Shown here: positions 1 through 49,091 of the stretch, one piece after another
Position numbering within the stretch: the first letter of the stretch is position 1
Layout: each line of letters begins with the position of its first letter
IMG/VR virus record: IMGVR_UViG_3300021090_000031
Coordinates: 1 to 49,091 of that record
Direction: 5' to 3' (one strand)
DNA length: 49,091 bases
From: a virus
Made by a program: the position numbers and the translations under genes
Notes under the pieces: generated by a model
What the model saw: only the letters and a program-made list of their open reading frames with translations
Told to the model about the DNA's origin: nothing
Databases searched by the model: none

Positions 1-1
1 A

Positions 2-76
2 GATTGTATGCCTTATTATTGGCAAAATTGGTGGTCAAACATTAAATTTTGGTGGCGAGTAGGTAGACATGGCTAG
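2..76 (+). CDS. 3' fragment of small Cys/Trp-rich protein
   Basis: The window opens inside this gene. The 24 visible codons match the end of the complete copy at 46,107-46,289 and include the Trp-rich C-terminus. The stop overlaps the start of the next gene at 69. The upstream part is missing only because the window begins here. Confidence 0.75.
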   Translation, partial: DCMPYYWQNWWSNIKFWWRVGRHG

Positions 77-311
77 ACGCTATGCATCTATCTGGTCAGC
101 CATCAAGAAGCATCGTAAGGTGCTTATCAAGTGTCGTCCTGAAAAGATGACTACACTTGTTCAAGCTGTAAAGAAAGAGAAAGCTAGAGAAGTAGCACCA
201 CGCCGAGCACTTGAACTTCCGGCATACGGGAAACTAGAGATAGTTCGGCGCAGGGACAAAGGCGAAGTAGAATTCAAACTCGTAAGCTTTGACAGAGCGG
301 AGAATTTATGA
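69..311 (+). CDS. Small basic hypothetical protein (80 aa)
   Basis: This is an 80-residue, Lys/Arg-rich protein with no recognisable domain, no membrane segment and no signal peptide. Its charge would suit nucleic-acid binding, but that is inference. It starts with ATG inside the end of the preceding gene, and its TGA overlaps the next ATG, so it sits in a tightly coupled early operon. The second copy at 46,282-46,524 differs at only three residues near the C-terminus, which shows the reading frame is under selection. Confidence 0.75.
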   Translation: MARRYASIWSAIKKHRKVLIKCRPEKMTTLVQAVKKEKAREVAPRRALELPAYGKLEIVRRRDKGEVEFKLVSFDRAENL

Positions 312-556
312 TCCTTGAAAAACTTGAAATTGAACGTAAACACTGGGGGCCAAACGAAGGTAGAATGGCTGGTAGCATTAAATTTACAAATCCTGCTGGA
401 GAAGTTTCCCTCATTCTTACAGATAAACACATTCAAGAAATTTTGAAAATTTGTGCAGACAGTATTGTTACTATTTCTAAAGAAGTTGCAACTGAACTTA
501 CTGCACAAGTAATTGAACAAGCTCACATCAAACAGCTTTCTGGGTCTGACGAGTAA
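308..556 (+). CDS. Conserved hypothetical early protein (82 aa)
   Basis: This 82-residue soluble protein has no recognised family. It begins with a beta-rich segment and ends in a helical stretch. The start ATG overlaps the upstream stop as ATGA, a typical translational coupling. The other copy (46,527-46,775) differs at 14 of 82 residues, with changes mostly conservative and concentrated in the C-terminal third. Confidence 0.75.
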   Translation: MILEKLEIERKHWGPNEGRMAGSIKFTNPAGEVSLILTDKHIQEILKICADSIVTISKEVATELTAQVIEQAHIKQLSGSDE

Positions 557-559
557 CTT

Positions 560-835
560 GTGCCTCTTGATCCTGACAAAATTTTCATGTTTCCTGAGTC
601 TTTTAATGAACTCAGGAAAGAACTCATGCTGCATTGGCCTGATCTATGGGTCGATCCTCGCTGCCAATGGGCTATGGCATTTGATATGTCTATGTTTATT
701 GAGTTCATGAATAGCAAACTAGATAGCATTCTCAGCATATCTGTAGTTGTAGAGAATGATGAGAAGTTTTGTGATCTAGTTTGTGGTACATTCCTGCGAG
801 AGCTGAGGAAAAGAAGAGGAGAAGTAAATCCATGA
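560..835 (+). CDS. Hypothetical early protein, GTG start (91 aa)
   Basis: A GTG start follows the upstream stop by three bases. The protein is mostly helical with a very basic C-terminal tail containing RELRKRRGE. The other copy (46,779-47,069) keeps both ends but carries five extra residues in the middle, where the sequences diverge strongly. The stop overlaps the next ATG. Function unknown. Confidence 0.7.
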   Translation: MPLDPDKIFMFPESFNELRKELMLHWPDLWVDPRCQWAMAFDMSMFIEFMNSKLDSILSISVVVENDEKFCDLVCGTFLRELRKRRGEVNP

Positions 836-1077
836 GTGAAGCATTGTTAGGTATGCATTACTGTAAAGAACATCAAGGAAATAATTCATATTATGCAAAA
901 CATAATTGTGACTTATGTAAGGCACTTTCTGCCACACCAGCGAACGCTCGGGCGGTGGCGGAGAAGTGCGCGGAGATCGCAAGTCAAATAGCAGGAGGCG
1001 ATCCTGCGTATTGCGTTGAAGCCATCTGCGCCTACGCCGCCACCCTGCCGGATGACAGCGAGGTGGTGAACAAATGA
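832..1077 (+). CDS. Small Cys/His protein with mosaic G+C-rich C-terminus (81 aa)
   Basis: The N-terminal third has a C-x2-H ... C-x2-C arrangement (CKEH, CDLC) that could bind one zinc. From about base 930 the base composition turns abruptly G+C-rich and the encoded part becomes Ala-rich. At the same locus in the other copy (47,066-47,251) only the first few codons match. This points to a recombination junction or cassette exchange inside the gene. The ATG overlaps the upstream stop and the TGA overlaps the downstream ATG. Function unknown. Confidence 0.7.
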   Translation: MSEALLGMHYCKEHQGNNSYYAKHNCDLCKALSATPANARAVAEKCAEIASQIAGGDPAYCVEAICAYAATLPDDSEVVNK

Positions 1078-1367
1078 GTGAAACTCCTGTACTTTCTACT
1101 CATCCAAAACTCCTAGAACTTCTTCCTAAGCTTGATGCTTTGGAGAAGTCTCTCCTTACTGCTGATCCTATGATGCCTGTGCATCTAAAGGAGATACACA
1201 AATATCTCATTCAGTTTGAAGAACTCAGTCACTTACTTACTGAAGATCAAATTAGTGTGATTCTTGAAGGACAGCAAAAGAAGTTAGGTGTGCTTCTTGC
1301 TGCGGAAACAACTAAGACTAAGAGCAGTACTAAGATTAAAGGCGGAGTTACCGCTGATGATCTCTAG
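1074..1367 (+). CDS. Conserved helical early protein (97 aa)
   Basis: This 97-residue, Leu/Glu/Lys-rich protein is probably all helical, with no motif I recognise. The homologue at 47,200-47,502 is almost identical after the first dozen residues, but its start region differs (GTG start, three residues longer). Homology therefore resumes inside this gene, just after the exchanged cassette. It overlaps the next gene at 1,357. Confidence 0.75.
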   Translation: MSETPVLSTHPKLLELLPKLDALEKSLLTADPMMPVHLKEIHKYLIQFEELSHLLTEDQISVILEGQQKKLGVLLAAETTKTKSSTKIKGGVTADDL

Positions 1368-1767
1368 CCACGAGGCAGCAATACGCCTCTTCTTTCGTGG
1401 ATACTTGTCTCACAAGCATTTTATGTATATAGATTATATGAAGAATGCAAAACTATGGGCATCCTTTCTTCTTCCTCCAGAAGATCAACGTGATCTTAAA
1501 CTTCTAGATCACTGTCCTGCTACGTCTGCACCAGATATCTGTATGACTTGCCTGAATACTTACGGCCCATTTGGACAAACAATGTCTGGTAGATTGCGCG
1601 AAGGTTGTCCCATCTGCAAAAAGACATATTCAGAACAAACCATAGGTGGATACGAAATACAGGAGTTTATAAAATTTCTCCACATATCCCATCGTTGGTG
1701 TGAAGTTTTCATTGCACAAGAATTTCTTTGGTTAAAAAAATGGCGCTCTCAGCTGACGACTTCCTAG
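1357..1767 (+). CDS. Zinc-ribbon-type hypothetical protein (136 aa)
   Basis: I chose the ATG at 1,357 because it matches the only possible start of the homologue at 47,492. Two CxxC pairs (C62/C65 and C84/C87) about 18 residues apart form a zinc-ribbon or treble-clef-like unit, with an extra Cys at 53. The N-terminal 50 residues are helical and aromatic. It overlaps both neighbours and precedes the PD-(D/E)XK nuclease, so a role in DNA replication or recombination is plausible but unproven. Confidence 0.75.
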   Translation: MISSHEAAIRLFFRGYLSHKHFMYIDYMKNAKLWASFLLPPEDQRDLKLLDHCPATSAPDICMTCLNTYGPFGQTMSGRLREGCPICKKTYSEQTIGGYEIQEFIKFLHISHRWCEVFIAQEFLWLKKWRSQLTTS

Positions 1768-2807
1768 AATCTGAGCTAGGACTTGAGAATGGAGAATCAA
1801 CGTCAGAGATTGGAGCTATTGACTCGTCTCCAAACTTTGCTGCTATTCAAGCATCTAAAACAAGCAAGAAAAACTATCGTGATGCTTACATCTACATCAA
1901 CGTAACATCTAATTCCCAATCTGATGTGCTGCACAAATGCGCCCGGATGTTCCAAGTATCGAAATCTCCTTCACATCAAACTCCCGAAGGAATCTTCAAT
2001 ATAGATTTTGTCTTCGGTCATTCTGTTGGAGCTGGAGTTCAAGCATACTTGGCTACTAGCTCTAAATCTCAGGCACTCTTGGCATCGTTGCTCGCGTGGA
2101 ATATAGACCTCGATGCTGATGCCCCTAAAAAAGGTAAAAACTCTGTACTTGCTACACTTGCAGTTGAAAAATTTATACAGTTTTGGGAAGCAGGTTACGC
2201 TGCTGAATGGGAAATAGCATTCTTTAACGGTAAACCTGCTAGTGAGTTAACCTTCTGGATTGATTTTGAGAATGGATACTATCATGCAGGCCACATTGAC
2301 ATTGTTCTTAGACACAAACTCACAAGACGACTTATGGTTCTTGAATTCAAAACCACCGCGATACGATCTATCGACGAAGCCCAATATGGCAATTCTGGGC
2401 AAGCCCTCGGATATTCTCTCATCGTTGACAGAATTGCAGAGTCTGAAGAACTGGGGCAAACTTACGAGGTTCTCTACCTTGCATATTCTAGTACGCAACG
2501 TACTTGGAACCCCTTTGTATTCAAGAAAAATAGAACTCAACGACTTGAGTGGCTACAATCTAGACTTCTGGATCACGCAACTATCGGAACTTTCAGAAAA
2601 CTTCAATTCTTTCCAAAAAATGGAAATAGTTGTTGGTCTTTTTCCTCCAGATGTGCTCATTATGGTATGTGTGACATGAAAGCCATGCAGCGCAATGATT
2701 TTCTAATCTTTAATCCTGTAGTACATGAGATGCCGGAGGCAATGGACTTCTCTTTCAAACTAAGTGAATTGGCTACTGCTGTAATGCGAGAATCTAGCAA
2801 TGTCTAG
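1740..2807 (+). CDS. PD-(D/E)XK nuclease, Cas4/RecB-like with probable Fe-S cluster
   Basis: This 355-residue nuclease has the catalytic core GHID (D187) followed by E202-F-K204, and then a Q-x3-Y motif (Q221, Y225) typical of RecB/AddB/Cas4-type nucleases. One N-terminal Cys (C67) and a C-terminal triad (C298, C305, C311) give the 1+3 pattern of an iron-sulfur cluster. Phage members of this family process DNA ends in recombination. The ATG at 1,740 aligns with the homologue's ATG at 47,875; an upstream TTG is less likely. It lies just upstream of the Sak4-like ATPase. The exact substrate is unknown. Confidence 0.88.
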   Translation: MALSADDFLESELGLENGESTSEIGAIDSSPNFAAIQASKTSKKNYRDAYIYINVTSNSQSDVLHKCARMFQVSKSPSHQTPEGIFNIDFVFGHSVGAGVQAYLATSSKSQALLASLLAWNIDLDADAPKKGKNSVLATLAVEKFIQFWEAGYAAEWEIAFFNGKPASELTFWIDFENGYYHAGHIDIVLRHKLTRRLMVLEFKTTAIRSIDEAQYGNSGQALGYSLIVDRIAESEELGQTYEVLYLAYSSTQRTWNPFVFKKNRTQRLEWLQSRLLDHATIGTFRKLQFFPKNGNSCWSFSSRCAHYGMCDMKAMQRNDFLIFNPVVHEMPEAMDFSFKLSELATAVMRESSNV

Positions 2808-3003
2808 AAAAGCAGCAGATCCAGTTCTCCAGAAATTAATTGAGCAATTAGGTATAGACGATCATCTATACTGGCCCTTTAGATTTAGTAAGGTATCATA
2901 CGCACGAATTCAACGACAGTTAACAAATGCAAATTCAAATTGGAATATAAAACTTCGTAGTATTCAATCTAAAACTGGACTTCATATAGTAAGGATAGAG
3001 TAA
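2800..3003 (+). CDS. Small basic hypothetical protein (67 aa)
   Basis: This 67-residue protein overlaps the nuclease stop by 8 bases and ends one base into the following ATPase start. Its basic C-terminal half and position between nuclease and recombinase suggest a DNA-associated accessory role, but there is no recognised motif. A partial second copy begins at 48,935. Confidence 0.7.
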   Translation: MSRKAADPVLQKLIEQLGIDDHLYWPFRFSKVSYARIQRQLTNANSNWNIKLRSIQSKTGLHIVRIE

Positions 3004-3929
3004 TGAACCTTGAACATTACGAGCAGAAAAAGACACACAAAATATGTGTGTTTGGTCGCGCCAAAGTAGGAAAAACTATTCTCGTTTCTCAACTAGCAAA
3101 GATTGGGAAGCTGTGGTGGTTTGATCTCGAAGATGGAATTAAATCAGCAATGAATCCTGCATTGCTCCCAAAGGAATACTGGAAGAATATTGAAATCTTT
3201 CGTATTCCATCAATGCAAGCAATCCCTATGGGGATTGAGACATTGCTAAAAGTTATCAAAGGTAACGAATGCAAAATCTGCTGGAATCATGGAAAGGTAG
3301 ATTGCGTTGTTTGTTCTAAAGACCCAAATGTAGTAGTAACACCAATTTGCCTTCAAAAATTTACACAAAATGATTGGCTTGTGATTGACTCTATTACTCA
3401 ACTTACAAGTGATGCAAATGCTGCCGTACTTAAGTTCATCTTCGCCAGCGCAGATACTCCAGAGAAATTTGTTCTAGATAAAGATACTGGTGGCAAAGAT
3501 TTCAAGTATCCTATGGCTGTCTCTTTCATGCTTGATCGTATCTTTTCGACTATTCAAGCTGGAAACTTCAATTGTGCTGTTATTAGCCATGAGGTCATGA
3601 CAGAGAGAACTAAAGATACTGGACACGCTCCAGGTAAGGGGGAGAATCAACCTTCAGACAACGTGGAAATGATATTCCCTGCGGCTGGAAGTAGAAACTT
3701 TAGCAGAAATTTTGGGCGCTACTTCGATATGCTTATCCACGTTGACATAATTAATCGGAGGCATCGTGCATTCTCCTCGACTACCTACGACTCCCGCGTA
3801 CAAACTGGATCGAGATTGGAGAAGAACATTGAGGAAGTTCTGGATGCTAAAGGCCAGCCTCTCCCCCCAAACGAAGCTATCGTCAAACTATTTGAGAGGA
3901 AGCAAGATGAGCCAACTAAATCTACGTAA
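3003..3929 (+). CDS. RecA-like P-loop ATPase, Sak4-like recombinase
   Basis: Walker A is GRAKVGKT at residues 18-25 and Walker B is WLVIDS with D129, as in phage AAA_24/Sak4-type ATPases. Those proteins act as RecA-fold single-strand annealing or recombination factors and commonly sit beside an SSB gene, as here (SSB-like gene at 4,340). Between the Walker motifs is an insertion with two CxxC pairs (C90/C93 and C101/C104), a probable zinc knuckle. The ATG follows the upstream stop directly and the 3' end overlaps the next gene by 23 bases. RecA-fold ATPase is secure; the Sak4 assignment is by architecture and context. Confidence 0.8.
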   Translation: MNLEHYEQKKTHKICVFGRAKVGKTILVSQLAKIGKLWWFDLEDGIKSAMNPALLPKEYWKNIEIFRIPSMQAIPMGIETLLKVIKGNECKICWNHGKVDCVVCSKDPNVVVTPICLQKFTQNDWLVIDSITQLTSDANAAVLKFIFASADTPEKFVLDKDTGGKDFKYPMAVSFMLDRIFSTIQAGNFNCAVISHEVMTERTKDTGHAPGKGENQPSDNVEMIFPAAGSRNFSRNFGRYFDMLIHVDIINRRHRAFSSTTYDSRVQTGSRLEKNIEEVLDAKGQPLPPNEAIVKLFERKQDEPTKST

Positions 3930-4263
3930 TAAGTATCTTCATGAAGTATTTGATAAGTTGATGGTTAAAGTTTTTACTGATGTAACTAATCAACTTCGAG
4001 TAAAAGGAGGCGAATATGCAGGAGATACTGATAGACTTGCTAATTTTCGCCGTAATGCTCTGGCTCTTGGAGTTCCTGCAGAAGTAATTTGGGGAGTATA
4101 CGCAGGAAAACATTGGGATTCTATTATGCAATATATTAAAGATATTGCACATGGAGAGGAGCGTGTTCGCGCGGAACCAATGGTAGGGCGTGCTCACGAT
4201 CTCATTGCATATTTAATTTTATTCATTGCTATGGAGGATGAAAAAGCTAAGTTGCCGGATTAG
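3907..4263 (+). CDS. DUF1599-like (MazG-related) nucleotide-associated protein
   Basis: The 118 residues follow the pattern of the DUF1599 'nucleotide modification associated domain 1' family: GGEYAGD at 34-40, NF at 46-47, KHW at 68-70 and GRAHDLIAYL at 94-103. Members occur in phages and are thought to act on nucleotides, with a fold like MazG NTP pyrophosphatases. I chose the ATG at 3,907 because the upstream extension lies inside the ATPase gene. Enzymatic activity is inferred from family resemblance only. Confidence 0.65.
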   Translation: MSQLNLRNKYLHEVFDKLMVKVFTDVTNQLRVKGGEYAGDTDRLANFRRNALALGVPAEVIWGVYAGKHWDSIMQYIKDIAHGEERVRAEPMVGRAHDLIAYLILFIAMEDEKAKLPD

Positions 4264-4286
4264 CAATCCAACAAACGGTTCAATCG

Positions 4287-4328
4287 AACTAACTGAACTA
4301 ACTGAACTATCTATCTAACTATCTAAGG
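4287..4328 (+). repeat. G-poor tandem-repeat leader of the SSB-like gene
   Basis: Two exact 9-bp units AACTAACTG (4,287-4,295 and 4,296-4,304) run into a CTATCTA-rich tract that ends in AAGGA, which serves as the ribosome-binding site for the ATG at 4,340. The tract is almost free of G and should be unstructured. That is typical of leaders that favour high translation; this role is inference. Confidence 0.6.
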
Positions 4329-4339
4329 AATTAACTACC

Positions 4340-4804
4340 ATGTCAGACGAAATGAGAGTAATCCCCATCGACGATCTGATGGACGCAAGCATTGATGATC
4401 TTGCGGATATGCCGAAGTTTGAACTGCCGCCAAAAGGCCATTATCAGTTTGTAGTTTCTTTGGCACGCAAGACTGTCAGTGAGAAAAAGAACGTGGAAGC
4501 AACTCTCGTTGTTGACCAAACTCTTGAGCTGGCAGACGCTACGAAAGATCAGCCTGTTGAAGCAGGGAGCAAATTTTCCGCTCTGTTCAACATGGAAAAC
4601 GAGTGGGGCCAAGCAAGCTTTAAAGAGTTTGTGCTGCCTATCGCTAAAGCACTTGGCTACAAGAGCGTTGGCGAAGCGATTGAGAAGTGCCAAAACGTTA
4701 AGATCGCTGCTGTTCTTAAGCACAGGATTCACAAAGAAGACCGTGAAAAACCTTTTGATGAGCAGCGTAGGTATCCGAACCTGCAAGACATTACGCCCCT
4801 GTAA
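4340..4804 (+). CDS. Single-stranded DNA-binding-like protein (DUF669-like)
   Basis: This 154-residue acidic protein with beta-rich middle and acidic ends resembles the DUF669/SSB-like proteins that accompany phage Sak/Sak4 recombinases. Such proteins coat ssDNA at the replication fork and load annealing proteins. Codon use is more G+C-rich and regular than in the neighbours, as expected for an abundant product, and the gene has its own unstructured leader. No signature residue proves ssDNA binding, so the call rests on size, composition and position between the recombinase and polymerase genes. Confidence 0.6.
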   Translation: MSDEMRVIPIDDLMDASIDDLADMPKFELPPKGHYQFVVSLARKTVSEKKNVEATLVVDQTLELADATKDQPVEAGSKFSALFNMENEWGQASFKEFVLPIAKALGYKSVGEAIEKCQNVKIAAVLKHRIHKEDREKPFDEQRRYPNLQDITPL

Positions 4805-4828
4805 GGTGTAATGGAGTAGTGATGGAAT

Positions 4829-4863
4829 CCTGCGCCGGGGTATTACGAGTTCCTCGGCGCAGG
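4829..4863 (+). other. Strong hairpin between SSB-like gene and next ORF
   Basis: CCTGCGCCG at 4,829-4,837 is perfectly complementary to CGGCGCAGG at 4,855-4,863, and three further pairs inside the arms make a stem of about 12 bp. No U-run follows, so it is not a classical terminator. It could be an RNA-stability or processing element at the 3' end of the SSB transcript, or it could hide the next ribosome-binding site. Confidence 0.5.
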
Positions 4864-4891
4864 GTTATTCCTAACTGGCGGAGGAAGCAAC

Positions 4892-5116
4892 GTGCAAGGG
4901 AAATTGTGTGTAGATGCGGCGTTTATTTATTCCCACACAGATTCGGTGGCGGTAAATGTAATTTTCAGCAATACTGTGAAGGGGTTTACTTTAGAGGAAG
5001 TAGAGAATGCGTTAAATGCGGCCTTAACTCAGGTGCAGGATGCGAGGTTGTTACAGGAACAGAGCGGCCCCAAGAATGCCCTGCATTACAGAGCTTTACA
5101 AATACGCACGAAATAA
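4892..5116 (+). CDS. Hypothetical protein, GTG start (74 aa)
   Basis: A GTG start lies behind a strong GGAGG Shine-Dalgarno seven bases upstream. The 74-residue product has a beta-like first half and an amphipathic helix (TLEEVENALNAAL). An overlapping frame (ATG at 4,822, stop at 5,163) is also open and encodes a Cys-rich protein. I prefer this one because of the ribosome-binding site, but the alternative is not excluded. Function unknown. Confidence 0.6.
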   Translation: MQGKLCVDAAFIYSHTDSVAVNVIFSNTVKGFTLEEVENALNAALTQVQDARLLQEQSGPKNALHYRALQIRTK

Positions 5117-5120
5117 ATCT

Positions 5121-5453
5121 ATGGCCTCGAAAAAAGAAAGCAGGGCGGCAGATGTTTTCTTAATGTCCATAAAAGATTTGCCCGGTAATGCAAATCCTAT
5201 GGTGGTCATTAACAAGACAAAGTATATGTATGGAATAAAAAATCTTTCAGAAACATGAATAGATTCTTTACCAACTAGAGTTTTGCGAGATATAAAAGAA
5301 GATATTAACTGGGCGCTAGCACAGCAAATAGCTAAGCGTCGTGCATTTAGCAGTTTATTTAGGAGCAAACAAAATGCCGAATCCGAAAACAGGGAAGCCG
5401 CAACTAAGCGATTACGAGTACAAAGGACCACCAAGAAAAAGAAAACCAGTTGA
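5121..5453 (+). pseudogene. Reading frame interrupted by one in-frame TGA
   Basis: An ATG at 5,121 opens a 45-codon frame that ends at TGA (5,256-5,258). The same frame then stays open for another 64 codons to TGA at 5,451-5,453. The second part looks protein-like, with an amphipathic helical segment (DIKEDINWALAQQIAKRR) and a basic Lys/Arg tail. Either a nonsense change broke one gene of about 110 residues, or the TGA is read through, or these are two small adjacent genes, the second with a TTG start near 5,283. TGA ends many other genes here, so global recoding is unlikely. The 3' end overlaps the next gene. Confidence 0.45.
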
Positions 5454-5562
5454 TATTTTTAATGAAGAAATAGATGCCCTTCCTGACAACCCCACTGGAG
5501 AAATTGAAAATGCCAGCGATGAGCGAACTTCACTCGACGGTAAACTCCGTTTTAAACCCTAA
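5374..5562 (+). CDS. Small hydrophilic hypothetical protein (62 aa)
   Basis: The ATG at 5,374 sits seven bases behind an AGGAG ribosome-binding site. The product is charged and Pro-rich (PPRKRKP) with an acidic C-terminal half and is probably disordered. It overlaps the end of the interrupted frame upstream and the start of the next gene, so the region is densely packed with small accessory genes. Confidence 0.65.
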   Translation: MPNPKTGKPQLSDYEYKGPPRKRKPVDIFNEEIDALPDNPTGEIENASDERTSLDGKLRFKP

Positions 5563-5776
5563 ACTACGATTTAAGATAGGAGATAAAGTTTGGACAACTT
5601 ATACAGGTAAGGTTACTGTGCATGAGATATTTAAGTGTACTACTGAACGAATATCTCAAACGGGAATAATGTATAAAGTTATTCCTCAGCTTGATAATGA
5701 TTGGGGTAGCTGGTACGATCAAGGATGGTTTCATCCTAAAGAAACGTATGCACCTGCTACTATCAACAACTCCTGA
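5510..5776 (+). CDS. Small beta-rich hypothetical protein (88 aa)
   Basis: The ATG at 5,510 follows a GGAG ribosome-binding site; ATG at 5,519 is a possible alternative. The middle (FKIGDKVWTTYTGKVTVHEI) reads like a small SH3/KOW-type barrel with aromatic residues, followed by a Trp-rich segment. It overlaps the polymerase start at 5,748 by 29 bases, suggesting translational coupling. Function unknown. Confidence 0.6.
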   Translation: MPAMSELHSTVNSVLNPKLRFKIGDKVWTTYTGKVTVHEIFKCTTERISQTGIMYKVIPQLDNDWGSWYDQGWFHPKETYAPATINNS

Positions 5777-8003
5777 CCAGCAGAGTTCTCTTCCTCGCTT
5801 CGCTAGAATGGCGGTACTTCAGGGGCATAAAGTCTCTGTAGTTACTGGAACACCTAGTACCCTTAGTGAGTTAGAGTTAAAGTGTAAGACAAATGGCATA
5901 GATGGCATACTGTGCGCAAACGCGGGGCTGCTTGATCGCGCCCTAAATGGACTATCTGACTTCAGAAAACCTGAAGGAACTGGTGCGCTTACACTAGATG
6001 ATTACCAAGGTAGTCTAATCTCCATCAAGTCTATCCCTACAGTAATTCTTAATCCTCCTGAACACATAATGAGCGTGCCCTATGGAGCATATATATTTTC
6101 TAGATTTATCAGCAAAATCACTAAACCAAATGATTGGTTTCCACAAACAAAATTTGATTGGAAAGTGTTTGACCCTAGTGATTTGGAATACTGGCGTACA
6201 TTTCTTAGATCCTCGCGTCTCATTGCAATTGACATTGAAACAATTAGAAACGATCCTATTAGGAGGATCTCTTGTATATCATTTACCGGATGGCATCAAG
6301 CTACGCATACTACTAAGTCCGTTGTCATTCCGTTTGAAGGAAGCTTTAATCTTGCAGTCGTAAGAGAATTCTGCGATCTACCAAATCCAAAAGTATTTCA
6401 AGGCGGAACCTATGACAATATATACCTTCTTCGCTACAACATCCCTGTTCGCAATTGGTTGTACGATACTCTGCATCTTTTCCATTCTTATTACTCTGAG
6501 CTTCCAAAGCGTCTTGATTTTGTGGCAGCTTTTGCTCTCAGACAAATCAGATACTGGAAAGACGATGGAAAGGGCGGAAACCTTGAAGACTATTTCCGTT
6601 ACAATGGGATGGATGGTTGGGCTACTCTCAATTCTTGTCTTAGTTTGGTCAGTGAGCTTCCCGCATGGGCAATAAAGAATTATACTGACCATGAGTTTCC
6701 TCTTGTCTATCCATCAATTCATTGTGAACTTGAGGGATGGAAAGTAGATCCTCCTACATTTAAGGAAGCAAAAGTAAAACAAGAGACAACAGTAGTACAA
6801 AAATTAGGCGGCCTTAGAAAGATGTTTAAGGCGCCAAACTACAATCCCGGTTCTTGGCAACAGAACAAGAAGGTGTTTACAATTCTTGGTTGTGGAGATT
6901 TGCCAAAGACTGATGAAGCTAATATGAAGAAGGCAGAATACCGCCATCCTCTCAATGCTAGAATCATTGGAGATATTCGTGGATACAAAAAAGCTGCAAA
7001 ACTCGTCAGCACCTACTTTGAGGATTCAAAGTTTTGGAAGTTCTCGGAATCGCAATGGCGTTTGTTCTATAGACTTAACCCTGGCGGTACTGACACTGGA
7101 AGATTGGCGAGCACTGAGAGCAGTTTTTGGTACGGATACCAAATCCAAAACATTCCTCGTGGAAAAGAAGTTAAACAGTATCTTGTTGCAGATGCAGGAT
7201 GGTTACTCGGTGAACCTGATTTTGAGCAATCTGAAAGCCGCTGTACGTTTTACTTGGCCGGGGAAGAAAAAGGCATCGCAGTGGTCGAAAGCGGGAAAGA
7301 CTTTCACTGTTGGAATGCCCAACTTTTCTTTGGTTTCAAATACGAGGATCTCTGGGACGAAAAGTTAAAGAAGTGTAAGACTCCTGAAGCCAAGCAGATT
7401 CGTGATGAGCCTGCTAAACGAACTAATCACGGCGCCAATTACAACATGACTGGCGGCGTGATGCTAGATACTATGGGGCCGAAAGCAGCTGCAATGATGA
7501 AGGCTCTGCTAAAGCTTCCTGCCAGAATGAGTTTGAAAGATGCGTGTCAGCATTGTCTTGATACTTGGTCACGCACCTATCCTAAAGTTAAAGGAGACTG
7601 GTATGCCGCAGTCATTAAGGAAATTGAACTCACGAAGAAGTTGGTATCTCCTCTTGGTTGGACACGACACTTCTTTGGCGATGTCAAAAACAACCGTCAT
7701 TACTTTAACGCAGCTGTGGCACACGGGCCTCAAAACCTCAGTGTGGGCATCATTAACAGGAAGTTCTATCAACTTTGGAGGGAGAGTATATACGGTAGCT
7801 TGCGTGGCTTCTTTAGGATTAAGGCGCAAATACATGATTCTATCCCTTACCAATACAAACAAGAAGCTACATGGGTGCCTAATAGAGTCCTCGAAATTAT
7901 GGGAAACTCTACCCCTGTGCGTGGTCCAGATGGTAAGACTAGGACACTTAGCATCCCAGTGGGAATGAACTATGGAAAGGAGCGATGGAGTGAATTGAAG
8001 TGA
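5748..8003 (+). CDS. Family A DNA polymerase with 3'-5' exonuclease
   Basis: This 751-residue replicative polymerase has exonuclease motif I at DIE (D162, E164), motif II around TYDN (D223) and motif III around Y285/D289. The polymerase domain has TGRLAS (450-455), motif A with D491, motif B with R552, K557 and Y565, and motif C HDS (696-698). Two positions are unusual: His561 occupies the place of the Phe/Tyr in motif B, and Ser698 replaces the usual Glu in motif C. I took ATG 5,748 as start; an upstream TTG would add 19 unlikely residues. The helicase gene follows with a 4-base overlap. Confidence 0.92.
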   Translation: MHLLLSTTPDQQSSLPRFARMAVLQGHKVSVVTGTPSTLSELELKCKTNGIDGILCANAGLLDRALNGLSDFRKPEGTGALTLDDYQGSLISIKSIPTVILNPPEHIMSVPYGAYIFSRFISKITKPNDWFPQTKFDWKVFDPSDLEYWRTFLRSSRLIAIDIETIRNDPIRRISCISFTGWHQATHTTKSVVIPFEGSFNLAVVREFCDLPNPKVFQGGTYDNIYLLRYNIPVRNWLYDTLHLFHSYYSELPKRLDFVAAFALRQIRYWKDDGKGGNLEDYFRYNGMDGWATLNSCLSLVSELPAWAIKNYTDHEFPLVYPSIHCELEGWKVDPPTFKEAKVKQETTVVQKLGGLRKMFKAPNYNPGSWQQNKKVFTILGCGDLPKTDEANMKKAEYRHPLNARIIGDIRGYKKAAKLVSTYFEDSKFWKFSESQWRLFYRLNPGGTDTGRLASTESSFWYGYQIQNIPRGKEVKQYLVADAGWLLGEPDFEQSESRCTFYLAGEEKGIAVVESGKDFHCWNAQLFFGFKYEDLWDEKLKKCKTPEAKQIRDEPAKRTNHGANYNMTGGVMLDTMGPKAAAMMKALLKLPARMSLKDACQHCLDTWSRTYPKVKGDWYAAVIKEIELTKKLVSPLGWTRHFFGDVKNNRHYFNAAVAHGPQNLSVGIINRKFYQLWRESIYGSLRGFFRIKAQIHDSIPYQYKQEATWVPNRVLEIMGNSTPVRGPDGKTRTLSIPVGMNYGKERWSELK

Positions 8004-9271
8004 TATTTCCGTCGTACTTTGAGTATGTTCGTGAAACAGAACCACCGCTAATCTATCATAGATGGGCGATGGCTACTTGCATTGGTGCTTTCCTTGGTCG
8101 CCGTTTTTGGTTTCCTTTCGGCCCGTGGAAAATCTTCCCTAATCATTATTGTATGCTGATGGGGAATCCAGGTACAAGAAAGAATACTGCAATTAACTTG
8201 GCTACAGAAATTATAGATTTAGCTGGATATACAAGCTTCAGCGCAAACAAGACTAGACTTGAGAAATTTCTTCTTGATCTTGAAGGTGGTACTGAAAGTG
8301 ACGCTACAGAATGGGCAAAAAAGAAAGGTACGAATATAGTTTTTCAGAATCTTTTTGACAGTAACGAAGAAGATGTTACTGGTTTGGACCCGCGCGAAGT
8401 ATTCATTTGCGCACCTGAATTTAACAACTTTATGCCAAGAGGCGACCTTGACTTCCTCTCCATTATCGGCGATCTATGGGATTGGAATAATGACAAACGT
8501 AGCTGGAAACACCGTCTTAAGAACAGTAAACAAGTTCACATATTTCAGCCAACAATATCGTTATTGGCGGGGAATACTCATGCTGGCTTCCAAGAGATGT
8601 TTCCACCACAGTCTATCGGCCAGGGCTTCTTGTCAAGACTCATACTTGTTTACTCTGAACCGAGTGGAAAGAAAATCTCTTTCCCTACGAAACCATCGCA
8701 AAGCACAAAGGAAACACTTGTCAGGAATTTTACGCTTATCAAAGAGAGGATGGTTGGCGAGGCAAGTATTACGCCAGCTGCACGCAACGCACTAGATATT
8801 ATCTATAGGACTTGGCATGAAATCGAAGATCAGCGATTCAAACATTATAGTACAAGACGATTTACACATCTTCTTAAACTCGTCCTTGTTTGTGCTGCAT
8901 CGCGTATTTCTACCAAGATTGATATGCCCGATGTGTTATTGGCGTCCTCCTTACTTAGCTTTACGGAAGCCCAGATGCCAAAAGCATTGGGAGAGTTTGG
9001 TAAGTCCCGCAATGCAGAGGCCGCTAACAAGATAATGCAGAAGCTTTATGAAACAAAAAGGCCACTTACCATTGTAGAGTTATGGAAAGTAGTAAACAAT
9101 GATCTAGAAAAAATGAAGGATCTTGGTGAGATGCTTGCAAATCTTCAGCAAGCAGATAAAGTGCAAGTAATAGCTGGAAAAGGATTCTTACCAAAGCAGA
9201 AGCCGTTGGATAGGAAGATGTTATACGTTGATTATAACTTACTTAAGGAGTACACTGATGGAAACAAATGA
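8000..9271 (+). CDS. DUF3987-like replicative helicase/ATPase
   Basis: This is a 423-residue P-loop protein with a GTG start overlapping the polymerase stop. The nucleotide-binding loop is GNPGTRKNT (residues 55-63), a variant of the canonical G-x4-GK[ST] in which Arg precedes Lys and Asn follows it. A Walker B-like acidic stretch (APEFNNF) and an Arg-containing segment (GFLSRL) follow, and the last 90 residues look like a winged helix. This matches phage DUF3987-type proteins that take the place of a DnaB-like helicase. I see no primase domain here or elsewhere in the window, so priming is unexplained. Confidence 0.7.
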   Translation: MIFPSYFEYVRETEPPLIYHRWAMATCIGAFLGRRFWFPFGPWKIFPNHYCMLMGNPGTRKNTAINLATEIIDLAGYTSFSANKTRLEKFLLDLEGGTESDATEWAKKKGTNIVFQNLFDSNEEDVTGLDPREVFICAPEFNNFMPRGDLDFLSIIGDLWDWNNDKRSWKHRLKNSKQVHIFQPTISLLAGNTHAGFQEMFPPQSIGQGFLSRLILVYSEPSGKKISFPTKPSQSTKETLVRNFTLIKERMVGEASITPAARNALDIIYRTWHEIEDQRFKHYSTRRFTHLLKLVLVCAASRISTKIDMPDVLLASSLLSFTEAQMPKALGEFGKSRNAEAANKIMQKLYETKRPLTIVELWKVVNNDLEKMKDLGEMLANLQQADKVQVIAGKGFLPKQKPLDRKMLYVDYNLLKEYTDGNK

Positions 9272-9881
9272 AACGCAAGAATCAGGGGGTGGTTCTCCTG
9301 CGCAAGAACGGCAAGATAAATTGATGCAAAATCGTAGAGAACTTGCATATCGTATTATGATGGTAAATTCTGTACAACCTTCGGGAGTATTTTCATTTCA
9401 TACACAATATGATATGATTAAACAATTTCACGTTGGTGCGCTTGGTAAAGGAAATTGCTATGTAGGAAATCTCGCTACTCCTACACCGCTTGAAATCTTG
9501 CAAGCTAGATATGGGCTTATTAAAGAAGAGTTTGGCGAAGATGGTGGTATCGAATATCTTGGGCAGATTGCTCGCGGTGAAATTGCGCCCAGCTCGGAGA
9601 ATCTAGCGGTATTGCTAGACTGGATTGTAGATATGAATTACTTCTTCATGGGACTTGCTGTAAATCTTGGGCTACCGTATGATACTGCCTTCCTGCACAT
9701 CCACCATGCTAATATGCAGAAAGTAATGGTTCCAGGTGGCCCTGTATTTCGCGAAGATGGAAAAGTAGTTAAGCCTGAAGGATGGAAAGATCCTGCGCCA
9801 ATGGTTCTTGAAGCTGTACTACTTCAAGCTAGTGAGGATCAGAAGAAACGTTCTTCTGGTGAAGCTGCTAATCAGGGGTAG
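9258..9881 (+). CDS. MazG-like NTP pyrophosphohydrolase family protein
   Basis: The ATG at 9,258 follows AAGGAG by eight bases. Of 207 residues, the central part fits the all-alpha NTP pyrophosphatase/PRA-PH pattern: E91 and E94, then D121 and D125, then HHANMQKV with N152, then a DGKVVKPEGW segment. Such phage enzymes hydrolyse (d)NTPs and are thought to adjust nucleotide pools. It is the last gene of the rightward arm, and its 3' end overlaps the end of the leftward late arm by 14 bp. Confidence 0.72.
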   Translation: METNETQESGGGSPAQERQDKLMQNRRELAYRIMMVNSVQPSGVFSFHTQYDMIKQFHVGALGKGNCYVGNLATPTPLEILQARYGLIKEEFGEDGGIEYLGQIARGEIAPSSENLAVLLDWIVDMNYFFMGLAVNLGLPYDTAFLHIHHANMQKVMVPGGPVFREDGKVVKPEGWKDPAPMVLEAVLLQASEDQKKRSSGEAANQG

Positions 9882-12800
9882 ATTCTTCGGTGGGGGGAAC
9901 TATATTACTGCGTTGTCTGAAATCAGTAATAGTAGTTCCTCCCATAATTTCTTGGAGGCGTTGACTATATGAAGTTCGATGTTGCTGTGCCATTTGATTT
10001 ATTACAGAAACATTTGCATCTCTGCTCCAACGCTGAAGTGTCTTTGCATAATTTTCGATTCTACCACCCGACTTGGCGTATGATAATTGAAATTCCTGAA
10101 GTTCCTCCGTCGATGGCGCTTTCCCTGCTCGAAGCTTTGTCTTTACAACTTCCCCTAGTTCTTGAATACGAGCTGCGTCAGCGGCTTGGTAGGCGTTTAG
10201 CCGGAATTTACTGTTCAGTGCAAGACTTTCATCCATCGGCTTTGCACCAACTACTCTCGCAAATGTAGCTATAGAAAAGAAATCATTGGAAGCAGAGATC
10301 AATGATCCTTTGGAAGTTGTTGCGTACCCCTGAGCTACCTGTGCTATACCTGCGAGTGGGCGAGAGAGGCTGTTATGTTCTAATCCCTCAAGGAGAGTGG
10401 AAGTTAGATCAGCCCCCTTCAACGCTTTACTTCCTACGTTTAATAGATTACTTACAAATCTTATACTCCCATCTACAGCAGGAACATCAAGTGGGGACAC
10501 AGGAAGAATAGAAATATGACGAGGATTAATATCACCTCTCGTATAGAGACTTGGGGTTTGGCTACTCCAAAGGGGGAATGCCGACGCGGTTCCATACATC
10601 ATCCAATCTCCGAGTTGCTTCCCAAGAATTCCGGGAGCAGTAGAATAAATATCTCGGTGGCTAGGATTAAGAGAAGAATTCCCGATGAGATGGGTATTTA
10701 TAGCTTCAAAGAATGGAATACCATTCAAGCCATAAATACTACCTTGCAGGCCAGTCATTACTGCAATGGTTTTAATATCTCTATTTTCAATGTGTCTAAA
10801 CAATTGTTGAAGGAGGTTAAACTGATATGTCTGAAATAGTGATACAGCAGATCCAAGCACGCCCTGAAATGCTATGGGTCGCTGCGAAGCAAGATAATTC
10901 CCTTGTACTCGGTTTACAAATGTCGATATATAAGCATTTTGCTCTGCTGCCGTTAGACGCCCGGCGACAACTATTGGATCAGTTAGTTGTCGCATTACGT
11001 CAGCACTTACAAATCTAGTGAATTCTTCAGCAAATCCATTACCAGTCATCTTAGCACCTATCTCGATGCCTTTGTTTGCACGATCCGCAAGAGCACTAAT
11101 TTTTTGATATGGTTTGTAGCTGAAATGTTCGATCATTTCATGGTACTGAGAAAGCATATCCTTTACAGCCCCAATATCCTTATACCGTTGAAGCAGGGAG
11201 GCTTTCTCCTCCCCAAAGAAGTTCTTGATTGCACTAGCAATCATACCAGTAGTGCTTGGGATGCGTACATTCGTACCGGGGAGTGCCAAACTACGCAACT
11301 CATTGAGCTTCCCAGCAAGCGCACTGTCATTGGCAACAAGCGTCTTGATACTTTGCATCTCAGTACCAAGAAGGATAGGAGTAGAGATAATATTGACTAG
11401 GGAGTTTGCCCAATCCAGACGTAAGTTCAAATTAACTAACGTCATGTTAGCTTTGCTGACAAATTCTTTGACAATGTTTCTTTCTTCAGGAAGATTAGCA
11501 GTAAAGTAAGCACCATCTTCCGTATATGGCCCTTTAAGGCCGAAGCGTTCAGAAATTTTATTTGCTTCCTGCCACGGAATAACTCCCTGCATTGCCTTAT
11601 CTCTATTTACCTCGAAAGTTCTGTAGGCGGTTTTACCTAAACTCTCTGCGAATTCATTAGCTTCATGAAGGAGAGTGTATTCACTACGCTTTGAAATATC
11701 AAGCGCAGTTTTGATGTAGTCGTCGAATGGATTTTCGATTTGACTCTTGAATTTTTTGAGAGCAGCACTAGCTTTAGAAGTTCCAAGTTCGGTAAATTGG
11801 CGTCCAACCCCCCGGAGTTCTTCAAAAGTTTGTGCGTATTTCGTTTCGACAGCTCGACGTACCAATCCTACTTCTTGTCGTTGATGCCATGTGATGAAAT
11901 CATCTAGAACGTTTTCTGCTCTGGTTTCGGGGAAGAAATCACCGAGTATGCCACGTTTTTGAAGGGTGGAATCAATGGTTGGTTCTTTGATGGTGAGTTG
12001 GTAGTCATAATCACCTTTGATCTTATGAAAGCGTTCAGTATTTTCTTTGAAGAATACATCATAATCTTGTGGAACTTTACCAACAAGAGTATGAAGGTCT
12101 TTCTCTGTACGCGCCGTAACCATTGATACTTCTGAACTACCGCCAAGCATACCTTCCTTCTGTTTTACAAAGGCAAAGTATGGATAGCGACCAGTATCTA
12201 CAGGAGGAACATAGACATTGAGAGGATCGTAGTTGTAGTTCCATCCGTGAGAAGTAAGGAGTACACGGTTTTTCTCAATTCTTCCTGCATTGGTTGCGGT
12301 ACTCTGCGCCAAGAATTCTGCTACATTCTCGTTTTGCATAACAAAGTCAGCACGGCGCCCTTGCTGCCGTGAAATCTCAATAAGCTTTGCTTCATCCACA
12401 GAAAATTTTTGAGTCGCTTTATCAAAAGAAACAGCTTCCCTATTTATCAACCTCATAGGATCATCTGGATGAAACATAAACTTATCCGATTGACGCCGCA
12501 ATGCAGTAACAAGAATACCAAGCTCTCCAGCAGCTTCTTTACTATCTTTGATCTTAATCATCATGGGCTGCAACTTAGTAAGAGCTGCGTTTGCAGCATC
12601 TTTCCCAAGTTTATTTACAAGGACTCCAGTATACTGACTCCACAATCCAATAGTATCACCGTAGTCAGCATTTGCAGATTTAAGTAATCCTGCTCCAGAC
12701 CCACCCTGATTAGCGAGATTAACAATAGTATCTGCATTAATTTCTACAAACTTTGCAGCTACATCTGCACCAAGAACAGATGTAAACGCTGCATTTCTAG

Positions 12801-15006
12801 CATCATTGCCTACTTTTACTCTATACGCCCATGAGAGTTCACCGTAGATAGTATTACCTGCACCAGCAGGCAGTACCTGAACCATTGCATCGTTGGTTAC
12901 TTTTCCACCAGCTCCAGTAAGTGTCTTGGATACTTCTTTGGCTTTTGTAAAATCCCAAAGAATTTCTAAATTCTGCGGCTTCAGTGAATCTTCTAGTGGA
13001 ATGGAGAAACCTTTAGCAAGACGATCACTAGGGAGAAATGTAGAAGCAATAGCATCTTGAATCCAAGATACTTCTACATTCATCTTGGTAGCAAGATTTA
13101 CAAGATCTTCACCTTTTGCTGTATTAGCAAAGAAACCTTGAAGAATAGTTAATTTTTGAGTCTTAAGCCAATCTCCGAAATCAGAGAGATCACCAACTTT
13201 GCGCTGACTCTTATCTGCACTTTCGAGAACTACATCTTCCCATTTCTTTGCACCATCCTGATAGATACGTTCTAGAAGAGGAATATCAGTGTCAGAAATT
13301 TTTGCAGGTACTACCTTAAGTTCTTTCGCATATACATAACGAGAAGATGCTTTAGCAGCATTGTCTTCAATGAGATCGAATTTGTTAAAGGGAGAATGCG
13401 ACCAGTGGTGACCTCCAGAAACTACAAGATTTTCTGAAGTCATAGCAAGACGTTTAGAATTGGTAGCTAAGTCAGCTGCCGTAGGAAATGCTACGTCAGT
13501 AAATGCTCCGGTACGAGTATTGAAGAAACTACGAGGAGAAATAGCAGGATCATCAATCTTACGAAACATAGGGCTTTTAGGATTGATGCGAATCGCGCCA
13601 GAAGCAGTCATGGCAACGTCTTGTCCAGCAGCAAAAGCTTCATCAATTGAAGCAAAGCGGGGAAATCCGGTCTCAAGAATGGGAGCTTCACCTCGCAATC
13701 CTATTAGTCCTACTTTTACTTCGTTTGCAGTACCTACAAATTGGTATGGACTCTTAAGTGTTTCTTTACCGCGAGGGCTGCGAGACACAATCTCTGTAAG
13801 GAATGAATCAAAGTTTGTAATTTTTGCTGCAACTTCAGGTGTGAGTTCTTTGGGAACGTAGAAGACGGAATCGGAACCTCGCGCCGCATCTGGAGAAACT
13901 CTCTTGATGGTCTTAACATTGAGTAAGTGATCGCCAAGCAAATCAATAATTTCTTCATTGGTAGTCCCTGCGGCTTGTTCACGCTGTACCATTTTGAAAA
14001 GATAGGTAGAAAATTCATTACCTAATGCTGGATCATCGCCTGCCATCTTATTAGCTAGAAGTCTAAAATCATCCCAACCTCTACTAGACGCAGATGCAGC
14101 AGCCTTTTCAAATGCTTCTTTAGTAGGAAGCCCACCTTCTAGCGTAGTATCTTTACCAAGCCATTTGTAGGTAAAATCTAGATTTCTTCCTACAGTTGGA
14201 AGTTGGAGTACACTACGGAGAGTTCCATATGATTCGTCTCCTAGAGTAATGTCTCCTTGTACTTTCTTCAATGCGTCAAATTCACGCAAAGCAGTACTGA
14301 TTGTAGATTGGCCTTGCTTAAAGATGGAATTAATTGCAATAGCTTCAATCGCTCCACCAACAGCACCAAATGCTAAACTAGAGATACCAATATGCTTAAT
14401 TACATCACTCCATTCATCTTTCTCTAGCATAGGACTTTGCTTCATAGTAATTGCAATAGCAGTCTCAAAAGCTGCCATGTTAACTACCTGGTCAGCAACA
14501 CCCCATGACATAGCGGCGAGTTTGTTTTTATTGATAAGGTTGAATACAGTTCCTCCTTCCACGGCCAGCTCTCGAAGCCCTGCGTCCAAGTACAACTTTT
14601 GTTGAGAACTAGCATACCCGAGCGCACGTCCAAATGGGCCAAGCATTGTTCCAGCTTTGGCAAGTTGGACACCTTTAAGCGCCAATCCTCCAGGTATAAA
14701 ACTTGTGACTGCGAAACCTGCAACATCGACGAGTTGTTTATTTTTGGCGTAGTATGCGCCCATGTGCTGATCATTTTCATTCATCCATTTAGCTACGTCA
14801 AATTGTTCAGCGCCAAGTAGATTAGCACCAGTATTGTAAATACTAGCTAACCCGCTGAGCACTGCTCCGTAGGTAAAATTTTCAGCGTTATCTAAAAAAC
14901 TTTCATCGCTGCCAGCCTGCATGTTTGCAGTATCAGCAGCAGTATAAATAGGGTGAATATCTGCGTAACTAGTCTGGTCTGCAATGGAAGCTACATCATC
15001 AGCCAT
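9868..15006 (-). CDS. Giant internal virion (DNA ejection) protein, 1,712 aa
   Basis: This is the largest gene of the window and the last of the late operon. The product is mostly helical and Ala-rich, with an N-terminal segment containing hydrophobic stretches around residues 45-70 and 90-115. Size, position and order (after a lytic transglycosylase and a coiled-coil protein) match the internal core proteins that podoviruses inject with their DNA, such as T7 gp16. No peptidase or transglycosylase signature is evident in it; the wall-degrading activity lies in the separate gene at 16,635. RBS GGGAG lies upstream of the ATG. Confidence 0.72.
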   Translation of the reverse strand: MADDVASIADQTSYADIHPIYTAADTANMQAGSDESFLDNAENFTYGAVLSGLASIYNTGANLLGAEQFDVAKWMNENDQHMGAYYAKNKQLVDVAGFAVTSFIPGGLALKGVQLAKAGTMLGPFGRALGYASSQQKLYLDAGLRELAVEGGTVFNLINKNKLAAMSWGVADQVVNMAAFETAIAITMKQSPMLEKDEWSDVIKHIGISSLAFGAVGGAIEAIAINSIFKQGQSTISTALREFDALKKVQGDITLGDESYGTLRSVLQLPTVGRNLDFTYKWLGKDTTLEGGLPTKEAFEKAAASASSRGWDDFRLLANKMAGDDPALGNEFSTYLFKMVQREQAAGTTNEEIIDLLGDHLLNVKTIKRVSPDAARGSDSVFYVPKELTPEVAAKITNFDSFLTEIVSRSPRGKETLKSPYQFVGTANEVKVGLIGLRGEAPILETGFPRFASIDEAFAAGQDVAMTASGAIRINPKSPMFRKIDDPAISPRSFFNTRTGAFTDVAFPTAADLATNSKRLAMTSENLVVSGGHHWSHSPFNKFDLIEDNAAKASSRYVYAKELKVVPAKISDTDIPLLERIYQDGAKKWEDVVLESADKSQRKVGDLSDFGDWLKTQKLTILQGFFANTAKGEDLVNLATKMNVEVSWIQDAIASTFLPSDRLAKGFSIPLEDSLKPQNLEILWDFTKAKEVSKTLTGAGGKVTNDAMVQVLPAGAGNTIYGELSWAYRVKVGNDARNAAFTSVLGADVAAKFVEINADTIVNLANQGGSGAGLLKSANADYGDTIGLWSQYTGVLVNKLGKDAANAALTKLQPMMIKIKDSKEAAGELGILVTALRRQSDKFMFHPDDPMRLINREAVSFDKATQKFSVDEAKLIEISRQQGRRADFVMQNENVAEFLAQSTATNAGRIEKNRVLLTSHGWNYNYDPLNVYVPPVDTGRYPYFAFVKQKEGMLGGSSEVSMVTARTEKDLHTLVGKVPQDYDVFFKENTERFHKIKGDYDYQLTIKEPTIDSTLQKRGILGDFFPETRAENVLDDFITWHQRQEVGLVRRAVETKYAQTFEELRGVGRQFTELGTSKASAALKKFKSQIENPFDDYIKTALDISKRSEYTLLHEANEFAESLGKTAYRTFEVNRDKAMQGVIPWQEANKISERFGLKGPYTEDGAYFTANLPEERNIVKEFVSKANMTLVNLNLRLDWANSLVNIISTPILLGTEMQSIKTLVANDSALAGKLNELRSLALPGTNVRIPSTTGMIASAIKNFFGEEKASLLQRYKDIGAVKDMLSQYHEMIEHFSYKPYQKISALADRANKGIEIGAKMTGNGFAEEFTRFVSADVMRQLTDPIVVAGRLTAAEQNAYISTFVNRVQGNYLASQRPIAFQGVLGSAVSLFQTYQFNLLQQLFRHIENRDIKTIAVMTGLQGSIYGLNGIPFFEAINTHLIGNSSLNPSHRDIYSTAPGILGKQLGDWMMYGTASAFPLWSSQTPSLYTRGDINPRHISILPVSPLDVPAVDGSIRFVSNLLNVGSKALKGADLTSTLLEGLEHNSLSRPLAGIAQVAQGYATTSKGSLISASNDFFSIATFARVVGAKPMDESLALNSKFRLNAYQAADAARIQELGEVVKTKLRAGKAPSTEELQEFQLSYAKSGGRIENYAKTLQRWSRDANVSVINQMAQQHRTSYSQRLQEIMGGTTITDFRQRSNIVPPTEESTPD

Positions 15007-16625
15007 TATTTAGCTCCCAGCTTGTTAAGTGATTCAATATATTCTGCACTATAACCACCAGCAGGCCACCCAAGCCCTATAGTACCTCCTAATGCATTTT
15101 TAGCACGAGCAGCAGTTCTAGTAAATATATTTTCAATTTCTCCTGGAGCAAGCAAATTAATAGAGCGTTTAACATCTTTTGGGAGAATATTATAATCTAC
15201 TTGAGGTTTTAATCCAATAATCTCGTAACTAAAACGTTTATTATTTTGAGCTACAGCAGAAGTATAGTAATCACTATACTGTTGAGCTGCGGCGGTAGGA
15301 GAAATAGCCCCTTTACTTACAGCAGAAGATACTGCTTCAAAAATTTGTTTATCTGTGTAACTAATTTTATTTTTAGCTCCATCAATTACCATCTTAGCTA
15401 CATAATTATTAGGATCACCTTCCCAGTGAGTAGCCATAGACCTGTGACTAATCTTATAAGGATTGTAATCCGATGCAAGAAGCATATTTTGAGAGTGGAC
15501 AAAAAATTCATTCTCAATATTACGACTTGATTGCATTAGCAATTCTTCACGAGGAGGAATTTTTCCCCCTTTAGACTGTATATCTGCCCCGATGAATTGT
15601 GCTCCTTGCATAATCTTAGTTTGTAAATTACGCATAAACTCTACAAGACTGGTACTCCCAGTTTTTTGCATAGTCTGTAGCATACCGGGAGTAAGGTGAA
15701 TAGATGCTTCATAAAGATTATTTCCAATGGTGCCTTCGCTGGCGCGCTTCATCCAAAAATCTTGCTCTTTCTTACTCATGCGTTTTACGGCTGCAAGACT
15801 GATATATGGAGCGCCCATCAACTCACCTACAGTTTTAAGTCTTTCATCAAGCAAACGTTCTTGTTCTTTTTGCTCTCCTCTTGCGTCAGCTCCTTCTCTG
15901 TAGCCTTCCATAATCTTTTCCATCTGAGCTACAGACATTTCCATCCTAAGTTGATCTCCACGAAGTCCAACTACTGTAGCAGCGGTACGCGCCGAAGAAC
16001 TGGCACCTTGCGCGCGCAATACTTCTGCCCTAGCATTCTGTTCTGCTTGGAGTGCGTTACCACGAGCAACACCAAGGTCTGCAATTTGGTCGGCGCTGGC
16101 GGCAATGGCAATACGTTCTTGAGTACCAACAATACCTTGAGCAGTTTGTAGGGCATTTACAGCATCATTTTGCTTTCTAGCAATAGCGTTGTGTTCTGCC
16201 ACCATGCCAGGAAGCTGAGTAGCATTGATAAGATATTGAAGAGGATCATCAAAGAATCCTACTTGCATCTTCTTGTCAACTAGTTCAGCAGATTTCCTAC
16301 GTTGAGCATCAAGAGTAGCATACTCAGAAGCATACTGAGCCATTGCGTTATCAAGTTCATTAGTATTTAGATTTAGAATGTCAAGAATACGTTTGCGCGA
16401 TTGAACAGCAGCAGCTTCTATAGTACCTTCCATCTGTTTAGCTGCCCCCATCATTTGACCTGCAATCTGGGTATTAATTGCAGCACCTTCAAGGGCAAGT
16501 TGTTCTTCTTCCCTGCTATCAGTAACCATCTTAATAGCTTGATCTGTCCAAGCTCTATTCTGTTCAACAGTCTTTTTAATTGCATCAATTCCAGCAACAC
16601 TAGTAGCAGTATTAAACGCGCCCAT
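15006..16625 (-). CDS. Coiled-coil internal virion protein (539 aa)
   Basis: This 539-residue helical protein has long Gln/Glu/Ala/Arg-rich coiled-coil stretches in its first 270 residues and no signal peptide. It lies directly upstream of the giant internal protein and downstream of the lytic transglycosylase, the arrangement of a three-protein ejection core. The stop shares its first base with the next start. Function is inferred from context. Confidence 0.65.
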   Translation of the reverse strand: MGAFNTATSVAGIDAIKKTVEQNRAWTDQAIKMVTDSREEEQLALEGAAINTQIAGQMMGAAKQMEGTIEAAAVQSRKRILDILNLNTNELDNAMAQYASEYATLDAQRRKSAELVDKKMQVGFFDDPLQYLINATQLPGMVAEHNAIARKQNDAVNALQTAQGIVGTQERIAIAASADQIADLGVARGNALQAEQNARAEVLRAQGASSSARTAATVVGLRGDQLRMEMSVAQMEKIMEGYREGADARGEQKEQERLLDERLKTVGELMGAPYISLAAVKRMSKKEQDFWMKRASEGTIGNNLYEASIHLTPGMLQTMQKTGSTSLVEFMRNLQTKIMQGAQFIGADIQSKGGKIPPREELLMQSSRNIENEFFVHSQNMLLASDYNPYKISHRSMATHWEGDPNNYVAKMVIDGAKNKISYTDKQIFEAVSSAVSKGAISPTAAAQQYSDYYTSAVAQNNKRFSYEIIGLKPQVDYNILPKDVKRSINLLAPGEIENIFTRTAARAKNALGGTIGLGWPAGGYSAEYIESLNKLGAK

Positions 16626-16634
16626 GATGATTCC

Positions 16635-17138
16635 TTATCTCCGAGAAGGCTTAAGTCCACTACTATGAGGGATGCCTTGAAGCCAACTTTGTGCAAACTC
16701 AAACTTCTTAAGATAATTGAGAGTTTCAGCAGGTAATCTATCTGTTTCTCCTGCTGCCATCATCCTACCAGCTTTCGGGCCTGCGTTATACTCAGCAGCT
16801 AATACCCTACCACTAGTAGTTTTAGTACGTTTCTGAATTTCTTTAAGTGCTGCTAGTCCAGCATTAACACTACTCTGCCAATCACTAGACTCTGCATGAT
16901 CTTCACTAAGATGCCCTTGAGAAACAAGAGAAAGTTTTGTCATTGGCATAACTTGCATTACACCTGCGGCACCACGAGGAGAAGTCTTGTCATTGGAAAG
17001 TATAGCTGGAATTGCGCCATTACCTCCCATATTTTCAGCAAGAAGAATAGCTTGTGCGTGACCGGCATCAACACCATACCGTCCTGCTGTTTGAGTAATA
17101 TATTTCATTACTTCTTCAAGTGCTACTTGGTCAGCCAT
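16635..17138 (-). CDS. Lytic transglycosylase (SLT domain)
   Basis: This 167-residue protein has a full SLT-type fold signature: the catalytic Glu in LLAENMG (E35), the GVMQVMP motif (59-65) and the C-terminal AEYNAGP. The enzyme cleaves peptidoglycan glycan strands. Within the ejection-protein cluster and without a signal peptide, it is probably virion-associated and used during DNA entry. The ATG at 17,138 has an AGAGG ribosome-binding site and overlaps the preceding gene's stop by 8 bases, so the longer upstream frame is not used. Confidence 0.85.
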   Translation of the reverse strand: MADQVALEEVMKYITQTAGRYGVDAGHAQAILLAENMGGNGAIPAILSNDKTSPRGAAGVMQVMPMTKLSLVSQGHLSEDHAESSDWQSSVNAGLAALKEIQKRTKTTSGRVLAAEYNAGPKAGRMMAAGETDRLPAETLNYLKKFEFAQSWLQGIPHSSGLKPSRR

Positions 17139-18900
17139 TTGTGCCTCTACTGGCTGGTGCGTGAGTAGCAGCAACGAGAATATCAAGGGCTTTCGGACCA
17201 CCCATAGCAAGAACTGTGTCAGCTGGAAGGATATATTCATCAGCGTGTGCGTTGACATTCACTACTCCTGTAGAATCGTCTTCACCACGGATGAATCTAT
17301 TTTCATTATTTTTCGATGCTGGCTTCCTTGCTTCTCCTTTTTGAACAGGTTTCTCGCCACGAATATTACGAAGTGTAGAAGATTTATTAGCTACTCTACC
17401 TCCATCTTGATAAGCATCTCCACCAGCATCTCCGCCAGAGCTGCCAGCATCAGCACTTGCATCAGCACCAGAACCAGTGCCGCTAGCAGGTCCGCCTTCC
17501 CCAACACCAGTTCCGGGAGTTCCAGCACCAGCAGGACCAGTATCAGCGTCAGGTGCAACTCCTACTCCTGAGTCTGCATCTTCAACTCCAACTTCTATAG
17601 TAAATGGATCAACAAATTCATGAAATGTGCTAGGAACTGCTGGAGGCATTGGTGCGATTGGATTACCTTGGTCATCAATACCAATATCAGGAGGCATCAT
17701 TGCAGGAGTAGTAACTTCTACTGGAGTAGCTACACTTTCAGGAGCAAACAATGCTTGGTTAAGTGCAAAGAGTGCAAACTGAGTAAACGCGTTCATTGGA
17801 TTCATAGCAATATTTGCAATCGCAAAAGGACTCATATTAGCAATAGCTGCAATGGTACCTTGATTTCCTGCAACTCCTACGCCAGTACCACTAGTATCTC
17901 CAGCGTTGCCTTCTACATCTTGTCCAGCAATGTTACCTTTTTTGCGAGCAGTAGTAGGCTGTTGCTGAGAAATTTGCAAGGCCCCGGTACTTTGTGTTGC
18001 TGGCCGCGGTCCCATGTTTACTTTATTTCTTACTTGCCCACCATCAGCGTAACTAGTTGGTTTTACTCTACCACCATCTTTAAAGAAAGAACTAAATAGA
18101 TTTTCAGCTCCTCCAGAAAAATCAAGATAGTCACTTACATCGCTAGCAGCACCGAGATCTTCAACACTTTCTGCAAATAGGTCAGAAGCATCAGCACCAC
18201 CTACAATGCTAGATGCATTTACTCCTTCAGCAATTCCAGAGTCAAATCCGCCCATTGAAAATGACAATCCTGCACCCGGAGTACCTTCATTGAATGCACC
18301 AAGATCACCAGTAGAAGGAGAAATTGGAGGAATACCTAGTTGTGCGGAGTTATCTACATTGATACTACCTTCAAATGGAGCAGCAGCAGCTGCTTCTTGC
18401 GCTACTTTAGCATCCATAGATTTGCCGAGACGATTAAGGCCAAATCCAGCAAGAGTAGGGAGAAGAACAGCACCAGGTTTTCCTGGACTAGTAGTTTTTT
18501 CTGCGGTAGTAGTCTTATTGGTATCTGAAATTTTACCAGCTACTTGTCCAGCTACTTGCTGTTGTTGAACTGCTGCTTGAGCAATAGATTGAGCAAGTGT
18601 CTGGTTGAGTTGCGCCAAAGAACTACCTAGCATAGAGTTATTAGTTACTCTAGTACCAGTGGCATTTGCATATTGAGAAGTAAGGCCGGGTACTTGAGCA
18701 GCTCCTTGCGCAAACAGGTTAGCAACTAATGCTTGAAGGTTCTCTGGATTTAGAGTAGAGAGGAGCCTAGACAAAGCATCGGTATCTCCCGTAGTTCGGG
18801 CAGTTTCAGTAGTCTTACTTCCAACACCATACTTAACTAAGTCAAGAATCCCCGGAAGTGGAGACTGATACTGAATTGGAGTTGCGGTTTCTCCGGCCAT
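17131..18900 (-). CDS. Gly/Ala-rich virion structural protein (589 aa)
   Basis: This 589-residue, low-complexity protein is rich in Ala, Gly, Thr and Asp. It carries repeated DGGRV/DGGQV motifs and ends with a segment containing HADEYILPADTV. That segment is the hallmark of a widespread family of phage virion proteins (usually written DGEYVIPADVV), typically found next to internal or tail proteins. The middle has disordered Gly/Ser runs. It lies between the small lysis-region genes and the lytic transglycosylase. Confidence 0.7.
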   Translation of the reverse strand: MAGETATPIQYQSPLPGILDLVKYGVGSKTTETARTTGDTDALSRLLSTLNPENLQALVANLFAQGAAQVPGLTSQYANATGTRVTNNSMLGSSLAQLNQTLAQSIAQAAVQQQQVAGQVAGKISDTNKTTTAEKTTSPGKPGAVLLPTLAGFGLNRLGKSMDAKVAQEAAAAAPFEGSINVDNSAQLGIPPISPSTGDLGAFNEGTPGAGLSFSMGGFDSGIAEGVNASSIVGGADASDLFAESVEDLGAASDVSDYLDFSGGAENLFSSFFKDGGRVKPTSYADGGQVRNKVNMGPRPATQSTGALQISQQQPTTARKKGNIAGQDVEGNAGDTSGTGVGVAGNQGTIAAIANMSPFAIANIAMNPMNAFTQFALFALNQALFAPESVATPVEVTTPAMMPPDIGIDDQGNPIAPMPPAVPSTFHEFVDPFTIEVGVEDADSGVGVAPDADTGPAGAGTPGTGVGEGGPASGTGSGADASADAGSSGGDAGGDAYQDGGRVANKSSTLRNIRGEKPVQKGEARKPASKNNENRFIRGEDDSTGVVNVNAHADEYILPADTVLAMGGPKALDILVAATHAPASRGTNG

Positions 18901-18909
18901 GATTGCTCC

Positions 18910-19104
18910 TTAACCACGCGCTTTAGCAATTGCCTCATTTAAGGCTATACGCGCAGCATCATCTTTAGCTACACGATCATCTAGTTCTGCATCAGTAACA
19001 TCGCGCCCTTCTGCCTTAGCAGTAGAGAGCAAAAGTCCAATAGCAGCAGTCTTATCAAGTGCGAGAAGCAAAAGATCAATAACTAATTCAGCATTTTTAC
19101 TCAT
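18910..19104 (-). CDS. Small helical hypothetical protein (64 aa)
   Basis: This 64-residue protein has a hydrophobic N-terminal helix (VIDLLLLALDKTAAIGLLL) and a charged Ala/Asp-rich C-terminal helix. It overlaps the lipoprotein gene by 4 bases and follows the holin-like gene, so it could be an accessory lysis or membrane protein. No family recognised. Confidence 0.6.
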   Translation of the reverse strand: MSKNAELVIDLLLLALDKTAAIGLLLSTAKAEGRDVTDAELDDRVAKDDAARIALNEAIAKARG

Positions 19105-19442
19105 TGTTTACTCGCAAGGTAAGTTTGCAGAGCACGCAGCGCAGTAGTGACACTGGTGAGTTTGTTATCAGCAACTACTGGAGTGGCCTTGAACATATCA
19201 CGAGCAACATCAAGGCCAGCACGCGCAGTATCAGCCTGATTCTGTACATTTTGTGCATCATCAGGATTGAGTTTCTTTGCCACTACCAGCTTTGTAGCAG
19301 TTTCACGAACAGCAGTAACAGTAATATACCCTACTGCCAGTTTTTGATTGAATGTTTCTGGCGCAGCGATACCAAGCTGTGCGCAAGCTGGTAGAAAACT
19401 AATGCTACAGCTCGCCAGAATTGTCAGGAACAGTCTTTTCAC
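19101..19442 (-). CDS. Lipoprotein in lysis cassette (113 aa)
   Basis: A GTG start at 19,442 is preceded by GGAGG at optimal distance. The N-terminus is a lipoprotein signal with lipobox LPAC (Cys20), followed by a mature helical domain of about 93 residues. It overlaps the holin-like gene. A lipoprotein here could be an outer-membrane lysis factor, but it is longer and more helical than typical o-spanins and no matching i-spanin is obvious, so the role is left open. Confidence 0.7.
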   Translation of the reverse strand: MKRLFLTILASCSISFLPACAQLGIAAPETFNQKLAVGYITVTAVRETATKLVVAKKLNPDDAQNVQNQADTARAGLDVARDMFKATPVVADNKLTSVTTALRALQTYLASKQ

Positions 19443-19647
19443 CAGAACCTCCTTGAGAAATAATGCGAAACACAGGAATAAGAGCACCAAGCGCAGCCAT
19501 CACCCATGCATACGTTTTCGCATCCATGAGATTCTGGAAGTTAGGAAATGAAGCGTAAAGACTGGATAGAATTGCCATTACTACTCCAGCTTGTACACTC
19601 ATCCATTTCCACGCTTCTTTCCAATCACCTACTAGTTCGATTTTCAT
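19405..19647 (-). CDS. Putative holin (80 aa)
   Basis: This 80-residue membrane protein has two predicted transmembrane helices (about residues 16-35 and 47-64) and a charged C-terminal tail. It starts 4 bases inside the end of the endolysin-like gene and overlaps the lipoprotein gene, which is the canonical endolysin-holin-accessory layout. Holins permeabilise the inner membrane to time lysis. The call rests on topology and neighbours. Confidence 0.7.
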   Translation of the reverse strand: MKIELVGDWKEAWKWMSVQAGVVMAILSSLYASFPNFQNLMDAKTYAWVMAALGALIPVFRIISQGGSGEKTVPDNSGEL

Positions 19648-19961
19648 GGTTTGGGATCGTACTCCACATGGATATGTTCGTTTTCAGTACCCAAATACTC
19701 AAGAACTACATCGAAATTCTCACCAAGAGCTACTTTTAAGGATGTAACTAGTGCTAGTTTATCTCCTACAAAGTCTTTAGTTCTGAAGTCTGCGGCGCGT
19801 CCTTTGTAATGCAATGAGCCATCACTATGTTTTCCATCATTTATACTAGTAATAGTACATTTTGTCCAGTAACTTTCATAAACACTAGCTACAACTATTA
19901 CTCCTAGTGCCATCTGCGGAGTAAGATCAGTAAGTTTTACTCCGAGTTTTAGAAATAGCAT
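19644..19961 (-). CDS. M15-type peptidase endolysin (105 aa)
   Basis: A compact 105-residue protein carries the LAS-peptidase signature: SLHYKGRAADF, with zinc ligands H51 and D58, and a C-terminal EHIHVEYD motif supplying the third His (H98). M15 enzymes cut the D-Ala-containing peptide of peptidoglycan. There is no signal peptide, so export would depend on the holin encoded immediately downstream. Length is near the lower limit for the family but all ligands are present. Confidence 0.82.
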   Translation of the reverse strand: MLFLKLGVKLTDLTPQMALGVIVVASVYESYWTKCTITSINDGKHSDGSLHYKGRAADFRTKDFVGDKLALVTSLKVALGENFDVVLEYLGTENEHIHVEYDPKP

Positions 19962-20003
19962 AATATAAGTGTATAGTGTATAGATACTTATGCTAGAAGG
20001 GAA

Positions 20004-20669
20004 TCATAAGGTCATACAAAGTTTTGTAGAAAGTTGTAATACTAGTTTGTCAGTTTCTACATCATACATAATAACTTTTACAGTAGGAGTTCCTATAAAT
20101 CCTATAGCATCTAATGTATCGTCTGCGTTTACTGTATTTAATGTGCCAGATACAGCAACTTGACCAGATGCTGCAAGAGTATCATTTGCATTAGTAGTCG
20201 CAGTACTACCAGTAATACTAATAGTACCGCTGGAAGTTAAAGTATCGTTATTATTAGTTTTTGCAATACTTCCAGTAATATCTACAGTGCCACTTGCAAC
20301 TTGAGTATCATTTGCATTAGTTGTATCAATAGTTCCAGTAATACCTGCACCAGCAGATACAGTACCGGATGCTACTATTGTATCGTCAGCATTAGTTGTT
20401 GCTAGTGTGCCAGAAATTATAACTGCGCCGGTAGCAACAATAGTATCATTATTATTAGTTCTTGCGATGCTTCCAACAATGTTTACTTGTCCAGAAGCAG
20501 CGATAGTGTCATTTGCATTAGTTCTTGCAATACTGCCAGTAATACTTACTTGCCCAGCAGCTGCAATAGTATCATTGGCGTTAGTAACAGAAACAGTACC
20601 AGTAATACTTCCAGCTCCTGTTGGAGCATCTAAATCTTCATCAAACCACTTCTGGATAATAAGACTCAT
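20004..20669 (-). CDS. Beta-repeat virion protein with eight ~21-aa repeats
   Basis: The 221-residue product is built almost wholly of eight tandem units of about 21 residues with consensus ITGSIA-TNANDTIAASG. The regular Thr/Asn/Asp/Gly pattern suggests a beta-solenoid or beta-prism fibre. A short N-terminal domain precedes the repeats and a unique C-terminal domain follows. It overlaps the gene upstream by 4 bases and lies at the end of the fibre cluster, so a tail-fibre or surface-adhesion role is likely. Repeat number may vary between strains. Confidence 0.65.
   Translation of the reverse strand: MSLIIQKWFDEDLDAPTGAGSITGTVSVTNANDTIAAAGQVSITGSIARTNANDTIAASGQVNIVGSIARTNNNDTIVATGAVIISGTLATTNADDTIVASGTVSAGAGITGTIDTTNANDTQVASGTVDITGSIAKTNNNDTLTSSGTISITGSTATTNANDTLAASGQVAVSGTLNTVNADDTLDAIGFIGTPTVKVIMYDVETDKLVLQLSTKLCMTL
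20094..20609 (-). repeat. Tandem coding repeats, about 63 bp x 8
   Basis: This is the DNA behind the eight protein repeats of the gene at 20,004-20,669. Units share the core encoding TNANDT. The fourth unit is longer by about five codons. Such arrays are prone to copy-number change by slippage and to assembly error. Confidence 0.8.
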
Positions 20670-21430
20670 GCAAATGCCTCACACCACCAGTTGCGCACGT
20701 CCAGTTCGTTGAATTTACCATCATCCTCGGCGTCGGCCATTTGCTGCAATTTGAAACCATGAGAACGTTTCGTCGGGGCGTTCGCGCCGGGTTGTGTCGT
20801 CGACGCCTTCAGTGAGATCGCGGCGGTGTTCGTGTAATCCCTGGTGCTGTTGCTGACAGTCACCGTGCCGGAGACGCCGGTCGTGTCACCTACATCGTAG
20901 ATCTCACTGTTGAGGGCCGCGTCGTTGATGAACGCGGTGACGCCAGTGATCGTGGGATTCGTGCCGGTGAAATTCTGCACGAACCCGAGCACGAGATCGG
21001 TCGCCTCGGTGTTCGCCAGCCCTACGGAAGCCTCGGTTGCCTCGGTTGCCGCATTCGTGCCTGCCGCGCGCACGAAGTCGCCCGTGTTCGCATCTTTGAT
21101 GAACACGAGGACCAACTCGCCGCCCTCGCTGCGCGCCCCGCCCGCGCTCCATGTCCACGCGACGTTCTGCGTTCCAATAGCGGGATTCACTAGCGTCGCC
21201 ACGCCGACGCCCGACTCGCCAGTAGCGGCACCCTCGGCAAGCTGCGATTGGATTGTGAAGCCCACGCCGTTTAGCGTGAGGCCGGAAAGCGTCTCTCCTG
21301 CGTCCCCGTCCCAGTGTGACCAGAACGCGACTACCGCATTGCAGTCGGCGGGAACGGTGACGTTGCCGTTGCCGTCGCCAGCGCTCGCGTCGAGCTGCGC
21401 GGCGGCGCCAGTGCGAAACGGGGTGGTCAT
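20666..21430 (-). CDS. G+C-rich beta-sandwich tail-associated protein (254 aa)
   Basis: This 254-residue protein is Thr/Ala/Gly/Val-rich with alternating strands and no enzyme motif; it resembles carbohydrate-binding or fibre beta-sandwich domains. Base composition is strikingly richer in G+C than in the flanking late genes, marking probable recent acquisition. The ATG follows immediately after the stop of the small secreted-peptide gene at 21,431. Receptor-binding or decoration is inferred from position. Confidence 0.65.
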   Translation of the reverse strand: MTTPFRTGAAAQLDASAGDGNGNVTVPADCNAVVAFWSHWDGDAGETLSGLTLNGVGFTIQSQLAEGAATGESGVGVATLVNPAIGTQNVAWTWSAGGARSEGGELVLVFIKDANTGDFVRAAGTNAATEATEASVGLANTEATDLVLGFVQNFTGTNPTITGVTAFINDAALNSEIYDVGDTTGVSGTVTVSNSTRDYTNTAAISLKASTTQPGANAPTKRSHGFKLQQMADAEDDGKFNELDVRNWWCEAFA

Positions 21431-21526
21431 TTACCTACAGCTCGATCCACGCCTTGGGGTGTTCTGCCCTGCGACCGCAGGCAGCGCAAATACCAGGAAC
21501 ATCAGAGCCAGCAGCATTCGTTTCAT
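21431..21526 (-). CDS. 31-aa secreted peptide with signal sequence
   Basis: A short ORF starts with ATG at 21,526 behind an AGGAG ribosome-binding site. It has Lys-Arg, a hydrophobic core (MLLALMFLVFALP) and an AVA signal-peptidase site, followed by only about a dozen residues including one Cys. The stop TAA directly precedes the next ATG (TAAATG), so it is coupled to the G+C-rich gene and probably arrived with it. Too short for a family assignment. Confidence 0.5.
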   Translation of the reverse strand: MKRMLLALMFLVFALPAVAGQNTPRRGSSCR

Positions 21527-21610
21527 TGTTCGCCTCTCCTTTTTCGTTGCCGTAAAGTGCATGTGCGTTCCTGATCGCCCGCTAGATGCGCTCTTTGAGT
21601 GCAGGCGGCA

Positions 21611-22177
21611 TCACGCCACCTTGATCTGCTTCAACTCCTCGATGGAAGTTGCAGCCTCGATGCGAGGATCGGCAGGTGCGTCGCGCCATTTTTGGCGTTC
21701 TACTTCGATAGCATCTGCAAGTTCTTGATCTTTTGCTGCCATCGCACGCATCCATTGAATATCTAGCAGCGGTAGATTATTGTGTCGCTCGGCACGAAAC
21801 TTGTTTCGATGACATTCACGAGCAGCAATAATGTCGTATTCGATCTTGCTACCATTGTCGCGTAAAGCATTACGATAACGCCTATCTACGTTAAATTGAT
21901 CGTGTTCCGCTTGCGTCAGTCTACGCCAACTCATTACAGTTACAGCGTTGTAAGGCAGTCCGCTACGAGAATCTTTACGATGTGCCCACAAGCGTTCATT
22001 TAATGCGATAAAATATTCGATGTAGGTATCCCCAATGGGGTTCACCCAAATTTCATGTTCTTTGTCAAACATCCAACCATCTCCTCTAGGACGTGACGGT
22101 GCACGCATTTCCGTTTGAATGGCGAGATGATAAATTTCTCCGTTTGACACTGTAACTCCTACGTAGATTTCACTCAT
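21611..22177 (-). CDS. Tail-fibre assembly/chaperone-like protein (188 aa)
   Basis: The N-terminal 60 residues are beta-rich. The C-terminal half is helical with a WMRAMAAKDQELADAIEVER segment followed by RDAPADPRI, a pattern common in phage proteins encoded directly after tail-fibre genes and regarded as fibre-assembly chaperones. It starts directly at the end of the fibre-domain gene at 22,177, with GGAG as ribosome-binding site. Function is inferred. Confidence 0.55.
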   Translation of the reverse strand: MSEIYVGVTVSNGEIYHLAIQTEMRAPSRPRGDGWMFDKEHEIWVNPIGDTYIEYFIALNERLWAHRKDSRSGLPYNAVTVMSWRRLTQAEHDQFNVDRRYRNALRDNGSKIEYDIIAARECHRNKFRAERHNNLPLLDIQWMRAMAAKDQELADAIEVERQKWRDAPADPRIEAATSIEELKQIKVA

Positions 22178-22983
22178 TATTGATCTCCAAATCCGGCCAT
22201 GTGGTAGAATTCTGGATCTTGTGCAACGTTAGTAGTGACAGTTTCATCGTAGTTTTCGCTTTCGATCACTGCCGCAGTTTGTCCAGCATTACGGAATGTA
22301 CCACCGCCAAGATCAACGCTTGCTACTGCTAGTGAAGTAGAAACACGCTGAAGCGAGGTAAGCGCAGCCCAATGTACGCTGGAAAAATCAGTGCCGATAG
22401 TCCAACCAAGTCGTCCAGTACCAGTATCTGCGATACCGGCGAGGTTCCAGTTAGCATGGAGTGTAGTACCTGCTCCTGCTGCTTTGCCCCAACATTTTGC
22501 AACGCCAGGATGCCAATTCATGCCCTGCGGCGTAACGTGCTTGTCCGTCGCGGTGCCCGCTTCCATTTCCGCCTGTGACGCGGCGTTGCCGATGCTTGGA
22601 TAAACCGCGCCATTAGAATCGTAATGTAGCCACATTCCACCTTGCGTATACAGCAACATCTCACCAGCAAGAAGATTAACATTTGCCAATACAGAAACTA
22701 ATGTGCCATCACTGAATTCCACACGGCAAGTTGTTGCTTGTGAAGCATGATTGTTATACAGACTGATGTGCTTGACATTCCTGCGCCGATTTGCAGTCGT
22801 ACAATCTGCAATTGTCGTAGTTGTAGCAGTTGTGATCGAGGCAAGCGGTCCAACATTCGGAATATCCTGCACTACCGGAGGAGCCGCATTATCCGTTTCC
22901 ATCATAGAAACTACAGGTTCAACATCAGCAGCTGAATCTGTGACGACGCGCAGAATATCTGTGGTTGCGTGAAGGATCAACAT
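22177..22983 (-). CDS. Tail-fibre protein with fibre-tip domain (268 aa)
   Basis: The segment EMEAGTATDKHVTPQG followed by HPGVAKCWGKA and a beta-rich GTDFSS region matches the C-terminal module shared by many phage tail-fibre proteins. The N-terminal 120 residues carry a beta-sandwich attachment region. A local G+C-rich patch lies around 22,500-22,600, within the conserved module, as expected for swapped receptor-binding domains. Start and stop abut both neighbours. Confidence 0.7.
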   Translation of the reverse strand: MLILHATTDILRVVTDSAADVEPVVSMMETDNAAPPVVQDIPNVGPLASITTATTTTIADCTTANRRRNVKHISLYNNHASQATTCRVEFSDGTLVSVLANVNLLAGEMLLYTQGGMWLHYDSNGAVYPSIGNAASQAEMEAGTATDKHVTPQGMNWHPGVAKCWGKAAGAGTTLHANWNLAGIADTGTGRLGWTIGTDFSSVHWAALTSLQRVSTSLAVASVDLGGGTFRNAGQTAAVIESENYDETVTTNVAQDPEFYHMAGFGDQ

Positions 22984-23834
22984 TACGGGTTGCCTTCAGT
23001 AATAACTGCGCTACTAACTGCTACGTTTTGAGTAATGGCAATAGATGTATTGTTAAGATTAAGGTCACTTCCTGCTGTATTTACGTTGCCATCCATACAA
23101 CAAGTACCAGTAGAATCTACTGCACGAAACCAAGTAGCAGTTCCAGTAGCGTTAGCACTTGCATCCGCAGTTATAGCTGAAAAAGTAAGTACTCCTGCCG
23201 CAGGAGCGCCAGCAGATGGATCAGAAAAAGTAAGTTCTGCAAGTAAAGTAGTAGCTGTACCACAAGTAGCAGGACGAGAACCATCGTAAATGCGAAATAA
23301 ACCCGCGCCTGCTCCTCCATCAATTGCATCCCGGAGAGCAGCAAGCATAGCATTACGTACAGTACTACTATAAGATATTGCTTCAAAGAAAGGGCGAAAA
23401 AGTCGACGAATACTTTCTGCAATAGCTTCTCCAATCATCCATCCTGGCCCAAAAATATGTGCGTACCCAGCTTCAGGCTTAATTGATACGGACATTGATT
23501 TTCTATATGCTTCCATCCTCTCTTTAATCCAAAGTTGTGCAGCAGTATCCGCTTCATCTCTTGTTTTTGTTGTGTTTACTGCTTCTTCTCGAATAAGATT
23601 TCCAACGCGTACTTTTTCAGTAATTTTTTGTTCTGGAACTACAATACTTTCCACTTCAGTAGCAGGAATAATGCGTTCTACAATTTTAAATACTTCTTGT
23701 TTTCTATCATAAATACGTGCACCCCATAGATACCCTTCAGGACTCTCAATTACACGAATTTCATAATAGGTAGTGTATTTATCCCTATTGTAATCATGTA
23801 CATTGATTAATGCTACTTTGCGTGGTTGTTTCAT
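22983..23834 (-). CDS. Virion/tail protein with conserved phage C-terminal domain (283 aa)
   Basis: The C-terminal 130 residues (from STVRNAMLAALRDAIDGG onward, with YDGSRPATCGTATT and ATGTATWFRAVDSTGT) match a domain widely seen in tail genes of proteobacterial phages. The N-terminal half is charged and helical and includes a short hydrophobic segment near residue 130. RBS GAGGA precedes the ATG. It is probably a tail-surface or baseplate component; a precise role is not known. Confidence 0.65.
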   Translation of the reverse strand: MKQPRKVALINVHDYNRDKYTTYYEIRVIESPEGYLWGARIYDRKQEVFKIVERIIPATEVESIVVPEQKITEKVRVGNLIREEAVNTTKTRDEADTAAQLWIKERMEAYRKSMSVSIKPEAGYAHIFGPGWMIGEAIAESIRRLFRPFFEAISYSSTVRNAMLAALRDAIDGGAGAGLFRIYDGSRPATCGTATTLLAELTFSDPSAGAPAAGVLTFSAITADASANATGTATWFRAVDSTGTCCMDGNVNTAGSDLNLNNTSIAITQNVAVSSAVITEGNP

Positions 23835-23844
23835 TGTCTAATCC

Positions 23845-24072
23845 TCAAGAGTATGAAAGAGCAGCACGATTATCCCAAATATTATCATAGCTATCATTAC
23901 CATCCGCCCAAGTAATGATAACATCATTTTCGGCGTTAAATACAAATTTCTTTACTTGCCAAAGTGCGGCAGACGTAGCAGTTCCAATTTCAGCCTTACC
24001 CATATAAGCAGTAAGACCGTCTGCTGACATATCAAAACGTTTTGCATAATTTTTGAAATAAATAGTATTCAT
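23845..24072 (-). CDS. Small conserved tail-region protein (75 aa)
   Basis: This 75-residue beta-rich protein has a YMGKAEIGTATSAALWQVKKF core and a C-terminal WADGNDSYDNIW segment, a compact family often found in phage tail clusters. It lies between two tail genes with short spacers. Likely structural. Confidence 0.6.
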   Translation of the reverse strand: MNTIYFKNYAKRFDMSADGLTAYMGKAEIGTATSAALWQVKKFVFNAENDVIITWADGNDSYDNIWDNRAALSYS

Positions 24073-24076
24073 AATT

Positions 24077-24343
24077 CTACGAAACTACTATAGAATCTCC
24101 ACCGCCTCCACCTCCACCCCCTACCGCAGTAGCAGGACCAAAGATAGCGTCAAAAAAACCATTTTTGAAAAAATCCATTTCATAATCAATATCGTCTTGG
24201 GAACCTTCTTTAAGGTCTGCCTCATCTTCCGTATCATCTACAGATTCTTTAGGAGCAAATGCTTCGCCTCCTACTACAATTATAGTAAATTCTTTTTCTG
24301 GAGAAGTACGGAGAATAGCATCAATTATTTCGGAAACTTCCAT
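24077..24343 (-). CDS. Acidic small protein with poly-Gly tail (88 aa)
   Basis: The ATG follows AGGAA. The N-terminal 35 residues look folded, the middle is very acidic (Asp/Glu-rich), and the C-terminus has eight consecutive Gly residues before DSIVVS. It is probably a tail accessory or flexible linker protein. No family recognised. Confidence 0.55.
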   Translation of the reverse strand: MEVSEIIDAILRTSPEKEFTIIVVGGEAFAPKESVDDTEDEADLKEGSQDDIDYEMDFFKNGFFDAIFGPATAVGGGGGGGGDSIVVS

Positions 24344-24352
24344 TGGAATTCC

Positions 24353-24922
24353 TCAGTGTTGAACATAGTATGAGTCTAGATTACAGAGAAGCCGTGTAGT
24401 TTCAAGAGCGAAACCCACCACTTGTTCAATGTTTCCAGCTGCTACAGGCGCAACGTTAGTAATAAGTCCATTTGTGGTACTTAACCAATAGCGTGCTCCG
24501 GGAGTAAGCCCCGAAACACCAGAAATAAGCCCACGAGTACGAATCTCAATAGTGTCTCCAGCGTTATGGCTTCCTACGCTGTTTACAAATCCACAACACC
24601 ATTTAGTATTGTTAACTGCATTTGCAAGTCGTACTTGAAGATCACCAGCTACAAGAATTGGGCTTACTGCCTGTCCAAAATTCAAATTTTCATTTGCTAC
24701 TGCATACCATCTGTTGAGATTTCCATCAAAAATGGTGTCATCTACAGTAATCTGACCTAAACTACTAAACTGTTCGTCTGCTCCTGTATAGGTTGCTACA
24801 AGCCGCTCAAGATTATGAATAGCATTGTAAACTGCGAAAAAATGAGTAAATAGTTCTTGAGGAACTCCCTCTGGAGTGCTAGGAAGTCCAGTCTCAATTC
24901 TACTACCTTCAACGGTTGCCAT
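24353..24922 (-). CDS. Tail protein (189 aa)
   Basis: I used the ATG at 24,922, which overlaps the end of the tail-hub gene by 14 bases and gives a sensible N-terminus. The helical N-terminal region (residues 15-45) is followed by a beta-rich domain with GLTPGARYWLSTTNGLIT, a motif seen in phage fibre and collar proteins. A double Cys lies near residue 110. It is probably part of the tail tip or fibre attachment. Confidence 0.6.
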   Translation of the reverse strand: MATVEGSRIETGLPSTPEGVPQELFTHFFAVYNAIHNLERLVATYTGADEQFSSLGQITVDDTIFDGNLNRWYAVANENLNFGQAVSPILVAGDLQVRLANAVNNTKWCCGFVNSVGSHNAGDTIEIRTRGLISGVSGLTPGARYWLSTTNGLITNVAPVAAGNIEQVVGFALETTRLLCNLDSYYVQH

Positions 24923-26513
24923 GACGAGTAATAGTAAACATAGCAGTTGAAAGTTCAAAAGTGCCAATAGTAAGAAGGCTGAGATTTACGCCTGTTCTTG
25001 GCGCCGCGTAGCTTCCAACTCCCGGCGCAGGAGCACCATACTTAACAACTCGCCTATCTGTCCCAGCAGAAAGTTCAACGAGTTGGTTTGGAACACCGTT
25101 AGTCTTACCATCCGCAGAGATAATGAGATAGACTTGAGAAGGATATGCTTGATGCTCTCCTTCAAGTTCTACACTTTGGTAAGTAGCCATCTTCTGCCGT
25201 ACAAGTTGATAACGACCGAGAAGAAGAACTCCTTGATCTTGCCTCTCCCTGTAATCCATTACAAGAAGGTCAATCTGTCCATTAGTTTTTAAAAATCCTA
25301 CGCTCTGTTTTGCAGGAGGATTAGTAATCTCTCCAGGAAGATTTGGATAGGGGTAAACAAAACAGTCAACGTGATCTACACGAAGTTTTCCCCAACGCTT
25401 CAAACCTAGATCGTAAACCAATGCGTGAGTATACGTTTGTGGCGCAGTATCTGTAGGCTTTCCATAAGATATAACAAGATACCTGCCGCTGATGTAGCTA
25501 ATCTTTACTTGAAGGTCTACATTCAACCGCTCAATAGTAAGTTGAAGTGTAGTTAAATCAAATTCTTCCCAGATACGCCCTGCAAGAAAATCCATTGCGG
25601 CGTTAGAAAGAACTTCAGCAGTAGTTACACTAATCTTTTGAAGTCCGTGTGTAGTCCAAGAATAGTGATACCCAAGAGATGCTTCAAGACTAACTTGTTC
25701 TGGGCTAGGTACACCACCAGCATTAGAGATTTCACGAAATACAAATGGCGCCCGAGCATTGTTGGTGTACAGAGCTACTACTGCATTCTTAGTAGTATAG
25801 ATTACGAAGCCGCCAGAGATAGGAACTACTGCTCTAGCAACACCTTTCATATCTTGGGGGATTGCATTTCCTGCACCAGTTTGGATAGATGGAACAAAGT
25901 CAATATTATTAATTAGGCTTGACCAGTGAACAGTAATTCCAACTACAGCAATAAGGTAATTGTTGCTTGCTCCAATTACATCAATATCAGCAGCATTAAT
26001 TCCAGTAAGAGTTACAGGATTGATCTGATTGAGTGTAGAATCATACTCAAACATATCGTACTTTTCATACTGTACGAATGTGCGACCATTGACGTATGCA
26101 CGAGATACAATAGTTTTATCAGCAGGCCAACCAGCAAATGGATTTGTAGATACCCAATCTGGCATATCTGCTCTGTAGATGTAATTCTTTCCTCGTGCAG
26201 GCGCCCAAAGGAAGTTATTTTCGTCAGCGTCACGAACTACAATAACTTGGTCGAAATCAGTAGCAGGAATAGGAGCAGCTGGAATTACTTGTCTATATCC
26301 TACACTCTGTATACCTTCAGATGTAGGAAGAATATTTTGACAGTAATAATGCTGAGCTAGTTCTGGATTTGCAGATTCAAAAGTACCAGTATAGCCTTTA
26401 GGAAGTCGTGGAGGTTGATCTAGCCCCGGAATAATGATTGGGCGTTGAAAGAAATCAGATACAAATGGAAACTCCGCAGCATTAAGAATTGCTGTGAAGG
26501 TTTCGTAGGACAA
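24909..26513 (-). CDS. Tail hub/stabilisation protein (534 aa)
   Basis: This large beta-rich protein shows repeated blade-like segments (YLAVVG..., FVIYTTKNAVVALY, YLVISYG) resembling the beta-propeller tail-hub proteins of podoviruses (P22 gp10/T7 gp12 type). The start is TTG at 26,513, chosen because GGAG lies six bases upstream and no ATG fits. It lies between a membrane-anchored coiled-coil protein and a tail protein. Assignment is from size, fold pattern and position. Confidence 0.6.
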   Translation of the reverse strand: MSYETFTAILNAAEFPFVSDFFQRPIIIPGLDQPPRLPKGYTGTFESANPELAQHYYCQNILPTSEGIQSVGYRQVIPAAPIPATDFDQVIVVRDADENNFLWAPARGKNYIYRADMPDWVSTNPFAGWPADKTIVSRAYVNGRTFVQYEKYDMFEYDSTLNQINPVTLTGINAADIDVIGASNNYLIAVVGITVHWSSLINNIDFVPSIQTGAGNAIPQDMKGVARAVVPISGGFVIYTTKNAVVALYTNNARAPFVFREISNAGGVPSPEQVSLEASLGYHYSWTTHGLQKISVTTAEVLSNAAMDFLAGRIWEEFDLTTLQLTIERLNVDLQVKISYISGRYLVISYGKPTDTAPQTYTHALVYDLGLKRWGKLRVDHVDCFVYPYPNLPGEITNPPAKQSVGFLKTNGQIDLLVMDYRERQDQGVLLLGRYQLVRQKMATYQSVELEGEHQAYPSQVYLIISADGKTNGVPNQLVELSAGTDRRVVKYGAPAPGVGSYAAPRTGVNLSLLTIGTFELSTAMFTITRHGNR

Positions 26514-26515
26514 GA

Positions 26516-26839
26516 TTATCTCCGCTGCCGTTGTAGTTCTTGAAGAACTTTTTGCATATCTTGCCGTAGTTCTTTAAGATCACCTTTTACTTCTTTTACA
26601 TCTTCACGAAATTCTTCTCTAGAACGACTAGTTTCTTTTTTAGCATCTACTTGGCGACGTTCAAGTTCAGTAAGTTTTTGTTCGATAACCGCAGTTTTGC
26701 TTTGAAATTGCGCCCAAGAACCACCAATTCCCCCAAGAAAAATGAGAATAGCAATTACATTGGTAACTGTAATAGGAGATGCAGCACGATAAAATCGTTG
26801 TTCTGGATCATCTCCTTCACGAGTTCTGCGATTGAACAT
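26516..26839 (-). CDS. Membrane-anchored coiled-coil protein (107 aa)
   Basis: One transmembrane helix (about residues 24-44) is followed by a long charged coiled coil (ELERRQVDAKKE... to the C-terminus). This topology would suit an i-spanin or another envelope-tethering protein, but the gene lies among tail genes, far from the lysis cassette. The role is uncertain. The ATG lies immediately after the stop of the LamG gene. Confidence 0.6.
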   Translation of the reverse strand: MFNRRTREGDDPEQRFYRAASPITVTNVIAILIFLGGIGGSWAQFQSKTAVIEQKLTELERRQVDAKKETSRSREEFREDVKEVKGDLKELRQDMQKVLQELQRQRR

Positions 26840-29137
26840 TTAGAATGCCCTCTGTACGAATGCTCGCATATGTGAATAATCGAAAGGATTACCACCATCT
26901 CCCATCCCCCATTGGTGTATAATTCCAGGAAACATAGCAATTATATTTTTGCCAACAAGATAACCTCCACCAGCAGTTTCATTAGTAGCACCATTAAAGT
27001 AATATGCCCCCCAAACTTGCCCCCAATATCCTGCTTGTAAAGCAGGTATTGCTAAATGAGAAGTGTATCTAGTTACTTCTACACGAGTTTCTATTAAATC
27101 TACTCCTATATTGTGATTAAATATGATAGGAGTACCCGCAGCGATAGCAGTGATTGGGTGAAAATATTTTCCACGAAGTGCATAATTACGAGTAACAGTT
27201 ACTGCCCCAGCAGAAGTATCACATTCACCAACAAAAAGTCTTGTACGAGCAACCATTGTTGGATTTACAGTAGCAGTAACAGACGGGGCAGTAACTTCAT
27301 ACATCTTCATCTCTGGAATGGAGAAGAAATGTATAGGATGATTGGTGATTGTCGGTGCACTGCTGCTCGGAGCCTCAGTACCCGTAACGGTCGCTGCGCG
27401 AAGAAAGTAGAAAGCATCAGCCCAACCGTTAAACTGGGAAGCTCCAGCTCCATTATCACCAATACGGAATTTGGAAATTCCACATACTCGTAATACTGAA
27501 GAAGTTGTAATATCTTGCGATTCCGCAGCGCCATTGTTTGAGAGATAGATGCGGTACGTCCCTGCTAGCGCATCAAACACAAGGCGGATTTTATACCATG
27601 TCCCAGTAGCCCAAGACGTACTTGTGCCGCCAATAGAGTTGTAGATGTCTGCACTAGAGCCATTGCTCGAAAGCTGTAGCGCCAATTTAAGTGTTCCAGT
27701 GGTATTATTCAAGTAAACGGCTGCACCTACATTTGACGTGTTGCTTACAGAGAATAGATACTGATTGTTTCCGGCGGTGGGTAAAGTATTCCAACGGAAC
27801 CAACCAGCGATCTCCCATGAACCATTACCTAGCGTTGTAAAATTTGTACTCTCGACGTAATCCCCAGTACCGTCCAGAAGTAAACTACTACTTCCAAACT
27901 TAAATTGTGCAGTATCAATTTGCGCATTGCCTACTGCACTCCAAGAATTGCCAAAATCATCAATTATTGTAGTGCTAGTATCTGCACCTTCAAAATTAAG
28001 TAAAGCACCTTCAGTACGATCAAACGCATATCCGTACTGAGGGGGAATAAGACAATTCCCCCAAGTTACAGAAGTAGCAGTTGCAAAATCAGCATAGACA
28101 TAGTTTGTATTACTAGCTACAAAATTACCTTGATTTGTTTGATCCGCAGACAAGAATGAAAAACTATCTACTTGGCCACCTGCTCCATAGCCACCTGCAA
28201 ATGTAAGAAGCGCAGGAGTTGGAGATGCATCAACATTAAAGTTAAGTGCAGCTCCAGCAGAAAGAATGTTACAAAGTCCAGCAGCAGTAAGAGCAGCAGC
28301 AAGTACAGTCTGCCGTACAGGAGGACTCGCAATTGCACCCCACCGAGTTCCATCAGCTTGAGTAGCGTCAGCAATTAAAACTGTATTATCTGCACCTACT
28401 GGTTTTACACTTTGTTGAATTACTGCTCCAACTTGTTTACCTACAAGCAAGTCACCTTTGGCAGTAAATGGGGTAGAAGCAAGACCGCGCTGGAAACTAA
28501 CCATACGCCAATAAGCAGAAGCATCATTGGTTTTTCTCCAACGAACAATATCACGATCCACAAGGATAATGTCAGCAGCCCCCAAAAGATCAAGACTGGT
28601 AGCATTATGGGTGAGAGTTACACTCCCTCCAGTGATATTGAAGATAGTTTCAATTTCAGTACCAGCAGGAAGTGTTGCTCCACCAAGAGACGTAACTACT
28701 GTAGCTCCTGCTGCGTTGTTTACGATGAGAGTATTGCCAGTAGAGTCGCCGAGATCAGTAGTAGCGGCTGCTGCAATATCTGCACCAAATTCCTCACTAA
28801 TTCTATTTCCCACCATAACAAGCGGGACATTTTTAAGAAAAGCGAAACTAGTTCCGATATGCCAAGTAAGTGTACCAGCAACAATTAAACCAAGTTCGTT
28901 AGGATTTGGCCTGTATATTCCTGAATCCAAATCACCTTCAAAAGAATAACTAGGGGCACCTAAACTTCCTACCGGAACAGAGAATTGACCTGTAGCATTA
29001 TTGAATTTTGCATCTTTATATTGAAGTTCCGTGGCAACAGCATTCATGCCAAGAAGTTGGTATGCCGTACCAAGCAACGTTTCCATTGGGAGTTGGAAAG
29101 TATTACCTCCAACTACTGCCCAGACATTAACGCCCAT
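26840..29137 (-). CDS. Tail fibre/spike with LamG (concanavalin-like) domain, 765 aa
   Basis: Near residues 63-77 is SYSFEGDLDSGIYRP, a recurring virion-attachment motif of phage fibres. Residues about 376-582 form a LamG/concanavalin-type jelly roll (GDYVESTNF, WEIAGWFRW, WYKIRLVFDA, YRIYLSNNG). The C-terminal 170 residues are a further beta domain. The LamG fold commonly binds glycans, so this is a good candidate for the receptor-binding spike. The ATG overlaps the adaptor gene by 11 bases. Confidence 0.75.
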   Translation of the reverse strand: MGVNVWAVVGGNTFQLPMETLLGTAYQLLGMNAVATELQYKDAKFNNATGQFSVPVGSLGAPSYSFEGDLDSGIYRPNPNELGLIVAGTLTWHIGTSFAFLKNVPLVMVGNRISEEFGADIAAAATTDLGDSTGNTLIVNNAAGATVVTSLGGATLPAGTEIETIFNITGGSVTLTHNATSLDLLGAADIILVDRDIVRWRKTNDASAYWRMVSFQRGLASTPFTAKGDLLVGKQVGAVIQQSVKPVGADNTVLIADATQADGTRWGAIASPPVRQTVLAAALTAAGLCNILSAGAALNFNVDASPTPALLTFAGGYGAGGQVDSFSFLSADQTNQGNFVASNTNYVYADFATATSVTWGNCLIPPQYGYAFDRTEGALLNFEGADTSTTIIDDFGNSWSAVGNAQIDTAQFKFGSSSLLLDGTGDYVESTNFTTLGNGSWEIAGWFRWNTLPTAGNNQYLFSVSNTSNVGAAVYLNNTTGTLKLALQLSSNGSSADIYNSIGGTSTSWATGTWYKIRLVFDALAGTYRIYLSNNGAAESQDITTSSVLRVCGISKFRIGDNGAGASQFNGWADAFYFLRAATVTGTEAPSSSAPTITNHPIHFFSIPEMKMYEVTAPSVTATVNPTMVARTRLFVGECDTSAGAVTVTRNYALRGKYFHPITAIAAGTPIIFNHNIGVDLIETRVEVTRYTSHLAIPALQAGYWGQVWGAYYFNGATNETAGGGYLVGKNIIAMFPGIIHQWGMGDGGNPFDYSHMRAFVQRAF

Positions 29138-29768
29138 AGTCTTCTATCTCCGACATTTTGAGATTAAGGTACTCACCGCCAGTCGGCATTTGTGCAGTTC
29201 CTGGCGCAGGCCCATACAAAAGTATACCAAGTTTGTTTGCAGCCTCAAGATATCCAATTGCTTCAAGAACTCTCTTGGAAGCATCAATAACTATAAGGGA
29301 AGATTGTTGTCTTGCAATCCAGCTCTCATAAGATGCATCAGGAGTAAGAACAGGATTTGAATAATAACCAACCAAGAAAGAATCGTAATTAGCACCGAGA
29401 CGAATATTAAGATTATCCCCCGCAACATAGTATACATTTGTTTTTTCAATTAAATATTCATCTAGGATTGCGTCTGGTTTCATTGACTCAAGAAAGAAAT
29501 TAGCAGGAGTCGCCCCGATACTATCATATGGGCGAATGTACGCAAAATTTCTCCAATTGGCAAATAAACTTGAAATGCTCAATTGGAAAAGATTCGCAGA
29601 CCCAGGACTTATAAGAAGTTCTTGAATATCACGACGAAAGTAATCACAACGGTGCGCAGCAAGGGTAGCTTGACGAACTGCTAATGCCGTTTCTGCAACC
29701 AAATCTGGCCTATTAGTTAGAGTGTAAACTCCATCAGGACCAGAAATAATATCAGAAAAGAGCGACAT
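29127..29768 (-). CDS. Head-tail adaptor/tail tube-like protein (213 aa)
   Basis: This 213-residue alpha/beta protein includes YYSNPVLTP and YESWIARQQSSLIVIDASKRVLEAIG, segments like those of podovirus adaptor proteins located between capsid and tail-hub genes. Position supports a connector ring under the portal. No enzymatic motif. Confidence 0.55.
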   Translation of the reverse strand: MSLFSDIISGPDGVYTLTNRPDLVAETALAVRQATLAAHRCDYFRRDIQELLISPGSANLFQLSISSLFANWRNFAYIRPYDSIGATPANFFLESMKPDAILDEYLIEKTNVYYVAGDNLNIRLGANYDSFLVGYYSNPVLTPDASYESWIARQQSSLIVIDASKRVLEAIGYLEAANKLGILLYGPAPGTAQMPTGGEYLNLKMSEIEDYGR

Positions 29769-29797
29769 TAGCAGTTTTCTTCTAGGTTAAGCTGGCA

Positions 29798-30217
29798 TTA
29801 AACTGGTTTGGCGGCAGATTTACCGCTAGCAGCAATGGCAGCTTGTGCAGCAACTAATTGAGATGGCAATTCCGGCGCCGATTGTTTTGATACAGGAATT
29901 GGAATAGTAATTGGATTGCCGGTAATTCCACGATCAGTATCAAATTGCTGTTCTGCTGTAGCTCTAATTTCTGTAGCAGCAGCAACTTCCCCAGGTTCTA
30001 CAATATCTTTAGTAGTGTAGATGTGAGAAGTAGGAATATTTGCAACCTTATCGAGTTCTTCACGAACTTTTTCACGATATCCTGAAGGAATAGACGACAA
30101 TCTAAGAATTCCTCCAGCAAATGCTACTTCTTTAGCTTCAGTGCCAATTTGTACATAGAACTTAGCTCCTGGCGTTCTATGATAATACGTTTTGTCTGGT
30201 ACTTGATTCGATTCCAT
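29798..30217 (-). CDS. Small head-region structural protein (139 aa)
   Basis: The ATG follows an AGAGG ribosome-binding site. The N-terminal half is beta-rich (YYHRTPGAKFYVQIG) and the C-terminus is Ala/Ser/Pro-rich and flexible. It lies between the major capsid gene, with a terminator-like hairpin between them, and the adaptor gene. It may be a head-completion or minor capsid protein. No family recognised. Confidence 0.55.
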   Translation of the reverse strand: MESNQVPDKTYYHRTPGAKFYVQIGTEAKEVAFAGGILRLSSIPSGYREKVREELDKVANIPTSHIYTTKDIVEPGEVAAATEIRATAEQQFDTDRGITGNPITIPIPVSKQSAPELPSQLVAAQAAIAASGKSAAKPV

Positions 30218-30246
30218 TTTGACCTCTAGGTTGACTTACTAGTGTT

Positions 30247-30286
30247 TGAAATACAAGACAGGGCGATAGTTACGGCTACCACCCTG
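30247..30286 (-). terminator. Putative intrinsic terminator after the major capsid gene
   Basis: On the minus strand CAGGG and GGTAG pair with CTATC and CCCTG around a six-base loop (outer arms at 30,282-30,286 and 30,259-30,263), followed by the U-rich TCTTGTATTT. Its place just behind the capsid gene would let capsid mRNA outnumber downstream mRNA by partial termination. Confidence 0.5.
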
Positions 30287-30314
30287 CCCCCGCTTTCTTC
30301 TCTGCCTCCTTTCC

Positions 30315-31529
30315 TTAGCCTACCGCACCAGCGGTAAAATTATAAAGAATCACATTTGCAGCAGGATTTTTGACAAGGCAAGTCAGCTCACTTGTGAGGG
30401 TACCACCAACAGCATCAATACCATTGTCAACTTGTTGGCCGCTCATATTAAATTCAGCGTTGTCGGTCTTTCTTCCTTGTAGATACGCACAGTTGAAGGT
30501 AGAAAGATCAACACCAATGCCCATCTTTGCCCAAGTAGAAGTAGCACCAAATGCGTTGAACAGAGGATGCTCAATGATATTGAAGGTGCCGCGTGGAGTC
30601 TTAATGGTGTCAAATTGCAGACCCCATGAAGTTTCGTTGCCTTGGATAAAGTAGGTGCTATTGAGACGACAGATGTTGTGGATTACTCTGCGTGCTGGTC
30701 CACCAACAAAGAACGCACGCATATTCGGCACTTTGGGATCGGTAATTTGATTAAATGCCGGGTCAAGTGCAGCCTCAAGTTGCGTCCAGGTAGTAGTAGC
30801 ACCAAGAGTCGTGATGTTTCCAGCTGCGTTCTGCGTCACGATAGAAATAAGACCATCCATCGTATGGAACGGTTGCCCGTTCCGTGAACCAAGAAACTTC
30901 TGGCCGAAGAAGAATGATTTTTCAATATCAGCAGCATGGAAGGCAGCACAATCTTGCCGCGATTCTGCAATGTTACCAGAACCAGCGATGGTCATCGTAG
31001 CACCAGTCGTCTTCGAAAGCGCCCAAGTGTTGCGGTAGATTTGGGTGTAATTCGTAATACGGTTGGGTACAATCACCATGCTTTGCGGGCGGAGGCTGGC
31101 TTCTTCAAATGCATTACCAACCATCCACAGATTGACGCTAGCACCAATCGCAACAGCAGCGATAGTACCAACAGCTCTCTGTACGCTCAATTGCGTAGGC
31201 GACACAACAGCAAGAACAAGAATATTCTCGTTAGTCGTATCCACGCGCAAAAGCATACCGGGAAGAATGTTGGTGGTGCTTACTCCGGTAAACAACGTAT
31301 CTACGTTAGTTTGACCAGCCCCAGATACTTGGTAAGACGGAAAAATCATCGTCTTGCTGAAATATCCATGTTCGAACTGGTACGCCGTTTCTTCTTTCAG
31401 TAACGCAGTAAGACCAAACAATGGTGCTGTGCCGTTAGGCATCAACCTAGTAATCATTGCGGCAAATGATTTCTTTGCCAGGTCTTGCGTGATGTTAGAA
31501 GTGTTCCAAACTCCGGTTACGCCGGGCAT
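30315..31529 (-). CDS. Major capsid protein, SU10/DUF5309-like (404 aa)
   Basis: This 404-residue protein fits the SU10-type major capsid family (HK97 fold): an N-terminal arm, an EEASLRPQSMVIVPNRITNYTQIYRNTWALS segment, and a QDCAAFHAADIEKSFFFGQKF helix. It lies downstream of the portal, scaffold-like and decoration-like genes, as expected. RBS AGGAAA precedes the ATG at 31,529. Codon use is smoother than in neighbours, fitting high expression. Confidence 0.85.
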   Translation of the reverse strand: MPGVTGVWNTSNITQDLAKKSFAAMITRLMPNGTAPLFGLTALLKEETAYQFEHGYFSKTMIFPSYQVSGAGQTNVDTLFTGVSTTNILPGMLLRVDTTNENILVLAVVSPTQLSVQRAVGTIAAVAIGASVNLWMVGNAFEEASLRPQSMVIVPNRITNYTQIYRNTWALSKTTGATMTIAGSGNIAESRQDCAAFHAADIEKSFFFGQKFLGSRNGQPFHTMDGLISIVTQNAAGNITTLGATTTWTQLEAALDPAFNQITDPKVPNMRAFFVGGPARRVIHNICRLNSTYFIQGNETSWGLQFDTIKTPRGTFNIIEHPLFNAFGATSTWAKMGIGVDLSTFNCAYLQGRKTDNAEFNMSGQQVDNGIDAVGGTLTSELTCLVKNPAANVILYNFTAGAVG

Positions 31530-31567
31530 TGTAGTTTCCTTTTCTCAGATTAGGATGGAAGTTGTAT

Positions 31568-32197
31568 TTACGAGGTCATTGAACCCGGCGAATCCAACCT
31601 AACTCGCGGGAAGAACGTAACGGGAATGTTATCAGCAGTAGCAGTAGACGCCACAGATACAGCAACAGTTTGAGCATCTTCAGACACGCCAAGCACAATC
31701 GCCGAAGCACCAATACCAGTACCAGTAACTCCCATTCCCGGCATGATTTGCTGAATTATAGCTTTGGGAACGTTAGTAAGAACAAGCGTGGTGTTGGTAG
31801 TAGTAACTGGGCCGATTACAGTACGTTTAGTAGAGAGAAGCGTCATGGAATAGAGGCGAGTCAACGACGCTGCAACACCAAGAGTACCGACGCCAGAAAC
31901 AATACCAGTACCGGCTGCAAACGTCATTGCAAAAGCTACCCCATTACGGTAAATAAGACTAAATTCGTCTCCAACCTGCGGATTCTCCATTGCCGCAATG
32001 ATTTGATCCGCAGTAGGCCAAGTATCTGTAAATCCAGCACCAGGACCAGTACGGTTCAAAATTCCTTGCATAATGTCGCTAACCAACAGTGTAGTAGAGG
32101 CAGCAACTACGTTGCTAGCAATACCACGTTGACTCAAAACATGCGTATTTACAGGTTGAGTCATTCCTGCAATTTGCCCCATCGGACGCGGAAGCAT
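31568..32197 (-). CDS. Capsid decoration-like protein (209 aa)
   Basis: This Thr/Val/Ala-rich, beta-dominated 209-residue protein is encoded between the scaffold-like and major capsid genes. Contents and position suit a head-decoration or capsid-stabilising protein. AAGGA ribosome-binding site. No motif is diagnostic. Confidence 0.5.
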   Translation of the reverse strand: MLPRPMGQIAGMTQPVNTHVLSQRGIASNVVAASTTLLVSDIMQGILNRTGPGAGFTDTWPTADQIIAAMENPQVGDEFSLIYRNGVAFAMTFAAGTGIVSGVGTLGVAASLTRLYSMTLLSTKRTVIGPVTTTNTTLVLTNVPKAIIQQIMPGMGVTGTGIGASAIVLGVSEDAQTVAVSVASTATADNIPVTFFPRVRLDSPGSMTS

Positions 32198-32227
32198 CTG
32201 TTAAGTCCTTTCATAGAAGTTAAGGTT

Positions 32228-32262
32228 AAACATCTAGGCTAGCAGACTTGGTACAGATGTTT
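32228..32262. other. Inverted repeat in the leader of the decoration/capsid genes
   Basis: AAACATCT (32,228-32,235) and AGATGTTT (32,255-32,262) are perfectly complementary with a 19-base loop, in the 88-base gap between the scaffold-like and decoration-like genes. It could be an mRNA-processing or stability hairpin at the head of the capsid mRNA. No U-run follows on either strand. Confidence 0.4.
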
Positions 32263-32285
32263 CCGCTGCCCTATTAACAAGACTT

Positions 32286-33170
32286 TTACTGCTGTTGAAA
32301 ACTATTTCCTTCAAGGAAACTACCCCAATCAATTTCTTTAGTACCATCTGCATTAGTGCCAGGTTTATCTTTACCCTCATTTTTCAGAGAGCCAAGAGCA
32401 TCACCCATTGCCAAGAAATATTCCTCGGCTTTCTGATTTACTTCCTGTGGGGAGAGATTCCGCCCCATAGCAGAATTCGCGATTTGCTGTCTAAGCGCAG
32501 CAAGAACTGGTTTAGCAGCGGGGTGACCAAGAACTTTATTCGAGGGATTGGCACTATTGATTTGGAAGTTTCTAAACTTGCCGTCAAGAGTAGAATTAAA
32601 GCGTCCGTTATTCTTGGAGAACGCTTGTTCCATAATACCTACAATCATTTGCGTAGAAGCTGCAAACGATCCTTGAAATGCAGAGTTTAGAACTGAGTTG
32701 AATGCACCTACATCACCTTGTAATGCTTTTTGTACCAGTTCTGGATTCAGATTTCTGGTAAAATCCATTTTGCTCACTGTCTCACCAAATTTCTTAGGAT
32801 CTAACTCTAAGAGCCTTTGTGAAAGCGGGTCTGTTGGTTGGTTACCCGCATCTTCCATCTTAAAGATATCCTTAAAAGCATCAAGCGGGGAACCTGGGTC
32901 GTTAGGATTTACTTTAGTTCCCCCCATATTTGAGCCAGTTACATTATTTGGATCAGCTCCTGGATTTGCCATATCATTCGGCATACCAGTTCCAGGGATA
33001 TTTTTCGGGCGTGGTTGTCCTGTAGCAGGATCAATATCACCAGCACCTGGCTGTTGTTGTTGATTCTGTAGCTGTTGAGCATCATTAGCTACAGCAGCAT
33101 TATTAGGGATACCAGTTCCTGGTCTAAACATATTTGCAACACTAAAACCACCACCTTGCGGTCCGGCCAT
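32286..33170 (-). CDS. Scaffold-like protein (294 aa)
   Basis: The N-terminal 100 residues are disordered (Gln/Asn/Pro/Gly-rich), the C-terminal two thirds are helical and charged, and the C-terminus is short and acidic. Composition and its place between portal and capsid genes are typical of capsid-assembly scaffolding proteins. AGAGG ribosome-binding site. No protease domain is visible in it or nearby. Confidence 0.62.
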   Translation of the reverse strand: MAGPQGGGFSVANMFRPGTGIPNNAAVANDAQQLQNQQQQPGAGDIDPATGQPRPKNIPGTGMPNDMANPGADPNNVTGSNMGGTKVNPNDPGSPLDAFKDIFKMEDAGNQPTDPLSQRLLELDPKKFGETVSKMDFTRNLNPELVQKALQGDVGAFNSVLNSAFQGSFAASTQMIVGIMEQAFSKNNGRFNSTLDGKFRNFQINSANPSNKVLGHPAAKPVLAALRQQIANSAMGRNLSPQEVNQKAEEYFLAMGDALGSLKNEGKDKPGTNADGTKEIDWGSFLEGNSFQQQ

Positions 33171-33172
33171 GA

Positions 33173-33490
33173 TTAATTACCTCTTTGAGATTCAGATTTA
33201 ACTTCTGGAAGGTCTGCTTGTTTTCCACTTTCTTCTGCTGAAGGCATAGTAATATCTGTATAAAGCGAAAGTAGATATTCCATAGCATTAATACTCCCCT
33301 TCAGTGCTGCCTCTTCTTGAATAGACGCCAAATCATTAGGACGAATGTTAATTGAAATACGTTGCTTGGCATCTCTAGCAACTAATGTTTGAATCAACAT
33401 CAATTGTAATTCACTAAAACGAGTAGCTGCATACATCTCTGATTGAGTAAATTCAAACTCAGTAAATTGATTAGATACTTGTTTTGGCAT
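33173..33490 (-). CDS. Small hypothetical head-region protein (105 aa)
   Basis: This 105-residue helical protein has a charged, probably disordered C-terminus. It lies in tight spacing between portal and scaffold-like genes. AAGGA ribosome-binding site. Possibly a minor head or assembly factor. Confidence 0.6.
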   Translation of the reverse strand: MPKQVSNQFTEFEFTQSEMYAATRFSELQLMLIQTLVARDAKQRISINIRPNDLASIQEEAALKGSINAMEYLLSLYTDITMPSAEESGKQADLPEVKSESQRGN

Positions 33491-33501
33491 AAAAATAGTC
33501 C

Positions 33502-35442
33502 TTATGCTCCAATTGCGGGTTTAGGCGCAGCGGCATTTTGAGGTCTAGCTGCATCTGGTTTTCCTGCATTCTGCATAGCAGCAAGAGAAGCAAGAATTTT
33601 ATCTCTCGCAGCAGGATCACGACGAAAATCTTCAAACCATTGAGCACCGTTGATTTTACACCAGTATGCAAATGCGCCAATAATGTCAAACTCAGCTTGC
33701 ATGAGAGGACTAGTTTGAATCGTCTGCATAAATACTTGAAGAAGTTCTGAACTCATAAGTTTATCAGTAGGAAGCAGACCATCAGATACCTTAAATACCA
33801 TCGCCATCTCACGAAGAGTTTCTGGTTTAATTTCTACTTTCTTCTTAGCACTAGTATTGTAGATACCAGTTGTACTTTGATATTGAAGAATATTAAGTTT
33901 CAAAATCTCTTTCAAGGGAGTAAATACTTGATATTCAAGACCAAGAGCTTGAAGTTGTTGACGAGAATTAGCACCACCCATAGTCTCTACAAATTCAGTT
34001 CTAGTTTTGTTTCCTTTCTGGAATTGTCCACGTTGTACTTTGTTTTGACCATTAGCAATATCAGCCATATCGTTGATACTCTGTGCCATCTGTAAATCAC
34101 CAGCAGACCCATCCTCTCTGAAAGGAAATGCGTATACTGCGTCAGACACAGGTTTACCATACGCATTTTGCTTTACAGGAATACGAGCAACTGCTGAAAC
34201 CTTGTCAATATCTTCTTTACGAATACGCATTGGATCGTAAAGAAGGCGATCATAAATACTACGACGTTTACCTTCCATTACTGCATTCCAAAGTGAAGTA
34301 CTCATACTTTGGAAAGGGATTGCGTTATCTAGGAAAGATTTGCTCTGGTATCCAAGGCCATCTTCATTAGGTTGACAAACAAGTACCGGCAAATAATTAT
34401 GTGCATTTGTTTGTCGTTCAACGTAGATAAGAACGCGGCGATTAACAAGAATAAACTTCCAAATCTGTGGTTGATTACGCCGAGGAACTGTAAGATTGAA
34501 ATCTTGGGGGATAATCTTACCATACAGAGTAGTAACTTCGTACATATTATTATATGCAATACTATCTCTCGCAGAATTACCTGTACGGCCATCCAACATT
34601 GCCCAAGATAGCCAATTAGTAGTTGCATAGTTCTGCCCTGACCCCATAAAGGAGAATGGGTTCACCTGGGGAATGTAGTACCAAGAGTCAGAACCATTAA
34701 GAGTAATAGTAGGCGTGCCAGATTCAAATGCTTGGCGCGCATTCATAGTAAGTAGGGGATTAAGATCAAGGATAAGTTGCTTAAGCTGAACTCTACTCAT
34801 TACTCGTGTGTCTCCTACAAATTCACCATCACAGTGAACATTTGCAGGATCTACTCTCTTATCCCAAATAGTATTGTATGGATCTAGGCGTCTAAGCTTG
34901 TTTCCTTCGTAAAAAAGTTCATCTTTGGAACCTTGACGAAGATTAGCCGCCGGGTCATTTATAAGACTATAAATTCGTTTTCTATCCCAAGTAATTTCTA
35001 CCGCACCGAAGTTATACTTGAGTCCATCGCGCAAATACAGGATAAGTTGGCGCAACCATCCGTATTGCATTGAATTGTCAGCAATTACAGATTCCATCTG
35101 AAGTGCAGCATCTGAGTTGGAAGGATCAGAAACAATACCAAATATTGGGTAGCCAGTAAAGAATACACCAGCGAGATATGCAAGAGCAGACTCTACTTGA
35201 GGCATAACAATTGGAACTTGCATATTTTGAAACTTATATGGATCTCCTGCGCGGTTAGCTGCAATAGCACGAGATTGTTCTACTGATCTATCCATTTCAC
35301 GATAGTAAAATAGGTCACGGAGAAGAAATTGCTCTCGTAAGTTCCAAACTGTAGAAAGACTTTCTACACAGTTTGTCATATACTTAACAATTGCTTCTTG
35401 TTGTTTTGTATTTACTTGAAATGGAAGAGAAGGGGAAGACAT
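33502..35442 (-). CDS. Portal protein (646 aa)
   Basis: This large portal protein follows TerL. It has the helical N-terminal region (LREQFLLRDLFYYREMD), a wing/stem part with GDPYKFQNMQVPIVMPQVES and VEITWDRKR, and a disordered Ala/Pro-rich C-terminus. It forms the dodecameric DNA gate at the capsid vertex and the terminase docking site. Length is within the range of podovirus portals. AGGAG lies upstream of the ATG. Confidence 0.85.
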   Translation of the reverse strand: MSSPSLPFQVNTKQQEAIVKYMTNCVESLSTVWNLREQFLLRDLFYYREMDRSVEQSRAIAANRAGDPYKFQNMQVPIVMPQVESALAYLAGVFFTGYPIFGIVSDPSNSDAALQMESVIADNSMQYGWLRQLILYLRDGLKYNFGAVEITWDRKRIYSLINDPAANLRQGSKDELFYEGNKLRRLDPYNTIWDKRVDPANVHCDGEFVGDTRVMSRVQLKQLILDLNPLLTMNARQAFESGTPTITLNGSDSWYYIPQVNPFSFMGSGQNYATTNWLSWAMLDGRTGNSARDSIAYNNMYEVTTLYGKIIPQDFNLTVPRRNQPQIWKFILVNRRVLIYVERQTNAHNYLPVLVCQPNEDGLGYQSKSFLDNAIPFQSMSTSLWNAVMEGKRRSIYDRLLYDPMRIRKEDIDKVSAVARIPVKQNAYGKPVSDAVYAFPFREDGSAGDLQMAQSINDMADIANGQNKVQRGQFQKGNKTRTEFVETMGGANSRQQLQALGLEYQVFTPLKEILKLNILQYQSTTGIYNTSAKKKVEIKPETLREMAMVFKVSDGLLPTDKLMSSELLQVFMQTIQTSPLMQAEFDIIGAFAYWCKINGAQWFEDFRRDPAARDKILASLAAMQNAGKPDAARPQNAAAPKPAIGA

Positions 35443-35457
35443 AGTAGGAAATGCTCC

Positions 35458-37005
35458 TTAGATTGGAAGTCGGTTTGCTACTTCAGAAGTATCGTCGAGT
35501 GCTTCTCCCCCGTAGTACTGTAGTGCCGGCGGAGAGTCGTCGCGGTGCAATGGTACAGAACCAACAATATCCATACTATGCCCATAAAGCTCCATAGCAC
35601 GAAAAATCCAAGCAAGTAAGTCAAGAATGTCATCTGTATTATGCGTCTTTAGTGGATTCCAATGAACTATCTGGTAAACTACCGCTGCACGAACAGAAGG
35701 GTGAAGAAGAATAAGACCTTTGAGTAAATTCGCCAGCATATCTTTAATTTTGGCATTCTTGCTCAAAGCTCCTGCGTAAAGTTCGCAAAGTTCTATACCG
35801 CTACCTTGAATCTGAAGTTGTTCTAATACAAAGTTGAACCAAAATAGAAAAGTATACTGATATGCATTAGATTCAATGGCAATAACTTTAACATGAGACT
35901 CTAATGCCATCTTTAGAGAGATGTGTATGGCCTCCAGAGGACTAAACTTTCCTACACGCAACTCCTTCAATACTGGTTTGCCATCATAGATGTAAAACTT
36001 ACCTATTGAGACATCGTTTCCTTGTTTTTTACCTGTCGCCGGGTCAATAATAATACAACCCCCTTGAGGTTCAATAGTATCGAGGGTTTGGGGGTATGCA
36101 GGAATCTTTGAAATGTCAATACCAGAGACTGTACCAGCTTCTTCATCATTGAGAACCTCGCTGTAGAAGATTTCTGGATGTCCTAAAGCTATATCATTCT
36201 CAAGTTCTGCGAGAAGGTCGTTAATTGGCCTAAGTTGCTCCCAAAGGCTCTTTCCGTCTGCAAGAATAGCACCACAAATAAAGCTAATCCACTTGGAGTT
36301 GTACTTCAACTTCCTGAGAATACAATCTTCATAGGGATACATGTTTCCTACGAATACGAAAAGGCAACGTTCGTAACTTCGCGCCTTCATAAGAGTACCC
36401 ATCATCCATGTAAGTTGCTTCATGGCAACGAGTTTCTGCTCTGCGTCTTCTTTACTCTGCATGTCATCCATGATAATTATATCTGGACGGCGAAATTTAA
36501 TGTTTAACCCTCGCATGGAAGTACCAACACCAATCCCAGCAAGGATAATGTCTCTACCACGAAAGCCAAACTTCTTTAATCCTTGAGTATCTTTCTCGAT
36601 ACCCAGGCGCCAGTCTCCAAAAAGGCGCTTCATATTGTAACTTTCAAGAATATCTACAACGTCAGCTAGAAAGTTCATAGCTAACTGCTCAGTATTACAG
36701 ACAATGAGAATGAAGTTTCTATCTGTAAATAGGATACAGTATACCGTGAAAAGCTTTAGGAAGGCTGTTTTGGCGAAACCGCGAGGAAGGCCAATAGCAA
36801 GTTGAAGTAAACCAGACGTTTTACTTACTGCTTCTACTAGTAAGCCCCAAATTGCAATAAAAATTGCAGGAAAAAAGAACTTGAATATGTCAGGAATAGA
36901 TATACCTGCAAGAAAGTTCATATCACTCTTGCAATTATTAATTACTTCTTCTCTACTGTATACTGCTTCTCCTGTTTCTGGAGGCAGCTCTGCTACTTCT
37001 GCCAT
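35458..37005 (-). CDS. Terminase large subunit (TerL), 515 aa
   Basis: The ATPase domain has the phage-variant Walker A GLPRGFAKT (residues 72-80), Walker B IIIMDD (D180, D181) and GTSMRGL just before it. The nuclease domain has IIIDPATG (D321) and IAIESN (E378). The enzyme translocates and cuts DNA during packaging. It follows TerS by 12 bases and precedes the portal. Confidence 0.92.
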   Translation of the reverse strand: MAEVAELPPETGEAVYSREEVINNCKSDMNFLAGISIPDIFKFFFPAIFIAIWGLLVEAVSKTSGLLQLAIGLPRGFAKTAFLKLFTVYCILFTDRNFILIVCNTEQLAMNFLADVVDILESYNMKRLFGDWRLGIEKDTQGLKKFGFRGRDIILAGIGVGTSMRGLNIKFRRPDIIIMDDMQSKEDAEQKLVAMKQLTWMMGTLMKARSYERCLFVFVGNMYPYEDCILRKLKYNSKWISFICGAILADGKSLWEQLRPINDLLAELENDIALGHPEIFYSEVLNDEEAGTVSGIDISKIPAYPQTLDTIEPQGGCIIIDPATGKKQGNDVSIGKFYIYDGKPVLKELRVGKFSPLEAIHISLKMALESHVKVIAIESNAYQYTFLFWFNFVLEQLQIQGSGIELCELYAGALSKNAKIKDMLANLLKGLILLHPSVRAAVVYQIVHWNPLKTHNTDDILDLLAWIFRAMELYGHSMDIVGSVPLHRDDSPPALQYYGGEALDDTSEVANRLPI

Positions 37006-37017
37006 GTGTATCTTATA

Positions 37018-37617
37018 CTACAATACTTGATGGATTGGCAAATGTTCAAGCTTCTGAAGATTAGTAAGGCGAGCTTGAGCACGTTCCATATCTGCATCAT
37101 CAGGATTTTGAGGTTGCGGAGCATCCAGCAAACCAGCATTCTTTCTCTTCATCATTTCTTCTACTACAGCATTAGCAGGCATCGTAGCTACACTCCTTCC
37201 GTCTACTTCGATTACTTGGTTGGTGGGATTTACGACGAACTTCGCCGCCAAAAGCGCAGGCATATGAAGGTGTAGATGTGTAGATTGTGCCACAGCCCCC
37301 AACTCTCGTTGGCTGCCACGCCTAGTAGCACCATTGACTGCTTTAAGTGCTTGAATTACTGCCATAGGATTTACAATCATTGGTAGTAATCCTTCAAGCT
37401 TATCAAGTAGTTGATCCTCCAGAGTATTCCACTTCCGATCTCTACTGGTTGCTTCAGTGAGATTTTGCAATTTCCGCTTCTGTACTTCTACCGCAAATGC
37501 TTCGTCACTGAGCCACTGAGATACCAAGCTTTCACTTACTCCCAGGGCATTAGCAACAACTACATTTTCTAGATTAGCACCCAGTAACTCCAGTGCTTTT
37601 TCACGATTGCTACTCAT
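37018..37617 (-). CDS. Terminase small subunit (TerS), 199 aa
   Basis: The N-terminal helix-turn-helix (VVVANALGVSESLVSQWLSD) is followed by a helical oligomerisation region and a flexible C-terminus, as in TerS proteins that recognise the packaging site. It lies directly upstream of TerL. GGAG ten bases before the ATG. The packaging site may lie in or near this gene, but none is identified. Confidence 0.8.
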   Translation of the reverse strand: MSSNREKALELLGANLENVVVANALGVSESLVSQWLSDEAFAVEVQKRKLQNLTEATSRDRKWNTLEDQLLDKLEGLLPMIVNPMAVIQALKAVNGATRRGSQRELGAVAQSTHLHLHMPALLAAKFVVNPTNQVIEVDGRSVATMPANAVVEEMMKRKNAGLLDAPQPQNPDDADMERAQARLTNLQKLEHLPIHQVL

Positions 37618-37956
37618 AACTAGTTTGCTCCGAAATTGGAGTCCGAGTTTTCAGTTTACACACTACACTGCAACTACACTAGTGGGGAACTCATTTCTAG
37701 ACTTTAGAAAATTTGGGTGCTGCCTATGTAGGACTTGCAGCTTTACAGCCTCAAAAAAGGTCTCCCCCCGTCAGCAAAGCACCGAACTTTCCTGCTCTTT
37801 CCTATGCGAAGCACTAACGAGAGCAATGCTTCTCCCGAGCTAGCCGAGAAGATGAGTATTTACGGGCAGTAATGCGAGGGCCGCCGCAATAAAATGCTGC
37901 ACAGCAACAAAGTCTGCAAGGTTTTACGCTTGCAAACTCTGCCACTATGCAGCAAG
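37618..37956. other. Gap upstream of TerS, no convincing gene
   Basis: About 340 bases hold no ORF with a good ribosome-binding site; the open frame at 37,607-37,843 (+) lacks coding character. Visible features are a TGCAAG/CTTGCA inverted repeat near 37,915-37,935 and a run of six C at about 37,775. It may hold late-operon control signals or the packaging site; nothing specific can be supported. Confidence 0.4.
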
Positions 37957-38154
37957 TTACCTTCTTGGCGCGATACCCAGCAAGATCACATGCGCTGCCA
38001 GAAAACTAAATCCTCTCCTTCTCAGGTATCTGGCAGCATGTTCTGTGCCTTTCAGCGTTACCAGCGTTTTCGCAGTCTCTATAACCTGCGATGTATCCCT
38101 ACGAACGCTAGCTGTTGCCATGCTCACAGCATTTTTGCTTTGTTGTGATGACAT
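37957..38154 (-). CDS. Small basic hypothetical protein (65 aa)
   Basis: This 65-residue basic protein ends in HAARYLRRRGFSFLAAHVILL...RR, a pattern common to small late-region proteins of proteobacterial phages (an RR-GV/F-F--A--V-L motif). It lies 12 bases after the gene at 38,167. There is no strong ribosome-binding site, so translational coupling is possible. Function unknown. Confidence 0.5.
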   Translation of the reverse strand: MSSQQSKNAVSMATASVRRDTSQVIETAKTLVTLKGTEHAARYLRRRGFSFLAAHVILLGIAPRR

Positions 38155-38166
38155 GACGGCATCAGC

Positions 38167-38829
38167 TTAGAGATCGTCGCTCTGGCTCGAAACTTCTGCA
38201 AGTTTCGCAAGCTTCTTGGCAATCGCCTTGCAGACTGTCGCGCTCGTATCGTCCGCATTGATGTACGCGAGCATCTTGGTGGCGAGCGCAGGCTGCACGT
38301 TCGGATTGTTGCTTGCGAGAGACAGATACTTTTCCCGCAGCGCAGCCATGAGTTTTTCTGCCGTGTCTTTCCCAGCGTACCGGGCTGTTGCGTCAGCCTT
38401 GGTTTTGCTGGCGTCGTACCACGCAGCGATAGCGTCGCTGTTCAAGCGTTGCGAGGTCTGTTGCGCTTGCATCTCCGTAACTATGGAGGCAAAAGTCAGC
38501 AAGGACGCTGGAACAGTCGTCGCGGTCCTGTTGTCGTCGCAGTAGCGCCGCAGAATCTGCCCTGCCGCATCATTGATGCATTCGAACAGTGCAATGCTGA
38601 AAACTTCCTCGGCATCACGGACGGTCAGATTCTCGCCTTCGCCTTCCTCGTAGACTGCCGAGGGTGCAACGTAGGCAGGAACACATACAGCGCGGTACAT
38701 ATCCGCCTCGGCAACTTTCTTACGCCGAAAGAACACAACTGTTTTTCCTGCTTCTGCTTTCGGTTCGGTGGTGAGAATCGGCAGAGTCGTAACCATCACG
38801 TTCTGCGTGTTGCCTTGTGGCGTATCCAT
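38167..38829 (-). CDS. Hypothetical protein, G+C-rich gene (220 aa)
   Basis: The ATG at 38,829 has an AGGAG ribosome-binding site; a start further upstream would lie in a TTGG-repeat leader. The product is helical and Ala/Thr/Lys-rich with no recognised motif. Base composition is richer in G+C than most of the window. It is the first gene of the leftward arm, next to the control region. Confidence 0.65.
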   Translation of the reverse strand: MDTPQGNTQNVMVTTLPILTTEPKAEAGKTVVFFRRKKVAEADMYRAVCVPAYVAPSAVYEEGEGENLTVRDAEEVFSIALFECINDAAGQILRRYCDDNRTATTVPASLLTFASIVTEMQAQQTSQRLNSDAIAAWYDASKTKADATARYAGKDTAEKLMAALREKYLSLASNNPNVQPALATKMLAYINADDTSATVCKAIAKKLAKLAEVSSQSDDL

Positions 38830-39272
38830 CTGAACTTCTCCTAGTTGGTTGGTTGATTGGTTTGTTGCATAGGGGCACAGGTCAGCGAGAGCTTGCAGCA
38901 TTTCGGCGCAAGATAAGTGCCTGTAGTGTTCCCCGCAGAGGGTTTCAGTGATCGGACAGTTGTTTCGCTGCCCCTTCTCTCTGGCGGCCTCTGTAGTGGC
39001 CTGTTTGTTTCAGGCTTGCAAGGTGGACGCATCTAAGTAGAAGCAGGAACCATGCCTGACAAGAAAAGCCAATGGAATCAATGGGGATAGTTTTCGACCT
39101 GCCCATTTTGGGCACATTTGGGATAATTTTGGTCACATAACTACCCTTTTTCGTCAGTGTCAGAATCTCAGCAGGGCAAATAGCAATGAGTCGTATTTCC
39201 GGGCATACCAAGCTCATGAGTACCCAGATATATGATAAACAAAGCTAGTAATGAGGAGATGGATAGTTCCTC

Positions 39273-39306
39273 TTGTGCATATTGTGGCCTGTTGTGCCCT
39301 ATTGTG
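39273..39306 (+). repeat. Phased TTGTG array (4 boxes)
   Basis: TTGTG occurs at 39,273, 39,282, 39,292 and 39,302, a spacing of 9-10 bp that places each box on the same face of the helix. The second array (39,517-39,575) has the same boxes in inverse orientation. It looks like a protein-binding array (iteron or operator). Confidence 0.6.
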
Positions 39307-39358
39307 GCAGATGTTCCCGGTGTAAGTACCCCTCCCCTATCCTTTTCCCACCCCCTCC

Positions 39359-39383
39359 CTATCTAGTTATCATAGCTAGATAG
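39359..39383. repeat. 8-bp palindrome beside an AT-rich tract
   Basis: CTATCTAG (39,359-39,366) and CTAGATAG (39,376-39,383) form a perfect inverted repeat with a nine-base centre. It is followed by a strongly AT-rich stretch (39,384-39,440). This could be a binding site or DNA-unwinding element. Confidence 0.55.
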
Positions 39384-39516
39384 TTCTTTGATTGTTATTT
39401 ATTGTAATTGTTTTTACTTACTTAAAATTAAAGAAGGGGATCAGACATACGGCAACAAAGGCAGATAGATAGTTACTCAGGATCAAGGCATGGCAAGGAC
39501 AGGGGGCAGGGAGATA

Positions 39517-39575
39517 CACAAGGAACATCAACCACAAGAGGACACAAGGATACACAGGATACACAATAGGCACAA
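39517..39575 (+). repeat. Phased CACAA array (6 boxes)
   Basis: CACAA occurs at 39,517, 39,533, 39,543, 39,562 and 39,571, and CACAG at 39,553. Spacing is 9-10 bp except for the first interval (16). CACAA is the complement of TTGTG, so this array mirrors the one at 39,273. It lies about 60-115 bp upstream of the sigma-54-like promoter, the usual distance of activator sites. Confidence 0.6.
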
Positions 39576-39631
39576 AGGGAATCTCCAAGAATCCAAATAT
39601 ACCTTTCAGTCTAGTTTTCTGTGGGTAGGGG

Positions 39632-39647
39632 TGGCACGATTCTTGCT
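39632..39647 (+). promoter_or_regulatory. Sigma-54-like promoter for the early arm
   Basis: TGGCACG-N4-TTGCT matches the sigma-54 -24/-12 consensus, with GG (39,633-39,634) and GC (39,645-39,646) separated by exactly ten bases. Predicted start is near 39,658, about 70 bases before the first early gene. Only sequence fit supports it. Confidence 0.5.
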
Positions 39648-39658
39648 TGTAGTATGTG

Positions 39659-39667
39659 TGTTATACT
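39659..39667 (+). promoter_or_regulatory. Extended -10 promoter element
   Basis: TGTTATACT is an extended -10 box (TGn-TATACT) with no clear -35. It lies just downstream of the sigma-54-like elements and could drive the same early operon with sigma-70. Confidence 0.4.
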
Positions 39668-39726
39668 GGGCAGATGCCCATAACTCACAACTCAGCAAAC
39701 ACAACTACAGAGGAAGGTAGAAAGTT

Positions 39727-39987
39727 ATGAACCTAGGCGAAGCGGTACATTATGATCAAACAAATCTTCCTAGATTTGTTTCGATTCTGAGCACAACTGT
39801 AGAAGATGAATTCTGGATTAAAACAAATAAAGGGATGCTAATTGCAGCAACTCTTTTTCCTGAAGATTTATTCCCCGATCTAATGATACATCATGCAGAA
39901 TTGGAGAATCTCCGCACCGCTGTAAAGAAAAAAGAAGCAAAGATTTATACATTCTTAAACGAATCTTCTGCGTGGAGAAATTCGTGA
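39727..39987 (+). CDS. First early gene, hypothetical (86 aa)
   Basis: The ATG at 39,727 follows an AGGAAGG-type ribosome-binding site. The product is a small alpha/beta protein with a helical, Lys/Glu-rich C-terminal half and no recognised motif. As first gene behind the early promoter it is a candidate host-takeover protein, which is inference from position only. It overlaps the next GTG start by 4 bases. Confidence 0.7.
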   Translation: MNLGEAVHYDQTNLPRFVSILSTTVEDEFWIKTNKGMLIAATLFPEDLFPDLMIHHAELENLRTAVKKKEAKIYTFLNESSAWRNS

Positions 39988-41048
39988 GCACAAATAACTC
40001 CATTCCTATTGGCTACATTGCAAACGATACACTTGTGGCAGATAAGTTTCATATGCCACTTATCTGTGCTCGTTCTGGAGTTTTCATAGGTAAATTCTAC
40101 CCAAGTGTAGGACTAGCCTCAACGCAGGCTTACGTTTCCGCATGGAAAGAGACAGCTTTCCTTCACCCAATCTTCAGTTGGTCACTTGGTACGCTGCTTC
40201 ACCGCGCCACAGCTTGCTGGAACTTGGAGAAAACAGGAACACGCCAATATCCAATGCGTGAGAAACAACTCATGTTTTTGGCTATGCTGCATTCTTCTGG
40301 TTGCATACGTCAAGACATTGCAGCTCTCCCTTCTCCTAAAGTAGTAGAGATACACTTCCCTAGACTCATTGAATTACTCAGCTGGAAAAACGACCAAGGA
40401 ACTACGCGCCTTCAATTTCCAAGACTCCATGTTTGGAAAGGTGCAGTTGGTGAGGATGAAAAGAACCCCTTTGGTAATGTCTTAGCTTGGATTGCAGCTT
40501 GCGAATCTGTGCGGGATGAGTGGGAAAATCTGGTACGTGAAGGACAGAAGAAGGCTAAATCTCAGGCACAGGCGCTCGCAATGCGTAACATCAAGCGCGC
40601 CATGTACCAAGACATCAGCTTGCGCCGTTTGTGGAACTGGATAACAACTCAAGTTCCCGGTTCCGTACTAGAGAGTAATTCTGATCTTCAGCAACTTTTC
40701 TTTACTTCAGAAGACCAGATCAATGTTTGGACTGCTGAAGATATTGAAGCTCTTGAGGATCTCATCATCCAATACTGCGAGCTTGGTAATAGCGTAAGCT
40801 TCGAAGTTATGAAGCGTACAAAGCAACTCATGAATTGGCATCAAATCTATTACGATACTTTTGAGATAATTATCAACACTGATATGTTCAGTGCTCACAA
40901 AGGTACTCCAGAGCCGAAACAAAGTGACTTCTCCACGAAGGCGGAATATCTCGTCACTATGGCGCGGTGGAAGCTTGGCAACAGAGCAGAACAACCAGCT
41001 TCCAGCGTACAGGAAAAAAATCGTAAGATTTCTGCGGAGGATTTGTGA
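39984..41048 (+). CDS. Unknown early protein (354 aa)
   Basis: I chose GTG 39,984 (GTGA overlap with the upstream stop, GAGAA upstream); GTG 39,972 is an alternative. The protein is soluble and Trp-rich, with helical segments in the second half (EGQKKAKSQAQALAMRN) and a hydrophilic C-terminus. I see no P-loop, nuclease or zinc motif. Its place between the control region and the RecD-like helicase suggests a replication role, possibly initiation, but nothing in the sequence proves it. Confidence 0.7.
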   Translation: MSTNNSIPIGYIANDTLVADKFHMPLICARSGVFIGKFYPSVGLASTQAYVSAWKETAFLHPIFSWSLGTLLHRATACWNLEKTGTRQYPMREKQLMFLAMLHSSGCIRQDIAALPSPKVVEIHFPRLIELLSWKNDQGTTRLQFPRLHVWKGAVGEDEKNPFGNVLAWIAACESVRDEWENLVREGQKKAKSQAQALAMRNIKRAMYQDISLRRLWNWITTQVPGSVLESNSDLQQLFFTSEDQINVWTAEDIEALEDLIIQYCELGNSVSFEVMKRTKQLMNWHQIYYDTFEIIINTDMFSAHKGTPEPKQSDFSTKAEYLVTMARWKLGNRAEQPASSVQEKNRKISAEDL

Positions 41049-41173
41049 GCTTTCCTAAACTCGGAGAAACAGTATTTTCCAGACGCCCTTTTTGGACTAA
41101 AATCTGTCCAAGATGTCAAAAATTAAAGGATAAAGGAAAATGGCGACTCCCTCCGTCCTGTATTTTTTGTTAG
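41045..41173 (+). CDS. 42-aa zinc-ribbon peptide
   Basis: A GTG start overlaps the upstream stop (GTGA). The peptide has two CxxC pairs (C21/C24 and C39/C42) around a basic linker, a minimal zinc-ribbon. It ends directly at the last Cys. The strict pairing and tight operon fit make it more likely real than chance. Possibly binds nucleic acid. Confidence 0.55.
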   Translation: MSFPKLGETVFSRRPFWTKICPRCQKLKDKGKWRLPPSCIFC

Positions 41174-41186
41174 AAAGAAAACAAAC

Positions 41187-41294
41187 GTGGATAACTACTT
41201 CATTCTTCTCCTTGCCTTGTCAGTATTGATGTTTGCACTTGCTGGCATGGCGTGGCTTGCTGACTGGCTAGAAAGGAAATACCCTCATGGCTGA
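41187..41294 (+). CDS. 35-aa single-pass membrane peptide
   Basis: A GTG start opens a 35-codon ORF with one strong transmembrane helix (FILLLALSVLMFALAGMAWLA) and a charged C-terminal tail (DWLERKYPHG). Its stop overlaps the helicase ATG by 8 bases, so the two would be coupled. Early phage membrane peptides often target host envelope or defence, but no function can be assigned. Confidence 0.5.
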   Translation: MDNYFILLLALSVLMFALAGMAWLADWLERKYPHG

Positions 41295-43044
41295 TCTCTC
41301 AAAAGATCGTCTTTTGCTTCTTATTGAAGAAGCTAAGAAAAAGGAGGAGCAGAGAAAGCAAGTAGCTATTGCTGCTACTTCTGCCCCTACTACCATCCCA
41401 ATTCCTCACGCTCTTTCCGCAGACCAGATAGTTGAACAAGCTGTCCAAGCTGCAAATCCTGATGCGTTTGAATGGAATGTGGAACAGCAACGCGCCATAG
41501 ATTTTGCAGTAACAGGCAAAAGCTTTAACCTTATTGGCGCAGCAGGCACTGGAAAAACTACTGCTGAGCGTGAAATTGTGCGTCGCCTCATCGTTGACGA
41601 AGTAGTATCCCCTTTGCAATCCAGCACTAAATACTTAGTGCAAGGTGTCCCCGGCATTGTACTTACATCCTTCACACGCAGAGCAGTTAGAAATATGCGC
41701 AAGGTAGTAAGTGAAGATATGAAAAAACACTGCATCACACTTCACAAACTGTTGGAGTATGAACCTGTATTCTACGAGGTTTGGGATAATGAATCGCAAA
41801 AGTATAAGAAAACAATGCGATTCGAGCCTATGAAGAATAAAGATAATAGGCTTCCTGATGAAGTAAAGTGTATCATCATTGATGAGAGCAGTATGGTGAG
41901 CACTGATCTTTTTCAAAAGCTTCTTGAAGCATTGCCTAACGTATCTCGTGTACAGTTTATTTTTGTTGGTGATCTTCACCAGTTGCCTCCTGTATACGGG
42001 CAAGCTATTCTCGGGTTTAAGCTTCTATCCTTGCCTACCATTGAACTTACCAAAATCTACCGTCAGGCGCAGAAATCTCCAATTATTGCTCTTGCCCATC
42101 GCATGAAGAACGGGGAAGATATTGCTCTCTCTCTTACCAATGAGAAAGTAGTTACTGAGCAAGGAACAGTAACCCTGCGCCCGTGGAAGAAACCTCTCTC
42201 AGATTTTGATGCTGCATTGACTGCAAGTGCGTTTCTCAAGAAGTTAGTCTCCGAGGGAGATTACAATGAAGAAGAAGATATTATTCTCTGTCCGCAAGAG
42301 AAAACCAAAAATACAGCCTTCGGAACTAATGAGTTTAACCGCATTGTTGCTCAGGCACTCGGGGATAAGAGACACGCAGAAGTATTTGAAGTTATTGCTG
42401 GATACGAAAAGCATTATCTCGCAGTTGGAGATAGGCTGCTCGTTGGAAGGGAAGATGCTATCGTTAAATCTATCACTAAGAATTCAAAATACTGGGGAGG
42501 AAAGCATCCACTTACTGCCTCTGTTGACCTTGATAGGTGGGGGCAGTACAGAAAGAAAGTAGAGCAATCAATGGATAATTCAGATGTAGATGCTATGCTT
42601 GATTCTTATACTCTCGCTCCTGATGACAAGGAAGATGATAAGAAGCAAGAAGCATCACACTGCATTTTAGTTGAATTGCTTGATTCTGGAGTAGAAGAAA
42701 CTATCTCAACTGCGGGAGAAATCAATGCCACGCAATTTGCATATGCGCTTACAGTGCATAAGTCTCAAGGCAGTGAATGGAAACGTGTTTTCTTCCTCAC
42801 CCATCAATCTCACGTTGTCATGTGGAATAGAGAGTTGCTTTATACCGCTATTACAAGAGCGCGTGAAGAACTCTACATTATTTGTGAGCCTGACAGAGCA
42901 GGAAAACGCGGAACTTTGTGGAAAGCTGCAAAATCTCCTAGAATCAAGGGGGATACACTTGCGGAGAAAGCGGAGTATTTCAAAGGTAGGCAAGAAGAAT
43001 ACGAAAATAAATACGAACCTTTAACTAATGCTGAAAGCAAATGA
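41287..43044 (+). CDS. RecD/Pif1-like SF1B DNA helicase (585 aa)
   Basis: Motif I is GAAGTGKT (84-91), motif II IIIDES (D199, E200), motif III FVGDLHQLPP, motif V ALTVHKSQGSEW and motif VI LLYTAITRAREELY, in the order of RecD/Pif1/Dda-type 5'-3' helicases. The N-terminal 60 residues are a charged helical extension. It probably unwinds DNA in replication or recombination, alongside the DUF3987-like helicase and the Cas4-like nuclease. Confidence 0.9.
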   Translation: MADLSKDRLLLLIEEAKKKEEQRKQVAIAATSAPTTIPIPHALSADQIVEQAVQAANPDAFEWNVEQQRAIDFAVTGKSFNLIGAAGTGKTTAEREIVRRLIVDEVVSPLQSSTKYLVQGVPGIVLTSFTRRAVRNMRKVVSEDMKKHCITLHKLLEYEPVFYEVWDNESQKYKKTMRFEPMKNKDNRLPDEVKCIIIDESSMVSTDLFQKLLEALPNVSRVQFIFVGDLHQLPPVYGQAILGFKLLSLPTIELTKIYRQAQKSPIIALAHRMKNGEDIALSLTNEKVVTEQGTVTLRPWKKPLSDFDAALTASAFLKKLVSEGDYNEEEDIILCPQEKTKNTAFGTNEFNRIVAQALGDKRHAEVFEVIAGYEKHYLAVGDRLLVGREDAIVKSITKNSKYWGGKHPLTASVDLDRWGQYRKKVEQSMDNSDVDAMLDSYTLAPDDKEDDKKQEASHCILVELLDSGVEETISTAGEINATQFAYALTVHKSQGSEWKRVFFLTHQSHVVMWNRELLYTAITRAREELYIICEPDRAGKRGTLWKAAKSPRIKGDTLAEKAEYFKGRQEEYENKYEPLTNAESK

Positions 43045-43076
43045 TTACCAATCTAACTCTTATGACGAGGTGTAAA

Positions 43077-43169
43077 ATGAACAGTGAGCCGCGTTTTTGG
43101 CCTGTATTTCGTGGCGCATTTGTGTTTCCTGTAGCAGACGTTGGCTGGACAGAACTCCAAAAGGAGTAG
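43077..43169 (+). CDS. 30-aa peptide
   Basis: The ATG at 43,077 lies behind GAGG with good spacing. An in-frame ATG at 43,041, overlapping the helicase stop, would extend it to 42 residues. The peptide is aromatic with FRGAFVFP and an acidic end. Its last codons supply the AGGAG ribosome-binding site of the next gene. Weakly supported; function unknown. Confidence 0.4.
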   Translation: MNSEPRFWPVFRGAFVFPVADVGWTELQKE

Positions 43170-43175
43170 CAAACA

Positions 43176-43388
43176 ATGACTGAGCCTGTAGCTACAGAAG
43201 TCGAAGTAGATTTAGAGACTCGTGATCTTGGCGAAGGAGATACATTTTGTGAAGAAGATGGAGAATTCATTGGCACCTATGAATGCAAAGCAGGGCCGCC
43301 GATAGAACTCTCTGTACTTTACAAAGGATACTGGTTTATCTACAAACTTGATAGAAAGGAGAAACATGAATCCACAAATGAAGGTTAG
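43176..43388 (+). CDS. Small acidic hypothetical protein (70 aa)
   Basis: AGGAG nine bases before the ATG. The N-terminal half is strongly acidic and the C-terminal half has aromatic beta-like segments (YKGYWFIYKLD). Acidic small early proteins can act as DNA mimics, but this is speculation. It overlaps the next gene by 23 bases. Confidence 0.65.
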   Translation: MTEPVATEVEVDLETRDLGEGDTFCEEDGEFIGTYECKAGPPIELSVLYKGYWFIYKLDRKEKHESTNEG

Positions 43389-43737
43389 ACTTGACATTGT
43401 ATGCCACGAAGTAGCAAAGCAATTTGAGACTACTCCTACAGTAGTCCAACTTTTCATTTCTACAAACCTGCTTGCTACCAAACTACTTGTCGTTGGAGAC
43501 AATGCTAACGATAAGAAGATGGATATACGCGCTACAATGCGCCAATGTGTCAATGAACTCACGTTGAATTTAATCGTAGCATGCCAGTTTCCTGATCCTG
43601 TTTTGGATGCATCCAAAGTCATGCAAGTTTACGATGTAGTAGCTACGAAGGTTCTTCCTATCGTTCGTTTCTTCTACTTCGGTATCAAGGAAGAAGAAAG
43701 AAAAGATGAAGAAGGAAAGATCATCGTTCCTAATTAA
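43366..43737 (+). CDS. Hypothetical early protein (123 aa)
   Basis: The ATG at 43,366 follows AAGGAG by six bases, better than an upstream start. The product is an all-helical 123-residue protein with an acidic/basic C-terminal tail. No family recognised. It closes a run of small early genes before a separate promoter region. Confidence 0.7.
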   Translation: MNPQMKVRLDIVCHEVAKQFETTPTVVQLFISTNLLATKLLVVGDNANDKKMDIRATMRQCVNELTLNLIVACQFPDPVLDASKVMQVYDVVATKVLPIVRFFYFGIKEEERKDEEGKIIVPN

Positions 43738-43772
43738 CTGTACCCCGCCCCCCGCGCGCTGCGCCTGAACCG

Positions 43773-43781
43773 TGGTATAGT
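43773..43781 (+). promoter_or_regulatory. Extended -10 promoter before the 219-aa gene
   Basis: TGGTATAGT is a good extended -10 box (TGn-TATAGT) in a 115-base gap that is G+C-rich on its left side. No good -35 is visible. An AGTTTC/GAAACT inverted repeat lies in the leader (about 43,798-43,820). Confidence 0.5.
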
Positions 43782-43852
43782 GATTGACCGGGCAAGAGTT
43801 TCACTTTTCCGGGGAAACTAAACCCTCTTAACAAGGATGACATCAAAAATTT

Positions 43853-44512
43853 ATGGACCCTGTAACTGTTCTCCCAATTCCTACTGAAGCAAAAGAAGTT
43901 GCCTTCCACTTCAAAAAGGAAAAGATTCGCAATCAAGCAAATGAAGTAATTGGTGAAGGCAAGAAACTCCCCTCGATCAAAGTTGCTGTTGGTCGTCCGA
44001 ATGCAGAGGGGATTCTGGAAATCGTGAAAGCTGGTGGAAAAGAACTGGACTTGCTGCTTGATGCTGCTGCGGATATTGTCATTGATCGCGTTCGCAGCCT
44101 TATCAACGAAGTCCGCGCCAAGCTTCCTGATGGTCAGGAAATCAAGCCTGAAATGATTGACCTGAATCAAGCTTCTTGGTCAATCATCGCCAACATTCCT
44201 AAGGCAGTTCGTAAAGGTCTTGGAATTTCGGACGAAGATTGGGATGATTTCTCTGCCGACTATCGCGCCATCATGCCGGGAGTTACGCAGAAAGACGCCG
44301 ACCGCATCGAGAAACACATCAAGCTTTTCAAGAGCAAGTATGCCCAGTGCAGAAATGACAAGAAAGCACTGGCTGTTCTTGCTGAGATGCTGGATGTGTG
44401 GGCTGCGAACACTGGCAGCATGGATGACAACCAAACGGTTTACGAGTACCTGAAAGGCCGTGCTGCTTCGCTGATGCAAGAAGAAGAAAAGGTTCTTGCT
44501 GAAGCTCTGTAA
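43853..44512 (+). CDS. Unknown, probably abundant early protein (219 aa)
   Basis: This helical 219-residue protein has acidic and basic patches and no recognised motif. Codon use is more G+C-rich and uniform than neighbouring early genes, as in the SSB-like gene, and it has its own promoter and leader, so it is likely highly expressed. Such abundance would suit a DNA-binding or structural early protein. No homologue recognised. Confidence 0.7.
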   Translation: MDPVTVLPIPTEAKEVAFHFKKEKIRNQANEVIGEGKKLPSIKVAVGRPNAEGILEIVKAGGKELDLLLDAAADIVIDRVRSLINEVRAKLPDGQEIKPEMIDLNQASWSIIANIPKAVRKGLGISDEDWDDFSADYRAIMPGVTQKDADRIEKHIKLFKSKYAQCRNDKKALAVLAEMLDVWAANTGSMDDNQTVYEYLKGRAASLMQEEEKVLAEAL

Positions 44513-44522
44513 GTTTTGATGG

Positions 44523-44569
44523 GGGAGTATGGCGCCTGTATAGAGCCATAACAAAGGATAAATACTCCC
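44523..44569 (+). other. Branched hairpin after the 219-aa gene
   Basis: GGGAGTAT (44,523-44,530) pairs with ATACTCCC (44,562-44,569), and ATGGC/GCCAT forms an inner stem. There is no U-run, so termination is doubtful; it may protect the mRNA end or belong to the structured RNA downstream. Confidence 0.5.
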
Positions 44570-44595
44570 ATAATTAGAGGAAGTAGTTAATATTT

Positions 44596-44601
44596 TATAA
44601 T
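44596..44601 (+). promoter_or_regulatory. Perfect -10 box before the structured RNA
   Basis: TATAAT lies within an AT-rich tract. The best -35 candidate (around 44,573-44,579) is weak. Predicted transcription start is about 44,608, exactly at the left edge of the hairpin-dense region. Confidence 0.5.
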
Positions 44602-44604
44602 TTG

Positions 44605-45235
44605 AGGCTGGCCTGCTTGGACTATAAGCTGACTCCTACTAAATGGTAGGAAGGTCGAAAGACTTAAGACAGGGCGGATAGACGCCCAAGCTGACTGATG
44701 AACTGGTGAGATAGTCAAAATACTATCAATTCCAGCGAAACTGCGATGCGGAGTTGCCTAGTTTCTCCAATTCGCAGTATCAGCGTAATATCTAAAGTAG
44801 GGCGGCTCTTTCGCTGGTTTAGCTAACTAGTGTTGTGGCATTATACAAAGAGCGTCGGAACCACAGTAACCGACTGAGTAGAGGCCAAACCTTGCAGTAA
44901 CGTGCTGTGAGGTTCTACTCAAAGAGACTCTGGGATGGTGAAGTTAAGTCCATCAATAATGAAAGCAGAGTCTCTTTGAGTAGTTAGTGAACGGCGGGAA
45001 ATGTTCCATGCTAACGACAATCGATGGAAATGTTAATCTGACGAGCGTTAATTACGACTACTATTCTGCACAACTGATAAAGGCAAGCCAAAAGCTCATG
45101 CTCAATCCATCAGTGGAAAAGGAAGATGATAGTCCTGTAGGTAATAGACAGGCTCTTCCTTATAGTGCGCCGGAGATTCCGAGTAACCGGCTTGAACACC
45201 ATCGCAAGATTTATACAGTCTTGTGTATAGCATCC
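44605..45235 (+). ncRNA. Large structured non-coding RNA, family unassigned
   Basis: About 630 bases contain many helices. They include a 12-bp perfect stem (44,921-44,932 with 44,966-44,977); TGAGTAGA/TCTACTCA (44,875-44,882, 44,914-44,921) around a 9-bp inner helix; GCTCTTT/AAAGAGC (44,805-44,811, 44,847-44,853); GTCGG/CCGAC (44,854-44,858, 44,870-44,874), whose loop can pair with TGTGG at 44,834; GTTAG/CTAAC; GGAAG/CTTCC enclosing CCTGT/ACAGG; and GCCGG/CCGGC (45,169-45,191). Two of these have GGA and AGUAA on opposite sides, like loop-E motifs. Size, density and phage context resemble the GOLLD/ROOL ornate RNAs. The family, both ends and the overlap with an open frame are uncertain. Confidence 0.65.
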
Positions 45236-45259
45236 ACAATACCCCGTAGAGGAAAAAAG

Positions 45260-45526
45260 ATGGACAAGCCTAAGCCAATGCAAAATAATGTGCAACCTTC
45301 TGCACCTGTACACACTACTCCAGAGCACAAGCAGAATGTCTTTGCTATGCAATCTCATTCTGCACATATGCTCAAGCAAGAACTAGTACGACAAATGACT
45401 GTCCTTGCTAACTTTGGCATCACCATGAAGTCGCGCGCAATGCGTTGTGCTGGCGTAACTTACAAGCCTAATGGAGTACGAGAACGCCAACGCCGTATTC
45501 GCCAGCTAGTTAAGAAGCAAGGCTAG
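45260..45526 (+). CDS. Basic hypothetical early protein (88 aa)
   Basis: The ATG at 45,260 follows AGAGGAAAA. The product has a disordered N-terminus (Pro/Gln/His) and a strongly basic C-terminal half (RERQRRIRQLVKKQG), so nucleic-acid binding is plausible. The frame is open upstream to 44,987, through the structured region. I prefer the shorter start, but an N-terminal extension of 91 residues cannot be excluded. Confidence 0.62.
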   Translation: MDKPKPMQNNVQPSAPVHTTPEHKQNVFAMQSHSAHMLKQELVRQMTVLANFGITMKSRAMRCAGVTYKPNGVRERQRRIRQLVKKQG

Positions 45527-45532
45527 TTTCTC

Positions 45533-45817
45533 GTGGCTCGTATCTCTGAAATCTTCAACCGTCTGGTTGAGGAAAAACATCTAGTCATCAAGACTGGAGA
45601 CTTCAAATCCCATGATGCTCTTCGCATTCGTTTGGTCAAGCTTTACTCTCGTCATAAGAGTGTGCTTGAGGACATTGGATTTGATGATGGGACTAGCATT
45701 CTTTCTGTTTGTGCTCAGTTTGATGTTGCTACTGGGCATTCTACGTTTCATATCCAACGCCGTAAAACCAACCAAGTAGCCAGAGAATTTGAGATTGTGG
45801 AGCAGCCAAGTGCATAA
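45533..45817 (+). CDS. Hypothetical early protein, GTG start (94 aa)
   Basis: The GTG start lies six bases after the previous stop. This soluble alpha/beta protein of 94 residues ends in beta-like strands (STFHIQRRKTNQ). No recognised motif. It overlaps the lipoprotein gene by 8 bases. Confidence 0.65.
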   Translation: MARISEIFNRLVEEKHLVIKTGDFKSHDALRIRLVKLYSRHKSVLEDIGFDDGTSILSVCAQFDVATGHSTFHIQRRKTNQVAREFEIVEQPSA

Positions 45818-46106
45818 GCTAGCTCCCCTCGTAGTTCTCCTCCTCGTTTCTTGCGCTATCCCAGAAACTATGCGAGATCAACACAACGTAAGTTGGGTAA
45901 AATCTCGTAGGGAAGTAAACAAGGAAGCTTGGGTATACCACATCATTCCTAAAGATCGTATGGCATCTTTCTGTATGACTTCTAAAAATCTCGCTTGTGC
46001 TTGGGTTGCTTCTCCATATGTTCAGTGTGATATTTATCTCCCTATTGGCTTCACTGAGTATATGAAGTGGCATGAAGAAATGCATTGTAAAGGATGGACA
46101 CACTAA
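45810..46106 (+). CDS. Lipoprotein with metzincin-type zinc motif (98 aa)
   Basis: A GTG start at 45,810 gives a lipoprotein signal with lipobox LVSC (Cys15). The last 11 residues, HEEMHCKGWTH (88-98), match HExxHxxGxxH exactly, the zinc-binding signature of metzincin peptidases with catalytic Glu89. Two to three further Cys lie in the middle. The protein is far shorter than classical metzincins and has no Met-turn after the motif. If active, it could be an early envelope-located peptidase; alternatively the motif only binds zinc. It is followed directly by the gene at 46,107. Confidence 0.65.
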   Translation: MHKLAPLVVLLLVSCAIPETMRDQHNVSWVKSRREVNKEAWVYHIIPKDRMASFCMTSKNLACAWVASPYVQCDIYLPIGFTEYMKWHEEMHCKGWTH

Positions 46107-46289
46107 ATGAGTATCCCATTTAATTTGATGCAGCGTATTAATTCAATGCTGCGTAAACCTTGTAACAATTGTCCTGGAGCTGTAGCAGGAGAATGGGATT
46201 ATTGTGGAGCACCAGATTGTATGCCTTATTATTGGCAAAATTGGTGGTCAAACATTAAATTTTGGTGGCGAGTAGGTAGACATGGCTAG
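46107..46289 (+). CDS. Small Cys/Trp-rich protein (60 aa)
   Basis: The ATG follows the lipoprotein stop with no gap. The 60 residues have four Cys (19, 22, 33, 38) in a zinc-finger-like spacing and a Trp/Tyr-rich basic C-terminus. Complete copy of the fragment at 2-76. Function unknown. Confidence 0.65.
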   Translation: MSIPFNLMQRINSMLRKPCNNCPGAVAGEWDYCGAPDCMPYYWQNWWSNIKFWWRVGRHG

Positions 46290-46524
46290 ACGCTATGCAT
46301 CTATCTGGTCAGCCATCAAGAAGCATCGTAAGGTGCTTATAAAGTGTCGTCCTGAAAAAATGACTACACTTGTTCAAGCTGTAAAGAAAGAGAAAGCTAG
46401 AGAAGTTGCGCCGCGCCGAGCACTTGAACTTCCGGCATACGGGAAACTAGAGATAGTTCGGAGACGCGACAAAGGCGAAGTAGAATTCAAACTCGTAAGT
46501 TTCATTCCTTCGGAGAACTTGTAG
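46282..46524 (+). CDS. Small basic protein (80 aa), second copy
   Basis: Homologue of 69-311 with three residue differences near the C-terminus. The stop lies two bases before the next ATG, whereas in the left copy the genes overlap, so the junction itself has drifted. Confidence 0.75.
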   Translation: MARRYASIWSAIKKHRKVLIKCRPEKMTTLVQAVKKEKAREVAPRRALELPAYGKLEIVRRRDKGEVEFKLVSFIPSENL

Positions 46525-46526
46525 CC

Positions 46527-46775
46527 ATGATCCTTGAAAAACTTGAAATCGAACGCAATCGTTGGGGGCCAAACGAAGGCAGACTGGCTGGTAGTATCAA
46601 ATTCAAAAATCCTACCGGAGAAGTTTCCCTTATTCTCACAGATAAACATATTCAAGAAATTCTCAAAGTTTGTGCAGACAGTATTGTTACTATCTCCAAA
46701 GAAGTAGCAACTGATCTTACTGCACAAACGATTGAACAAGCTAACGTCAAGACTCTTACACATTCAGACGATTAG
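46527..46775 (+). CDS. Hypothetical protein (82 aa), second copy
   Basis: Homologue of 308-556, 14 of 82 residues different, mostly in the C-terminal part. Same start context and length. Confidence 0.75.
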   Translation: MILEKLEIERNRWGPNEGRLAGSIKFKNPTGEVSLILTDKHIQEILKVCADSIVTISKEVATDLTAQTIEQANVKTLTHSDD

Positions 46776-46778
46776 CCT

Positions 46779-47069
46779 GTGCCCCTCGATCCATCCAAAG
46801 TTTTCATGTTTCCTGAGTCCTACAACGAACTCAGGAAAGAACTTGTCATGCATTGGGCTTCCATAGATTCCAAAATACCAAACCTCTGGGCACAAGTAGG
46901 GTGGTATATGGCCTTTGATATGGTAGAGTTTATGGAACGCATGAATGACAAGCTTGGTGGTGTGCTAACTGTTGTTCCTATAACAAAGAATGATGAATTA
47001 AGAACAGATGTAGTTTGTAAAGTCTTTCTTAAAGAACTACGGAAAAGAAGGGGAGAGGTAAACCCATGA
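46779..47069 (+). CDS. Hypothetical protein, GTG start (96 aa), second copy
   Basis: Homologue of 560-835, five residues longer. The first 25 residues and the basic C-terminal tail are conserved, while the middle is replaced (WYMAFDMVEFME versus WAMAFDMSMFIE). ATGA overlap with the next gene. Confidence 0.7.
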   Translation: MPLDPSKVFMFPESYNELRKELVMHWASIDSKIPNLWAQVGWYMAFDMVEFMERMNDKLGGVLTVVPITKNDELRTDVVCKVFLKELRKRRGEVNP

Positions 47070-47251
47070 GTGAAGCAGTACTTCCTACACATCCAAATTT
47101 TCCTCACCAATGGAGAGGATATTATCCTGTATGTATCCATTGTGGAATTAATGCAATTGAAGCACTTAAACAGCAACCAGAAACTAAAGGAGTAGGGCCG
47201 TGTCAAGTACGCCTGAGACAAGTATACCCCAGCAGCACCCAAAACTCCTAG
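47066..47251 (+). CDS. Alternative small Cys-containing protein (61 aa)
   Basis: This occupies the locus of the gene at 832-1,077 but is a different protein after the first few codons. It has a CxxC (CIHC) and a later Cys and lacks the G+C-rich, Ala-rich part. Its 3' end overlaps the next gene by 52 bases. The exchange between copies marks a small-gene cassette site. Confidence 0.55.
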   Translation: MSEAVLPTHPNFPHQWRGYYPVCIHCGINAIEALKQQPETKGVGPCQVRLRQVYPSSTQNS

Positions 47252-47502
47252 AGCTTCTCCCTAAGCTTGATGCTTTGGAAAAGTCTCTCCTTACTGCTGA
47301 TCCCATGATGCCTGTGCATCTTAAGGAGGTTCATAAGTATCTCATTCAGTTTGAAGAACTCAGCCATTTACTTACTGAAGATCAAATATCCATTATTCTT
47401 GAAGGGCAGCAGAAAAAGTTAGGTGTACTGCTAGCTGCTGAAACTGCTAAGACTAAGGGGAGCACAAAGATTAAAGGCGGAGTTACCGCTGATGATCTCT
47501 AA
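47200..47502 (+). CDS. Conserved helical protein (100 aa), second copy
   Basis: Homologue of 1,074-1,367. GTG start eight bases behind AGGAG. The N-terminal dozen residues differ and are three longer; the rest is almost identical. It overlaps the next ATG. Confidence 0.72.
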   Translation: MSSTPETSIPQQHPKLLELLPKLDALEKSLLTADPMMPVHLKEVHKYLIQFEELSHLLTEDQISIILEGQQKKLGVLLAAETAKTKGSTKIKGGVTADDL

Positions 47503-47902
47503 TCACGAGGTAGCAATACGGCTCTTTTTTCATGGATACTTAGCTCACAAGCATTTTATGTATATAAACTACATGAAGAATGCAAAGTTGTGGGCAGCAT
47601 TTTTATTGCCTCCAGAGTATGAGCGCGATCTTAAACTTCAAGATCATTGTCCTGCTATATCTGCACCAGATATCTGCATGACTTGCTTAAATACTTACGG
47701 CCCATTTGGTCAAACAATGTCTGGTAGGTTACGTGAAGGTTGTCCCATCTGCAAAAAGATATATTCAGAACAAACTATAGGGCAGTATGAAATACAGGAG
47801 TTTACAAAATTTCTCCACATCTCTCATCGTTGGTGTGAAGCTCTCCTAGCGTTAGAATTCTTTTGGTTAAAGACATGGCGCTCTCAGCAGACGACTTCCT
47901 AG
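47492..47902 (+). CDS. Zinc-ribbon-type protein (136 aa), second copy
   Basis: Homologue of 1,357-1,767, with both CxxC pairs kept and scattered substitutions elsewhere. It confirms the start codon chosen for the left copy. Confidence 0.75.
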   Translation: MISNHEVAIRLFFHGYLAHKHFMYINYMKNAKLWAAFLLPPEYERDLKLQDHCPAISAPDICMTCLNTYGPFGQTMSGRLREGCPICKKIYSEQTIGQYEIQEFTKFLHISHRWCEALLALEFFWLKTWRSQQTTS

Positions 47903-48942
47903 AATCTGAACTAGGACTCGAAAATGGGGAGCCAATGTCAGAGATTGGAGCTATTGACTCGGCTCCAAACTTTGCTGCTATTCAAGCATCCAAAACAAGC
48001 AAGAAAAATTATCGTGATGCTTACATCTACATCAACGTAACATCCAATTCTCAGTCCGATGTGCTGCACAAATGCGCCCGGATGTTCCAAGTATCGAAGT
48101 CTCCTAGCCACCAAACTCCTGAAGGAATCTTCAACATAGATTTTGTCTTTGGTCATTCTGTTGGAGCTGGTGTTCAAGCATATTTAGCTACTAATTCCAA
48201 ATCTCAAGCACTATTGGCATCGTTGCTAGCGTGGAATATAGACCTCGATGCTGACGCTCCTAAAAAAGGTAAAAACTCTATACTTGCTACACTTGCAGTT
48301 GAAAAATTTATACAGTTTTGGGAAGCAGGTTACGCGGATCAGTGGGAAATAGCATTCTTTAACGGTAAACCTGCTAGTGAATTAACCTTTTGGATTGATT
48401 TTGAAAACGGATACTATCATGCAGGTCACATTGACATTGTTCTCAGAAACAAAATTACCAAGCGACTTATGGTGCTCGAATTCAAGACAACAGCAATACG
48501 TACCATTGATGAAGCCCAATATGGGAATTCCGGGCAAGCGCTCGGATATTCTCTCATTGTTGATAGAATTGCAGAGTCTGAAGAATTGGGGCAAACTTAC
48601 GAGGTTCTCTACCTTGCATATTCTAGTACGCAACGTACTTGGAACCCCTTTGTATTCACGAAGAATAGAACTCAACGGCTTGAATGGCTCCAGTCTAGAC
48701 TTCTGGACCACGCAGCTATTGGAACTTTCCGAAAACTTCAATTCTTTCCAAAAAATGGAAATAGTTGTTGGTCTTTTTCCTCCAGATGTGCTCATTATGG
48801 GATGTGTGACATGAGAGCTATGCAACGTAATGATTTTCTAGTCTTTAATCCTGTAGTACATGAGATGCCGGAGGCAATGGACTTCTCTTTCAAACTGAGT
48901 GAATTGGCTACTGCTGTAATGCGAGAGCCTAGCAATGTCTAG
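47875..48942 (+). CDS. PD-(D/E)XK nuclease, second copy
   Basis: This is a homologue of 1,740-2,807 with 16 of 355 residues different. The catalytic Asp, the EFK motif, the Q-x3-Y motif and all four Fe-S Cys are unchanged, so purifying selection acts on both versions. Confidence 0.88.
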   Translation: MALSADDFLESELGLENGEPMSEIGAIDSAPNFAAIQASKTSKKNYRDAYIYINVTSNSQSDVLHKCARMFQVSKSPSHQTPEGIFNIDFVFGHSVGAGVQAYLATNSKSQALLASLLAWNIDLDADAPKKGKNSILATLAVEKFIQFWEAGYADQWEIAFFNGKPASELTFWIDFENGYYHAGHIDIVLRNKITKRLMVLEFKTTAIRTIDEAQYGNSGQALGYSLIVDRIAESEELGQTYEVLYLAYSSTQRTWNPFVFTKNRTQRLEWLQSRLLDHAAIGTFRKLQFFPKNGNSCWSFSSRCAHYGMCDMRAMQRNDFLVFNPVVHEMPEAMDFSFKLSELATAVMREPSNV

Positions 48943-49091
48943 AAAAGCAGCAGATCCAGTTCTTCAAAAATTGATTGAACAATTAGGTATAGACGATCAT
49001 CTATACTGGCCCTTTAGATTTAGTAAGGTATCATACGCACAAATTCAACGACAGTTAACAAATGCAAATTCAAATTGGAATATAAAACTTC
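48935..49091 (+). CDS. 5' fragment of small basic protein
   Basis: Homologue of 2,800-3,003, cut by the end of the window after 52 codons. In the visible part it differs by one residue (Gln for Arg). Confidence 0.75.
   Translation, partial: MSRKAADPVLQKLIEQLGIDDHLYWPFRFSKVSYAQIQRQLTNANSNWNIKL

Follow-up and report, generated by a model that had tools for sequence, protein, structure and literature searches.

What fills the gap of 747 bases between a 219-aa gene and an 88-aa gene in the virus record IMGVR_UViG_3300021090_000031, and is it read as RNA? The window analyzed in this study is the whole record, 49091 bases in length. A first-pass annotation, made from the letters of the sequence, had proposed a large ornate non-coding RNA that starts at position 44605 and may belong to the GOLLD or ROOL families or to a new class. 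The analysis confirmed the presence of a large structured RNA in the gap (44513-45259), encoded on the + strand and supported by covariation.

A conserved slot in related phages

The large terminase of this phage (35461-37005) is 33-37% identical to those of Pseudomonas phages PaP2/119X, Polaromonas phage Tiera, and Aeromonas phage P5; these phages also provide the best relatives of the Dda-like helicase (41287-43044). The contig ends, 1-2956 and 46214-49091, match each other in order with ~88-90% identity. Two explanations suggest themselves: a circular or permuted genome whose closure involved a strain variant, or a terminal duplication that has since diverged; the genes at the ends would then be counted twice.

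The structured-RNA slot is the gap at 44513-45259 on the + strand. The upstream gene (43853-44512, + strand, from the ORF list) encodes the 219-aa protein, whose relatives mark the slot as conserved. Homologues of this protein were found in 10 other viral contigs and in L044 (hhalign probability 99.8), and no Pfam or PHROG match was found for it. The downstream gene (45260-45526, + strand) encodes 88 amino acids, has an ATG preceded by AGAGGA, and is conserved in the contigs L002 and L004. A functional annotation search of the small proteins neighbouring the RNA gave no matches. The 219-aa protein of the window is 95% identical to that of L002 and ~72% identical to that of L004; L010 carries the same slot sequence as L004. 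Across the related phages, the slot is kept between homologous genes (synteny). A homologous RNA follows the 219-aa gene in L002 and L004 (and L010), L016 and L017 have a hammerhead plus a different downstream fold, and the distant relative L044 also has an RNA in the slot. The size of the RNA ranges from ~375 to 750 nt across the members. In the more distant relatives L020, L021, and L005, the slot contains an intrinsic terminator. L005 also has a tRNA gene (3191-3275) there, at the place taken by the structured RNA in the closer relatives of the window.

Covariation and extent of the RNA

The segment from 44595 to 45250 has a minimum free energy of -213.8 kcal/mol (z = -4.4 against shuffles). 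Since the reverse complement is equally stable (z = -4.5), the energy alone proves neither an RNA nor its strand, and folding energy was rejected as proof. Covariation among the window, L002, and L004 was analyzed with RNAalifold, and 21 of the 78 consensus pairs were found to be changed on both sides. Pair counts of the same three sequences in the region 44853-44986 gave 97.4% paired cells and 11 double-change pairs. None of 500 shuffles reached this level, and the pairing was destroyed when the partners were slid by 1-3 columns. Although the set of three sequences is small, such changes occur in four separate helices. The first reading of this DNA had listed at least eight strong helices; they are present in the sequence and are backed by the covariation. 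Compensatory changes are abundant among the homologues, and no conserved coding frame was found through the region, which supports the proposal of a large ornate non-coding RNA.

The conserved structure begins at about 44523, and the RNA reaches the ribosome-binding site of the gene starting at 45260. The left edge drawn at 44605 is no natural boundary, as the structure starts upstream of it and the predicted hammerhead cut lies at 44779/44780. A TATAAT box was said to mark this edge. The box does exist at 44596-44601, but it was rejected as a promoter, because no promoter-like pair lies there and the region has no more promoter matches than expected by chance. No intrinsic terminator (a hairpin followed by a T-run) was found in 44513-45259. 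The lack of both an above-chance promoter and a terminator in the window slot is consistent with co-transcription.

No Rfam family fits the window RNA, either at gathering thresholds or at E <= 10. GOLLD or ROOL membership did not hold, as no match was obtained at gathering and none to either family at E up to 10. The top matches at E <= 10 were microRNA hairpin models aligned to the long stem, and were rejected. No Rfam covariance model of group I introns, group II introns, or HEARO gave a match. A DNA search of GenBank phages gave no homologue of the complete window RNA, and the same search with L002 as the query found matches to its hammerhead and to its pseudoknot module. Two patterns scanned against bacterial and archaeal genome contigs had no match. 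Pattern matches in L008 and L009 were discarded as chance matches in coding sequence, and those in L022-L027 were likewise discarded as coding sequence by context.

A type I hammerhead at the head of the RNA

It was found that the 5′ part of the slot has the architecture of a type I hammerhead ribozyme (44690-44784, + strand), which the first-pass annotation had overlooked. It was recognized by a pattern scan, by the MFE fold, and by its presence in the same slot of L002, L004, and L016. Stem I (44690-44694/44780-44784, GCTGA/TCAGC) is followed by the core CTGATGA (44695-44701), stem II (44703-44706/44732-44735), a GAA (44737-44739, within CGAAAC; the GAAA core spans 44737-44740), and stem III (44740-44746/44772-44778), all on the + strand. 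The predicted cleavage site is 44779/44780, after GUA. The pattern with explicit stems matched the window, L002, L004, and L016, always in the same slot, and had no match in 10 Mb of Markov random sequence.

The three-helix topology is present, and the stems covary in six phages. The catalytic core CUGANGA...GAAA is invariant in the window, L002, L004, L016, L032, and L033. Stem I is written differently in each of the four slot phages (GCTGA/TCAGC, CTGT/ACAG, CCAA/TTGG, and GTCGT/ACGAC), as is stem III, and stem II is rewritten in L016. An NUH cleavage site is found in all four: GUA in the window and L002, GUC in L004 and L016. When folded in isolation, the segment adopts the hammerhead as its MFE structure in three phages (the window, L004, and L016), and in L002 the hammerhead lies within 1 kcal/mol of the MFE. 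A pairing of the 5′ strand of the hammerhead with 44979-44985, suggested by RNAalifold, fails in L002 and was rejected.

The hammerhead G-C pair at 10.1-11.1 is strongly conserved. It is present in L002, L004, L016, L032, and L033, but the window has A10.1 (44702) facing C11.1 (44736), an A·C mismatch. Thus, the window copy is possibly slow or dead; the mismatch may impair catalysis, and the activity of this copy is uncertain. The window copy alone also has an extra 18-base hairpin, GATAGTCAAAATACTATC, in loop II (44710-44727, + strand), as seen in the alignment. Rfam made no hammerhead call in the window even at E 10, and RF00008 gave partial alignments to L016 (18.4 bits) and L004 (16.5 bits), below the gathering threshold of 48.5. 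Judged from the sequence, the architecture in the window is assigned to the hammerhead family; the assignment is one of architecture and does not extend to the activity of this copy.

Upstream of the hammerhead, a 5′ hairpin, GGGAGTATGGC...GATAAATACTCCC (44523-44569, + strand), was identified by comparison of two sequences, without covariation. It is nearly identical in L002, where it adjoins the hammerhead. Matches to the hammerhead core of L002 were also found in Pseudomonas phage phita81A and Acinetobacter phage vB_AbaSI_2, both times in an intergenic stretch ahead of a tRNA. The order hammerhead, spacer, tRNA is thus seen in isolated phages of Pseudomonas and Acinetobacter (L032, 2494-2861; L033, 2487-2802). 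The head of a structured RNA or of a tRNA region is a recurring position of the hammerhead. On the other hand, L003, L015, and L044 have no detectable hammerhead, though an RNA is present in their slot. Thus, the head is lineage-specific, and self-cleavage is not essential to the role of the RNA. No second ribozyme was recognized at the 3′ end of the RNA.

Anatomy of the RNA downstream of the predicted cut

The first element after the predicted cut is module B (44802-44875, + strand), which was defined by pair counts and by a covariance model, R1. Its helix (44805-44811/44847-44853) encloses a hairpin (44814-44819/44825-44830), and a loop-E-like hairpin, GGAACCACAGUAACC (44854-44858/44870-44874, + strand), with GGAA...AGUAA, follows. 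R1 was built from positions 44802-44875 of the window, L002, and L004 only. In a search of loci totalling 215 kb, it picked up the same slot in L015 (E 1.5e-4) and in L003 (E 3e-3), and no other match had an E value below 0.9; R1 did not detect module B in L016 and L044. When complete records were searched, each genome gave a single significant match. L015 and L003 add 8 double-change pairs in the set of five sequences, whose alignment was fitted to the model. A loop-loop contact between TGTGG (44834-44838) and CCACA (44861-44865), which had been suggested from the letters, is possible: both motifs are present on the + strand and both are invariant in the window, L002, and L004.

The next region may have two states. 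In the alignment of the window, L002, and L004, strand A (44875-44882) pairs with strand B (44914-44921) to form a hairpin on the + strand, whose inner 25 bases, with the stem 44889-44899/44903-44913, are almost invariant in sequence. The segment 44883-44913 has one change among the three phages, inside an otherwise covarying RNA; this looks like a binding site or a tertiary contact. A perfect 12-bp stem had been described at 44921-44977. The stem is indeed perfect, but its extent had been underestimated, as it is 18 bp long (44915-44932/44966-44983, + strand); it covaries. The first 7 bp of this long stem join strand B to a third strand, A′ (44977-44983), which excludes the A/B helix. Both the A/B and the B/A′ pairings stay complementary and covary across the window, L002, and L004. 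The three strands thus change together, which is the signature of two alternative states, that is, of a putative three-strand exchange. Alternatively, one pairing may be constrained and the other due to chance, as there are three sequences.

The portion from 45000 to 45235 is the most variable of the RNA. Two putative 3′ hairpins are seen in its sequence on the + strand, ACTGAT (45073-45078) with ATCAGT (45109-45114) and GGAAGA (45121-45126) with TCTTCC (45154-45159). They are followed by a second loop-E-like hairpin, GCCGG...CCGGC (45169-45191, + strand), which is GAGGG...CCCTC in L004. The repeated GGA/AGUAA patterns pointed out earlier correspond to these two loop-E-like hairpins (44854-44874 and 45169-45191), and the stems of both covary with L004.

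A pseudoknot module shared with other phages

The slot of L002 holds a pseudoknot element. In the window, an unfiltered search with the model R2 found no match to this module, and only a doubtful remnant of it might be seen in TCTGACG (45037) and TAACG/CGTTA (45012/45045). By a motif scan, the element was found in L030 between tRNA-Ile and tRNA-Lys in a stretch of 18 tRNAs, and partly in L016. BLAST with L002 found the module in Pseudomonas phage phiHQ (L031; blastn E 8e-7), where it scores 114 bits with R2, a model whose training set includes phiHQ. A relaxed scan found it in L044 (in the same slot), L045 (in a tRNA array), and L046 (just 5′ of tRNA-Asn). The shared module matches no Rfam family.

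In L002, L030, and phiHQ, all 63 of 63 cells are paired and 8 of the 21 pairs are double-changed, a level that none of 500 shuffles equalled. A fourth helix covaries in the wider set (ACGGT/ACCGT, TCGGT/ACCGA, and GCGGT/ACCGC). Some of the third hairpin loop was specified in the scan pattern, so that conservation there results from selection by the pattern, while helices 1 and 2 lie outside the pattern. Several tRNA spacers of L030 (4375-5431) have long complementary sequences at their two ends that close them, as though every spacer formed a structured element in its own right.

In phiHQ, the module lies in an intergenic RNA (L031, 2310-2815) that separates the nuclear-shell and RNA polymerase beta genes of phiKZ-like phages. 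This RNA has a conserved 205-nt 3′ part with a terminator, present in 59 records, and an exchangeable 5′ part. The 5′ part of phiHQ stands in place of an unrelated 5′ part of the other phiKZ-like phages. Since one 5′ part has replaced another before the conserved 205-nt part, phage RNAs of this type appear to exchange modules.

Release of a stable RNA or processing of an mRNA?

On balance, the slot probably encodes a structured non-coding RNA that is co-transcribed with the operon, released at its 5′ end by the hammerhead, and active as a stable structured RNA. The RNA would be transcribed on the + strand with the surrounding operon, and the type I hammerhead at 44690-44784 would cut the transcript at 44779/44780. 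The cleavage would leave the upstream mRNA with a 2′,3′-cyclic phosphate end and give the downstream RNA a 5′-OH end, which should resist 5′-monophosphate-dependent decay. The released RNA, from about 44780 to 45235, would have several hairpins, the loop-E-like motifs, and the three-strand exchange, and it would be a stable structured RNA built from modules that are exchangeable in different phages. The data show the conserved structure, the hammerhead architecture, the synteny, and the absence from Rfam, whereas I infer transcription, cleavage, and 5′ release, as well as a trans-acting role of the RNA. The pseudoknot module of the sister phages also occurs in tRNA arrays and in a phiKZ-like phage, and in those places it is unlikely to serve as the leader of one given gene. 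Three points count against this account. The window copy, with the A·C at 10.1/11.1 and the changed loop II, may cut poorly or not at all. L003, L015, and L044 keep the RNA with no detectable hammerhead. In addition, the RNA extends into the ribosome-binding site of the gene downstream, which is what a leader would do.

A broader reading is possible but less likely than not. There may be a new class of modular phage RNAs with hammerhead release and a two-state three-strand exchange, whose modules, including a double-pseudoknot element, are swapped among podovirus-like phages, large phages (in their tRNA arrays), and nucleus-forming phages of the phiKZ type. Such RNAs might share a function at the RNA level in infection, possibly in translation or the use of tRNAs.

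The main rival of the stable RNA, not fully exclusive with it, is cis-acting processing of the mRNA, which I regard as possible but clearly the less probable of the two. The hammerhead would divide the polycistronic early mRNA just behind the 219-aa gene, with the RNA serving as a 5′ leader that stabilizes the downstream small genes or regulates them via the three-strand exchange. It would explain why the RNA reaches as far as the ribosome-binding site of the gene downstream and why its helices are mutually exclusive, as is typical of switches. The intrinsic terminators in the slot of L020, L021, and L005 also fit, as separation of the transcripts may be the conserved need. It was proposed by Perreault et al. 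2011 that hammerheads cut phage transcripts into gene-length mRNAs (PMC3088659), and this proposal also favors processing in cis. However, the genes after the RNA differ: there are small ORFs in the window, L002, and L004, those of L015 and L003 differ, and L016 and L044 have other genes. Moreover, the pseudoknot module sits between tRNAs in L030, L045, and L046, and the size and sequence conservation of the RNA go beyond the needs of a cut site.

It is rather unlikely that the RNA self-assembles into a large particle in the manner of GOLLD and ROOL, made late or at lysis and perhaps enclosing tRNAs or other cargo. The size is similar, the sister modules have multiple pseudoknots, one module is associated with phage tRNA arrays, and no protein partner is evident. 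On the other hand, neither family matches in Rfam, and the size varies from ~375 to 750 nt.

Improbable, too, is a decaying remnant, in which the hammerhead and the RNA would no longer function in the window genome. The A·C mismatch and the loop II insertion of the hammerhead, and the loss of the pseudoknot module of L002, would agree with decay. However, compensatory changes preserve module B and the long stem, and 44883-44913 hardly differs in L004 despite a neighbouring protein that is only ~72% identical. Finally, it is very improbable that the open frame of 179 aa at 44987-45526 is a gene starting upstream of 45260: its last ~33 codons before that point (45163-45259) form an open stretch in frame that shows partial protein similarity to L002 and L004, interrupted by in-frame indels, but the ribosome-binding site and the ATG at 45260 are conserved, the N-terminal parts are unrelated in L004, the hairpin strands there covary, and the RNA of other members has no long conserved frame. 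A short extension of the small gene at its N terminus keeps a slight probability.

Comparison with known systems

The type of ribozyme and large structured phage RNAs are already known, whereas the window RNA, like the shared module, is outside the Rfam families. No description of a hammerhead-headed large phage RNA was found in the open-access literature, the search lying mostly outside subscription journals. GOLLD and ROOL have striking structures, and they are not known to have a function. The RNA described here would add a further class of large phage RNA, and its built-in ribozyme allows the 5′ end to be predicted exactly and implies an activity that is directly testable. The shared pseudoknot module connects small phages with both tRNA-rich large phages and phiKZ-like phages. 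As its carrier phiHQ is an isolated phage of Pseudomonas aeruginosa, a model host in the laboratory, function is testable there.

The hammerheads of phages and prophages (PMC3088659; Rfam clan CL00010) likewise have the CUGAUGA plus GAAA core, three stems, and an NUH site, and are intergenic. Those hammerheads flank individual genes, whereas a single copy heads a large conserved structured RNA here; the window copy further differs from them by the A·C at 10.1/11.1 and the loop II insertion. GOLLD (PMC12286853) is also large, ornate, and phage-encoded with a variable 5′ part, and one module here is tied to tRNA arrays; in contrast to GOLLD, to which no sequence or covariance match exists, the RNA is headed by a hammerhead and is smaller in most members. 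ROOL (PMC12286853) is similarly phage-encoded, about 600 nt in size, and has many helices, but its covariance model has no match here. The phiKZ-like intergenic RNA of phiHQ (L031) differs in that no hammerhead was found in it and a conserved 205-nt part with an intrinsic terminator follows, while its 5′ part carries the very pseudoknot module of L002.
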